Source: Halichondria panicea
Lineage: Eukaryota > Porifera > Demospongiae > Suberitida > Halichondriidae
Direction of reading: 5' to 3'
DNA length: 64,000 bases
Assembly (NCBI RefSeq): GCF_963675165.1
Contig: NC_087389.1
Coordinates: 2,824,001-2,888,000, forward strand
A program made the position numbers and the translations under genes. The notes beneath the pieces are model-generated. The model searched no databases and was not told the DNA's origin. It worked only from the letters and a program-made list of their open reading frames with translations. Position 1 is the first letter of the stretch. Each line of letters starts with the position of its first letter. Below are positions 1 to 64,000 of the stretch, piece after piece.

Positions 1-328
1 GGCCACGTCTTCCATTATACAGTATGCACATTATACTTTATGTAGGTGATAGGTATACACGACCCCTGTTGCTTAGGCCCTGATAAAATAATTATGCTCG
101 GAATATTTTTAGCATAATAGGTGTCTAAAGAATAATTGGGGATAATAGGCATCAATGTTGCTTTTCAGTAAAGATCATTAAATTTTTTTTTTCATTAAGT
201 TTTGCACAACAACGTCTTAATTTAAGTCAGCACGATAATGTCATGATGTCTTGCGTCAAGTTGTGTGCTGTGTTTATGTCAATACCTTCTAAATATTATG
301 TCGGGAATAATCAGATTTGATATGGTAT

Positions 329-1253
329 GTGCAAAATATGGACTCTGGACTCTAGACTGGACTGGACTTTGGACTGGACTGTGGATTGATCTCAACTAGA
401 CTGTGGGCAATGTAGCTAGCCGGCTTTAGTCATTGCTTGCTGTACGTTACAAATCCTGCAAAGACAACTGTAAGGTGCCAGACAAATCAACAAGCAGTAA
501 ACAAGCCTACCATTTCACCCTCAGTGTCCCTAATATCCTCTGGCAGTGTCCCTATTACTCACTCTACCCACAAATGCACACATTGATACAAAACAAAAAT
601 TCACAGGAGTAACTGCACTGCTGCTGAGTTTTAATATCTTAACGTCAGGTGGAACAACTAAACTTGCCAGGATGAACAGTTGACAAACTGCTGTGATGGA
701 GGATATAATTATAGTAGTGTGCTGCTTGCTCTAGACCAGGCTTCTGGAGTGTCTCGACTCTGTAAGGCCTTCTTTCAAACCTACTATTGCCAAGTGTATG
801 GAGGCAATGGTATAGGAGTTCCTCCTGCAACCTTGACACACTGTACTAAGAATGGATTGCAAGTGTTACAGGCTGGTATAATTATGCTTGTGGTGCTCCT
901 TGTGTACTCTCGGTGCGGCGCTAGTAGTAGTGTGTACGTGTGCTTGTAGAAGATTCTGTGTTGCATGTGAAAACTTCCCAGGAGCAAAATTATGAATAGG
1001 CCTAAGATGGCTCAAACTATTTTGGGGGTAGAGTAATTATAGGAGGAGTAGCGTATAGGGACACTGCCAGAGGATATTAGGGACACTGAGGGTGAAATGG
1101 TAGGCTTGCTTACTGCTTGTTGATTTGTCTGGCACCTTACCGTTGTCTTTGCAACGTACAGCAATTATAGCAATGGCTAAAGCCGGCTTGCTACATTACC
1201 CACAGTCTAGTCGAGTCGAGTCGAGTCCACAGTCCAGAGTCCATGTTTTGCAC
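329..1253. mobile_element. Foldback element with arms of about 200 bp
   Basis: Left arm 329-557 and right arm about 1045-1253 are near-perfect complements: GTGCAAAATATGGACTC on the left against GAGTCCATGTTTTGCAC on the right, through GCCGGCTTTAG and CCTCTGGCAGTGTCCCTA. The outer 60 bp are a run of CTGGACTGGA-type repeats that differ in copy number between arms. The interior (560-1040) has no transposase. It lies in the last visible intron of saccharopine dehydrogenase copy A. Confidence 0.8.
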
Positions 1254-1350
1254 TCACCCGATTTTATATGATGGATTTTTGGTGAGAATAGGCACGTTCT
1301 TCAAAAATTAAAGAACGTAAAAAAATCAGGGCCTATACTGTTACTTATAC

Positions 1351-2884
1351 CTGTTTGTCTGGCCATTCTATGCCGATAAAATGGTGAAGAAATATGGCAT
1401 CCCTCTCTCCTGGTTCATAGGCGAGCAACCTCTCCAAATATGCACATAAAGTATCCAGTGGACTGCCAATCAGTTGAACCGGGTCGTCGGAGAGTAACCT
1501 CAATCTGTATCAAAGCAAAATATTATGTACACATGCTACCAAACTATTATAATACATACTCTTCAATGGACTTAAAAAGATGGTCATCCTTGCTGACAGC
1601 CTGGTACACACTAGAGCGAATGTCGAAATGTTTTTTTATGTCTTCTTTTGAGACCAGCATGGCCAGAAGGTCTCTCTATTGTTGAATACAAATGCTTTTT
1701 AAAACTACACAGAAATCTGACTAACCCATTTCACTAGTGAAGTAGCACCCTTCCCAAATCTCTGATGTTCTTTCGTACTCAACAACCCCATCTTGTTTAA
1801 TCCTTGAAAAATCTTGCATGTTCCCTACAGCAAATTAAGAACAGCAAGTTAATTATTTAACAAATTAATGCATCAAAGCCTTGCGCTGGTCATAGCTATA
1901 ATTATTATAATTTTAGACACTAGTTGATAAGATCTACATGGGAAGTACATGGGAAGTACATGGGAAAAGTGCCTCAGAGCAGGTATACTATGGGACTTAG
2001 TATACCTGCAAATTTACATAGTATACCTAGTATTCCGGTGTCAAGTAATTGTATTGTAGTCAAGCGGTTTGCGCATGCGCACTAGTGTCTAAATGAGTTA
2101 GATACTGTTTTGGAGGTGTCTATGGGATTTAGAAGCCCAAAGGCACTGATTTAGTATCCCGAGCGTAACTATTATATAGTCAGCAGGATCTCTCTCTTGA
2201 GGTCTACAAATCCACAAGGTAGCTACCCTAACCTAATGCGTTGCACCAATAATCATGTTCCAAATTCTGCATGATTGGCACATTGGCTGAATTAAGCTAT
2301 GTTATAATTGATCTCCTGGTTCAAATTTATCAGGCTTGGTACCATGCGGTCAGGCCTTAAACCATGGCGGATTCATCAACTATAACTAGTAATTTTGCTC
2401 TTGTCTTGGGAGAGAGGTATTCTAGACAGCTAGGCTAGAAAACTTAGCTAGAGGCAGGCTCCCCGCTTATAGGCAACAACAACTAGTTATAAACGAATTG
2501 ACATCACTAGTAGTTTAACCAAATTCTTAGAAGACTGAAAAAAGCGAAAACAACACCTGACAGGTGAAGTTGTAACACAATAGTAAAAAAATCTTGGAGT
2601 AGGGCTACATGTACATGTATATAGTCTCGTTCTGAGGCCAATTTTTATTTAATAGAAGGGATGGTGAAACAATATTAATGCGTAAATATTTCTTCTATTG
2701 CCTATACGTTAACAGCTGAGTTCGAAATCAATGATGTTATACTAGCTGCATGTTGAACAAAACTTCAAATTTTTATGCCTCGGTGCGCATGCGCAAGCAA
2801 GGTATACGGTAGTGTGTTTGTGTGTGCGTGTGTGTGTGTGTGTGTGTGCGTGTGCATGCGTGTGTGTGTGTGTGCGTGTGTGTG

Positions 2885-2915
<31 letters not shown>

Positions 2916-5900
2916 AGACTGCTAGCTACAGCTGCTCAAGGATCAATGAAATGCAAGTAAGAGTTTCTATAGGCTTCTAGTCATGTTTTTCTTTATTTTA
3001 ATTTGTGGATTTGCAAAATAATGCTTTGTTCTCAAATTATGCCTAATTTTGCTTACTTAGAATGCCATTGCAGCCTTTTGGAAGAGTGCGTAGCAAAATT
3101 TGTTCACCGAGTGTTGCTACTATGCTTATAGTAGTTAGCTCTGCATGCACTAGAACGCTAGCTATTGGTAGCTGCAAGAGTGAGAAGAGAGCTACAAGGC
3201 TCTGCGCAGCCATCAATTTTAGACTTAAACTTTTGGCATCAATCGTTTTTAACAACAGTCGTGGTTGATCATTCATTACCCACTATTCGAATTTCCCTGT
3301 GATTCTGGAATCTGCCTGCATGCAGCAAAAATTAATTAATGCATCTGATCATGATAATTATAATGTGTCATGCACTCCTGAATAGTAGCTTTATGTTATG
3401 TAGCTTTGGCACCTCCACCGAGGCATCATTAAAATAATTAGCACTACCTTAATTATCTTATTATATAAAGCTTACTTATTTACCTTGTATCTCAGTGTTC
3501 CCCTAATGACTGTCTGTGCCTCGGGAATACCATATATGTCAATATAATTGAGTGAGTTCCTGTTGAAGTAGCCATCGAAGTCCATTTTCGGGTGAAGGTG
3601 GGAGAATGACTGCAGATTTTCTGGAGCCATTAATTGTCCCGGAGCTGTCTCAAATATCTACATGATGATGGATCTCAAAATGAATATGGTGTGACATTCT
3701 TACTTGGTTGTCTCTTTTGTACTTGCCCTGGTTAAGAGCCGCTAGCAAAACTCCCTTGGGACTCCAGCTGTATATGCATGGTGTTACGATTATTAATAGT
3801 ATGGCTATAAGAGTGCAATATGGGATTAATAGCACGAGTAACAGCAATGGCAAGGATACTAATTGCACAAGGCGTAGCCGAGTGCTATTAACCTTGCCAG
3901 TGCTTGTTGTTTTGAGTGCTATTAATCCCTTATTCCACGAGTAACCATACTATTGATACAATGCGTTGTCATTGACAGCGTGCAATTACTTGATAGGTAA
4001 TTGCACGCTGTCAATGACAATGTGCACCGGATATGATACGGGATTAATTGCTGTACACTCTCCAGTCACTAATAGCACATCATACGATTAGTATAATTAA
4101 TAGTATGGCTATTCGTGCAATATGGGATTAATAGCACGAGTAACAAGCAATGGCAAGGTTAATAGCACTCGGCGTATGCACGAGTAGCCATACTATTGAT
4201 TGTTAATCGTTTGTGATGCAGTTTTAAGGACATTTTTAGCTGCAGTTTCAGTAAAAAAACATTAGCGGCGGCTGTTATTCGAACGTGCGGTCGTCAAGGC
4301 AATAATTGCACGTCGTTAATGATGACGTGCAATTACTGCCTTTACGACGTGCAATTACTGATACGCGATTAATCACTGTACGAATTACAATGAATAATAG
4401 GACAACATGCGATTATGGCTATAATCAATAATGCTAACCTGAACTTGTATCTCAAAGGATTGTTAGCATAATCTGGATGAGGTAACCCTCCGCACCAAGA
4501 CTCAAACGAAACTACCTACATTGTATTATATGAACTCAAAATTATAATCAGCAAATTAATATACCTTTCCACCGTTGCTGTGAACCTCATCAAAACACTC
4601 CATTGCCAACATGTGGTCTATTCCAGGATCAACACCGACTTCATTCATCAGAGTTATACCAGCGTCCATGGCAGGTTTATGAAACTCCTGCATACATGTA
4701 AAGATAAAAAACACGTTCGTATAGTAACAGGCTATTTGCAGTCTGCATGAGAACTACAATCAAGCTACAATGTCATTTACCTGCAGTTCTGATGTGACAT
4801 AACTTGATGTGACAAGACTTTTCCTATGTTTAATGCACTGTTTTGCCGCAAGTGTGTGTTGAGTATGGAGCACATTGCTGTAACAGTTAATCAACATTTT
4901 ACTCCATTACTGCACCAGTCATCAAAATAGTATATAATGCACATACTGTGCTGTTTGTATTAAATTATCGTCCCCCATGCAATTAAGAAAGACGTAGTGT
5001 GGCTGTTGAAGGCCAAAAAGGGGTTACGAAAACCCGGTATATAGTCTAGAAGTGATTTTGAAGCAAAAATTGTCCTAATTAAAAATACTTCAGTAAACTA
5101 TTAAGAACTGTCAAGTAGCCGCTTTTAAGTTAGTCATTCACAATAGACAAACATAAGACAGTGGAGCACACATTTTTAGTAGAACTAATAGAAAACGGCA
5201 CAATCAATGCAGCCTACAGAAATTGCATAATTCTATTTCTAACATAATGATTAGCTAATTACTCCCCCTTTAAGATGTGATCGTCGACATAATACATTCC
5301 TGTATATATAGGTACAAGGTTTTGAAATCTCAAGGGATGTACTAAGTTCTATAGTAGTCACAGCAACATCTGCTGCACGATCGGTAATTCCTGTATAGGT
5401 TGCATGTTTTCAGTTCAGTTCGAGTTTTTTGGTTGCTGTGTATACAGGCAGCACATCTAAATCAGGTGGTAATTCCACTTTCATTTTACGTTTTCTGTTC
5501 CTAGTGTGACAACAAAGTAAGCGTTCATCCATTCAATTCTAACATGAGTGAACCACAACTTTTGCCTAATGGTCCTATGGTTATACCATCTTGTCCCCTT
5601 GCAAATAATAATTGTAATTATGTTTGAAATTACTTTGAAGTTGAAGAAGTCTATATATGAATGGAAATCTTTAACTTCGAAACTTCTATATTCTTTGCCT
5701 TAGAGTCGTGCTGCATGTGCTAAGCTTTCTCCTATCTCATTCGGCTTCATCGGATCAAACCTCGTCCTAGCTAAGGTGCTTCTAACATTTTTGCTGTACT
5801 TAGAAACACGTGAGTGTTAGGAAATCCAGCACTTATACTCTCGCAATCTACGAATACTTCCTTTGTTTAAATCCTTTCTTCACTATTCATTTTACACTGC

Positions 5901-7764
5901 CCTCTCAGCAAGCCCATTCAAAGAGGGGGTGACACGGGGCTGAAATCAAATGCTCAATTCCATTGACTTTTAGAAACTTCAGGTAGCTCAACTTGTGTGA
6001 ACAAAGTTTTTAGTTGAGAGTAGATGGAGTAGATTGCCCCTCCCCCCAAGACAAGTTACTCGTGAGCAAAATTCTCGATCCCCTCTTTTCTAAACGCATG
6101 CGAAAACAACAACACCTTAATTATGCATGCACAAAAGAAGTAGTTGGAACTTCAAGAGATTATATAAGACAAACGAGCAGACAGAAGAAACCGATGTCAC
6201 AGTTTATACTGTAATACACAACTGTACTTTGTCAAAATTATTAATCAGACTCTCTGTCAATGTGTCCTGTAATAATTACAGAGAGAACATGCATGCCATG
6301 GTACTGACTACAGCTTCATTAGTGAGCTAGGTCACTTTACTCCTTATTTTTTCTTGAGGAGGGCATGGCCATGCAGATATTACTCCAGGGCAGAGGAGGT
6401 ACGTACAACAGGGGGTGCAGCTCTAGCAATTAGTCTTTGATTGAGCACTAATTATCCGCCCACGTCGTGTGTTATTGCTGAGTGTAATCAAAGGCTAATT
6501 GCTTGAGCTGCACCGCTCCTGTTGGACCTCTTGTGTCTCCAGGGGGGACAAGTTACTCCAGAGCAATTGGTCCTGGGGGGGACAAGTTAGACGACAAGTT
6601 ACTGAGTCTGGTCCCCCCAGGAAAAATTGCTGAGTCCCGAGTAATGCATCCAGGGGAAGGGGGGCAATTGCCGTATAGCACTAAATTTTCACGGATTGCT
6701 CAAACTAGACATTTTGCAGATTTTATTTCGAGGATAAGAGGTTCAATTAATGACCACATCCCTACAGTAGAGAGGTTTTTCAACCAATTTTCGGGGGCAC
6801 TAAATTTTCGAAAATAACTAGCTGTATAGTATTGTGGGAGAAATCCACTCCGTGACAGATCTATCACGCATACATTTCTAGCGTAATTATAATGGCCAGG
6901 CCCATCAAGAACTATAGCCATGCATAATGTGAGAACAAAACGCGATATTATAGTGCAACAACGTCAAAATTAATACCTACAGCACAAGTAAGTACATCAG
7001 TTAGTTAGACTGATGCCCGAGGGCTGCATTGATAATTGCACTTGTGCCGTGCAATACCGTATCAAATACACAATTGTGATTGCCATGCATGGTCGTGTAG
7101 CACAACGTCACATAGGACTGATCTTTGCTGTAGAATTATGCCCAGCCCTATAAGGCTTGCTGAGTTGTGACGCTTTCAATGCTGCAAACTACTGGCCAAC
7201 TCTTATAAAATTGCAGAACACAATGTTTATAATTATAGTGGCGTAGGAAGCAATTTCTCAATGGGGGGGGGGGGGCGGGGGCGGGAGTTGAATGGATAAG
7301 AGTCTACATAGTGCAGCTTGGATATGGTATCAAGAGTATACATCTCTTGTGACATGCATGGGTCAGATGCGCACTTACCTAACCACAAGTTCATGGCTGC
7401 CCACCAGCATACTTAGATTTGACTCAGAATAAACATCCAATTCCACTGCACTTGTGTTTTTAAATTTTTCTGCCAACCGCTGAGCTTGTTCAATAACGTT
7501 GGATGCTAAGCACAAGACATTTTAATATAATTTGGATTTCTGGGACTATATGACAACTAAGCATGCATACATACATGTAGCTACAGCAATGTGCGTATAC
7601 ATTGTACATCATACTGACTATACTAATTGACAATGCATGCATGCATGCATGTGTTATGTACCAACTGTTACTGCAACTTTTCCATCTCTGGTTAAATACT
7701 CCACCAAAGGGCCAGCAGTGAAGCCAGATCCCAGCACCAGAACTTTTCTCAGGGCACTTGCCAT
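1351..7764 (-). CDS. Saccharopine dehydrogenase (L-glutamate-forming), tandem copy A, 3' part outside window
   Basis: Saccharopine dehydrogenase splits saccharopine into aminoadipate semialdehyde and glutamate in lysine degradation. Visible exons, in gene order: 7662-7764, 7379-7505, 4781-4877, 4565-4687, 4439-4515, 3704-3767, 3484-3657, 1726-1824, 1560-1675, 1351-1504; all phases agree. The start gives [14 protein letters not shown], a Rossmann GxGxxxxP nucleotide fold with no lysine-ketoglutarate reductase domain before it. [27 protein letters not shown] and RGTLRYK are family signatures. The last two exons seen in copy B (NGFSAMA and the C-terminus) are missing because the final intron, holding a foldback element, runs past base 1. 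A 46-nt intron (3658-3703) is absent from copy B. Exon 3 reads [15 protein letters not shown] where copy B has [15 protein letters not shown], so the conserved PY pair is changed here. Function retained or not is open. Confidence 0.85.
1920..2770. other. Intron DNA of copy A between exons 7 and 6b, no gene
   Basis: Holds a triple ACATGGGAAGT repeat (1936-1966) and a TATACC-rich inverted stretch (1983-2030). Otherwise AT-rich and featureless. It is followed by the microsatellite-bearing repeat at 2775. Confidence 0.5.
2775..3290. repeat. Interspersed repeat with TG microsatellite, copy 1
   Basis: CCTCGGTGCGCATGCGCAAG, then GGTATACGGTAGTG, a TG/TGCG tract (2815-2915), AGACTGCTAGCTACAGCTGC and a body ending near CAACAGTCGTGG. 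It is the same order as 33137-33780. Confidence 0.65.
3790..4395. repeat. Compound foldback with a perfect 24-bp hairpin
   Basis: TAGTATGGCTATAAGAGTGC (3797) is answered by GAGTAGCCATACTATTGAT (4179). In the centre, 3966-3989 and 3997-4020 are perfect complements (24 bp, 7-nt loop). The following TTACTGCC...GACGTGCAATTAC part is a second foldback, shared with 32640-32760. Confidence 0.65.
4878..7378. other. Large intron 2 of copy A with repeats
   Basis: Apart from the elements at 6386-6540 and about 6670-6835 (GCCGTATAGCACTAAATTTT to AACTAGCTGTATAG), a poly-G run (7263-7281) and ATGC repeats (7633-7652), I see nothing. The 104-codon frame at 6503-6817 straddles two repeats and is not a gene. 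Confidence 0.5.
6386..6540. mobile_element. Short MITE, GAGGAGGTACG family
   Basis: GCAGAGGAGGTACG ... GCAGCTCTAGCAATTAG is mirrored by CTAATTGCTTGAGCTGC ... GGACCTCTTG. The interior AATTATCCGCCCACGTCGTG is shared with 53653-53690. Confidence 0.55.
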
Positions 7765-8116
7765 CTAACTTGTCAAAATATTGAGCTATACTTTCTCTTC
7801 AATTACTCCAGTGGATCAATTTATCTTAGACACATGCACTGACTTTGAAATCATGTTGCTTACACAAAAAGCACTCACAAACATTTGGAATTTTAAGCAG
7901 CATGCATTCCAATCATACCTACTAGATAATCAGTTGTTGCATGCAGCTACTAATAAGCTTTGCCATGCCAACCAATGCACGAGATATTGGACCCACATGA
8001 AGCTGAATTATGTGAGCATGAGCCCAGATTGTCATTGTATAAACCGAGCCATTAATTTTTGTTAAACTAAACATGCACAGTAAAACACAGTAAACACTAC
8101 ACATTGAAACATACAA
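7765..8116. promoter_or_regulatory. Spacer between the two saccharopine dehydrogenase copies
   Basis: Only 352 bp separate the stop of copy B (TGA, complement of 8117-8119) from the ATG of copy A (complement of 7762-7764). This stretch must hold the 3' end of copy B and the promoter and 5' UTR of copy A if the two are separate transcripts. I see no coding content or repeat. The alternative of one read-through transcript cannot be excluded. Confidence 0.4.
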
Positions 8117-11100
8117 TCAGCTTATGTTCATCACAGAAGCTTCAATCCCCTCTCTCTTTAACGCTCTCAAGATAGGTTTGTAGATATCTTCGGAGGTGGG
8201 GGTCACAATTCCATGCTTCTTTATCTCCCCTGCAAATAAAACAGTATAGATACACCTTCATGATACTCATTCAATACTCTCACCATTGAGTATCATTTTA
8301 GCAGCTATGGCAGTGGGCTTCCCTACAGTTTGTGCCATTGCACTAAATCCATTTGGTGCTCCGTACATAGTAAAATCAATATGTCTTTTCTCCACCTAGA
8401 TGAATGTGTTAAATTGTGGAATGCAACTCAGTATACATGTCAAAAGTACAAAAATACTTGCATAACTGTACACAATAATATTGGGGACAAGTTTTGTGTG
8501 TATCAAATCAATAACATTATTTATGCCTCGGTGCGTCAAACAAACTTCTATCTACTTCCTTCAATCCACTTTCGTCCTTTGTGATGTCATTGTTTTACTG
8601 AGCATATTTTGCGTTAGCTGGTATCTGGCTAATGGTTAGCGCATGCGCAAGCAGTCGATACCAGGCCCATCTTCAGAGGAAGTGCGGCCTGGGATCGAGG
8701 CTGAGTATGAGCAAGTGAGATATGTGGTAGAGTATTTGTGTGTGTCTGTCTGTGTACGTGCATCTGTGTAGACTGCTAAAATAGCTGCTATGATCAATGA
8801 AGTCCAAGTAAGAGCTTCTATAGGCTTCGATCTAGTCACTTTTTCCTTGGATTTCAATTTTTGGATTTGCAAAATAGTCCTTTGTTCTTGCCATTGCAGT
8901 CTCTTCATACTTGTGCTTGGCAAAATATTCTACTTACATGTATATATAGTAGCTGACTCTGTATGCACTAGAATGTTTGCTATATTGGTATAGCTGTAGG
9001 AGCAAAGAAAAAGATACGCGCATATGCAAAGCTGTACTGTTTCATTGAGTACAGCCACTTTTAATTATGGACTTCGAACTTTTGGTAACCTTCTTAGCAA
9101 CCATCTGGTTGATCATTTTGCATCATCCATTCCTGAAAAGTATTAGCTTCCATGTGCAGAGCGGTGTTTTTATACCACCATTATTATTAAATTTTTTTAC
9201 AAACATTATTATTCACCTGTTTGTCTGGCCATTCTATCCCAATGAAGTGATGTAGAAATATGGCATCCCTTTCTCCTTGTTCATAGGTAAGCAACCTCTC
9301 CAAATGTGCACATAGAGCATCCAGGGGACTGCCAACCATATCCACTGGGTCATCTGACAGTAGTCTCAAGCTGTATACACAATGTCATAGGAATGCCACG
9401 TACATGTACAACGTACTCTTCAATTGACTTCAGGACATCGTCATCCTTGCCAACAGCCTCATACACACTGGAGTGAATGTCCGATTTCCGTACATCTGTT
9501 TGCGAAATCAGAATGGCCATCAGGTCTCTCTAGTGAATATAAAGTTACACAATAAAAAATAAATTTTGCAGGGAAATCGTATTTTACATACCCATTTCAT
9601 ACTAGCAGCATCCTTCATCAATCTCTGGTTTTCCACCAGGCTCAACAGTCCCAGTTTGTACATCGCTTGAAGTATTTTGCAAGTTCCCTGCATAAATTAA
9701 CTTCTTTAGTATGGCAATGTATATAATTATGATTCTTTATATCACGTTGTTACCTAACAAATGTGTAATATAAAACCCTTCTGTGTTATTATAATTATTA
9801 TCCATGAACTGCTTGGAAAGCTAAATCTGTGCTTGCGTAACATGTAGTTGCTTTGTCAACAAGAAGGATGCGTAGCAACAAGTTGAAGACGAGTTAAGAG
9901 AAAGAAGACGGCTAAGAGACAAAAAAATAAGACTCTAGCACACATCACACGGTATGCTGAGGAGGTTGGACATGCGTCATAGTGTTTTACGGAGGAAATG
10001 TGTGCATGGAGAGATATACGGAAACTTACAGAGAACAGTAGCTATCCTACTAGCTAAGCTAAAAGACTACAAACAATTTTAGCACTCCGTACTAGTACTA
10101 AATGATGCTAAAAATACGCACTGAATCTAGAAAGTGAGTAGCATAGTCATAAAACTTCGAGCTGTTGCTACACTTCCCTTTGTTTTTTTTACTCATGTCT
10201 TGATGTATCAGGTATACCAATCATTTAAACAACTACGACTCATAACCAACAGGAGATATAATACAAGAGAGATAAGCGCATAAGAATGGAAGAGTTATGA
10301 ATGCTGACTCAGCTGGATCGAATGTGATTATTGATGACTACTGATGAAGCTTGTCTAGCATCAGAGGAGGTACGACATAGGTTGACCTTTTGCTAATCGG
10401 TCGCTAATGAGTTACTCCCGTATTGCATTCCTGCACATGACAGGATTTAACGCCCACATTTACCTAGAGAAGGTGTGGCCTCGCGTCATAAATTATCAAC
10501 AAGTTTCACGGAGAAATTACTTGAGTGTACGGAGAAAGAAGAGTGGAAGCACAACACCAAAACTTGCTCTCCTAGCTAGCTAAAAGACTACAAACGATCG
10601 TAGTACTCCACAGTAGTTATAAATAATGCCTTGCTATATCCTGTGACATAAGAACATGAATAGCATAGAAGAAATGATAAATTTACAGTGTAAACACGAA
10701 GAACAGTAAAATAGCGCTGACAGTGCATAAAATACCTGCTGAGTCAACACAAAAATCATGTGGGCGTGGACACTTGTCATGCCGCAGGAATGCAATACGG
10801 GAGTAACTCATTAGTGACCGATTAACAAAAGGTCAACCTATGTCGTACCTCCTCTGGTCCAGCATCCTCTGCATGGTTAGCCTCGATTCCAGGCCACTCT
10901 TCCTCGAAGAGAGGGCCTGGTATCGACTGCTTGCGCATGCGCTAACCATTAGTCAGATACCGGCTAACGCAGGATAACAACGTGTATGCTCAGTAAAACA
11001 ACGACGTCACAACGAACGGAAGTGGATTGAAGGAAGTAGATAGAAAGTTCGATTGAAGGGTTTCTAGCCCATCTGAGAAAGAGCTGATAGCTACCCGTAG

Positions 11101-13698
11101 CCTGCTATGCTAACAATTAAAAGACCCACAGCCTGCAACAGTGTGGATGACAATCGTCTGAACGGAGTGAAAGCTGACAATAGCCTAATAGACAGGCCAC
11201 GCCCATCTAATACTAACTTTGGTGAAAGTCTACTATACTACTGCTACTGACTCTATCAGAAAGAAAATAGCTGTGCATAGCTGTACAACAAAACTACAGC
11301 TTTGTCTCTAGCTAGCTAAATAGATCGGTGTATGACTTTCAATACTTTGTCAGAATATTTTCGTGATAAATTCAGTATTATAGGACATTTTACGGGAAAA
11401 ATATCAAATAATATTGCGCATACGTTTTCCATAATTATTGCATATCCGGATGTGCAATAATTATGGAAAATATCTGCACACTTGGTGATGACTCGCTTCC
11501 TGCCAATTTGAACGTAAACCGCTGATGTCAGCATTTATTAAAAAAGGATGATTTGGTAAGGGGTTGTCATGATATAAAACACATAATTTTATAGCATGAG
11601 AATCTCGTTATTATTATAAAGGCAACTCGCCCTCGATCGGGGCTTTGCCCTTGTGATCGTGCCTGTATAATTATTAAAAAACAATTACATAACATGTCTC
11701 AAACTAGAGGAGTGTGTTGTATCAAAAGTAGTAATTAAGTACTACATTGTACATGTTGAGGATGAAGCCTGTGTGGTAGCAAACTAATTTACTTATGGCT
11801 GGTAAAGGGTCTCACCTTGGTTTTTAATTAATTATAGTCCACGTTTATAGAGCTATAGCTATAACTAACGTGCAAGCATCAAGCTGCATACTGTTACGCA
11901 ATAACAACGCTTAGTTGGAAAATTTGGGCTTCAGCTAAAGTATATTGAGGCTATCCATAACGTCAGGAGCTCATAAATAAGAGAAAATGGAAATAATTAT
12001 GAATAAAGTCTCTTATTTATGGGCTCCTGATAACGTAAATGCAGCATGTTATAAAAGTCAGGTGAGCAGAACCAGAATGCACAGACGAACAGAATACTAG
12101 TGTACGTGTATAGCGGGTAATTTTTGAGGGTCTAAATTGTCGTGAATTGGCCATTTTGTGAATTTTGCTATAATATTCAAGGAAAGCAGTTTTTTTTAGC
12201 AGACTTGTACATGTTCATTGAACATGCGTTGAATATAGTGAAACATATTGGCCCTTGAAAATTACCCGGAAACGGTATAACGTACCTGAGGCCGCCTACA
12301 TGTCTAGAGCACTCATGTGAGATATAGCCACCTGATAAGCAAACATAGATGCGTGGTATAAGTACCTTGTATCTCAGCGTTCCCCTGATGACCGTTTGTG
12401 CTTCAGGGATACCATATACATCGATGTATTTGAGTGAGTCCCTGTTAAAATAGCCATCAAAGTTCACATTGGGGAGAAGGTTGTTGAATGACTGAAGATT
12501 TTCTGGAGTCATTAGTCGTCCTTCTGCAATCTCTACAACAGAGTTGTCTATTTTGTACCTGGCCTGATTGAGGGCTGCTAGTAACACACTTCTCGGACTC
12601 CAACTGCAGTATAAAACAGTGTTGAATTGTGTTAAATCATTAGTTATCTCTTATAAAACATAATGTGGATCTGACCGACATATTCTGCCTGCCAGCGAGC
12701 AAGAAGAGCAAAGACTACAATTACTTCTCACCTAAACTTGTATCTCAGAGGGTTACTGGCACAATCAGGATGAGGTAACCCACCACACCAAGACTCGAAT
12801 GAGATTACCTAGAAAAATATATGCAATTAATTCGTATAGAAAAGTGTAATTCATTAGACTACCTTTCCACCATTGCTGTGAACCTCATCAAAGCACTCCA
12901 TTGCCAGCATGTGATCTATACCAGGATCTAGGCCAACCTCGTTCATTAAGGTGATACCAGCTTCCACAGCAGGCTTGTGAAACTCCTGCAAAACAGTTGT
13001 CATACAACAAGTCTAATCACAGGAGGCTAGAAAGCAACAGGAAATTCCTCTGTATACAACCATTATTCAACATCCCTAATCAAGTGGGTGCCCAGTGCGT
13101 TTGTGGCAGCACACACAAACATGTGTGCACGTGCCTAACGTTCAAACAATCATCAACAAACATACATTACATAAAAAAAAGAACACAGGTGGCCCTTTAT
13201 AATTATGTATACCTGTAACTGGGGTGACACATAGCTTGATGTTACCAAACTCTTTTTGTTAGTCACACACTGTTTTGCAATCAGCGGGTGTAGAGTGTAG
13301 GGCACAAAACTGTGGGAACCGATCACAGTTACAGATTGATGTGCGCGTATACTCACCTGACAACAATTTCATGGTCGCTCACCAAGCGATTTAAGTTAGA
13401 CTCTGCATGAACATCTAGTGGAACAGCAGTTGTGTTTTGAAACTTATTTGCCAAAGCTTCAGCTTGTTCAACAATGTTGGACGCTGAGAAAAAGATAAAA
13501 AGATTCAATAGAATCTCAGCTGCTTATTACGCCACAGGACCTTCACAATGCTCATGTTTTTTATAAAAAAAATAGTCTTAGTACCATTGATTTACCAACT
13601 GTCACTGCAACTTTTCCATCTCTGGTTAAATACTCCACCAAAGGGCCAGAAGTGAAGCCAGATCCTAGCACCAGAACCCTCCTCAGGGCATTTGCCAT
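8117..13698 (-). CDS. Saccharopine dehydrogenase (L-glutamate-forming), tandem copy B, complete
   Basis: Complete gene of 11 exons, about 450 aa. Exons: 13596-13698, 13357-13483, 13213-13309, about 12863-12985, 12732-12808, 12366-12603, 9592-9687, 9417-9529, 9217-9370, 8284-8395, 8117-8229. The protein matches the saccharopine dehydrogenase half of animal AASS along its length: [14 protein letters not shown] with [10 protein letters not shown] (Rossmann), [96 protein letters not shown] and a final [11 protein letters not shown]. About 450 aa is the usual length of a stand-alone enzyme; animal AASS is normally fused to a reductase domain, which is not here. A 2.7-kb intron (9688-12365) carries several mobile elements. 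The ATG lies 59 bp from the ATG of the divergent PDZ-C2 gene. It should act in mitochondrial or cytosolic lysine breakdown. Confidence 0.92.
8560..9085. repeat. Two juxtaposed repeats in copy B introns
   Basis: 8560-8705 is an inverted partial copy of the 10877/28453 family (to GGCCTGGGATCGAGGCT). 8705-9085 matches the body of the microsatellite-bearing repeat (TAGACTGCTAAAATAGCTGC, GGATTTCAATTTTTGGATTT). Confidence 0.6.
10362..10856. mobile_element. 495-bp MITE with long TIRs
   Basis: CAGAGGAGGTACGACATAGG and CCTATGTCGTACCTCCTCTG are perfect end complements. The arms go on for about 75 bp with few mismatches (TTTGCTAATCGGTCGCTAAT; CGTATTGCATTCCTGC). The interior carries an ATGACGC and GAGAAATTACTTG block but no ORF. 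It lies in the 2.7-kb intron of copy B. Confidence 0.85.
10877..11330. repeat. Interspersed repeat, CCTCGATTCCAGGCC family, copy 1
   Basis: Nearly the same as 28453-28860 over some 400 bp, with small indels. The two differ enough to be old copies. Confidence 0.75.
11964..12029. mobile_element. 66-bp minimal MITE, CAGGAGC family, 7-bp TSD
   Basis: CAGGAGCTCATAAATAAGAG ... CTCTTATTTATGGGCTCCTG with ATAACGT on both sides (11957-11963 and 12030-12036). It is almost all TIR. Confidence 0.8.
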
Positions 13699-13757
13699 CC
13701 TCCTTTCTATCCTCCTACAGTAGACTAGTCTAGGTTTTGGTAAAGATCATCCCAAAC
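13699..13757. promoter_or_regulatory. Ultra-short head-to-head intergenic region
   Basis: The ATG of saccharopine dehydrogenase copy B (minus) and the first ATG of the PDZ-C2 gene (plus, 13758) face away from each other with 59 bp between. If both starts are right, the promoters must overlap the first exons or be shared. No TATA box is evident. Confidence 0.4.
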
Positions 13758-16700
13758 ATGACACTCAGCTGCGCAAAAAAACCAGCACCTCTTTATCGAT
13801 CGTGTGAAATAGAATCTAGCAGCTTTCAGTTGAGAATGCCCGAGGCTCTGAGTACTCAGTTGAACGAAAGGAACAGTTCCTGTACCCCTGACATGGAATC
13901 ACCTAAGGATTTAGACGCCGTCTCCTACGAGAATTTGAGTAGGACAGACAGAACTATGTCTGTTGAGTCACTGAATACACTTCTCAGCCAGCTACCAGAG
14001 ATTTCTATTCCTGCAACATTGTTCAATCCACTTCCACTGCAATGCATAGCAGCTAATGCTCTACCAAAGAACGTGAGGGCAGAGATTGATGGAGTTATTG
14101 CTCAGTACACTGTAGAAGGAAATGATGGAGATATTGAAGATGTGGACAATCTAACGCCTGTTTTGCATAGGGCTCTTGGAATAGAGGTTAGAACACTGAA
14201 TTTTAACCATTTAAATGATCTCTGTTTAACAGAAGGTTGCAACTTCAGCAAGTGTCAACAAGCCAGTGGGTCCTGTCTGCAAGAAAATTATATGGAGAGA
14301 AGTAGAAGAAGAAACATCTACTGGTACGAAAAATTCACATGTCAACTATATAGATCTACATTGCATGACATTGTGTATAATTTGGACATGATTGTATACC
14401 TCACTAATTTCCCTGTCCTGAACACGAACATTACTTGAGCATAATTATGTCAATGTTTTGACTGTAAACACGTGTTGTATCCTTGCTTAGACGAACTGTA
14501 TATGTATTTCAGTGGCTTGCTCCCAGTATACTGATGATATCACAGCCAATTACAGCCATACGGTTAATAGTTACAGTTGTACACAAATTCCTATCCAGGA
14601 TTTGGACTGAATTTGTGTGGTGGAATGAGGTGTAACAACTGCAGCAGTCTCCATGCCATAGTGACAGGGGTGTCAGCTTGCCTCTATGAGACTGAGGACA
14701 TCGTAGAAGGTGAGCCAAGAATGCTTTTTGCATCCAACCCACAATGTTTACTTCATTGTCTGTGTTAGAAATCTCCGCTACAATGAATTTGGTCATTGTT
14801 AGTTGTCAAATATCTTAGGGAGTGACTTTATAGCTAAGATTTTCTTAACAGTTGCCAGGAAAAGTTTTGGCCCAGCACCAAGTCATGACTCTATGTGTCA
14901 ACAGTTGAAGCCAAAGTGCTAGCAGCAGCAAGTCCTTTTGCACACAAACACCCACTTGAACTTTGTTTACAGTAACGTTAGCCCTTATTGTGGTACTATG
15001 TCGACTTGTTGTGAATTTCCAAGTACATAACAATTATTACACCGGATTAAATTACCTACGCATTTTCTCAGGTATATGTGTGATTGAGTGGGAAGGGCAG
15101 ACTCTGGATGGATGCACTTATGAAGAAGTGCAGAAAATAATGACCTCAATAGACCCGGGACTAAATAAAATAGAGATCTCTTTCAAAAAGTGCAGGCAAG
15201 TGTTAACTATAGACAACCATTGTGCTATTGTACTTCCATCAGACTTGTACTATAAGAGTTAGTTGCAGCATTTCAATGGTCAGGTTTTACAGATCTGTCT
15301 ATGAGTGCTAACAATAACATTTGCTCTAATTACCACGCTTAGATCTTCTAACATGAATCAGAATGTGTTCTGTTTTGCAGTGAAAACCTGTTAATTAGTC
15401 GAGGAGGCTTTGATTGGCTGCCAAGCTTCGCAGCTGTACGCTTGAACAAACGAAGAAACGCAATTTTTGAGGTACTTACGAAGTTAGCATGCCCTTACAC
15501 AGGCTTCTGTATACAAACATTCTCTTTGCAATAACTCTATTTTGGGTATGAACTTTTGCATCCAATAATACCCCCAGGCTTCTACGGTGTGGGTTTTTAC
15601 ACTTGTGGTCGGTGAGGAGTGGAGTGTGTTGTGTTTACACACAGGCTTTTGGTGTACTACTATGAATAAATGTGTGTCTTATTGTTTGCATGCACTAATG
15701 TTGGAGGTCTGCTCTTCTCGATACAGGATAAAGGAGAGTTAGACTACAAAAGCACAGTCTCTTATGAATCGTCAGAGCTTTCTCACATCCCTTCCTCTCC
15801 GGCACACCGTCTCTCACGCTCACAGGAACATTTAGACCTCCCCTTCTTCCCTGAGAGTTCCCTAACAAGTTGTACCAGGAGCCCATCCCACTCTCCCTCA
15901 CCCAGTGAGGCCAAGAAGCCTCTTGCTGTGACCGTTGCCAAGGAGATTGCTCAAACACTACTAGGATCAATGGAAGCTCCTTCTAAACCAAGCCTCTGCA
16001 ATCTGCAAACAATCATGGACGTTCTGCCAAAAGGCATGGTGCAGGTAAGAAATACTACAAAAGGTAACCATAACGGGAAGTATAGTTTTTGCAAGGAATG
16101 TTTGTAGTTAGTGTGAAATGGCTGACAGTGTAAGGCAGTCTTCTCGGTACTTAATGATGTTAGCAAACTGAGTGGTCAGGAAGTTTCAACAAACTTATTT
16201 CTAAAGAGGGCTTTCCTATAAGTGGTGCTTCCTGATATTTTTATGTATGCATATAATTTGCTAAACAATATGTAGCCACCTTCCACGAACAGAACATAAT
16301 AAATTCACTCTCTTGAAGTCACATTATATGGAGTAATAAAGGACCCAGTCACACATTTATTTATACACACATGCACACACATGCAGTTATCCTTGGGATA
16401 CAACAAAGAATGTGAAGAGCTGAAAATTTCTCTTCTTCAAGTGAAGGGGCAGTCGAATAAAGAGTTTAGTGACCCTTGTGAAGTGTTTATCAACACATAT
16501 TTAGTCCCTGACTACAGGTACATTGATTCCACTCATTATTGTTATAACCCAGTTGCTAGCTAGCTATAATTATTTACGCCACTGAAGCAGCCATTCTTTT
16601 GTTGGCACGTTAGTATATGTACTGTGATGTCCATACATTCAGGGACCAAGGTGTGAGGAGTATCGTGAGCTCACAGAATTTGAAGGACAGTACTGAGTAC

Positions 16701-17040
16701 CAGAACACGTCCTACATTATGGCTGCTGATGAAGTAGGCACATCAGTATTGTTGTGTGTTATGCAATTGAGTATCCTGCATGGTTAGATATTCCACTCAG
16801 GAGGATCTCTGTGTCCGTTTATAGAGTGCTGCTCTATTGTTTATGTATACTAGAACACCCACTATTTGGCTCTCATACGTTGTTGGTTGCTTGGAGGTGA
16901 ATACTCCACATTTAAACATAGGGGCACTGATATGATTTGGTTACAATGAGCTGTATAATTATACAACGATGCGTGTTTCTCTATTACAAGCTATCATGCA
17001 TGCATGCATGCATGCACACACACACACACACGCACACACG

Positions 17041-17077
<37 letters not shown>

Positions 17078-20000
17078 TGTAGATACCTTGTGTTGCATTG
17101 AGAGTGATACTGTGGGATGCACACAAGCCCAAACATATCATGTTCAGAGGAGAGGTAACTTGTGTAGACCCTGAATAGATACTACCATATCAGTTAACTT
17201 TTGATCTGTGTGTGTCGGTATCATGCATGTAGTTCCAACATAGATAGGGTAGAGAGCTAGGGATTGGAAACGATGTACCCTCGAAGTACTATTCGTGTTT
17301 CCCCGCGGTTTTAATCGAGGCTTATTTCCAACGTGGGGGTCTAATTCATGAGAATTGTTACCCGAGGCGCGTGTGGGCGGCCACGGGTATAGTAGTCCGT
17401 TGGTTTGTTTGTTTGTTTGTTTGTGATCGGCTTTTCTACTCACCTGGATGCCACAGCACTGCGTTTACAGCATGAATAGCCTTCACACAACAGTATCTTG
17501 ATTTAAATAGTGGCAGATTTGATGTTAAAGCTTCTTTGTCGAGCAAAAGCTAAGAAGCTTGAACAAGCTTGTGACTAGGTCTGCTTACCTGGATGTTCTA
17601 GCACTGCATTTATAGCATGAGTAGCCTCCACACAACAAGTTAGTACTTTTGATAGTGGCAGCTTTCGGTGTTAAAGCTTCGTTGTCTAATAAAAGCGAGC
17701 AAAATGTAGCTTGAACAGAACTTGCACATGCGTTACTTATAACTGAAGTGATCCTGTACCAAGAACAATGGAACAGGGTCACTAAAGTATATACCGTATA
17801 GCGCAAAATTTTCGAGGCACTTATATTTCGTGGATTGGCCTCTAAAAACCATTTCTTTGCACAATGTTCGCGGAATGACTGCTTACCGGAAGCCACACCT
17901 TTAAATATTTGCGTAATTCTAATTAAAGAACAATTTTCGTGGACTTAATTTTCGTATAGAATTCTAACCCACGAAATCCGCGAAAATTAAGCCCCTCGAA
18001 CATTTCGCGCTATACGGTACCAGGAACAATGGAACGGGGTCACTAAAGTAGAAAGCTTGAATTATAGCTCCTGCTGCATGCTTTAGCTGACTGGGATCCT
18101 ACTCCATGCAGGACCTGGAGCCATACTTCTCTGAGACTCCAGGCTTCTCCTAATCCACAGTGCATAAATTATATCTATAGTACCACTACCAGTCTACCTG
18201 TTCTCAAATGTTTCAGCATGCCTCCAGTCTGGTTTAGTTTTATTGCTCCTGAGTTGCTGTGCAAGTCATACGTGATAACAACATCACTATATGCACTGCA
18301 ATATATTTCTGGTTTCTTTATAATCATGTCACCAGCCGAGGGTTTGCACTTTAGTGCTCTAGTTTTTGCTGTCTGTATAAAAAGTCTATGCACGCGAGCA
18401 GTTTTGCTGCTAAACATCAACTTCCATCAACTATTTGTGGCCATTTGGGACACAGCACACTACTTAGTGACAGAACTTTAGCTATATATCATAGTAGCTA
18501 AGCTAACACAAGCATGAAAAATCGCTCTGTGTTAGACTAGCTACTTCACGACAATCAGGATTATATTTTCTTCAGTTCCAAATGATACTCACCATCAGGG
18601 GGCACTTGTTTAAGTTTTAGAGGGGTCTTTGAGACACATGCATAAGACTAACTTATTATCAAGTTCCCTGGGGTAAAAGCGAAACATGCTGAGCTACCAC
18701 ATAGAATTCATTGTAGAATCATCACGTGAACCACTTCCGTTGCCAATCCCTCTCTACTCTATCTATGGTTCCAATAGATTGACTTGTAGATTTGCTCACA
18801 ATAATTTTATTATAGAACACATACCGTATAGCTGGTAATTTTCGTGGGGCAAAATATTCGTGGTTTTCGTGGTTGGAGGTCTGACCACGAATATTTTACC
18901 CACGAATGAAGCGACCTTGCCTACCTTTACCTACAATCCAAGCAGCAACCACGAAAATATTATCCACGAAATGTCTCAATATTGCTGAACCACAAATATT
19001 TTGTCCCCCAAAAATTACCCGCTATACGGTATTCGATGAATTTATGTTGTGGTTTTCATCGAATCCCAATTCACTCAGTGTTTTGTAACCCCATTTCAGG
19101 TTCTCTTGAGTTTGTCTGATCAACAGTTCGTGAACCTCGCCTCGGAGCCAACCTGGTATACTCTCTGCCCTGAAGACCCGAACCTATCAAAGCTTCCCTC
19201 TCCAGTTTACTCCAAACAAAAAAACAGTGTAGACAATCTGCTTCAAAAGCTAAAACAAAAGGCTCACTCTCTAACAACAGTTAAGCCTCTTTCTAGTGAG
19301 CTAAGGTCCATGAGTATGCTCAGTTTGCAAGGGCCGGTCGAAAAGAGGACTATGACACTCGCAAGGAAGAAGCGTCGTAAAGAAACGAGAAAAACATACT
19401 CTGGGTCTTTTACTCCACAGCTTGTAGATTGTGTATTACAGCCTGAAGCACAACTAAAGAGTTGTTTAAAGGAGTCTTGCAGACAGCAAAAACTTTCCTC
19501 TATCTTGAAAGTTTTGAGGGAAGATTCAGTTGACAATGAATCATCTGAAACGAAGAAACACAACAAACACATAATTGATGAACACACGGATGGAAACTCA
19601 CTCCACACAGTCAATGATGCAGAGCGTATCAGCACCCTGCAAAGAAGACTAAGAAACAAATCGACAGCTAACAACATTTCCGCTGAGCGAATGAGCCTTC
19701 CTGGAAAAACCGACAAGAATGGAAAGTCTTTCCTCGAAGAACTTGATGAGTTGATAAGCCAACGAAATTTTGGTCTCCAGCCAACGCCTGAGAGGAGAGA
19801 TAAGACACCTGAGTTTGAGAAAGAACAAATGCACTACAAACTGGTTGACAGCTACCAGAGTGAAGACGAGCATGATAAACCCCAAAAACCTACATGTAGT
19901 CCATTCCGAACTTCTAAACCTAGCGATTTTTCAAGATATTCGGCTGAAGTAAGCTTGCATAGAATCAGGGTTGAAGATACTGACAGAAAGGAAGAATCGA

Positions 20001-21668
20001 AGAAGAAGTCTTGCACACTACCAAACGAGCACACATCACAACATAGGCCAACAACCCTTCTTCCTGCCAGGGGAGGCTCAGACAAAAGACCCCCTAAACC
20101 TCCCAAAACTTATCGTTCAAAAAGTATGGGGCATATCGAGAAGCTTGGCTCTGATGAGGAACTCTTCATTGTTCGTTCCCATCATATGACTAACTCAATC
20201 CCGGTGGAGAGTGCTTACAAAACTATGGGTAGCGTGGATGACCTTGATTTGATTGAGCTGATGTCTCATAGTAGTAGCTATGATGGACACTCTTCATTGG
20301 ATTTCGGTAACCGTTTTGGTAGTTGTGACGTTCTGGGTGAAAGAGGAGATGCTATTCTTGAAAGGAGCTCACCAGTTAGAGAGTATAGAGAAGATGCAGA
20401 GGAAATTCAGCGTGAAAAAGGGTTGATAAAAACAAAATGGAGGTCGCTGGAGGATATTCTTGCCTCTAAGCCAAGGAAGTCAAAGTAAGTGGTGTATCAT
20501 TATGTTGTCAAGGTTACAAGGGTGTAATAATAGTCATACAGTACGTCCCCTCCATGTTATATTACGTAAGGACATGCACAGGCCCTCGTGCTTGGAAATT
20601 GGCAGCTTTACAAAAAAGTTAAATATCACGTGACCTAATTTGTATGGTTTTTGGTCATGAATATAGTTATGACTAAAATTAATTATGCACTTCCGCTTAT
20701 TGAGTGTTTTTCATCAATATCATTAATATTTTAAGCTTGCTATTTAGGAATAATAGCCTAAGACTACAAATTGCATGGCCTAACCTCGAGGCATGATTTG
20801 GTAAGCAGTCATCGTGATATAAACACATAATTATAGCAGCATGAGAATCCTTGCTTGTGCCTGTATATTTCTATGAGGTGCCAAACCATTCAATTTTCAT
20901 AGGGAGAAAAAGTTGAAAACAAATCGCAAGGACTCACCATGTGAAACCGACGCTCATACCCATACATTTTTGAGAAGAAGAACTGTGCAAGAAAGTGGTA
21001 CGTATATACATGGCTAATTATGCAAAAAGCTACGAATAGTATACATGTACATGTACATGTACCTGCAGGTGCGTCATGCAATGTGAAACTGGAATTTCAG
21101 TTCAATGATTTAAACCCTACTAATCCTGTGCTGTTGGTCAAATTAACAGACATTGCTCTGCCTTCTTCAAAAATGTTGTCATCAGGTGTGTGCTGTTACA
21201 TTGCAAAAAGACCAATTTAAGTTATGTTTCCTCAATGCAGATTTGCTATTAAAATGTTACGTCAATCATTTGAGCACTGGTGTGTGTATCTTGAAAGACA
21301 AGACCCCAATATGCTTGATGAACAACCCCAGTTCTGCTCCTCTGGGAATCTTACAGTTTAGAACAGATATCGCTAACTTGGCACTACAGGTGATGATTCA
21401 CATTCACCAGCGATCTGCTACAGGGGAACCTCTGGCATGTTGTGCAGTGTTTTTGCACATAATTATACGCACTGCATGAATACCTTCTATGTGTTGGTGT
21501 AATTATTATAGATTATACATGCACACACAGATTCGGCTGTATGGTGGGTCAAAGATGTTCTCACGAAAAGTAATTGGTCAAGTCTCTGTGAATTTAGCTG
21601 TCCTTGACCTAAGTGGAGGAAAAACGCACTCTCAATGGTTTCTGCTATCAAAACAAATATGTACGTGA
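13758..21668 (+). CDS. PDZ-C2A-C2B multidomain protein, RIM/piccolo-like architecture
   Basis: Large spliced gene, about 1,090 aa. Exons placed by phase: 13758 to about 14186 (end uncertain), 14577-14709, 15072-15195, 15381-15471, 15727-16044, 16387-16517, 16643-16733, 17083-17154, 19100-20484, 20903-20997, 21069-21185, 21241-21389, 21531-21668. Exons 2-3 form a PDZ domain (PGFGLNLCGG, then VIEWEGQTLDGCTYEEVQKI). Exons 6-9 form a C2 domain (LKISLLQVKG, DPCEVFINTYLVPD, LRVILWD, EVLLSL then WYTL). Exon 9 is mostly a 430-residue hydrophilic Ser/Lys/Arg linker with PPKPPK, a possible SH3 ligand. The last exons form a second, degenerate C2 (LLVKLTDIAL, IRLYGGSKMFSRKVIGQVSV, WFLL). Few of the acidic calcium-loop residues are seen, so calcium binding is doubtful. 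The domain order recalls active-zone RIM proteins. Family assignment is inference. One intron uses a GC donor. Confidence 0.8.
17012..17076. repeat. CA microsatellite beside an exon
   Basis: ACACAC/ACGC tract directly before ATTGTAG|ATACC, the acceptor of the 17083-17154 exon of the PDZ-C2 gene. Length changes could influence splicing. Confidence 0.85.
17794..18017. mobile_element. MITE, CCGTATAGCGC family, TA ends
   Basis: CCGTATAGCGCAAAATTTTC ... TTTCGCGCTATACGG with TA on both sides. It is further flanked by a 30-bp direct repeat (CAATGGAACAGGGTCACTAA left, one mismatch on the right). In the 1.9-kb intron of the PDZ-C2 gene. Confidence 0.8.
18824..19029. mobile_element. MITE, CCGTATAGCTGGTAATTTTCG family, TA ends
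   Basis: CCGTATAGCTGGTAATTTTC ... AAAAATTACCCGCTATACGG, TA at each side. The interior has repeated CACGAATATTTT words. It ends 70 bp before the 19100 exon of the PDZ-C2 gene. Confidence 0.8.
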
Positions 21669-22125
21669 CATTGTAGCTTGCCTTTTCTTCACTGAACGTT
21701 GATTTTATCACTACCAAACAATATTTATGGCACCCACAACCATTGTAGATTGGCTATATACACTACTCTTATCACTTTTAGCTAGCTAGCTGTGTTGTTT
21801 ATATATTATACATGTACTGTATTCTTTCCCTGGTGCTATTTTTTGGAATCTCATCAACTTTTCAAAAATAATCATGATTAACGCATGCATGTACATGGCA
21901 TCATGGAAACAGTGCACATGCAGTCTAACACGTACATACACGTGTATATAATTATTGTACATCTCCAGCATTCCTTAATTACCATCAGTATAATTAAATT
22001 AAACTCATACATTTTGCACATGCATGCACTCTTATCAACACTATATATACTACATGGCATATTCCATGGCGGTGTAAATTTCTACATGAAACTCTAAAAT
22101 AAAATATTATAGTGTATAGTCGCAG

Positions 22126-23517
22126 TTACGTGGGTGTGAGTTTTTTAATTGGTAATTGTTCATCTTGGTCCTTCTTGTCTGCTAGTAGAGGGGATGTGGG
22201 TTGTTGTGCTCTAGGCTTACCATACAGGTATATTGCTACCATTACAAACACAGCACCGATTGCGAAGAATGGTGTTATAAAATAGTCGAAAAGAAACACA
22301 GCAGCAATACAAGAGAGAATAATTGAGAGCGAAGTTGCAAATCCTTTCAATATGTTGTCAGCGTAACGAACTACTAATGCGACAATAAGACCACCAAAAG
22401 CTTGCTGAGAAATGACTATCCAGACAAGAGGAGAATAACCAACAAAATAGCCATTTTTTTGGATAGTGTCATAATCTTTCAAGAGAACTCCCAATATAGC
22501 CGTAATGGAGCCAAACATTCCAAGCTGGACATTGCGCATCCAGACAGACACATTCGAGCCTTTCAGCATCATTTCAAAGTAGACTCCAGCAAATCCAGAA
22601 GATAGGCACGAGACAATTACAGCAATGAGTCCAACGATCTGGTTCTGATCAGTAGTATTAACCTTTGAAGTACCTCCCCCTTGCACTTGAACAAAGGCCA
22701 CACCTACAAACAGTATGACCAGGGAGCCCCACTGAGCCCCAGAAAGTTTTTTGCTCAAAAGCAATACCGAGAATAAAGCTGTAGTCAATATCTTTAGTTG
22801 ATATGTAACCTATGAGCATAATTGAAATGGGTATGCGTATAATTAGCTTAAAATGCATGATTACAATTACAGATAATTATAAGGGTACCTGAAACACTGC
22901 AGCCTCCAAATTTGAAACAGCCACATACTGTAGGTTATTTTGAATCATGTAGACGATTGCAGGGACAGACATCTTTAACGTGTCTTTCCATTCTTCAATA
23001 AGATGATGATGTAGAGTTTTAACAAATTCCTTGAATGTTTTTTCCCGAAAAAATATGATCAAAAGACATACACACATTTTGGCAAATTCTGAAAAGACAA
23101 CAGCCGTTGTTGTGATATAACGTTGCTCAGGGGGAACCAACCGAGAGTACCTCATACTGACAATGAGTAGAGTGTTCTGAACGGTCAGAGTCAGCAGGCT
23201 AGCATACTTCAGAGTGGTTGAGGCTAAAATAAGGGTACCGTAGGTGGTATAATGTAAACGGTACACATACTTTAGACAAAAATGGGGAAAGAAATTGAAA
23301 AGAATAACCATGGCTTAAGCCTATACTAGGAGAGTGAGTATTTATATATACCCGGACCCACTATCATGTCAATTTGAGTTTTCCATGAGAAGGTGACTAT
23401 TATAGCGTTCTAGCCAATTAAACTATGCCAAGTACTACACTGAAAGTCAGCAGTATCTAGCTCCATAGACAGAGGCCATAATATAATACTAAACTCACTT
23501 TCTAGTTCTTGAGCCAT
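22126..23517 (-). CDS. SLC35A-family nucleotide-sugar transporter (UDP-galactose / UDP-GlcNAc type)
   Basis: Golgi membrane antiporter that would bring a UDP-sugar into the lumen in exchange for the nucleotide monophosphate. Three exons with matching phases: 23499-23517 (MAQELE, 19 nt), 22889-23223, 22126-22809; total 345 aa, the usual length for SLC35A1/A2/A3. Recognisable family stretches are LKYASLLTLTVQN, SMRYSR, VPAIVYMIQNNLQYVAVSNL, VTYQLKILTTALFSVLLLSK, QWGSLVILFVGVAFVQ and LKGFATSLSIILSC. About ten hydrophobic helices can be seen. An ATG inside intron 1 opens the same frame (a 144-aa read-through). I prefer the 19-nt first exon because it gives a good donor and the family's start right before LKYAS. 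The substrate cannot be told from sequence. A hAT-like element begins 43 bp upstream of the ATG. Confidence 0.9.
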
Positions 23518-23560
23518 TCTTGAACTCGTTGGAACGGAGAGATATATCCTAGGGCAGGGT

Positions 23561-24403
23561 TAGTTGGGCGGAGTCCAACCAACTGCGTAGGGTTGGGCAC
23601 CACTGCAATGTCAGGTTTTGTGTCACTGCAGAAATTTTGCAGCCCAATCAGATTGCAGAGTTCAAGTGCTGAAGGCGTGGCTTATTAATGAACGAGTCAG
23701 TAACTATTTTCTTATTTATTCTCTTTCTTTATTCAAATCAAAATGCAACAATAGTAGACAAGCCAGCTTGATCCAGGAACACTCCAGGTCAGTTAGAGCT
23801 AGTGGCAAGCAAAAGTGACTCCTGCAGAGCATTCTAACTGAGATTTACGGTTACCGCCCACTTTGTTAGCCACACCCTAAAGCTAAGTACCAGTTTCTGG
23901 AACAAAACCTGACATTGCAGTGGTGCCCAACCCTAGTCTGGCCCCAGACCACTCCCTTGCACGTGATCTGACATGTGCCAGGGAGAGGGTCTGGCATTTA
24001 GAGTCACTTTTCTTGGTTCAGATGTCAAAATTTGACATCTCCAATCAGATTAGCAAGAATGCAATTAAACTGTCACATGATTCCACTTCACAGAGGAGGT
24101 TGATAGTACTTGACCTTTGTCATTTTTAAAACTATGCCAGTAGGCAATGGCTAACTTAAATTCCTGTATACATCAACTAAAAATGTTATTTCAAGTACAG
24201 AGAATCTTTCAAATCTCACTAAATCTGTATAGGAGTAGAGATAATAGCCAGCCAGTTTTAGCATCGTCACCACGCCCATTTCCGACACGCCCACTTTTGA
24301 CTGTCTGAAAACCAAGAAAAGTGACTCCAGACTCTCTCCCCGGGAGGAGTCTGGCCTCGAGACTAGCCCAACCCTACGCAGTTGGTTGGACTCCGCCCAA
24401 CTA
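23561..24403. mobile_element. hAT-like non-autonomous element with 8-9 bp TSD
   Basis: Terminal inverted repeats start TAGTTGGGCGGAGTCCAACC on the left and end with the complement on the right. The direct repeat GGGCAGGGT lies at both flanks (23552-23560 and 24404-24412), an 8-9 bp target duplication as for hAT elements. Internally a second pair of arms (23592-23620 and 23904-23932) and a partial copy of the CTAGTCTGGG family make it a compound foldback. No transposase frame is seen. Confidence 0.75.
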
Positions 24404-24420
24404 GGGCAGGGTCATATAGC

Positions 24421-24485
24421 CTCGAATCATGCTCGAATCCAGGCCGATTAAATACGTATTTTAATCGGCCTGGTCTCGAGGCTAG
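24421..24485. repeat. Short hairpin of the CCTCGATTCCAGGCC family
   Basis: CCTCGA...CCAGGCCGATTAAA is followed, around a TACGTA centre, by its inverted copy ending TCTCGAGGCTA. This is a minimal palindromic member of a family seen at many other points of the window (for example 10877, 28453, 50690, 52468 and 57895). Confidence 0.7.
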
Positions 24486-24608
24486 GTCACAGACCACTCC
24501 TCTGAGGCCAGACTCCTCCCCTCCATCAGATCATGTGTGCCAGAGAAGAAGCCATGCAGAGGAAGCCACGTGTGCTCATGGACTCTGGACTCGAGAGTAT
24601 ATACAAGT

Positions 24609-25317
24609 ATGTCTTCCAAACCTGTTACAGGCAAGCAGTCAGGTACACAACCTAAGGGAAAATGGAGAAAGTTTGTGGACTTAACAAAGTTTCTATACAG
24701 CAATGACTTCACCAGGTAGAAATCTATGTAGCTACTGTAGTTTGATCTTTGTATAGACTACTGTAAGACCTCGATTTAAAGCGACACTTTTTAAACCAGA
24801 GGTCGCTTCTCTTGGAGGTATATTGTATTAAGTCCTTGTGTCGCATATTTAGAAGATATTTAGAAGGTCGCATCTAATCTACAGAGTCTACTTGCCTCGA
24901 TTTCAGGCCGGTTTAATAAAAACACTGATTTTACAATCGAGGCTAGGGAGTGGCTACAATTTACCTCTATTTAGAACGCGACATTAAAAAATAATTTTCA
25001 ACGCGGTTGTTGCTATTTATAGAGGTCAGACAATTGCTGAAGCTCCAGGGTGTCGCATATTTGGAGGGTCGCCTTAAATCGAGGTATTACGTATACAGAG
25101 CCATCACAATTTGATCTACAGTCTCTCGCAAAATGGTATTTTTTGTGGCACACTCGAATCGTATATAAATTCTATTCAGGGGTATTGGTCGCGATATTTT
25201 GATGTTCAGCACATCTGTTGTGGTGATCCGTGTAGTGATGAGTGCTCTAGTAGAGGAAATCCCCCCTGCAGCTGCTCCAAGTGTGATGGGAAGATAAAAT
25301 ACAGGAGCGCTCACTAA
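24609..25317 (+). CDS. Possible small two-exon gene, Cys-rich C-terminus, unrecognised
   Basis: A frame from ATG 24609 (MSSKPVTGKQSG) runs to a donor at 24715/24716 (CAG|gtagaa, phase 2). A compatible acceptor at 25100/25101 opens 72 codons to TAA at 25317, about 107 aa in all. The second part carries seven Cys in CCGDPCSDEC and CSCSKC. I do not recognise a family. The proposed intron consists almost wholly of an inverted-repeat element (24760-25093), so it could also be chance frames on either side of a MITE. Treat as hypothetical. Confidence 0.25.
24760..25093. mobile_element. Inverted-repeat element, GTAAGACCTCGATTTAAAGC family
   Basis: The left end reads ACTGTAAGACCTCGATTTAA and the right end is its imperfect complement (CTTAAATCGAGGTATTACG). 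Internal motifs AGGTCGC and TTAGAGGTC repeat in both halves. A second copy lies at 29123-29412 with the same ends. There is no coding capacity. Confidence 0.65.
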
Positions 25318-25443
25318 CATACTAATATCATTATTGTGATTTGATAATTATGTACCTAACATAATAATTATAGCTGTACACATGCATAATTATATCTTTC
25401 TAATCGCTTCTGGGTTCATTAATCAAATCATTAGCACTCTGAA

Positions 25444-27305
25444 TCATAAAAGTGTCCTGGCAATATCTAAAAGGGTATCTGCTGCAATTGAGTTCTGTTC
25501 ATATACATTGGTTCCTGTTTCACAGCACATCACCAGAACCTGTTAAAAAATGTTTTATTGATGTTACCTAGTGAATATTGCAAGCCTGAGATCATCCCAT
25601 GGTTTTGACACATTAAACTTACTGGGTCTAAGGGTACTGTTCCCAAAAACGGAATACTGTACTCATTGCACAAGCTTTGAACTCCTCCATCATCTGTAAA
25701 AATTGGAGACTCCTCCTATGTAATTAAAAACATTTTCTAAGTGGCAAGTATAATAAGTAACTAATCTTGTACCTTACAGCAAGGGCACACGTATGATGCC
25801 ATGTTCCCCACTATGCCGATAATGTTTAGACTCATCTTTCGACAGAAACTTATCTCTTTTCGAATTGTAGCCAATGCAACATCTTGCGGTGTGGTTACCA
25901 GGATTGCCCCTTCTGGTTTCACATTCAGCAACATCTTCACCACAGTTAGATGCTCATCAGACGTCCCAGGAGGAGTATGTGCAAACACAGAGTTAAAGAG
26001 AGTCAATGATGATTCCAGGAGGTTACTGTGTGCTGTACACATGTTTATGAATGCGTCAAATTGAAATAGTGCAGCATTATGGCACAAAAAGATTTAGCTG
26101 TCAGTCTAAGCAGGAGGCGAGCAGATTACAGATCTGCTCCTGGTCTAAGTTAAGTAAGACAGTAGAGTGAGTAACGAAAATCTAGCTATAAGGGTCACCC
26201 GCACCTAGAGCTCCCAGCCCTGCCCCTTAGGATATGGGAGATTCAGTATAATAGACATGTTGTATTAATTATGACTTGTGAGTTGAAATTGCGCTATAAT
26301 ATTATGGCCCTCTCCATTGGGGTGCCTTTTTGGTGCATGCATATACGGCAGTGGGGTTTCTCCCCCCTCATACTCAAAATCCTATGCAGCCCTAAAGACC
26401 TCCCTTTTTCATTTGCTCTCTCCTACTCAAAATCCTATGCGGCCCTGAAGACCTTTCCCACATTTTTGGAAAGACACTATATATTATTAAGGTACAGAGG
26501 TGGAGATTGCTGGTTCCTTAATCATAATCAATAGCCTGAGGATATCAAATATAAGGTAGTCCAACCGCCCCCAGAAAGTATCCTTCAGGAATTGCTTGAT
26601 TAGAGATGATTTCCTAGGTCCCCTCCACACCACTGGACTGTCAGATTCACCAAGTAGACACCCAACAGACATCACTTTCACTTCAGAATGGGGGGACCTG
26701 TATATAAAACATAAGAAATATATAGCTGTAATTTAAGGCTACGTGTTATGTTATATAATCAGGTGTATGACAGACTCTCAATGTGTAATAAAAATCATTC
26801 GATCTCTAACTTTAATACCTGAGTGGAGTCCAGCCATACTGAGAGTTGACTACAGCCTGGCCTTCTACAGCCAAGAGTTTTGGTATGCTAGGTCCACAGA
26901 TGTCAAGATCAAGTATGCCAACCTAATATAAACGTGGTGAGGTAAGGTAAGGTAAAGAGAAATTAAAATTACATGTGCATACGCAAGACTTGCCTTAGTA
27001 TTGAGTTTTGCCAGGGCCATACCCAGACATGCAGCAACAGTAGATTTTCCCACTCCTGCGGTGTTTGTGTATGACGTAAAAATTGTTGTCAGTATGTAGT
27101 CTACCTCCTTTTCCTGATAACACAAGAATTTTTTTTTTGATTGCCTTCATTCTGACGTTTATATACTTCTGGTCTTCATCAACTCCACCTATTAAAGAGC
27201 ATATGCATAACCCACTGGAAAGTGAGTACCTGAGTCACCTTGCTGCTGCAAACATAGCTCCCTCCCAGGACACCCCTGACATACGCCAGCTTTCCCTGCT
27301 TCACA
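25444..27305 (-). CDS. NUBP1: NUBP1/NBP35-like cytosolic Fe-S cluster scaffold P-loop ATPase
   Basis: Mrp/MinD-type P-loop ATPase that builds and transfers [4Fe-4S] clusters to cytosolic and nuclear apoproteins. Exons: 27239 to about 27305, 27105-27188, 26994-27055, 26819-26922, 26546-26697, 25773-25978, 25623-25715, 25444-25539. The first visible exon holds CQGCPGRELC (C-x2-C-x5-C), the N-terminal cluster that marks NUBP1 rather than NUBP2. ILVLSGKGG/VGKST is the deviant Walker A, followed by DLDICGPSIP, VVWRGPRKSSLIKQFL, DTPPGTSDEH, VTTPQDVA and VCPCCK (the CxxC for the bridging cluster). The C-terminus IPFLGTVPLDP is typical. The first coding exon, with the ATG and the outermost Cys, was not found. 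Intron 3 has a GC donor; the intron splitting the Asp of DTPPGT is AT-AC (U12 type). Confidence 0.9.
25979..26545 (-). other. U12-type AT-AC intron in the NUBP1-like gene
   Basis: On the minus strand the exon ends ...TATTTG and the intron begins ATATCCTCAG, matching the minor-spliceosome donor ATATCCTT at seven of eight bases. It ends TCTTTAACTCTGTGTTTGCAC. TCTTTAAC matches the U12 branch site, with the branch A about 14 nt from the terminal AC. Joining G|AT rebuilds the invariant Asp of DTPPGTSDEH. No GT-AG choice preserves that motif. Confidence 0.85.
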
Positions 27306-27605
27306 CTAGCTAGTGTGTAATGTATATGCGTGTGCAGGGAGTACTATATGATGTAAATTAATAATTGGGCTTCTATATACTTATACATACTAGTGAATAG
27401 CGTGAGCACTTTATCGTGCGAAGCGATGGTTTCAATCGAGATCCACGTAATTATTGGTAGTAATGGTGAATAGTCAATCTTGGGTTAAAACTTGCTCCAG
27501 CTGCTCTCCACTCTAGCGGTTCCGCCCTAAACTCGGTACACATATTATATTACATCAATACAAGACTCTCTGAACGACTTCTCACCCCACGGCCGCTAGT
27601 CAGCT
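27306..27605. promoter_or_regulatory. Divergent promoter region between NUBP1-like gene and small ORF
   Basis: The minus-strand NUBP1-like gene and the plus-strand ORF at 27606 are transcribed away from each other. The missing first exon of the NUBP1-like gene should lie here or a little further right. No strong promoter motif or clear ATG exon was found on the minus strand. Confidence 0.35.
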
Positions 27606-30600
27606 ATGCTTCTTACAATGACAACCGGCCACAAGAAAGCTCGTTACACAAATAAGGTACGTCTCCAGCTAGCTACTTCTCCACCCTTGTATTGTGTACC
27701 TCTATAGTATTGTAGTCATAGTATAGTACAGTAGAACCTCGATTATCCGGACACCTTGGTTCCAGAGGCAGGCCGGATAACTCATGGATAAACCACGCCT
27801 TAATCCACCCACAAAAAACAGCAGTGTCACATGGACGCATGCGCAGAAGATAAGCAAGCCTATCTCCATAGTAACAGCTGCGATGCGCATACGCATTTAA
27901 GGGACACACCCATTTCTAAAATGAAAGTTGTCAAGTCAGATATAATAGGGCTGGATAATCTGCTATAGCACTTGCAGCAGCAGTGACCTGTCAGCTACAT
28001 AATCAGATAATCTGCTATAGCACTTGCAGCAGCAGTGACCTGTCAGCTACATAATTAGAGTTCTCTGAAAAAACCTGCAAACGGTTAATGTTTGGGGTAG
28101 TCTATCATCAGCTCCAATTCAAAAATAGGGTCTGAAGAACTTTCCTATATCAAAGTTGCGGTCCTACGGGGCTAATAGTAAACAGTGGTCACAAATTCAT
28201 ATTTGATGTAAATTTACCGTCCTCCCTCTAATAAGTATATACTTATTCTAATTGAGCGCCAATAGTTTTTTGCTGGCATTAAAAGAAATTATAACATGGC
28301 CTTAAATCGAGGCTACAGGTAAAACTGATCTATGATACCCTCATGGAAACAGCTATATATACTAAGTCTAGTATTATACTCTACATTCCATTGCTAAGCG
28401 CCAATCTAATATAAGAGCCAAACTAGATTATTTTCTTGATCTACATGTATTTTAGCCTCGATCCCAGGCCGTTCTTCCTCGAAGGGAGGGCCTGGTATCG
28501 ACTGCTTGTGCATGCGCTAACCATTAGCCAGATACCGGCTAACGCAGGATAACAACGCGTATGCTGAGTAAAACAATGACGTCACAACGAACGGAAGTGG
28601 ATTGAAGGAAATAGATAGAAAGTTCGATTGAAGGTTTCTAGCCCATCTGAGAAAGAGCTGATAGCTACCCGTAGCCTGCAACAGTGTGGATGACAATAGC
28701 CTAATGGACAGGCCACGCCCATCTAATACTAACTTTGGTGAAAGTCTACTATACTGCAGTATCAGAAAGAAAATAGCTGTACATAGCTGGTACAACAAAA
28801 CTACAGCTATGTCTCTAGCTAGCTAAATAGCTCTGTGTATGACTTTCAATACTTTGTCAGGATATTTTCGTGATAAATTCAGTATTATAGGGGAACAAAT
28901 ATTCAATAATGTTGCACATGTGCAAGAAGTCAGTAGCAGGCCTTCTCTTCAGGGGAGACCAGTGAAGGAGGCTACATGTATTTGTGCACCAAAGCATAAT
29001 TAATTTTAAGTGGCGCTTATTAGAAGAGTGTATGTAGCAAAAGACGCATTCGTTTCTCTCCCCCACTGTTATACCTTATTTTTCAGGACTGCCACTTGCA
29101 TTTGGATTGCTCGTTTTTCAGGATACTGTAAGACATCTAATTAAGATGACACTTTCAAAGCCAGAGGTCGCTTCTTTGGAGGTTGAAAAATTGAAGACCT
29201 GGTGTCGCTTATTTAGAGGGTTGCAGTCTACTTGCCTCGATTTTTCTAGCTGCTTAAAAAACGTGTATTTTCCAGTGGGCTAGATTGAGGCTAGGGTGTG
29301 GCTACATTTGTCGTGACATTAAAACAACGCAGCTGTCGCTACTTTTAGAGGTCAGAAAATTACCTAAAGCTTGAGGGTGTGAGGGTCGCCTTAATTAGAG
29401 GTATTAAGGTATATCAGTTGCATCTACATACAACTGTGTAGAGGCTATCTTTAGAGCACAAAAAATTCCGATCAGCTCAAGTTGGTGCCTAAATTATGGT
29501 GGCGTTTATGTTCAACAGCTGGCAAGGCCGTAACAAGCAAGTTTAGAGTGGTCAGGCCAAGGTAAAAAAAGGTTATACTACAATATTGACGACCACTACC
29601 AGGAAACCACTATGCAATTTTCAAATGACCACCATTACCTACTTAGCTCCAAAAAGTGGTCAGGCAAAACCTGACCAGCCTGACCGCTTAGACAACTGTT
29701 TAGAAGTGAAGGAAGTCAAAGATGCAGGATGATTGTCTTGATGTCTCATTTTTATAAGCGCCAGAAAAAATTCCAACAATAGTTGGCGCTTTTTTAGGAC
29801 CATTAAATTATGGTGGCGCTGTAATTACATCAATTACGATACCTAGTCTGGGGGCCAGACCTAATAGCTCGGGGGCAAAATCAAGAGAGCTAGGATTAGG
29901 TCTGGAGACTCTTGCAGCATTTCCGTGTGCTCTAGCGGAATGTGGCCAGAGCCAATGAAATGCATATCCTATGTCATGTGATTTTTTAACCCAATGAAAT
30001 GCGAGTATTGCCTTTATGGAATTTGGATTACAGCCAATGGAATTTAGATACAGCCAATGAAATGAGAGTATTGCTACATCTACTCCTTCTTTATAACCTC
30101 CAATATCACAGTCTCCTCCCTATTGACATTCCAAGAGCACACGGAAGTGCTGCAAGAGTCTCCAGACCTTCTTTCTCTCTTCCCCCTCCCCCCTCTGAGA
30201 AAAAGGTCTGGCCCCCAGACTATACGATACCTTCTTTCCCATTTGTTTGCCTCCAAAATACCGCAGCAGTCACACGCCAAGGGTTTGATAGGAAATTCTC
30301 CAGAACCATTTTTTTTATTCGGGGCTGGTGCATGATACTTTTTTATAGTTTGGGGGGCTGAGCTGACTTGTCGCCACAATATCATGTGACAGTACTTTCA
30401 GTGGACAATACAGTTATTATTGACTCACACTCTCAGCTGGGCAACCAACAGCAGCTGCATATCCTATAAGTACGTCACTTTTCTTAGCTATTTCCATCGG
30501 TCCTCTTGCACATGCATGGCGCATACGTTATTAGCCTCCTTCACTGGGAAGTGGGAAGTGCGGCCTGGGATCGAGGCTAACGGTCTTTTCCTATTCCACC

Positions 30601-30772
30601 ATAGATATATACAAGGGTGAAGATAAAAGCATTGAAAGAGCTACATATGATCCCTGATGCTCAATGGATTGCGTTGAATGTGACACCTTTGCCACACTTA
30701 AAACGAACAGGCGATATGACAACACTGCACTATGTCTATGACTATCTACGTAGATCTACATCACATCTGTGA
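27606..30772 (+). CDS. Small two-exon upstream ORF (68-72 aa) overlapping the glucuronyltransferase start
   Basis: Exon 1 starts at ATG 27606 or the in-frame ATG 27618 (MTTGHKKARYTNK) and ends at a good donor AAG|gtacgt (27656/27657). A strong acceptor, TTTTCCTATTCCACCATAG, precedes 30605. From there 55 codons (start IYTRVKIKALKELH) run to TGA at 30770-30772, with matching phase 0. The protein is basic and unrecognised. The A of its stop is the A of the ATG of the glucuronyltransferase gene (TGATG, 30770-30774), so one exon (30605-30856) holds the end of one frame and the start of the next. It may be an independent small protein on a bicistronic mRNA, or a long regulatory uORF. Splicing across 2.9 kb of repeat-filled intron is inferred. 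Confidence 0.5.
27725..27800. repeat. Half of a pogo-like inverted-repeat element
   Basis: TACAGTAGAACCTCGATTAT opens like the TIRs of the complete elements at 32018 and 48947 (CAGTGGAACC, CAGTAGACTC), but no partner end is found nearby. This appears to be a truncated copy. Confidence 0.45.
27950..28056. repeat. Tandem duplication, two units of about 54 bp
   Basis: The unit beginning GATAATCTGCTATAGCACTT and ending CAGCTACATAAT occurs twice back to back with almost no differences. It lies in the first intron of the small ORF gene. Confidence 0.8.
28453..28860. repeat. Interspersed repeat, CCTCGATCCCAGGCC / GGAAGTGGATTGAAGGAA family
   Basis: About 400 bp that is nearly the same as 10877-11330. 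It runs from the CCTCGATCCCAGGCC hairpin through GCATGCGCTAACCATTAG, the CAACGAACGGAAGTGGATTG block and GTCTCTAGCTAGCTAAATAG. A shorter inverted copy is at 8560-8705. There is no reading frame; it is probably a non-autonomous transposon. Confidence 0.75.
29123..29412. mobile_element. Inverted-repeat element, second copy of the 24760 family
   Basis: Begins ACTGTAAGACATCTAATTAA and ends CGCCTTAATTAGAGGTATTA, with the internal CCAGAGGTCGCTTCTTTGGA block shared with 24760-25093. It is diverged from that copy and non-coding. Confidence 0.6.
29843..30222. mobile_element. hAT-like MITE with perfect 8-bp TSD
   Basis: A 380-bp element with TIRs CTAGTCTGGGGGCCAGACC and its complement at the right end. 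It is flanked on both sides by TACGATAC (29835-29842 and 30223-30230), an exact 8-bp target duplication. The interior holds repeated CCAATGGAATTTAGATACAG-type words. A second copy, in the other orientation, is split by the LINE at 53.8-57.8 kb. Confidence 0.85.
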
Positions 30773-33700
30773 TGCGGTGGCCATGGATAGTTCTCCTGCT
30801 CTCAAGTAATGTCTTAACTGCAATTGTCATTCTCAGTATGAAATCATCTGTGTTCAGTGAGTGGTCAGAGTTTACATACTGCACTGTAATTGATGTAATT
30901 ACAGCGCCATGTCAGTATCAACATAATTGTTTATGTCCTAAAAGAAGCGCCAACCGTTTATTTTTTCCTGGCGCTTATTTGGGGCGAGCGTAGCGAGCCG
31001 GCCCTAACTTAGTGACGACGGTAGGAAATTTCTCTGTATGTATGTATGTATGTATGTATGTAGTGGTACGGCCTGATAGGTGGTTTTTACACACGCGGTT
31101 TTTACACACGCGGTCCTTACCAATTTCGTGTATTCCTCGTGTATTTTGCACAACTGGAGGCACAAGAAAAAGTTGCATAAAATGAATACTGACAACGAAC
31201 GCAAACAAGAAAGACTTCGAATAAGGAGGGATCGAAACAGACAAGCAAGACAGCTGAAGAGAAAGAAGTCAGGCTAGCCAAACGCAGAGAAAAAGCACAG
31301 GGCACTCAAGATTCAAGGATGCCAATAGAGCATCCCAGCAACTGAGACGGGACACAGAGACTCCTGAGGCCAGGCAGGCACGCCTACAGCAAATGGCTGC
31401 TTCCACCCAAACCAGCAGAGCTTCAGGTAAGTACAGACGGCGTACAGGTGATATAAGCCAGTGTAATTTTCATTACAGATACTCCTGAGGCCAGACAGGC
31501 ACGCCTACAGCAAATGGCTGCTTCAACTCAAACCAGCAGAGCCTCGGGTAAGTGCCACTGACAAGTGGCGTTCATGATAATAAGCCAGTGTTTTTTTCTA
31601 CAGAGACTCCTGAGGCCAGACAGGCATGCTTGGAACAAGACAAGCATAGGTATTCACAACACACAGATATGAACTGCCTGTACTGCTAACACGCTCGCCC
31701 CATGACACCTTGTGTCACCCTAGTATATATATAAAAAGACTTGTTTGAGACATCAAGACAATCATCCTGCATCTTTGACCCTTTACACTTCTAAACAGTT
31801 GTCTAACCCATAGCTACAGTCAATGAACGTTGTTCACGAGTCACTCAGCTCTCAACGGTGCAGCTAGCAAGTGAAACTGAGCTAGACCACGCCCATTTTC
31901 TCTACAACTTTTTTATACTAGCTGTAGAATTTAGGCGCCAGCTGGGCTGATCACAATTTTTTTCAGTAAAAGATGCACCACTCAGAAGTGGAATTAATTT
32001 TTCTGGCGCAGTAATTACAGTGGAACCTCCATAAAACGGACACCATTAGGAAACAGCCTTTTGGCCGTTATAGAGAGGTGGTCTTCCTTGGGAGGTTCCG
32101 ATTGCCAGCTATGTGTGGTCTATGAGGTCATTTCTTGCTGCAAATGAATCCTGGAGCTTTGCTAACTGCTCATACAAGTTTTGAAAAGGCTGTAGAGACA
32201 AGCTACAGCTAGGTTTTCACGATGTGCAAAATAATTTCTGCTAATTCTGGGTGTGGCTGTTCGTTCTGGGAGGTTATTTTCCATTGCTAAAGCTGGTTGG
32301 GGACTAGAAAGCTGCTCGTTATACGGATTAGAGAGGTGGTCGCTCCTGAGAGGTTGCTTTACATTGAAGTCATTGTAGTTTCAATCCGGACCTGAGCTCT
32401 TGGCCATTATATAGCGTGTGGTTGCTCTTCGGAGGTGGTCGTTAATGGACGTTCCACTGTACATCAATTATAGGTATAATTAATAGTATGGCTAAGAGTT
32501 CAATATGGGATTAGTAGCACGAGTAACAAGCAATACGCCTCGTGCAATTAGTATCCTTTCCAGTACTTGTTATATGAGTGCTATTAATTAATCCCTTATT
32601 GCATGAGTGAGTAGCCATACTTTGTGATGCAGTGATGCAGTTTTAAGGACATTGTTTTTTACCTCCAGTTTCAGTAAAAAAAAGTTGCCGCGGCCGTTAT
32701 TTGAACGTGCGGTCGTCAAGGCAGTAATTGCACGTCGTTGCAATTACTTACCGTTCACCAAAAAGTGACGAGCCACGCCCCTCTACCCCGAAACCGGTGT
32801 CAGAAGATCCAGTGACTCCCCATAACAATGACTGCATGGGTAGATCCTAGGACTCGTGTAGTGACTCCCCTATCAATGAGTGCTAGGATTCAGTGATCTT
32901 GCAGCTAGCTATACAATCTACCATTTATATCTCCAATTGAATTATTTTTTGCTGGCGCTTAGGTTATAAATGCGGCCTGAAATCAAGGCTATAATTATGT
33001 ATAATTATCCATTGGAGCCTCATGGAACGCTTCTATATTATAATGCAAAGCGCCACTCCAAGTACCAAACTATTAATCTAATATTTTGTGTGCCACTAAT
33101 TTTAGCGCTGTAATTACTTTTAATAATTATACGTGTTATACCTCGGTATGCGCTTGCGCAAGCAAGGTATACGAGGTATACGGTAGTGTTTGTGTTTGTG
33201 TGTGTGTGTGTGTGTGTGCTCGCGCGCGCGCGAGTATGTCTGTCTGTCTGTCCTAGACTGCTACAGCTGCTCAATTATCAATGTAGTACGAGCTTCTATA
33301 GCCACGCGTTTTCTTGGATTTCAATCTGTGGAGATTTGGAAAATAATGCTTCATTCTCGAGTTATGCCTAGTTCTTTCTAGACACATTCTTAACTCCTAC
33401 TAGTGTAATTATGCCTCGAGGCATGGCCACACAAGGGATACGGTAAACTTGACTGTGTGTGTATCTGTTCCAGCTGTAACTGCTCAACAGTTGCAATGCG
33501 ACGAAAACTAACAGCTTCTATAGGCTTCTAGCCACGTTCTCTTGGATTTTGTGTCGTGGATTAGCAAACTAAAGCTTCTTTCTCGAGTTATGTCTAGTTT
33601 GACTCACATTGAAGGCTGTTGCTGTCTCTTCAGAATCTTTCGTAGCATCATTTGTTCGCACAAACTTTCTATTTAACTTATGAGTTAGCCTTGCACTAAA

Positions 33701-36700
33701 GCGCTAGCTTTTTATTAGCTACAAGAGTCAGAAAAGAGCTCCTAAAGCAGCTAGCTATTTAATTATAATACACTTTCTTTGTCAAATGTAAAATTCGAAA
33801 AAGCTTATTCTCCCTACTATAATTCTTTTTGAGCGAAAGCATAACATGGCGTGAGGCACATTAGCTCAGCGCAGCTTGCAACACTCGTTATAACATATAC
33901 TGGTATATTTTCTATTCGTTTAAGATCCTGGAATTGTGATTGCTCTTCGAACACCCCCTAATTACAGCTTTCGCAGTGAAATATAAAAATTAATGTTGCT
34001 CAGCTGGCACACCATTCTCTTAAGGTGTGCACCTAATGTGCAAGATTATAACCTTCCAAAACATTCGCAATACAGAGCATGCATGTGGTTTGTACCGTAT
34101 TTTACCACTGAGTCCTTTGAAGTTTTGTTGCAGATTTTAATTAATCCAAATTACCTTAAGGTCATATTTTCGCGAGTACTATAATTTCTGCTATTTCTGC
34201 GAATGAGAGTAAAATTGCAAAAATTTGTACTTGCAGATAATTGTAAACGCAATGAATAACTCACAACTTGAGCAGGATTTAGCAGAATTTAATACCAGCA
34301 AAATGAGCTAAACAGTGAAAACCCAAACAAATCTACCTGTGGAAATAAATTATGTCACCTTAAGGTACATGGTTGTAAAAAGAACAGGGTGACTTGCATG
34401 CATCAGTATAAATGACAACTATCAAGTATCCAGGCATTCCTTTGTTTCATACATACATGTAACACTTCACAGATTCAAGTAGTCCTCAAAGAAGTAGCTC
34501 AGCCTCTGACAACATGCTAACAAGACAGTTACTTCACCACCCCTCGGCAGAAAAGATGTCTCATACTATTGAGAAATTTTCTGAACCTATTCTACGGCCC
34601 TTATCAACAATCAGGACAACGAAATCGCAAATCATATTTGCAATCACTCCCACTTATGTTCGTGACACACAGAAGGTTGATCTCACCTCACTATGCCAAA
34701 CAATAATGCATGTACAGAATTTGTTGTGGTTAGTCGTGGAGGATTCTGATATGAAGACCGCCCTAGTTTCTGATGTCCTTGATAGATGCAAAGTAGAAAG
34801 TGTCCAACTGAATGTATACACCCCACCAGGAAAGAAAAGTATTTCGAGTGGCGTTGATCAGAGAAACTTGGGATTAGGCTGGATTAGGAGGTACTGTTCT
34901 AATCAAACAAATTGCACAGGATCTGTGTACTTCATGGATGATGATAACAAGTATGACCTGAGACTATTTGAAGAGGTAAATTATATACTGCGTTGCGTCT
35001 AGTTATAAGTAGATTACACACGCGTGCTTGGTATAGTCAGTTACATAATTATGAGTGTTATAATTAGCCTGCTTGGTCGGCCTGCCGTCCTTTTGCTACA
35101 TTGACTATAATTATGCGGCTGCAGTATATGGATAAAATGCTCGGCCTCTCCTACAGATCAAGAAGACTCAGCAAGTATCAGTGTTCCTTGTTGGATTCTG
35201 TGGGGGAATGAGGGCTGAAGGACCCATCTGTAATCGAAATGGTCGTGCAAAGTTATGGAATGCTAAATGGCAGCCAAAGAGGTATAATCGCATAAGTTAT
35301 AATTATTGTCTTTTATTGCATTTCTTACCAGGTCATTACCCATTGATATGGCTGGGTTTGCTGTCCGTGTGGAGCTTATTGTTGCCAAGCCGAATGCATT
35401 GATAGGAGTTGATAAATTTGGAAAGCAGTCAAAGCTTGGCTACCTAGAGTCAGACTTTCTTGGGAATTTTGTGAATAGGGACATGGTGGAATGCCGGGGG
35501 AACAACAGAGAGGTGTGTACCATGATACAGTGCAAAATATTGCCTTAGTCGGTCGATTTTTCACTAACCCGGATAATGCTAGCTAGGTGAGAGTACACAA
35601 TATTTTTGCACCACGCCTCGTGCTAATATTAAGATGGCATTGGTCTGGGGCCACTTTCTAGTATCTGGGCTATTGCTGTTCAGAACCCACTCGAGTCTCC
35701 ATGCTAGAGCTATCTCAGATTTCCAGTCATGATCGAAGCTCCGTAAGTTTTCCAGCACTTCAAACTCAGTAGGTGTATGGACGTGGCCCCGGACTAACGT
35801 CATTATTAACACAATACACGATGGCCAGAGCAGCTACAATGCCTAGTTTGACAACTTCAAGTTAGCATTAAAACAATTGCACCAAACTAAAACATTTTAC
35901 GAAACAGAACCAGCCACATAGAAAGCAGTCGTAAAAATGCGGAATATTCCCTTGCTAAAATCTTGGGTAGGCTTGGCCATTTTGAGCATGCTAGCGTACA
36001 AATTGAGTATAATAGGCACGTTTTTCAAATTTGGGTGAGAATTATGCTGGCATAATGGGCACCTTTATCATAATTATGAGAATAGGCAGGCTTTGGAACA
36101 CAGCTTTGTACCTAGTAGTATTGTATAGGTGAATATAAGCGTATAGATCTGCTATTGACCCCATGAGCACAATAATCCAATTTCTATGGTATACAGACTA
36201 CTCACAAATGTGTGGCCTCTCTGTAACGGCTAGGAGGCTGTTCCCCAATGGTGTCCGTTACAGACTAAGGCAATATTTGTCCGTTATATGGAGGTTCCAC
36301 TGCTAATTTGAAATGAGAAGTTAGCCGTATCGAGAATGCGCCTATAAAGCAGTCATTTTCGAGCCCCACCCAGTAACCGGATGTCTCTGTGATGAGGGCT
36401 GACTCGTAAGCTAGCTAGAAAATGAGCAAGCAGGCAACCCTAACTGGATCTATATCATACTATTATGTTACAGTTCATTTTACAGTTCATTTTAATTATA
36501 AAAACATTCATATTGACCAGGAACTGGACCTCATCTATGTCTCACATTCTCTCAGCATGCCCAGAGAGTCCTTCCAGATGGACATCACCAGCTATATAGC
36601 TACCATGCACTATACAAGCTAGCTAGCTCATAGATCAACAAAATTAGCTATCCTTCGCATAATTGGAAAAGCGCTTCAATTCGAGTACAAAAAACCTGCA

Positions 36701-37965
36701 TTTGAGCATGCGCTTAAGATACGCTTATAGTGAGTAATCGCTAATAATTCAGTTTCTACGGTAGTTTTACAGTGGATGGTCTTTGAGAGGTTCGATTGCA
36801 ACCACATGTATGCTCTATGAGCCAATTCCTGCTTCAATTAAATCTTGGAGTTTCGCTAACTTCTCTAGCTAACACAAGCTTTGAAAAGGCTATAGGGACA
36901 AGCTACAGCTAGGTTTTCACTCTTTCTGCTAATTCTGGGTGTGACTGTCCGTTCCCAGAAGGTTATTTTCCACTGCTAAAGCTGATTGGGGAAGAAAAAA
37001 AGCAGCTCGTTATACGGAGAGAGAGGTGGCCGTTCTTGAGAGGTTGTTTTACATTCAATCCGGACCTGAGTTCTTGTCGTTATAGAGCGAGTGGTTGCTC
37101 TTCGGAGGTGGTCGTTAATGGAGGTTCCACTGTATCTCCTTGACGAGCATGATTCTAGGATATAGTGTTACACAGTCATGCATGCGGCCATTATATAGTT
37201 AGTGATAACTATGTTACTTGTGTGACGTCAATGATAGTTGTGGTCTATGTTGTACTCTTAGTTTACACGGAAGAATAATGCGGGGAATATGGAAGGAATC
37301 TTCAAGATCTTCATTATCGCTATAATCTTCACTTGTAAACTCTCAGTTAGCATCATTATTTTGATTCAGAACATTCCACGAACGTTGATTGGCTGTTCCA
37401 TTATAATTGCAGCTTTGATTCCAACCGTATAACCAGCATTAAAAAGGATGTTATGTTATACATGATACTGTACTGATAATACATGCTCAAACAAAATCCA
37501 TTAACTTGCAGGACCATATAAAGGACTCCACTTAGCTGTGGCTGAGATATAGATCTACTGAGCATGTTCTAAACGGCCAAGCCTGAGCAAAGAACCCAGT
37601 AAAGATTATAGCCTAGGCATTGCCCAGGCAGCAACCCCGGCATATGATTTGGCTCTAAATAATTGGCTCTAAATAAGAGCATTGGCATGGCAAAAGCCCC
37701 GCGTGGGTGTTTGCTAGGCCACTGTTGAGGTTGCTTCCACTGAATCAAATACAGCTCCGTAATGCACAGTCATAATAATTATCATCATCTAATAACTAGC
37801 TTACTAACATCAGTTTCTATAATTATTATAACACAATGTCATAGTTGTTTGAGCATCATTATTTTATAATTGTACCTGCAGGTGCTGGTGTGGCATGTGA
37901 GGACTCAAAAGCCAAGAATTAGATATCTACCAAATCTAAAAAGAGGTATTCAGTTTGTAGTTTGA
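30772..37965 (+). CDS. B3GAT: Beta-1,3-glucuronyltransferase (B3GAT / GlcAT-I family)
   Basis: Golgi type II glycosyltransferase (GT43) that adds glucuronic acid to galactose; GlcAT-I members complete the proteoglycan linker tetrasaccharide. Exons with agreeing phases: 30772-30856, 34473-34975, 35157-35281, 35332-35512, 37882-37965; about 325 aa. The first exon encodes a signal-anchor (MRWPWIVLLLSSNVLTAIVI). Exon 2 holds IIFAITPTYVRDTQKVDLTS, LLWLVVEDSD, RNLGLGWIRRYC and VYFMDDDNKYDLRLFEE, whose DDD is the metal and UDP site. Exon 3 has VGFCGGMRAEGP, exon 4 PIDMAGFAVRVELI and the likely catalytic Glu in LESDFLGNFV, exon 5 VLVWHVRTQKP. The final exon ends KRGIQFVV, shorter than in vertebrates. 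Introns 1 and 4 are filled with mobile elements. The ATG overlaps the stop of the upstream ORF. Confidence 0.9.
30981..31722 (+). mobile_element. Helentron/Helitron-like remnant
   Basis: The left end begins GGGGCGAGCG. Its inverted copy CGCTCGCCCC lies at 31692-31701 and is followed by a perfect hairpin TGACAC-CTT-GTGTCA (31703-31717) and CCCTAGT. An internal inverted repeat near the 3' end followed by a stem-loop is the Helitron2/Helentron layout. The interior holds decayed coding sequence of the kind found near the N-terminus of Helitron proteins. No rep or helicase domain remains. Confidence 0.6.
31178..31650 (+). pseudogene. Decayed Helitron-type N-terminal gene with duplicated intron-bearing exons
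   Basis: ATG 31182 opens MNTDNERKQERLRIRRDRNR and closes at TAG 31274; a shift of frame would continue it. From about 31350 three copies of an exon reading ETPEARQARLQQMAAST (the third degenerate) are separated by introns of about 55 nt, each with gtaagt donor and cag acceptor. The repeated Arg/Glu-rich TPEARQARL motif is typical of Helitron-encoded proteins. Frameshifts and loss of the rest mark it as a relic. Confidence 0.55.
32018..32459. mobile_element. pogo/mariner-like MITE with TA duplication
   Basis: Ends CAGTGGAACCTCC and GGACGTTCCACTG form imperfect TIRs, each flanked by TA (32016-32017 and 32460-32461). Subterminal GAGAGGTGGTC words recur in both halves. Related pieces lie at 36270-36302 and 36765-37130. 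Located in B3GAT intron 1. Confidence 0.7.
32467..32760. repeat. Foldback repeat of the TAGTATGGCTA...GCACGAGTAAC family
   Basis: ATTAATAGTATGGCTAAGAG ... GAGTAGCCATACTTTGTGAT is a degenerate inverted repeat, followed by a block (CAGTTTCAGTAAAAAAA...GAACGTGCGGTCGTCAAGGC). Both parts occur in the same order at 3790-4340, so they probably move as one unit. Confidence 0.6.
33137..33780. repeat. Interspersed repeat with internal TG microsatellite
   Basis: CCTCGGTATGCGCTTGCGCA leads into GGTATACGGTAGTG, a TG tract, then AGACTGCTACAGCTGCTCAA and a conserved 400-bp body (TTTCTTGGATTTCAATCTGT). The same order occurs at 2775-3290 and in part at 8705-9085. A second partial unit begins at 33412. Short frames through the TG tract are not genes. 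Confidence 0.65.
36270..37135. repeat. Fragments of the CAGTGGAACC pogo-like family in B3GAT intron 4
   Basis: ATGGAGGTTCCACTG at 36289 and the stretch 36765-37135 (TTACAGTGGATGG to GTTCCACTGTA) share the GAGAGGTGGCCGTTCTTGAG and GGTTTTCAC blocks of the element at 32018. The right copy is nearly full-length; the left is a tail only. Confidence 0.55.
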
Positions 37966-39019
37966 TTTTTTGTTAATCACTGTGTTTAAAAACAAATACC
38001 TGCAGCAGGTTAGAAAGGAATTATCCCATCATCAAATTAATACTCGGCAACGTACGTTGCATCACATGCAGTCATGCAGTCATTTATAATTAGAGTGTCA
38101 TAAAAAAATAATTATGATTTTCCAGTGGCGCACAAATAGAGTAAGAAAAACTAGTTTGGCGCTTTATATTAGAGTGGCGTGCTTAGCAATACAATAATGT
38201 AGAGTACTAGTACAGGTACTTGTTTCCACGAGGCTATCATGATAGGCCTCTGCCAAATATTCCAGATAAGTTTTTGAATGGCAACCTTTTTTATAATAAT
38301 ATTTTGCAAGTATCAGCGAACTTTGATCACTTCGCAACAATAAACCTAAACTGGTACTGGTATGACACACGATCCTTGCCACACAATAGATCGCAAAGAA
38401 TCAAATTTTCTGCTGATTGGCTCCTCGCAAAAGTTTTTCACCAGCAAACTATTCTAGTAATACGTATGGTAATAGGTACGTGTAGTGACCGTATTGTGAA
38501 AAGAGTTGTACATTGGTTAGTGATTATGCCAAGACATTGCATCAGCCTAGTATTATTTTATTTTCAAATCCTATTATTCCCACTCCAAAGCACAACATAG
38601 ACCACATCCCATGTTGTTGCACAAGTAACATCAAACTTTAAATAATCGCCACATGACTCTATCTAGCCTATTATAGAATGATGCCATGCTAAGGAGATAA
38701 ATTATCCGCCAAATTGTATGAGAACTACCCATTGTTACTGACTTGACAGACTCATATTTCTAATACCTGCCTCGTAATTGTATAACGGTGTCTGTGTCAG
38801 TATAATTACTATTATGCTCAAAATTAATCTACCAACCCTACAAGTCAGCACACACTTCACATGACCAAAATCTACTTTTTATTTGTTAGTCCAATCAATA
38901 ATTTTCGGGGGGCAAAACATTCGTGATTGAGCAATATATTTTATTCACCTCGTGGTTGTGAAAACCACAAATATTTTGTCCCACGAAAATTACCAGCTAT
39001 ACGGTAATATTTAATGTGA

Positions 39020-39262
39020 AAATTAACAGGTTGGTGCTACAGGTGTGTTATTTTGTAAGAATAGCTTAATCCCATTTTTTGGTGCTACAGGTGTGTTATT
39101 TTGCTGCTGAAATTATCCATTTCTGTGCTATAGTTCGCTGCTGTGTATTTTGTAAGAAGTAGCTTAATCCCATCTTTTGGTGCTACAGGTGTGTTATTTT
39201 GCTGTTGAAATTAAGAAGTAGCTTAATTTCATTTTTGTGCTATAGTTCGTTCGCTGCTGTGT
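39020..39262. repeat. Minisatellite, units of about 90-110 bp
   Basis: GGTGCTACAGGTGTGTTATT occurs three times, alternating with GTAGCTTAATCCCAT and TGTGCTATAGTTCGCTGCTG words. It is an irregular tandem array of at least two and a half units. Confidence 0.75.
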
Positions 39263-39800
39263 ATGTAGACACTAGTTAATTTGAACAAGATGGACTCGAG
39301 GTTAACGTGGTGCAGAGGCGCAAATAGATGTCATTAATTATGTATGTCAACATGCATGTCAACATAATAATATGCAACATGAATATACACGTTACACAAG
39401 TCAATAGTGGCATGTGCATGTATACTTACACATTATGTACACATCACAATATGCATGTATCCGGATATTGAGAGTAATTACACTGTAATTTTGTAGGCGG
39501 AAAGGGTGGAGTCTAGATTATTGTGGTCATTGGGTCAAAGTGCAAGTGCTCATTATATAGAATAGGACTAGCACAATAAAATTTATAACTGATAACATTG
39601 CAGCTACAATGTAACTAGCTATAGATAATTATGGTAAATAACTGTTAAGTTAAAGATTGTTGGTGCGAGTAATCTTGTCAGCCATTTATATCATAGCTAG
39701 CTAGCTAGCTCAGAGTCTGATACACTGTCGGTACTTCTTCTTCTTTATCTTTCTCACCTCCAGATTTGGAGAGTAGCCCATGAGGGCAGATTATATTTAG

Positions 39801-39838
39801 AAGCCCACTCCACGTGTACCGACACGTGGAGTGGGCTT
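39801..39838. repeat. Perfect 17-bp hairpin
   Basis: AAGCCCACTCCACGTGT and its exact complement are separated by ACCG. It could be a tiny palindromic transposon or an RNA stem. The nearest gene start is 500 bp away. Confidence 0.7.
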
Positions 39839-40334
39839 ATACTTTTACCGCGCATGCACAATCAAGATGTCACACCGTAAAAATAATTATAAGGCGTCTT
39901 TTCCAGCTCAAATTGGAGTCTTGTGGAGGAGTCATCCATAATTAATGTTGTGTGTGCCAACCAGTCTACCTATTACATGGACATGCATACTGATGCATAT
40001 TGGGTTAAGTGTATAATTATGCTGAGGTCATAATTATTGACATCCCATGCAGCATAATACTGTAAATGTGTATACGCATGCTGACATGATATGTATACGC
40101 ATGTTGACATGCATATTGTAATGTGCACATGAATGCACGCGTGTACATTGTCATAGTCATTTTGACACAGATAACACCCCATATATACACTCCTAATTGT
40201 ACCCATAACGGACTCTCCCTACAGAGCATTATTATTTGGCTTGTACTGGACTAGTCGTACATGAACACAGCTGCATGAAGACGTTATCTAAAAATCTTTG
40301 ATATGCCTATAAATAGCAATTTGAACTTCCCACT

Positions 40335-42063
40335 ATGCAGAGGACAACCTCCAAAAAGAGGACAAAAGCTCTGCTCCCAACGAGGGGGAGGGAAGGGCCT
40401 GAGAACCAAGTAGGTACATACAATTTACTTTGTGTGGCCTAGTATGTTGGTTTGTTTGTCTGTTTGTTTCACTTTGTGCATTCTGATTTAAATGCCATAG
40501 CGCTGCGTTTACATAGCGCGGTAGCCTCAGTTATTAGTCGCATATTTTGATGTGTGGTCCCTCTCTGAGGTGTGCCTTCATGAATCTAATTATAGATGGG
40601 GGGTGGATCTGCACCATCTGCTTTTCAAATTAGGTAATAATTAATATGACAGTGCCAACCAGACAACATCTATATAGATCTTATTGGATTTCACCAACTA
40701 CTGTCATAGGTAAGGAAGATCTATTATATTATTATAATTATAGCCTAACTCTAAAACTTGTGCTATTGGGGTCTAGACCCACATTAATATAGACTTGACG
40801 GGCATGGCTCTTCCTTAAAAAAAAAGGAGTATGGACAGGTTGCATGCAAGCTTGCATGTATCAGGTAGCTCAGTTTTGGACAAGTCCATTAAGTAACTGT
40901 CCCATTTCCAATGCAGTTGGCATTGTCACATTTAATTTCTAGTTTTAACTTCAGTATGTCAATGTGTGTAGTTTATTTTGACTGTCCCAAACTACTGTAA
41001 CTCTTTCGGCCTAGTGACTAGAGAGCCATTCACTGACTGAATTGTCTACTTCTTTTCAGCTGTACGTAAACTTTCAGCCGCTGGTGATGAAGTGCTTGAA
41101 GATTCTCAGCTGCAAGCAGTTTCTCCGTGATCTCCACTACTCAAGACTATGGTTTACATCGAGTGACTGGAAATCACTTGTATACATACCTGTAAGTAAT
41201 TCCAATTTTGAAATGCTAATTAATCTGGTCCAACCCCTTCGTTTCAGTGGCTACCTTACAAGTGGCAGTACCAAGTGTTCCATGTGATCTACCGCTGGAT
41301 AATTGCCTGCTACTTTATTGAATGGCTAGTTGCGTCTGGAATCCAATTTTCTGAGTCTGGTCCTCGTTGGTTGATTTACTTGACTAATTGGGGAATTGTT
41401 GGGTTTGTTTTCTATCTCCTTGTGGCTGCTCTTTCAGTCACCACAAAGTTTATTACTGTTCATGTCTGCAATCGGAAGTCTCAAGATGGGGATCGTACTT
41501 TTGACTATAAGTTCAATAAACCGGAAGGCTGTTGCGGCTTTGGTAGTAACCAGCTCTCTTGGTATCAAATGTTTCACTGGGCCACCTTTTCCATATTTTC
41601 TGAGATTGCCTTGGGGATTGTGATTCTGTTCTGGGTTGTGCTCTATACCGGTGGTTCTATAGATGGTGTCAGTGCCAACACCCATCTTGTGAATGGCCTT
41701 GTAACAATCTTGGATGTGTTCATGTTTGGCGTACCTGTAGGACTACTTCATGTGATCTACCCGCTTTTCTTTTGCACTGCCTATGCCAGCTTCACTGGAA
41801 TCTATTGGGCTGCCAATGGGACTAATCCAGGAGATGAAGAGCGCTACATATACCCCGTGCTTGACTATGAAACGCAGCCAACTTTTTCAGCCATTGTTGT
41901 AATCTTGGCGACTGTAGTCCTCATACCAGTTGTACACTTGGCCTTGTTTGCCTTGCATTTGTCACGTTTTTGGCTTGTGTACGCCTTGTATGGTAGTAAC
42001 GTATCATGTTGGGAAAAACAAGCAGAGGAAGCAGAAGAAAATGAGATGAAGTCTCAGGAATAG
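40335..42063 (+). CDS. Rolling-stone (rost) family multipass membrane protein
   Basis: Exons 40335-40409 (proposed, MQRTTSKKRTKALL), 41060-41191 and 41248-42063, all phase 0; 340 aa. If the first exon is wrong the ATG at 41087 (MKCLKILSCKQF) would start a 306-aa form. Six or so hydrophobic helices are visible: WIIACYFIEWL, WLIYLTNWGIVGFVFYLLVA, FSIFSEIALGIVILFWVVLY, TILDVFMFGVPVGLLHVIYP, FTGIYWAANGTN and IVVILATVVLIPVVHLALFA. LTNWG, PVGLLHVIYPLF, FTGIYWAA and YIYPVLDYE are family hallmarks. Rolling stone is needed for myoblast fusion in flies; the role of basal-animal homologues is not known. The acidic C-terminal tail (EKQAEEAEENEM) is likely cytosolic. Confidence 0.85.
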
Positions 42064-43440
42064 TCCGTATATATAAACTCGTTTTGCATGTAGATACAGT
42101 GGTAGTGTGACACTGTCACCCAGAATGACATAACCAATATTTTTTACTATGTGCTAGCGCCAAGAGTAGATGGCGATTCTATTTTGTAGCCTGACACTCA
42201 TCTCCAGGCCAATTTTCTTTAATGTGTAATCTGGAAAAATTGACCTGGGACAACCACTGCAAAGATCAAAGCATTCCAGTCATATGTACAATGTCAATAT
42301 TATGTCAGTGTTGCACTCTCCTACACTATGACAGTTTATAAGAACACATAACTATAGCAACCATAACCCTAACCCTATAACCCTACATAATTATATTAAT
42401 TGCGGTGCATTAGTATCATTAGGTACGGTATAGCCGATAATTTTCGTTGTCCAAATTTGTGTGTAAATTAACAAAATACTTCGTATTCTAAAGATTCGTA
42501 CAGCTCAGAATGGTGACGTAGAACCATTTTTGAATGATGCTTCTCTACAATACAAAAAGACGAAAATGTGCACTATACAAAAATAACCTGCTATACAGTA
42601 TCAAGAGTTCATGAACTCTTGACAGTATCTAGTATTATACACTGCATGCAAGTATATAGCCAAACAGCAAATTGATTATTGTAGTTATTGCATGGGCCTG
42701 TGCAATATGGCACTGGATCAATGGCATTATGTCACTCTAGTGATGAGTAAAAGAGGGTACCAGGTAAGGTAAGAGGTATTATAGTGAGACGGAAAAAAGG
42801 ATTTTCAGCAGCTATTTCGGGAGTTTTACGCGCTTGTGTTGACAGAGGTACCACTTAAGTACAGTGGGTGTGGAAAGAATTAAATTTGAACTGGTATCTA
42901 TTACCACTCGCGTTTTAAATCAACATGGTCCTGCCGCACCCTCTATCATAGTTAGGGTATTGCGTTACACTCACATGAAAGGTATGAAGTATGAATACTT
43001 GTACAGCTCAGAATGGTGACGTAGAACCATTTTTGAATGATGCTTCTATGGCAACATTTTTAGCAGCATTCTTTACTACTATGAAGATATGTGATTGACT
43101 TGTATCTATATATTGTCGGCGAGTGTCCAATCTTTATTTCATTTTGAGAAGAATTGGCCTGCATGGGATGGATCGACCGAAGTGCAGAGAGATGGTTCTC
43201 AGCATTCTGGGAGCCATGCCATCTGATCGATTCTTTACATCAAATGCCCTAGTAAGCTTTCGGATTCTTTTTTGGCAAACACTCCGCTCCCTTGTACGTA
43301 CCCTTTACTAATTGTGGCTACCTCAAGCAAGCTATTTAATGCTGTTATCTCCAAGTATGAAGCATTTCTTTTGAATTACATGACAAATTAACAAGTGTCC
43401 TTGTCCCAATTTGCCTGTGAGTGTTGTGTTCTGCCAACAC
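42064..43440. other. Intergenic with MITE and a local duplication
   Basis: Holds a CCGTATAGCC-type element (42426-42598). A 50-bp block (CAGCTCAGAATGGTGACGTA to GAATGATGCTTCT) is present at about 42494-42543 and again at 43004-43050. A telomere-like AACCCTAACCCTA lies near 42363. An open stretch ending in a possible donor (43110-43252, CTA|gtaagc) could be an exon of a gene broken by the LTR element. Confidence 0.5.
42426..42598. mobile_element. MITE, CCGTATAGC...GATAATTTTCG family
   Basis: Starts CGGTATAGCCGATAATTTTC and ends ATAACCTGCTATACAG, flanked by TA on each side. It is one of several members (17794, 18824, 39006) that share the same terminal words. Confidence 0.65.
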
Positions 43441-43574
43441 TAAATAATAAGGAGTAATCCTATTTGCTCACGTATTGTAAACTCAGTCAGAATTAGATAT
43501 TCACGTAAATCAATGATTAGTACAACTGATTAAATAAGGTAAATACTACCTATCTATAAAGTCAATGTTCTCTA
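43441..43574 (-). repeat. 3' LTR of the Gypsy element
   Basis: 134 bp, matching the copy at 48343-48476 by eye without difference. On the element's strand it starts TAGAGAACATTG and ends CCTTATTATTTA. Confidence 0.92.
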
Positions 43575-43583
43575 TCTCCTCCC
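43575..43583 (-). other. Polypurine tract
   Basis: GGGAGGAGA on the minus strand directly precedes the 3' LTR, the expected primer for plus-strand DNA synthesis. Confidence 0.75.
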
Positions 43584-43612
43584 AAGACTTTAACCAGGGG
43601 GACTTAAAGGCT

Positions 43613-46600
43613 TTAGTATAGCCATGTACGAGGTTTCTTCACTCTCGTGGATCGTCTTAAAGGGGCGGGGATTGGAATGGGGCTGAGTGGTGGAGGGGGT
43701 TCAGCTGCAGGTGGTGGGGTGGGATCTGCAGGTGGGTTGGGATCCGCTGGTGTGACATGGTCCTCTGCTGTCCCAGGCGGAGTCTCGTCTGATGATGGAG
43801 AAGGGGGTTGAGTGGGTGGTGTGGTAGTGCTGAAGGGTACATGGGTGAGGTCATCTAGGATGGAGCGTTGAATTGCTGGCTGATGAACCGGTGTTATTTT
43901 CCGCACGAACTTTCTGTTCCTGAGAGTTTGTCGGCCTGATCCATCGATGCGAATTAGGTATTGGTGGAATTGGCGCACTTCTATGACAATGCCAGTACGA
44001 TCCCATTTGGTTGGATGGTGGCCTGTTTGGTTTTGGATCCTGACGGTGTCTCCTACACGTAATGGGGTCAGGGGTTTGGTATGCTCGCTCCATTTTTCCT
44101 GTTGTATCAGATGCCGCTTTCTAAGGGCCTCTTCCCTAAGATTGAGAGTATCCCTCCAAGTGGATTGTGGGCGATATTTTCCGGGTAAGATTGGGATGAG
44201 ATCCTTCGTTGGCCTACCAAAGATGCACATGGCTGGGGAGAGCTTTGTGGCGGGGTCGGGTGTGTTCCTGTATTGAAGTATGGCCTGCTGGAATGCATCA
44301 ATAGTGATCGCACCATCTTTTCCAACATTACCAGTGATTAGCCTCTTGATGGTTTTGACTCCTACTTCAGCTCTACAGTTACTGTGTGGGTATGCGACGG
44401 AGCTCAGGCGGTGGTGGACTCCCCAGGTGTGCAGGAGTTGCCTGGTGGTGTGGGCAATGAATTCCGGTCCGCCATCAGATGAGAGTTCGTCCGGTATGCC
44501 ATATGTGGCGAACGTGTGTCGTAGGACGTTGATGAGTCCTGTGGCTCCATCCTTGGCCCTTTCCACAATGGGCCAGTTGGAGTATCGATCGATAATTACA
44601 ATGTAATTGCAGCCTTGGTAATGGAAGTAGTCTGCACATATGCATTGGAAGGGGTAGACTGAAAGCATTGGTGATGTTGGTGGTAATGCCGCTTGTGATG
44701 GGGCCATCCTATTGCATTGTGAGCAATTGGCTCTGGTGGCTTGAATGTCGCTTGTGATTCCAGGCCAGAAGATTGAGGCTTCTGCCTTCGATGTCATGGC
44801 TGATGTCCCCTGATGGGCTGCATGTAAGGCAGACAGACACACTGGTCTGAGTGAAGGTGGGATGACAATTCTATCCTTGTAGATGACGACACCGTCTGTA
44901 CTGTAGAGGTGTTTTCTGAATTGATGGTATTCTCTGATTTCAGCTGGTAGTTGGTGTCTTTGTTCAGGGATGCCATCTTCTATGATAGAGAGGAGGAGCA
45001 GCATGTGTTCATCTGAAGATGTAGCGATTTGGACTTCTTCCCAGTTGACTGTGTGTGTCGAGTGTAGGGAGGATATGAAGGATTCTTGAAGTTCGTTTTC
45101 CACCTCTATAGAGTGCAGCTGGTCCTCTGTGCATATGCCAGCCATTAGTTGTGTTGGGATGTGCAGGGTAGGGGCAGTGGTGCCATCTTGTATGCCGTGA
45201 ATGTCATCGTGAAGGACCATTTTGGGTGGATTTTGGTCTCCTGTGGGGTGTCTTGAGAGTGTATCTGGGGCCCTGTTTTTGACGCCAGGGATGTGAGCCA
45301 TTTTGAACCGATATCGCAGGGTCTTTTCTTTAAGATTTCTCAATCTGGTGTTACTGATTTGGTCTAGGGACCTGTCTCCGAATATCTTCAATAGTGGTCT
45401 GTGGTCTACGGCAATGGTTAGGTTGTTGCAGCCCAGGACGAAGTGTCGTGATTTGTCAAGGGCATCTGCGACTGCCAGTGCTTCACCTTCAATTGGGGCA
45501 TATCTGGATTCGGCTGCGTGCGTGAATCTGCTGCCCACTAGGGTTATCTTCCAACCGGTTGTGCAGCAGAAGAGGTCGTTTGAGGGGCAGGAACAGTGTT
45601 TTTGGAACAACCAGTAGCCAATGCCATTTTTTGACCAATCGGTAGCAAGACATGTTGGTTTAGTTTTGTCAAATATGGTCACCCCGTTGTGGATCTCTGT
45701 GATGATTGTCTGCTTTGACTGTTCGAACGCCTGTTGGAGTGTATCGTCCCACTGGAATTTGTTGTTGGCTTTGAGTAGGTCTCTGAAGGGGAGCATCACA
45801 TCAGTCATGCTGAATGCATACGATACCTGATTCACTAACCCGAACCAAGATCTTACGTCCGTTAGGTTTTGTGGGATGGGAAACTCTGAGATGGCTCTGA
45901 CGTACTTTTTGCATGGCTTCACCGTGTCATTCGTTATCTCAAATCCTGCGAATTCTACTTCGTCTTGGGCGAATCGGAATTTGTCTGGGTTGAGGGTGAT
46001 ACCATGTTTGCCACAGACGTCCAGCCAATTGCATGCTTGGAAAAAGCTTTCTTCGATATTGTCTGCCCATAAGAGGGTATCGTCCACACACTTCGTTTTA
46101 TTGGGGACAAGTGAGGTGATTTCATCGTATCTCCTGGTGTAACCGTCGCCGGAAGCGATGTATCCTTGTGGTGCTGTACGGTACCTGTAACGACCCCATG
46201 GGGTGATAAACGTGGTGTAGTGTTTGTCTTCAGGGTGAAGAGGTACACTGTGGTAGCCGTTCCATGCGTCAAAGACGGTTTTTTTCTTCCCTTGGGGAAC
46301 TGACCGTGCTTGATGGAATGGCGACTGGGTATGATGTGTTTCCCTGGTGGCGTGGAGGTTGAGGGCTTGGAAGTCAATGGTCCTTCGAGGTTTGCCAGTT
46401 TTCTTGGCACAGATGACCATACGATGGCACCATGTTACCGGGTCTCCAATTGGTACGGGTTCGAGGACTCCCAATCTCACGTCTCTGTCTAGGCCAGCTT
46501 TAACTTCATCCTGCCAGTGGAGGGGTACTGGTATTGGTGAATGATGGGCAGATGGGGTGGCATGTGGGTCGATCATTAGCCTCATTGGCGGGCCTTCCAT

Positions 46601-48220
46601 GAGGGGAAGTGTTTGATGTTCGCAGACATTGAAGGTGCTGGACTTGTAGCGATCGAGGAGGTATTTTTCGAGTTTATCCCGATTGGGGATAGGGGGTGGT
46701 TGGGTCCGTTTGGGGCATTGGCAGTCTTGTGGTTGAGGCGTGATAGTGGCACACATTGGGGTGTCTTCCTCGACGCTGTCAATGGCTGGGAATTTGTTGG
46801 AGATTATCCCTAGGTCTGTGCAAGCTTCCCTGCTGAGGAATAGCTTGTCTGTGTTGCTGGTCACATACACCATCTGCCTGGTTGAGGTTTTTTCTCCTTT
46901 GTCATTGGTCCCTGATAGTCTGAGTATGGTGGCACCGAGGATGCGTATATCATGGTTGTCTGCTGCATGCATCTTGAGAGCGACGGGAATGAGATCCTTT
47001 GTGGATAGTCCCAGTTTCTTCACAATTTTGAGTCCTGCCAAGCAGCTTTGGCAGCCCGTGTCGGCCAGGGCGCTGACAAACGATTGCTGTCTTGGATTTT
47101 TGAGGGTGAACCCAAAGTGGTTGTAGTCCTCTCTTTCAACGCTCATCTGTAGCCTAACAAATGGTTGTGGCTTGGATTGTCTCCGTAACCACCCCTTGGT
47201 GAACTGATCGAAGATGTGGTGGTCCAGGGGTGTAGAGTTAGAGTTGTCCGTTGAGGACAGCCCACATAGTGTATCGAAAATTGCATCTCCGTGTTCGGTC
47301 GTCTTTGTGCCGTTCTTGACTCTACACACCTTTTCGAAGTGGTGATCTTTGTCACAGTGGTTGCACTTGGTGCCATAGGCTGGGCATTCGGTTCGCCTGA
47401 TCCTTGTTGGGGGGTTTCTCCCGTGCCCCTTGGTCCCACAGTATGTGCAGGTATCCTGGTGTTTTGGCAGTGGTTCCTTCATTGGTGGTCTTTTCTGCTT
47501 TCTGTATGAACTGCCCGCCACTGCATCAGTGGCTTGTGGTAGTAGCAGGCGGGATGCCGATCGTTTGCCTGCTTCCTTTGCCTCGATGAATTTGAGGATC
47601 TGCTCTTGGTTGCTGTCTCCCAACAAGTCCATTTGGATATCCGTGTCTTCTAGGCCTCTGCAGAGCACGTCTCTGAGTACAGCTTCTGTATAGTCTACGT
47701 CAGCGTCACATCCAGTACATTTGTGTGTGAACTTACAAATACTGGCTTGTCCTCTCAATCTGGCCCCGTAGGCCCGTATGGGTTCGTCTCGATCTTGCCT
47801 CATGTTATGGAGGGTCACCCTCGCTATCATAGTGTTCTCCTCTCTTACTGCTAGCTTCTTCATGGCTGTGAATACTTCATCTTCTGTCATTCTGGTGAGG
47901 GAGCCTCCTGCATTTCTGGTGAGGTCCTTGCGGAGCTGGTCATCACAGCACTCCAGTAGTTGGATGACCTTGTCAGTGCCTTCCAACCTAGTCGCTCGTG
48001 CATAGTCATTCCATCTCGACTTGAAGTAGTGCCAGTCCTCGGTCGTGCCAGCTGATGAAATACATGGCCTTTTCACCTGTTCGACTCTTGCTGCCTGTGT
48101 TGGTCTATCAGGTGCCCGGTGGCTGGTTGAGTGGGTTGTGATGAGTGCAGCTGCAATTATTGGTTCCACATCAGGGGTCTCATACTCACAGCCTTCTATT
48201 GGGCATTTAACCAGGGGCAT
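43613..48220 (-). CDS. Gag-Pol polyprotein of the Gypsy element
   Basis: One open frame of 1,535 aa with no stop. Gag-like N-terminal part (WHYFKSRWNDYAR near residue 63), then Cys/His knuckles near 257-300 (CTYCGTKGHG, CNHCDKDHHFEKVC). An aspartic protease follows with ADTGC near 385, and reverse transcriptase with CVDD near 708, where most relatives have Y-x-DD. The RNase H first Asp is in LATDWSKNG near 860. The integrase has an HHCC finger near 1130-1165 and the D-D-E triad near 1195, 1247 and 1283. The tail is Pro-rich and ends RRSTRVKKPRTWLY. No chromodomain is apparent. Gag and Pol share a single frame, so product ratio control by frameshift is not expected. Confidence 0.93.
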   Translation of the reverse strand: MPLVKCPIEGCEYETPDVEPIIAAALITTHSTSHRAPDRPTQAARVEQVKRPCISSAGTTEDWHYFKSRWNDYARATRLEGTDKVIQLLECCDDQLRKDLTRNAGGSLTRMTEDEVFTAMKKLAVREENTMIARVTLHNMRQDRDEPIRAYGARLRGQASICKFTHKCTGCDADVDYTEAVLRDVLCRGLEDTDIQMDLLGDSNQEQILKFIEAKEAGKRSASRLLLPQATDAVAGSSYRKQKRPPMKEPLPKHQDTCTYCGTKGHGRNPPTRIRRTECPAYGTKCNHCDKDHHFEKVCRVKNGTKTTEHGDAIFDTLCGLSSTDNSNSTPLDHHIFDQFTKGWLRRQSKPQPFVRLQMSVEREDYNHFGFTLKNPRQQSFVSALADTGCQSCLAGLKIVKKLGLSTKDLIPVALKMHAADNHDIRILGATILRLSGTNDKGEKTSTRQMVYVTSNTDKLFLSREACTDLGIISNKFPAIDSVEEDTPMCATITPQPQDCQCPKRTQPPPIPNRDKLEKYLLDRYKSSTFNVCEHQTLPLMEGPPMRLMIDPHATPSAHHSPIPVPLHWQDEVKAGLDRDVRLGVLEPVPIGDPVTWCHRMVICAKKTGKPRRTIDFQALNLHATRETHHTQSPFHQARSVPQGKKKTVFDAWNGYHSVPLHPEDKHYTTFITPWGRYRYRTAPQGYIASGDGYTRRYDEITSLVPNKTKCVDDTLLWADNIEESFFQACNWLDVCGKHGITLNPDKFRFAQDEVEFAGFEITNDTVKPCKKYVRAISEFPIPQNLTDVRSWFGLVNQVSYAFSMTDVMLPFRDLLKANNKFQWDDTLQQAFEQSKQTIITEIHNGVTIFDKTKPTCLATDWSKNGIGYWLFQKHCSCPSNDLFCCTTGWKITLVGSRFTHAAESRYAPIEGEALAVADALDKSRHFVLGCNNLTIAVDHRPLLKIFGDRSLDQISNTRLRNLKEKTLRYRFKMAHIPGVKNRAPDTLSRHPTGDQNPPKMVLHDDIHGIQDGTTAPTLHIPTQLMAGICTEDQLHSIEVENELQESFISSLHSTHTVNWEEVQIATSSDEHMLLLLSIIEDGIPEQRHQLPAEIREYHQFRKHLYSTDGVVIYKDRIVIPPSLRPVCLSALHAAHQGTSAMTSKAEASIFWPGITSDIQATRANCSQCNRMAPSQAALPPTSPMLSVYPFQCICADYFHYQGCNYIVIIDRYSNWPIVERAKDGATGLINVLRHTFATYGIPDELSSDGGPEFIAHTTRQLLHTWGVHHRLSSVAYPHSNCRAEVGVKTIKRLITGNVGKDGAITIDAFQQAILQYRNTPDPATKLSPAMCIFGRPTKDLIPILPGKYRPQSTWRDTLNLREEALRKRHLIQQEKWSEHTKPLTPLRVGDTVRIQNQTGHHPTKWDRTGIVIEVRQFHQYLIRIDGSGRQTLRNRKFVRKITPVHQPAIQRSILDDLTHVPFSTTTPPTQPPSPSSDETPPGTAEDHVTPADPNPPADPTPPPAAEPPPPLSPIPIPAPLRRSTRVKKPRTWLY

Positions 48221-48328
48221 TGTTGGACCACGTGGTGGTGCTCTCTATTTGGGTATAATTCTTCTTGGCCTTTTGTAACAGCTTCTTGCTTCAGGGATAG
48301 TAGGAAGATCGTTCCTCTTGATTTAGTG

Positions 48329-48342
48329 AGTTGTACTAATCA
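48329..48342 (-). other. Putative self-priming primer-binding site
   Basis: The 14 nt directly downstream of the 5' LTR read TGATTAGTACAACT on the element strand. This is the exact reverse complement of AGTTGTACTAATCA within the LTR (plus-strand 48416-48429). The site does not start TGG, as a tRNA 3'-end match would. Tf1/sushi elements prime from the 5' end of their own RNA in just this way. Confidence 0.6.
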
Positions 48343-48476
48343 TAAATAATAAGGAGTAATCCTATTTGCTCACGTATTGTAAACTCAGTCAGAATTAGAT
48401 ATTCACGTAAATCAATGATTAGTACAACTGATTAAATAAGGTAAATACTACCTATCTATAAAGTCAATGTTCTCTA
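48343..48476 (-). repeat. 5' LTR of the Gypsy element
   Basis: 134 bp, same as the 3' LTR. If the self-priming reading is right, transcription should begin at or near the AGTTGTACTAATCA segment, about 47 bp into the LTR. Confidence 0.92.
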
Positions 48477-48599
48477 AACACCTTCAACTCTAATGACTGC
48501 AATCCAGCAAGTTTCCCGTTAAGAGTTCCTGACAAAGCCAGCAGCAGCGATTGTACTGATGAATCCAATCAATCACAGAGCTTTCTGGAGTGCAAAGTC

Positions 48600-49410
48600 A
48601 CCCATGCAGTAACGTTCATACTGCGTCAACGGACATGCAGTGGTTGTCGGGTTTCTGCAAATTCTCTCTGGACTTTGTATTCCAGCAGGTCTGGGGTGTG
48701 TGGATATCTACGTGCAATGATAGTGCGTGAGGGTTAAATACTCTCACATCAATGAAAGTTCTTTCAAAAGGGCACTATGCAGACAAATGAGTTGCCATGC
48801 AGTAACGTTCATACTGCGTCAGCGGACATGCAGTGGTTGTCGGTTTCTGCAAATTCTCTCTGGACTTTGTATTCCAGCAGGTCTGGGGTGTGTGGATATC
48901 TACGTGCAATGATAGTGCGTGAGGGTTAAATACTCTCACATCAATACAGTAGACTCCCGCTATTCCGGCTCCCTGAAGTACGGCCACCTCGATATACCGG
49001 CCATTTGGCTTGGCACGGAATGCTAGCTATATGTTTACTGCACAAAACTCACCCTGAAGTACGGCCACTCGCTATTCCGGTTACCGGCCAGTGCTGGCTG
49101 TCCCAAACAAGGTTTTCAATGTAATTTTATACGTGTATTACGGCGGGATATGACGTTTTGGGTGTGGTTTAGCAAATAAAATTGAATTACACTTAAATAG
49201 AGAACAAAATGATTCATTATCCTCGAGACAAAAACCGCAAAAGTAGTCATTAGATTCGAGGTAAGGTCTTTTTTTAAGCCGCGGCTATTTCCTGAGCTAC
49301 AGCCACCTCGCTATTCCGGCCAAGCTGCATGGTCCCAAGGGTGACCGGATTAACGAGAGTCTACTGTATATGAAGGTTCTTTCAAAAGGGCACTATGCAG
49401 ACAAATGACT
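48600..49410. repeat. Tandem duplication of about 190 bp, second copy split by a MITE
   Basis: GCAGTAACGTTCATACTGCG to GGCACTATGCAGACAAATGA (48609-48788) is repeated from 48799. The second copy breaks at 48946, and its tail (TTCTTTCAAAAGGGCACTAT) resumes after 49366. The frame across the first unit is open and Cys-rich (CSGC), which hints at a disrupted exon. Confidence 0.75.
48947..49366. mobile_element. pogo/Tigger-like MITE with TA duplication
   Basis: TIRs CAGTAGACTCCCGCTATTCC and its imperfect complement ending AGAGTCTACTG are flanked by TA on both sides. Subterminal GTACGGCCACCTCG and CCGGTTACCGGCC repeats follow. CAGT...CTCG...CCGG ends are typical of pogo-group elements. It interrupts the second unit of the local duplication. 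Confidence 0.75.
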
Positions 49411-50689
49411 TGGATCTTTTCCTACGATTTGTTACTGGAAGCTGCATGCATTGCAAAGGAAATTAAGATAGTATTCAACGGTGTGTCAGGCTTAGCAGCT
49501 GATTGCTCACTTCTGTTTTTTCACTTTTGAAGTTGATAACGTCTTATCAAACTTCACTGACTTCAAAAAGGACTTTGTAAGGATCTTAGCCCGCACAAAC
49601 AAAGTGGAGGGTGAATCAGCGTTTATTGAAGCTGAATAATTCTTTTATTGTTGCATTGTTGTGGTGCCATAATTATGAGCTATTAATATGACCTATATAT
49701 ATATGAATTTGTAATGAGAGTAAGTAGTCCATAAGCTCAATGTATGTCACGTCCAGGGGTGTAGCCAGGAATTGAGAGAGGGGAGTGCTTGATGAATGCA
49801 TGGATGTAACGAATTACCAGTGCCAAATTTGTTGTTCTTACATGTCCTGAGATTGATTCTAACGCAATTTGGCTATAGAAATGACAAAATTTGCATTAGC
49901 TAGATAATAATAATGGAGTCAACCATGCAATGTGTCGAGGGTGGACCTGGTGATGAGCAAATTCGTCATAATTATAGCTTCTGAGAAGTTATGCTGATGG
50001 TCTATGGAGAGATGCACCATGCAGAGCAAGTTCTATAATGCTCATGCCATCATACGTCAATTGATGTCAATTAGGCTGCAGGTAAGCCAAAAAATTACAT
50101 GCAAGTTTTGCAGCATTATGCTACATAGACATTTAAGTATTACATGAGTATCCAGTAATAAAAATGACAATGATAGGTTCTTCAGATTTCCAACAACTAC
50201 ATCCAAGACTCGTACTCCCGGCCTAGAGGTGTGACCATAAAGGAACGGCAGCTCGCATGGTTACATGCTATACGCCGTGAGGACCTTTACACAAGCTAAC
50301 ATTGGGAATTCTCGTGTCTGTGGTTGTCATTTCGTTCAAGGTCATCCTGCTAAGAAACGAACATTGACTGGATACCAACACTTAACCTTGGCTATACAGT
50401 CTTCGACTCATCCTCTACTGTCTGGGAGGCCTTCTTGTAAAATTCCATAGTACATGTATAGCACTGTGGTGGACTCTTTAATACAAAACTCAGGAGCCTA
50501 TAGGCGACATTTAGAGCATGGGCAAACCAAAGGAAAGGAACATAAGTTATATCTGTTTTTCTAGAAAATCTGGCGCTAAAAAGTCCATATATACATGTAC
50601 TGGCAAGGATCATGAGCACTAGCTCTATTGTATAAATACCAAAGTTCCCCAAACCCTAACCCTAACATCCATTTCAAGATCAATCACCT
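49411..50689. other. Intergenic, nothing recognised
   Basis: No coding exon or complete element was recognised. A telomere-like AAACCCTAACCCTAAC lies at 50651-50666 and is too short to mean much. Confidence 0.5.
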
Positions 50690-51432
50690 AGCCTCGATTC
50701 CAGGCCGCGAGAGAAAAGCGGCCTGGTGTTGGTTACCACACTACCTTGTATGCGTATGCGCGAAATAATTGACAACAATTTCATCATACAAATTGTAAAA
50801 AAACGGACAAAGTTACAAAAGGGAAGAATACGTATGACAATGTGCCCACAATGGCAGCTTTCAGAGACTCCTATACTAATCAAAGTAGAATAATTATGCT
50901 GCAGCAGTGTTGCTTCTTCTAGCTCTGTTTATCAAAGAGACAGTTCAAGAAAGCCTCCCAGACAGCTAGAGCTGCCAGCTAGGAAGAGTGGTGGACTCTT
51001 TAATACATCAGTAGATCTTGAGTGAATAACTTCCTGAGTGTCGAGTTAAAGCTTATTAAAAGCTTTCAGGAGTAATCCTTAGCTTCTTTATCTTCAGCAA
51101 TGACTTCTTTGTCGAACATAAAGGTAAGATTTAGTAGCAGAAGACTTGCCTGGTCCATATTACCACAGCCTCATCAGGGGACCCACAGGAACACATCATG
51201 CCTTTCTTATAACATCTGTAGCCTTACAGTGTAGGGTGCCGTTAAGTAGAGACTTGGCTTGATACAATAAATGGCGTAAGAACTCAGTCATCTTTGCACA
51301 ATACTTCTATGTAAGGGACTGTAACTTCAGAATACAAATAGAATGTTGCTGACAGTATATCCACAAATACACGCATGCGCATACAAGGTATACCAGGCCG
51401 CCCTTCTCTTCGCGGCCTGGAATCGAGGCTAA
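50690..51432. mobile_element. Foldback element of the CCTCGATTCCAGGCC family
   Basis: The left end AGCCTCGATTCCAGGCCGCG... through ACCTTGTATGCGTATGCGCG is mirrored at the right end (CGCATGCGCATACAAGG ... GCGGCCTGGAATCGAGGCT). The arms are about 80 bp and imperfect, with small hairpins inside each. The interior is non-coding. Confidence 0.65.
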
Positions 51433-51659
51433 TAGCAGCTTAGCGCGTTTGTTCTTTATTTGCCTAGGTATCATACCTAAATCTATCCAGTGCAGCATAA
51501 AAATTTATACCCTAGCCACAGAAGGCTAATTTCCTCTCTTAAGCTGATTCCTCTGGGGCGCAATAGCTCAACCGATTTCTGTTGAAGAGGATCAAGCTAT
51601 TGGTGGTGTATAAACTCAGGGGCGCGAGGATAAACTCAGTTTTACATGTAAAACATAGA

Positions 51660-52925
51660 TTGCCTCACACGAGATCAACTTTCATGAGATCAACTCCCAC
51701 GAGATCAATTCTTACCAGAGCAACTTTGCATGAGGTCAACTGTCAATAGATCAACTCTCACAGAATCAACTCAACTCCTGAAATCAACTCAAATCAACTC
51801 TAATCTTGTTATCCAGAAATTAACTTTTTAAAGGTGTTGGCCTCACTTTTTTAGCTAATTACTATTGTGCATGTGCGCCCATGCCAAAGGTTGGCAGGTA
51901 TTGAGTAATAAGCCCCTATAGATTTAGCACAATGCACACTCATTCGCAATGGCTCAATCATCAAGAATTCAGGAAACATTTACTTTCAATCACATCAGCC
52001 CAGAACCAACAACGGTATTTTAATAATGAAAAAAGTCATCGTTAGTACAAAAGCAACCCCTCAACACAAAGGCTGCCTCTGTAAATGGCCTGAAATTTCC
52101 TCCGAAGGTGTTCGTTATAATAGGGTACGTTACACTCAAATTTCAGTGAGGTGGTGAAAATAATAGCTTAGAGCTATGATGTATGTTACTGCGTTCTATC
52201 GTGATAAGCGCCACTGAACTGATCAACCTATGGTATGTAATGAATCTCGTGCCAACTATGTAATCCAATAGGCCCTCTAATAACCAACACCCACTCAAGT
52301 CAATGGCCCACACTTTAAAGGTGCTGTTTCAAATTCTTACCCATGCAGCCGTAACAGCCTGTAGTACCGAACAGTATAATGGCAGCTGCAAAAATTCAAA
52401 CAACAGGCATCCGATTAATATAGATTGAGTGCATCCAACCAAACAAAGATTCAGAGCTACATGCTAGCCTCGATCCCAGGCCGAGTTTTTGCTTTTATAA
52501 CGGTTAGGCGAACAGCCGAGTTTTCGCTTTTATAACGGTTAGGCGTTGTTGTTTTCGCTTTTATAACGGTTAGGCGTTGTTCGCCTAACCGTTATAAAAG
52601 CGAAAACTCGGCCTGGGATCGAGGCTAAGCTACATGCATGTTTGTAGCTACATCTCGGCCATAGAGACGCAAAATAAAAGAGAAGAATCCATACAAACAC
52701 TGTTTAACACGTGAGGCATGACTCTGAAGAGTATATTTATTTTACCAGCCATCAAGCATCTTAACTGTAAAATTTGTAAGTGTAACGTTTTTTGTAATTA
52801 ATCACATGAAGTTGATCCTATGAAAGTTGATTCGTTTATCTACTAACAATTGACCTCATGCAAAGTTGCTCTGGTAAGAATTGATCTCGAGGGAGTTGAT
52901 CTCATGAAAGTTGATCTCGTGTGCA
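51660..52925. mobile_element. Large foldback with arms made of repeated GATCAACT words
   Basis: The left arm (51669-51790) is a string of variants of GAGATCAACTYYCAYGA. The right arm (52800-52925) is the inverse string (GTTGATCTCATGAAAGTTGATC). TTACCAGAGCAACTTTGCAT on the left and its complement on the right align the arms exactly. The 1-kb centre carries the hairpin array at 52468-52628. Confidence 0.7.
52468..52628. repeat. Hairpin array of CGCTTTTATAACGGTTAGGCG units
   Basis: Between AGCCTCGATCCCAGGCC and its complement lie three direct copies of TTCGCTTTTATAACGGTTAG and one inverted copy. A single-unit version occurs at 57895-57965. It looks like a palindromic element in which the arm has been amplified on one side. 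Confidence 0.75.
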
Positions 52926-53612
52926 CACACCAAAACATAGGGCCACGTGGTGTTTTAATTAGTTGACCCTGGCATTCCTTCTCTGATTTCAACGTGTATA
53001 CAGTGCATCCAGCTTAGAGAGTAGATTACTACAAATGTGTGAGTGGTTGTACTTAAAATTAATGTTGATATCTTTTGATTGGAATCTTTCTAAGAAATTG
53101 TGCTGATACCATTGTGTAGGTGATAAATAAGCTACAACATATCCCAAAAAATGTCCATGAGGTGGTGGGTTTGGGGGGATTAATGCATTAAGACCCTAGC
53201 AAATTGTTATAGTGGGTAATCAGTTAGAGTAATAAAACACTAACCTTAAACAGGTAAGGTCTCAGACTTCATAATGGTTTAGGTATCCTGACCATCCTTT
53301 ATGGGTCTTATATATATGTTCACAGTGTATATAATTCATGATTTACTGGTTTTCAGGTATAAATTTGGTTAGAGTAATAACTTCTGAAAAATTAATAGCT
53401 TAGCTTTCAAATTTCTGTAGTAAGTTTACAGATAAATCGGCTACATTTTGATACCAAGAACATCCTCTATGCTTATTCCTTTGCTGAAATAACACTGAAA
53501 CATCACAAGCTGCTAACCACAAACCAATGTCGACTACACGCTTAATTAAGAGTGGGTGTACAGTTATTGTACGCCCACTTATGTGGTTGATTAAAGCAGA
53601 CAAGTAGTTCTC
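52926..53612. other. Intergenic, nothing recognised
   Basis: Low-complexity AT-rich DNA. The 81-codon minus frame at 53400-53645 runs into a repeat and has no family likeness. Confidence 0.5.
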
Positions 53613-53752
53613 AGAGGAGGTACGACACAGAGGCACACACTGCACAGCTCAGCACAGCAATAATTATCCGCCCACGCCCCGCCCACGTCGTATGTTTTTG
53701 CTGAGAGTAATCAAAGGCTATTACTTGAGCTGCCGTGCCTGTCGGACCTCCT
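53613..53752. repeat. GAGGAGGTACGAC-family inverted repeat
   Basis: CAGAGGAGGTACGACACAGA ... GTCGGACCTCCTC is a short inverted-repeat element related to 6386-6540 (shared TAATTATCCGCCCACG and GAGTAATCAAAGGCTA). Its terminal words also match the 10362 element. The LINE-bearing MITE inserted at its right end. Confidence 0.55.
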
Positions 53753-53839
53753 CTAGTCTGGGGGCCAGACCTTTTCTCAAGAGGGGGGAGGGGGAAGAGA
53801 GAAAGAGGTCTGGAGGGAGGAGACTGTGATATTGGAGGT

Positions 53840-56800
53840 CAAAATTCAAGGGACATGGCACACACATTTGCAAGTATGTGTGTCTCCTAAGGAATTATGA
53901 AAACAGGAGAATCAAAAACAATATGTTGAAATGTGCTACGATGAGATGAGTTTATTTAGTTGATCTTCGAAGATGGCCAACAGTAGAAGAGCAGTAAAGG
54001 AGAGCGTGAATCCGAGGATACACATGCAAACCAATTGAATATTGCCCTTTGGGATATTTCTTCCTGAAATTGAAGGCTTGCTGAAGATAGACTGCAAGCA
54101 CTTTCTTTTGGGAACCGAATGTTAAACTCAAACTAATCTCAAGCCTACTCACCAAGGAGCTCGCTTTGTTTCAAGTCTACTCACCAAGGAGCTCGAGGCT
54201 GCACTGAAAGATGAAGTTGGAGAAATGGACTCTATTTTTGTTTTTTCTGGTATGGCTCTCACGCCTAAGCACGCTCAAGGATGGTCCTCCAGGCGCATGC
54301 AGTATGTTCTCAAGCTGTATGTTAACTCTACCTGCTGGACAGTCCCAGAGATCCACTTTCAGGAGATCAAGTAAAACCTCTCAGTCTTTGGGCTCTAATT
54401 GGAACCTAAACAAAGCACACAAACTCTACTTCCTAGTTATCCTTGTTCTCTCTGGCGATATTCAGTCTAACCCTGGCCCTGTTGTCAATTGGAAGTACCC
54501 TTGTGGAAAATGCAACTGTCCTGTAAAGACCAACCAAGCTGGAATCATGTGTGAAGTCTGCTATGCATGGCACCACTGCAAATGTGTCAGCATTGATGAT
54601 TCTGAGTATCACAGGCTCCAGTTGTCTGATGAAGCATGGTGTTGCTCCTCTTGCTTCAGGACAGCCTTGCCGTTCCATGACTCATCAACACTAAACTCTA
54701 CCATCAGCTCAACCTCTTGCTCTACTTCAGACTCTATTTCTTCCTCACTCGCCAGTTCTCATGGAAGGGACTGCACAATTGTGTACACTAACTGTCGCAG
54801 CGTACTGCCCAAAATGGACATCCTTCGTACCCATGCTGCCTCCTTTGGCCCAGATGTTTACGCTCTCACTGAAACCTGGCTCGACGATTCCATATCTGAC
54901 ATTGAGATCTTTATTCCTGACTATACTATCATCCGTCGTGACAGAAATCGCCATGGAGGTGGCGTACTTCTTTACGTCAGGGAGAGTACCCCTGTGGAGC
55001 TAGTTACCAAGCACCCAAGCTTAGAACTCCTGCTAGTAGAAGCTAAATTCACAAACAGCCCTACCCTTCTTGGTATTTACTATAGACCACCTTCGGCGGG
55101 GAGTGCCAACCTTGCAGACCTTGAGTGTGCCCTGGAGAGCCTTCAACCGTCTAGGCTATCAAACTCTATCCTTATGGGTGATTTCAATATTGATCTCTCA
55201 AAAAACTCCATGCAAATGCTTTCTCATTTCCACCTGACCCAGGTTGTCTCTGAACCTACTAGACTCACGGATAAAGGTTCTTCACTTATTGATCATGTCT
55301 ACATCTCTGACCACTCGCTCTTACAGTCGTGCTCCACGTCACCACCTCTAGGGTCCTCTGACCACCAATGCATCTCAGTGGTCCTCAAGTGGTCAACCAG
55401 ACCTATTAAAAGAGTCAAAAGAGACGTGTGGTTGTATTCTAGAGCAGATTGGGATTCAGTTAATGCAGAGCTTTTGTCAGACTCGACCACCACACACTCA
55501 TTCACAGATATAAACTCGGCCTTATCCCAGTGGAAAAACTCCTTCCTTTCAGTCCTCAGTCGACATATCCCTCGACGTCTTGTCTCCACTCGCAAACACA
55601 TCCCTTGGCTGACTACTGAGATCATTCGCTTACTTCGTAGAAGGGATTGCAGTCACTCTCGTGCCAAAGCTCTTAATACAGAATCGTCTTGGTCGAAGTT
55701 TCGCTCTCTCCGAAATCGATCAGTTGCTGCAGTTCGTGCAGCTAAGTGGGCTTTCCTTAAGAGCCTGGGCAGTCTAATTAAGTCACCCAAGGAATTTTGG
55801 TCAACTTACCATGCGCTGTCACCAACTAAGCAGCGTATACCACATACTTTGACAAACGGTACCATCACTGCTGACTCTCCGTTCAGCAAAGCAAATTTGC
55901 TCAACACCCACTTCACCTCATGTCTATCTAACACCACTGATGTCCTTTCATCACCTTGGGATGCTCCTGTTTCACCTTCCCTTGACTCTATTTCCTGCTC
56001 TCCGGACCAGGTGCTTTCATTGCTGTCTAGGACAAAGTTAAAAACTGCCTCAGGGCCAGACGGGATATCTAGTCACATGCTGCGCAAAACCTCATCCTCC
56101 ATCCATCATTTCTTCACGTACCTTTTCAACAAATCGATAGAGACGGGTGTCTTTCCTGAAGAGTGGAAAGCCTCTAATGTAACACCAATATTTAAAGCAG
56201 GCGACCCCAAACTAGCGTCAAACTACCGTCCGATCTCATTACTATCGTTACTATCAAAGGTGCTGGAACGCATTGTTCATAATAAGGTAGTGGAGTATCT
56301 TACTTCCAACAACCTTCTTTCAACACTTCAATTTGGCTTCAGGCGGGGCAGTTCTACCCAGGAGGCAATCCTCCATGCTACTCATGACTGGCACCGCTCA
56401 TTGGACAATGGCTCTAGTGTAGCTGCTGTTTTCTTTGACCTGAGCAAAGCCTTCGACAGAGTCCCTCACCAAGGCCTCCTGAAAACTCTCTGGTCAGCAG
56501 GCATCTCGGGCAGCCTACATAAGTGGTTTACTAGCTACCTCACAAACAGGAAGCAGAAGGTAGTCCTGGATGGTCACTCTTTGTCCACCGCCAATGTCAA
56601 TTCTGGAGTACCACAGGGGTCCATCTTAGGCCCCCTTCTGTTCAGCCTATACATTGATCCCCTAACAAGAATTCCTCTTTCTCCGGGCTCTCAGCTGTTA
56701 TTGTATGCGGACGACATACTCCTGTACAGCCCCATTAGAAATGAATTTGACGTCTTGGATCTTCAAGGAGATATTGATGCCATAGCCAACTGGGTCAACA

Positions 56801-57780
56801 CTGCGGGTCTCACTCTCAATCAGTCAAAAACCAAACTGCTACTCCTCTCCAGAAAGAGACAGCCCCCGTCCATCATACTCTCCACAAACTCAGGTCAAAT
56901 TACACAAGTGAACTCCTTGTCCTACCTTGGAGTTACCATCACAAAAGACCTAAAATGGAATAGCCACATCTCCAACACCTGCGCTAAGGCAAAATCTAAA
57001 CTTGGCTTGTTATACAGGCACTTCAACCAAGCAGATCAGTCCACTCTTTCCTCCCTGTACAAATCACTGGTGCTCCCACTCCTTGATTACTGTAGCAGTG
57101 TGTGGGACCCCTCTTCTTCTTGTGCCATCAATCAGTTAGAGTCGGTTCAGAAGTTTGGAGCGCGACTCTGTACCAAACGCTGGTCAGATCAATACTTACC
57201 TCTGTTAGCTAGTTTATCTTGGCCCTCTCTGAGCACAAGAAGGTCTCAACAGAAAGTAACTCTGTGCCGCAGGATCATCAGGGGGGAATCAATTCTCCAC
57301 TCATCAAGGTTCACACCCAATCCGAAACCTAACCCTCGGCATTACCATCATGACCAACCTCTACTTATCCCCTTTGCCAAAACACTGTCATATCAATCAT
57401 CATTCTTCGTAAATGTGGTTCCACTCTGGAATTCCCTACCAAGCAGTGCTGTCTCTGCAAGTAGTTTACTTAGTTTTAAGGCTCATGTGCGGGATTGTTT
57501 CAATTAATTACTTACTTATAATTAATTGTCTGCTTGCCCTTACTTACAGTTTTGTGTCTGTTAATTAATTTGTATTTCACTGTCCTTGTCACTGCCTGCA
57601 CTTTTTAGTTACTTGTGTTTTTTTGTTTGTTTTGTTTGTTTTTGTTTTTTTTTTGTTGTTTTTTTGTTTTGCCTTTTGCTGTTTTTGTTAGGGCTACCTT
57701 AATATTAGCTCTCAGTTGCTAGTTGGTACGCACCTATGCTCTGCATTAAATTTTATAAAGAAAAAAAAAAAAAAAAAAAA
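53840..57780 (+). mobile_element. CR1/L2-like non-LTR retrotransposon, apparently full-length
   Basis: About 3.9 kb with a 370-bp leader, one long ORF, a T-rich 3' UTR and a terminal oligo-A run (57761-57780). It sits inside an older MITE, which gives exact outer limits. The single ORF carries a PHD-like finger, APE endonuclease and reverse transcriptase; there is no LTR. Confidence 0.88.
54211..57507 (+). CDS. LINE ORF: PHD-like finger, APE endonuclease, reverse transcriptase
   Basis: 1,098 aa without a stop. Residues about 98-150 form a C4HC3-like zinc finger (CGKCNCPVKTNQAGIMCEVC, WHHCKC, WCCSSC), the PHD-type finger found in CR1/L2 ORFs. The endonuclease follows with YTNCRS near 191, LTETWLDDSI, GDFNID near 323 and SDHQ near 383. 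The reverse transcriptase has YRPISLLSLLSKVLERIV, FFDLSKAFDRVPH, GVPQGSILGPLLFSLYI and YADD near 831. The C-terminal thumb region (LYRHFNQADQSTLSSLYKSL and SSVWDPSS) is as in CR1/L2. All catalytic motifs are present, so activity is possible. An upstream ORF1 is not seen. Confidence 0.93.
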   Translation: MKLEKWTLFLFFLVWLSRLSTLKDGPPGACSMFSSCMLTLPAGQSQRSTFRRSSKTSQSLGSNWNLNKAHKLYFLVILVLSGDIQSNPGPVVNWKYPCGKCNCPVKTNQAGIMCEVCYAWHHCKCVSIDDSEYHRLQLSDEAWCCSSCFRTALPFHDSSTLNSTISSTSCSTSDSISSSLASSHGRDCTIVYTNCRSVLPKMDILRTHAASFGPDVYALTETWLDDSISDIEIFIPDYTIIRRDRNRHGGGVLLYVRESTPVELVTKHPSLELLLVEAKFTNSPTLLGIYYRPPSAGSANLADLECALESLQPSRLSNSILMGDFNIDLSKNSMQMLSHFHLTQVVSEPTRLTDKGSSLIDHVYISDHSLLQSCSTSPPLGSSDHQCISVVLKWSTRPIKRVKRDVWLYSRADWDSVNAELLSDSTTTHSFTDINSALSQWKNSFLSVLSRHIPRRLVSTRKHIPWLTTEIIRLLRRRDCSHSRAKALNTESSWSKFRSLRNRSVAAVRAAKWAFLKSLGSLIKSPKEFWSTYHALSPTKQRIPHTLTNGTITADSPFSKANLLNTHFTSCLSNTTDVLSSPWDAPVSPSLDSISCSPDQVLSLLSRTKLKTASGPDGISSHMLRKTSSSIHHFFTYLFNKSIETGVFPEEWKASNVTPIFKAGDPKLASNYRPISLLSLLSKVLERIVHNKVVEYLTSNNLLSTLQFGFRRGSSTQEAILHATHDWHRSLDNGSSVAAVFFDLSKAFDRVPHQGLLKTLWSAGISGSLHKWFTSYLTNRKQKVVLDGHSLSTANVNSGVPQGSILGPLLFSLYIDPLTRIPLSPGSQLLLYADDILLYSPIRNEFDVLDLQGDIDAIANWVNTAGLTLNQSKTKLLLLSRKRQPPSIILSTNSGQITQVNSLSYLGVTITKDLKWNSHISNTCAKAKSKLGLLYRHFNQADQSTLSSLYKSLVLPLLDYCSSVWDPSSSCAINQLESVQKFGARLCTKRWSDQYLPLLASLSWPSLSTRRSQQKVTLCRRIIRGESILHSSRFTPNPKPNPRHYHHDQPLLIPFAKTLSYQSSFFVNVVPLWNSLPSSAVSASSLLSFKAHVRDCFN

Positions 57781-57894
57781 GAATGAGTAGATGTAGCAAT
57801 ACTCTCATTTCATTGGCTGTATCCAAATTCCACAAAACTCTCTTGATTTTGCCCCCGAGCTATTAGGTCTGGCCCCTAGACTAGGACCTCCCCT

Positions 57895-57965
57895 GCCTCG
57901 ATCCCAGGCCGAGTTTTCGCTTTTATAACGGTTAGGCGAATATAAAAGCGAAAACTCGGCCTGAA
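57895..57965. repeat. Single-unit hairpin of the CGCTTTTATAACGG family
   Basis: CCTCGATCCCAGGCCGAGTT TTCGCTTTTATAACGG is followed by its inverted copy ending CTCGGCCTGAAATC. It is the short form of 52468-52628. Confidence 0.7.
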
Positions 57966-58869
57966 ATCTAGTGCGAAAACTAAACCAAGTAGATCTAGTA
58001 ATCAACACTAATTGCATTCTTCTCATAAAACTATAAGGTCTATTGCAAGACAGATCATATAGCAGATCAATCTCTCCAGTGGCAATCAATCTGGCAATCA
58101 ATCAAGTGAGTTGTTTCACTTTGGATATAAGCTAGTTTTTCCATATAAGCTTTTACTTTTCCCAGTGGTCCCATATTAAAGTTTGGATGGTGTATCAGGG
58201 GCGTTTCTAGAGATTGAAGCAGGGGGGTGCTGTGCGCGCACGATTTTCCATGTCTTTTACATGCATAGCGTGATAATAAGAGTATCAAGACATATTTATG
58301 AGTCAGTCATCTTGTAGGATCTCCATGCACTATTCTCCTGGGGTACATCCTAGCAAACTGGTCAATCACTGCAATGGGGATGTCCAGTCAGTCTAGTGTT
58401 AGTCATTGCTTCTCAGTATCTCACAGTGGAGCAAGAGGTGACTGGGAGAGTGCAGAGGATCTTGATCAGCTTTTATGCATTGCATAACAACATTGGAATG
58501 GCAATGCTGATTGCGCATGCTCAATTGGGCGTGGTCATGACTTGTAATCGTTGTCAATGAGATAGAGCTGCACGTAGTACGTACCTAGTACCTCTGGAGT
58601 AGTCTTGCGGTAGTCTCGATTTCCAGCCTCTTTGCAAGAGTCTGGTGAACTTCACTATCACCACTCGTGTCAGGCCCTAAGTGCCGCGGTTAGATAACCT
58701 AGTAGTGATAATTGGGTGTTAACCAAATAGTGTAAGTGTTAAGTGGGTGTTACCCACTGTGTGGTGAAATTCATGCAATCACTGAATGGGTACAGGTGTG
58801 GCCAAAAATCAGTGTGGAACATTTAGTTTATGACTTTCAAGATTTAGTACATAATTATAGTGCAAGACT
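57966..58869. other. Intergenic, upstream of the RecQ-like frame
   Basis: No gene recognised. It includes repeat words AGTCTTGCGGTAGTCTCG (58602) that recur near 60735. Confidence 0.45.
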
Positions 58870-59931
58870 ATGGAAAGACACATGAAGATGCAAGACGTGA
58901 TAATTGAGAGTGCTAGAGCAATTGGGATCCATTATTTAAAGCCAGAGCAAATGAAAGCAATGTATTTGATCATTGGAGGAAAGGACACATTTGTGTCACT
59001 GCCAATCGGCTATGGAAAGTCAGTAATCTTTGCTGCATTACCTATGGCCTTTGACCAATTGAAAGGTGAACTAAAATTGCTGTATGAGTGTACCTATATA
59101 TACGCCTTTTTCTGTTTTGCAGGAACATCTGGAAGCATTGTACTTTGTATTAGTCCCCTCACTTCGCTGATGATGGATCAACAAAAAAAGTATGCAGCTA
59201 GAGGATTGACAGTGGAATACGTTGGAGAAGCTCAGACAGACCGTAGTGCTATTAACAGAGTACTGAAAGGAGAAGCTCAGTTGGTGTTCATCTCCCCAGA
59301 GAGCATATTAGCGAAGGGTATTTTTCGAAATATGCTTCTGTCACCACCGTATATAAAGAATCTCGTTGCAGTAGTAGTTGATAAAGCCCATTGTGTTAAA
59401 ACCTGGGGAGATGATTTTCGAGTCGCTTTTTCGGAGATTGGAGATTTAAGGAGCCTCATTCCAGACAATGTCGGTGTTCACGCACTTACTGCTACCTCTA
59501 CAACAGAAACATTTTACATTGTCAGTAGAAGGTTATGTATGGACGATCCTACTTTAATTGCCTCCCCTCCTTTCCGAGACAATATTTCTTATGAGGTTCA
59601 CTCTAAGATTGACGTTGAAAGCCTTGGTGAAAAAATTGCTGATGAAATTCGAGAAAAACGGAAGTCATACCCTAAAACAGTGATTTACGTACGAAGTTAT
59701 GCCGATTGCTCATCTTTATATATGGTGATTAAGTGCAGTCTCGGATCCTATATAACTGATCCACCTGGATGTCCCAATGTTAAAGGTCATCGACTAGTTG
59801 ACATGTTTACTAGAGTGCTTTCTGTTAGCAAAAAAGAAGATGTGTTGAATTCTTTCACCTCAGTTGACAGCACCTATAATTATACAATGTATATATGTGC
59901 AATAAACAGTGATATTTATAAATACATGTGA
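58870..59931 (+). pseudogene. RecQ-like helicase fragment, truncated with altered Walker B
   Basis: SF2 RecQ-family helicase. PIGYGKSVIF (motif I) lies near residue 45, CISPLTSLMMDQ (Ia) after a 57-nt in-frame intron-like stretch (59066-59122, gtgaac...tttgcag), then VFISPESI and VVVDKAHCVKTWGDDF (motif II) near 171-174, and HALTATST (III). The Walker B is DKAH instead of DEAH, one G-to-A change that should abolish ATP hydrolysis. The second helicase lobe starts (KTVIYVRSYADCSSLY, RLVDMFTRVLSV) and stops at DSTYN, where relatives continue into motifs V and VI. Without those, it is probably a dead copy of a multi-copy family. Intact relatives would be expected elsewhere in the genome. Confidence 0.75.
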
Positions 59932-60546
59932 TCAATGTACCTCAAAACTGGGAAAATTAGAGCTGCTTTGCGGTATCTGAGATGATGGTAGCTGAGTGGC
60001 TGCAGTTGTTCGTAGATTAGCTGCTGACATTGCTGCTGACGCTGATGGAATGGTTGCTGCTGACACTGGTGGAATGGTTGCTGCTGACACGTACACCGGT
60101 GGAATGGTTGCTGCTGACGCTGATGGAATGGTTGCTGCTGACACTGGTGGAATGGTTGCTGCTGACACTGATGGAATGGTTGGTACTGAAACAGATGATG
60201 GAATAGGTGGTGTGGGGGGTTCCTGCATAACTCTACTTCTTTTTGGCGGTGGTGGTAATAAGTTATCTTCTGCATGTCTTGAAAGCAGACCATTTATTAG
60301 CTCTGTTGCTTCCTTCTTTACCTTGCATAGCTTTTCTTGTTGAGCATGGACATTCTTCAGTTGTTTCTTGCACTGGTGACACAATATACTGTCATTAGCA
60401 CTAGTTTCAGGGATGCAATGCAGAGGTACTGGAAGGAGCTGCACAAGTACTTCTCTTGCTTCAGAACAGCTATGACTATTGAGCTTCTTTCGCCTTTGTT
60501 GTCCAGAGACTCATGCATTCGCACACAAACAGCAGTAGAGGCCCAT
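59932..60546 (-). pseudogene. Cys-cluster protein with Pro/Ala repeat, nonsense codon near start
   Basis: From ATG (complement of 60544-60546) the frame reads MGLYCCLCANA, then TGA (60511-60513), then continues open for 193 codons to a stop at 59932. The N-terminal part has a C-x2-C and a later LHC...CHQC, resembling a C4 zinc-binding module of ZAD type. A helical KR-rich stretch follows (QQEKLCKVKKEATELING), then six or so 10-residue repeats (TIPPVSAATIPSASAA). The TGA could be a CGA-to-TGA mutation, or lie in an intron I cannot define. An ATG at 60444 would allow a shorter 170-aa product. The stop abuts the RecQ-like stop in a TGATCA palindrome. No function is assigned. Confidence 0.45.
60040..60190. 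repeat. VNTR, about six 30-bp units
   Basis: GGTGGAATGGTTGCTGCTGA and variants recur every 30 bp (one unit 36 bp). It codes for the TIPPVSAA repeats on the minus strand and is likely length-variable between alleles. Confidence 0.85.
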
Positions 60547-60816
60547 ATCTAGCTACTTTTTCGTGATGCAATAGCTTACATAACAGTTTACACAACAGGC
60601 CACAACCGCCCACAAGGCACTTGACGAGCGGTTTCACACCCCAAGAAAATCTTGGGGTGTCTGCACGAACTGTTCATTGCAAGTTCACCCGACCATAATT
60701 ATACAAAGTATGGGAGGGCGTGGCCAGACTAGTCTTGCGGACCCAGACCCTGAAAGATATGATATATCGGCTGGTCCACGAGACTACCTCTGGAGCTGCA
60801 CAGTTAGCTAGCTAGC

Positions 60817-60995
60817 TACTGAGTGATAGGATTAGTTTCATGGTTGTCTGGGAGGACAGGTGGGTGCTCAAGACCCCCATTGTACACGCCACTGTGTATT
60901 GTACCAGAGATACTGAGTGATAGGATTAGTTTCATGGTTGTCTGGGAGGACAGGGGGGTGCTCAAGCCCCCAAAGCCCCCCATTGTACACATTGT
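60817..60995. repeat. Tandem duplication of about 90 bp
   Basis: ACTGAGTGATAGGATTAGTT to CCCCCATTGTACAC occurs twice (60818 and 60912) with a few differences. Confidence 0.8.
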
Positions 60996-61360
60996 ACTTA
61001 TAACTTTACTTTAATGTCTCCTTTTACTGGGTGTGGTCAGTTGTTAGCTAGTACACACGTGGCTCACAGGATAGGCGTGTTATAAATTGCTGAAGGAGAT
61101 GATGTCTCGAGGAAACACAGCTTTCTTATTTCGAGCGAGTTACCCGGCAAATATAGGACGAACAGCGGATAGTTTTCGAGGCCTTTATGTAGAACCAATG
61201 TTAAATGGTCACGTGCACCACTTCCGTTTCCAATCCCTCTCTTCCTTTATCTATGGTTGTATAAAAAAATTGTTTTTCTTTTAAAGTTAATAATAGTTGA
61301 CAGGAGCTATAATTACTACTCAACAAGGATTGAGAGAGTCTTCTGAATATAAAGTAACAC

Positions 61361-61575
61361 CGTATTACTAGAACGTTTTGCGAGCATCAAACATTTGCGA
61401 ACTTTGCAATGGTTGATCAATTTCCAACAATAAAATCCGCAAAATTTAAATTTACTAGTAAATAACACAATCCTTGCGAGAACTCAATAGTTAGATCGCA
61501 AAGGGTCACATTTTCTGCTGATTTGGCTCATTCGCAAAGGTTATTCACCCGCAAAATATTCTGCATATATAAGAG
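61361..61575. repeat. Element of the CCGTATTACTAGAACGTTTT family
   Basis: Begins CACCGTATTACTAGAACGTT with internal TTTGCGAA words. It shares GATCGCAAAG and ATTTTCTGCTGATTTGGCTC with 38390-38440. The right end is unclear. Confidence 0.45.
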
Positions 61576-61790
61576 GTATATTTGATATGGATTAGTGAAG
61601 TATACTCGGTGTGATAATTATTACACGGTCACCAGATTAGAGGAGGTAGGAGACGCATCAAGCCCTCAGTAATTAACAATCCACGTTTAGCTATCTAAAA
61701 AGAACGGTAATATTTATCCTAGTGGAATCTCAGCTCAATAGCTTGAAATTCACCATCAAACCTAGTGGTTATACATAGGCTACGTACTAT

Positions 61791-62048
61791 CAGGAGCCCA
61801 TAAATAAGAGAAGGAGCGGCTGACTACGGGGATCACGTTTTGTAAGTGGTTATGACCGCATTTCCATATATGCAGAGTCACTTAAGTGGTTGAATCCCTA
61901 CACGTGTTATACACAATACAGGGCTGCGGTTTGCAAGCACTTAGTCGCTTCCAAACAAGGAAGTGCGCGGTTTCACCGGCAATTACGAAACGTAATCCCT
62001 GAGTATACGTTGAAGTTAGCCGCTCCTTTTCTTATTTATGGGCTCCTG
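61791..62048. mobile_element. MITE of the CAGGAGC family with 7-bp TSD
   Basis: TIRs start CAGGAGCCCATAAATAAGAG and end with the complement GGGCTCCTG. Flanks repeat GTACTAT (61784-61790 and 62049-62055). GGAGCGGCTGACTACGGGG in the left half is partly mirrored by GTTAGCCGCTCC on the right. A 66-bp relative is at 11964-12029. Confidence 0.8.
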
Positions 62049-62518
62049 GTACTATGGAGAGCATGCAGTCTAGGGGAGTTCTAGAAAGTGATGTGAGCTT
62101 GCTGAGAACAACATACCACAGGCACCATAGCTACAAGGAAAAATTAAAAGTCAAAAGCCTACTGTAGCGTAAACATTGTATGCCACACATTGATTAATGA
62201 CGCATGTCCTACCTCCCCTGAACGGTCACGTAGCCTCGAAGCATAATTATAGGGGAACAGCCTTGCAACCTTTTGGCCGTTCTAGAGAGGAAGTCTTGGA
62301 CTATTTATATAGCGTGAGAATCTATGTAAATCATACAGTACACTAATAGTAATTAATACAGGCAATTTGCCCTTGGGCTGCCTGTATGATTATAACATGT
62401 TGACCCTCATTAAAATCATCCAGGAGGTCTCTATAATTATTATTATACATGTAAAAAGTAACTTAAGAGTCTTGAGGTTGACCTTTATAATGTTGTCATA
62501 ATTGTATACCGTATATCT

Positions 62519-62903
62519 TCTAATTTATCGGACACTTCTAATTACCCGGACACTCTTTTGGGCAATTTTCGTTGTTCTAATACAACGGACATTCCAGTAC
62601 TTTAATATTACATTTGTTCTAAATATCCGGACAATACCTTGAAAAGTTGAGTTATCGTTCATAGACGGCAAGTAAGACTTACAGTACTGCAGTTAGATAG
62701 CTTTGATTAGCTAGTTTTAGATAGCTAGTGCAACTATTCAGTCGTACCCTGTTCTATTAAACTTAGCTAGCTCGCATGCAGCTGCTTGCTTGTTCTAATT
62801 ATTCCGGACACTTCGCATGCTCTATAAAAATCTGTTCCAATTATACCCGGACAATTTCCAAAATAATTATTTTTTGCTGTCCGATAAATTAGAAGATATA
62901 CGG
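62519..62903. mobile_element. MITE with long TIRs, CCGTATATCTTCTAATTTAT, TA duplication
   Basis: The left end CCGTATATCTTCTAATTTAT and the right end ATAAATTAGAAGATATACGG are perfect complements over 20 bp and continue imperfectly (CGGACA, CCCGGACA words). TA flanks both ends. It is probably mariner/pogo-type. Confidence 0.8.
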
Positions 62904-63015
62904 TACATGTACTTTATCGAAATTCAAAGTTTCATACCATTGGATTCCTTGTTAAAAAACGCTTCTATAATTATGCTTTAGATCCCACTTGAGTGTTTTT
63001 GCTTATTGTTGCCAC

Positions 63016-63048
63016 ACTCCACAATCTGTTACTATCAGATTGTGGAGT
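63016..63048. repeat. Perfect 13-bp hairpin
   Basis: ACTCCACAATCTG and its complement are separated by 7 nt. No gene nearby gives it a clear role. Confidence 0.6.
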
Positions 63049-63104
63049 ATGGCCCGCGAGACTAGGGGGAGGAGCTGGATGTAGGGAAGTGCTGGGATTC
63101 TAGC

Positions 63105-63225
63105 TTTGGCTTCTTCCTTTCGCTTTGTTCGAGAGTAGTATAGGAGATGCTCATTTGCTGGGCTTGTTTGCTGCAAATTCTAGCTTGAGTTTATTCCTTT
63201 CGCTTTGTTCGAGAGTAGTACGAGT
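63105..63225. repeat. Local duplication
   Basis: TTCCTTTCGCTTTGTTCGAG AGTAGTA occurs twice about 80 bp apart, together with the preceding TCTAGCTT block. Confidence 0.7.
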
Positions 63226-64000
63226 CTATGGCATTATCCATACCAAAAGCATGTTAGGCTAGTTTGCTGCAAAAGCGGGGACTGGACTTTTCCGTTTTGT
63301 GGGTGGAGCTAGGACTATAATTTTGTCCATTTAAACTGTGAGTTGACTTGAATAGACACAGATTTAGTAGAGCCACAGAGATGCCAACTTTTCAGATATT
63401 AATTTTCAAAAGAAATGATGCAGTTGCTAGGTTGACTGTTTAAATAGGTTGACTGTTGCTAAGCTAGTGCATTTCTAGTAGCCAATAGGTTTTGGGATCT
63501 AAATGGTACGTAGAGCAGCTAAAAATCATTTTCCAGTAGAAGTCCCTAGCTGGCATACTTGTCAACCACATAAGCATAAAAATGAAGTTATAATTGATCA
63601 CATAACTTCCAGGGCCGAACTCAACGCAACGCAAATAGACTTTAGTATACAACTTACTTAGTATCCTGTTATCAATAAACTTTTTGCAATGTAGTCACGG
63701 TATCTAGAAGCCTCGAGGATAAGTGATTTAGACACCTCTAAAACAGTCAAAATAGACCGTGTTTATCAGATTTAGACACGTCCAAATAGTCAACATAGAT
63801 TGTGTTTATCATTGCAGGCGTTGTACGTGATGGATTGGTAATTATACTCACGTGATTGTGCCATCTATTTTTTGTATGCTCTATTGGGCAATCAAGTATA
63901 GTAGTTAGTCAACGTGTCACCGTATTCTGTTCACCTGGCTACCAAATCGCTGCATTTACAGCATGGATAGCAGCTTCACTATCATGACAGATTTTCTTAT

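Follow-up and report, generated by a model that had tools for sequence, protein, structure and literature searches.

Self-priming in described elements

Within the Gypsy elements, priming of reverse transcription by the element's own RNA has been attributed to chromoviruses, namely Tf1/sushi and Tcn1 elements, whose hosts are fungi, vertebrates and non-seed plants (PMC6317226, PMC10085805). In Tf1 the 11 nt at the 5' end of the RNA serve as primer, the RNase H cut falling between nt 11 and 12 (PMC7175516). Where Tf1/sushi-type elements have been drawn, the last two nucleotides of the LTR are "always CA" (PMC10085805), and the sushi LTR ends are given as TGTYANR/CNTNACA (PMC3601003). LTRs with other ends are not unique, since Zam likewise lacks TG...CA (PMC3601003). 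For SM-Tcn1, one study reports that a self-primer was not found (PMC2864245).

The sponge element described here resembles the members of the Tf1/sushi group (Tf1, Tf2, Tj1 and sushi-ichi, with Tcn1 nearby) in that the primer-binding site (PBS) which follows the 5' LTR complements the RNA 5' end, here a predicted one, and in having no tRNA-type PBS. It differs from them in the length of the complementary stretch (14–15 nt, and 16 nt in a relative designated L047, against 11 nt in Tf1), in having no chromodomain, and in LTRs which run TA...TA rather than TG...CA. The duplex that Tf1 forms downstream of its PBS (PMC10085805) does not appear to be conserved here.

Two other systems invite comparison. 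Self-priming outside the chromoviruses has been predicted for the TAR lineage of plant Ty1/copia elements, including Houba and Osr-1 (PMC6317226); these, however, belong to the Copia superfamily and to plant hosts, whereas the present element is Gypsy by the order of its reverse transcriptase (RT), RNase H and integrase. In fungal GalEa elements, which likewise have no tRNA PBS, the Conserved Hairpin Site also lies at the LTR edge, but both of its arms are downstream of the LTR and no LTR complement was found (PMC5445492); here one arm is within the LTR. A self-primer in a non-chromoviral Gypsy element was not found in the literature searched, in which subscription journals are thinly covered.

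Anatomy of the element

The window, that is, the whole 64,000-nucleotide (64-kb) stretch of Halichondria panicea DNA which we analysed, carries on its minus strand an element bounded by two identical LTRs (0/134 mismatches). Its coordinates are collected in Table 1. The order of RT, RNase H and integrase, together with the LTRs, polypurine tract and target duplication, identifies it as a Ty3/Gypsy LTR retrotransposon, and it is a recent insertion. The single ORF was searched for domains in three pieces; its first third gave no Pfam match, and a DTG is visible in the linker. The nearest solved structure to its RT is that of Ty3, while the integrase is by sequence nearest to that of foamy virus.

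Table 1. Features of the Gypsy element and of its predicted transcript (window positions)
Feature	Position	Strand	Remarks
5' LTR	48343..48476	-	134 bp; element sense TAGAGAAC...TTATTATTTA; same as 43441-43574
3' LTR	43441..43574	-	identical to 5' LTR
Target-site duplication AACAC, 5' LTR side	48477..48481		5 bp
Target-site duplication AACAC, 3' LTR side	43436..43440		5 bp
gag-pol ORF	43613..48244	-	single, 1543 aa stop to stop, uninterrupted
CCHC zinc knuckle	47324..47365	-	motif scan
Reverse transcriptase domain PF00078	45935..46375	-	E 1.1e-12
RNase H domain PF17917	45368..45670	-	E 2.8e-14
Integrase zinc-binding domain PF17921	44699..44863	-	E 2.3e-10
Integrase core PF00665	44387..44653	-	E 1.2e-11
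Polypurine tract GGGAGGAGA	43575..43583	-	adjoins 3' LTR
PBS TGATTAGTACAACT	48329..48342	-	directly after 5' LTR (element sense)
Predicted self-primer AGUUGUACUAAUCA	48416..48429	-	RNA nt 1-14, +1 = 48429; from complementarity and covariation, start predicted from promoter-like words
Initiator-like TCAGTT around +1	48426..48431	-	promoter-like word
TATA-like TTTATAGA starting at -33	48455..48462	-	promoter-like word
Predicted RNA leader, +1 to PBS end	48329..48429	-	101 nt; fold and consensus fold
Small U5 hairpin upstream of PBS	48352..48363	-	4 bp; both partners changed in one pair
Second stem, 48404-48414 with 48367-48376	48367..48414	-	89.7% of cells paired; both partners changed in one pair

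Complementarity between the primer-binding site and the LTR

The preliminary description of this locus had proposed that the 14 nt just inside the 5' LTR are perfectly complementary to a segment some 47 bp into the LTR, and that the tRNA-type TGG start is missing from the site. All of this proved correct. The PBS pairs without a mismatch with LTR positions 48–61 (48329–48342 against 48416–48429, in an LTR of 48343–48476), the match extends to 15 nt when the last LTR base, 48343, is included, and no TGG occurs within the 24 nt that follow the LTR. A 14/14 match was reached by none of 2000 dinucleotide shuffles of the LTR.

In the 131,455,214-base assembly the exact PBS 14-mer occurs four times, every time in the window family: the window copy accounts for three of them, one in each LTR and one at the PBS, and a second copy on C15 has the fourth in its PBS. 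Allowing one mismatch raises the number to 84 (4 exact and 80 mismatched) versus 65 for the reversed control, which is near background. The window itself holds 34 inverted pairs of at least 13 nt (among pairs lying within 700 nt). Inverted pairs being so common, an inverted repeat is by itself little proof, and the evidential weight comes from the position at the LTR edge and from covariation.

The best explanation, to which we give a probability of roughly 85%, is that this Gypsy element, as Tf1/sushi elements do, uses the 5' end of its own transcript as the primer for minus-strand DNA. Read from the sequence, the steps would be as follows. Transcription would start at 48429, giving an RNA which begins AGUUGUACUAAUCA; the 14 nt at its 5' end would anneal to the PBS, which adjoins U5; the element's RNase H domain would cut after about nt 14; and the 5' fragment so released would prime copying of U5 and R.

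Related elements and covariation

LTR searches of the host genome recovered the second copy of the window family, on C15, together with C1:7.44M and C13:3.30M, which represent two diverged families. The RTs of these two are 87% and 81% identical to that of the window, and their LTRs measure 141 and 152 bp. Each of these LTR pairs is identical and is flanked by its own 5-bp target duplication, as holds for all four host copies of the three families. In C1:7.44M primer and PBS match at 15/15 positions (AGTTGTGTCTAGCAT), and in C13:3.30M at 14/15 plus one G-U (AGTTGTGCGTATCAT). The LTR fragments C1:14.14M (L005) and C2:5.71M (L007) lack the LTR end TTATTATTTA and have no readable PBS edge; they were left out, as were degenerate pieces on C22, C15:2.51M and C2:5.72M. 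In the C22 copy TAGAGA, TATTTA and AGTTGT are all absent from the stretch where the 5' end was expected. The sister families have polypurine tracts similar to that of the window element.

One scan of prokaryote genome contigs gave two further relatives, L047 and L048, both from the same metagenome-assembled genome (MAG) of an Escarpia laminata endosymbiont. The RT of L047 is 72% identical to the window RT over 380 aa. Its contig reads pol, one LTR, gag, the order that would be expected had the assembler collapsed two LTRs. The LTR (3218–3341, TAGAGGG...TTATCTA) was delimited by analogy, no target duplication being visible, and a second copy of it was not found in that MAG assembly. Within it ATTGAGTTGCGATCAT pairs with ATGATCGCAACTCAAT, which overlaps the LTR edge, at 16/16 nt. 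Gypsy contigs such as L047 and L048 in a bacterial symbiont MAG are probably eukaryotic contamination of the assembly, and the L047 element presumably belongs to the tubeworm or to some other eukaryote present in the sample. L048, at 27% identity, and three gag-like contigs (L050–L052) have no inverted pair of at least 13 nt. RT queries against viral contigs, run both singly and in aligned form, gave no relatives; a scan of the viral contigs with the 17-mer of the L047 PBS gave two matches.

The preliminary description had suggested aligning family members for covariation, and the outcome was positive: paired changes occur on both sides of the helix, with different letters in each lineage. With the C15 copy counted in the window family, the four lineages match their own primer and PBS at 13–14/14 positions and those of one another at 7–11/14. 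RNAalifold predicted the primer:PBS helix unprompted from a four-row host-genome alignment, in which 5 of the 15 pairs are changed on both sides, 9 are invariant and 1 is broken in one row. When the partners were slid by 1–3 columns as a control, no pair with a two-sided change remained. The covariation is carried by three families of the host, closely related to one another, and by one contig.

At one position the primer and PBS of the C15 copy do not match, the changed base being carried by both LTRs and absent from the PBS (L002 1549–1562). Since both LTRs carry it and the PBS does not, the mismatch was present already at insertion, and this copy shows that an inserted element can have imperfect primer:PBS pairing. 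An error made while R was copied into minus-strand strong-stop DNA would strike both LTRs and spare the PBS, so that the mismatch would fit the proposed mechanism.

Relation to the Tf1/sushi group

A true Tf1/sushi chromovirus which had lost its chromodomain and its TG...CA ends would account for a primer logic that is the same as in that group (PMC10085805). We regard this as unlikely. The window element gave no chromodomain match at E 0.1 and none of the 28 Chromo matches in the host genome falls within it; the integrase third has no GP[YFWL] motif; the LTRs end in TA...TA; and the RT core reads APQGY and CVDD versus MPFGL and YLDD in Ty3. The TA...TA ends recur in the four host copies of the three families and likewise in L047, where the boundary was set by analogy.

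The reading given in the preliminary description is supported: complementarity and covariation bear out the priming logic known from Tf1/sushi. Membership of the group itself is not supported, the chromodomain and TG...CA ends being missing, and for that reason we do not file the element there. Most likely it represents a self-primed, non-chromoviral Gypsy lineage of unassigned clade, set apart from Tf1/sushi by characters other than RT comparison; most likely, too, it is a new, non-chromoviral instance of a known mechanism.

Predicted transcript start and leader

In 4/4 lineages the primer starts to pair with the PBS at an A preceded by TC, within TC|AGTT in each host family and within TC|ATTG in L047. 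The base before this start is unpaired in all four, C standing opposite C, and the far edge of the helix is in all four the last base of the LTR. From +1 to the LTR end there are 87 nt in each of the three host families, despite LTRs of 134, 141 and 152 bp; it is U3 that varies in length. TCAGTT around +1 resembles the animal initiator consensus. A TATA-like word starts at -33, -31 and -31 in the host families and at -35 in L047, and the window LTR has three such words upstream of +1. In AT-rich LTRs TATA-like words are common, and they lend moderate support to the start site. The initiator-like and TATA-like words are consistent with an RNA starting at the first base of the complementary segment, and it is from them that we infer the start.

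The leader folds strongly. The fold of 48321–48429 has -28.5 kcal/mol (z -4.71), with 0/200 shuffles as low, and the C1:7.44M leader has z -3.00, with 1/200 as low. For the small U5 hairpin by itself, between 13 and 173 of 1000 shuffles fold as low, a stability not clearly beyond chance. Of a three-duplex "pretzel" like that of Tf1, the primer:PBS helix is conserved across lineages and the PBS-downstream duplex does not appear to be. The latter may form in the window family, with -8.6 kcal/mol and 50/1000 shuffles as good, and is weaker elsewhere; the corresponding numbers per 1000 are 64 for the C15 copy, 439 for C1, 911 for C13_3.30M and 126 for L047.

So strong a fold would also suit a helix between PBS and LTR that serves packaging, dimerisation or translation, with priming by some other route, comparable to the Conserved Hairpin Site of GalEa. 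Elements with no clear primer are described, among them Skipper (PMC5006619), SM-Tcn1 (PMC2864245) and GalEa (PMC5445492). Against such a role, which we hold to be quite improbable, the helix sits at the exact location of a PBS, begins at the predicted RNA 5' end and ends on the last LTR base in every lineage.

Transfer RNAs and control families

Priming by a host tRNA is the usual route, and a TGG site is present in the six other Gypsy families that we checked. These controls (C3:4.92M, C11:5.23M, C1:8.17M, C6:0.99M, C15:1.0M and C14:2.2M) are a small part of the 107 host RT matches. All of them have TG...CA LTRs, the TGG of C14 following one extra base, and their best self-matches of 6–8/14 are the same as those of shuffles. 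For the comparison with tRNAs, 63 of 6084 host tRNA candidates were scored, in which ARAGORN recognised 66 genes with 51 distinct sequences and 11 anticodon types. ARAGORN and Rfam gave no match in the 64-kb window.

Mature tRNAs all end in CCA, and a PBS that begins TGA can therefore be anchored to a tRNA 3' end by at most 2 nt. The sites of the four self-complementary lineages start TGATT, TGCTA, TGATA and TGATC, and none has the TGG start. The best agreement of the window PBS with the 51 distinct host tRNA sequences, a partial set with mitochondrial tRNAs outside it, was 7/18; the C3:4.92M family, which served as positive control, has a PBS that agreed with tRNA-Ser(tga) at 10 anchored nt and 14/18 overall. 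A tRNA 3' end fitting the site, the observation that had been named as counting against self-priming, was found in none of these 51 sequences, and the exact 14-mer is absent outside the family.

That a host tRNA, a tRNA fragment or another small RNA primes the element, the LTR match being incidental, is a very improbable reading on the partial tRNA set compared. The PBS lacks TGG, its exact 14-mer is confined to the element family, and among its one-mismatch matches none was seen by eye in the 63 listed tRNA genes. Moreover, PBS sequences vary in step with the LTR, which is not what a fixed RNA of the host would give.

Chance, or a non-functional inverted repeat left by a local duplication or a MITE, has a negligible probability in spite of the many inverted pairs in the window, given the result of the LTR shuffles, the differing sequence that L047, the contig from a second genome, carries, and the compensatory changes among the three host families, which already contradict such a reading.

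Possible origin

In an RT tree of 19 rows, unrooted and computed without Tf1 or sushi, the four self-complementary elements form one clade with support 100/100 on a long branch, and the C3:4.92M family is its neighbour; because the tree is unrooted and the program warned of long branches meeting, this placement is tentative. With 40% identity C3:4.92M is the nearest other RT family found in the host genome. It differs in its LTR (TGTAAGG...CCTACA) and in its PBS (TGGCGCTGTGAACAG), the one with the anchored tRNA-Ser(tga) match.

The odds seem to us about even that Ty3/Gypsy elements acquired self-priming on a second occasion, in a lineage with TA...TA LTRs that is non-chromoviral and probably animal, descended from tRNA-primed ancestors and was carried across distant hosts. 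The tRNA-primed ancestry is suggested by the nearest checked family, C3:4.92M, which keeps a tRNA-Ser-type site. In such a lineage the start signal would also be the primer, which would tie the evolution of promoter, primer and PBS to one another. If this is true, a covarying case with no chromodomain, present in two genomes, would suggest more than one departure from tRNA priming among Gypsy elements. The four lineages offer a natural alignment for testing primer length, start site and leader structure. Primer-site finders that work from tRNA libraries would presumably miss a self-priming lineage of the TA...TA kind.

Neighbouring features

Just outside the 5' end of the element lie two near-identical direct repeats, 48602–48753 and 48795–48945, about 193 bp apart. 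A MITE-like sequence of about 426 bp (48944–49369), whose terminal inverted repeats of 25 nt are 88% complementary, seems to split the second repeat unit, which resumes at 49370. Further along, 51666–51755 and 52834–52923 form a 90-nt inverted repeat, 94% complementary, with its arms 1078 nt apart. The plus strand carries a non-LTR retrotransposon at 54208–57507, where an ORF of 1099 aa has both an endonuclease and a reverse transcriptase domain. One ORF of the window matches the Rolling stone family, which is an animal family. Elsewhere in the host genome a repeat with a partial chromodomain, three stops and the same 125-aa open frame accounts for 18 copies among the 28 Chromo matches.
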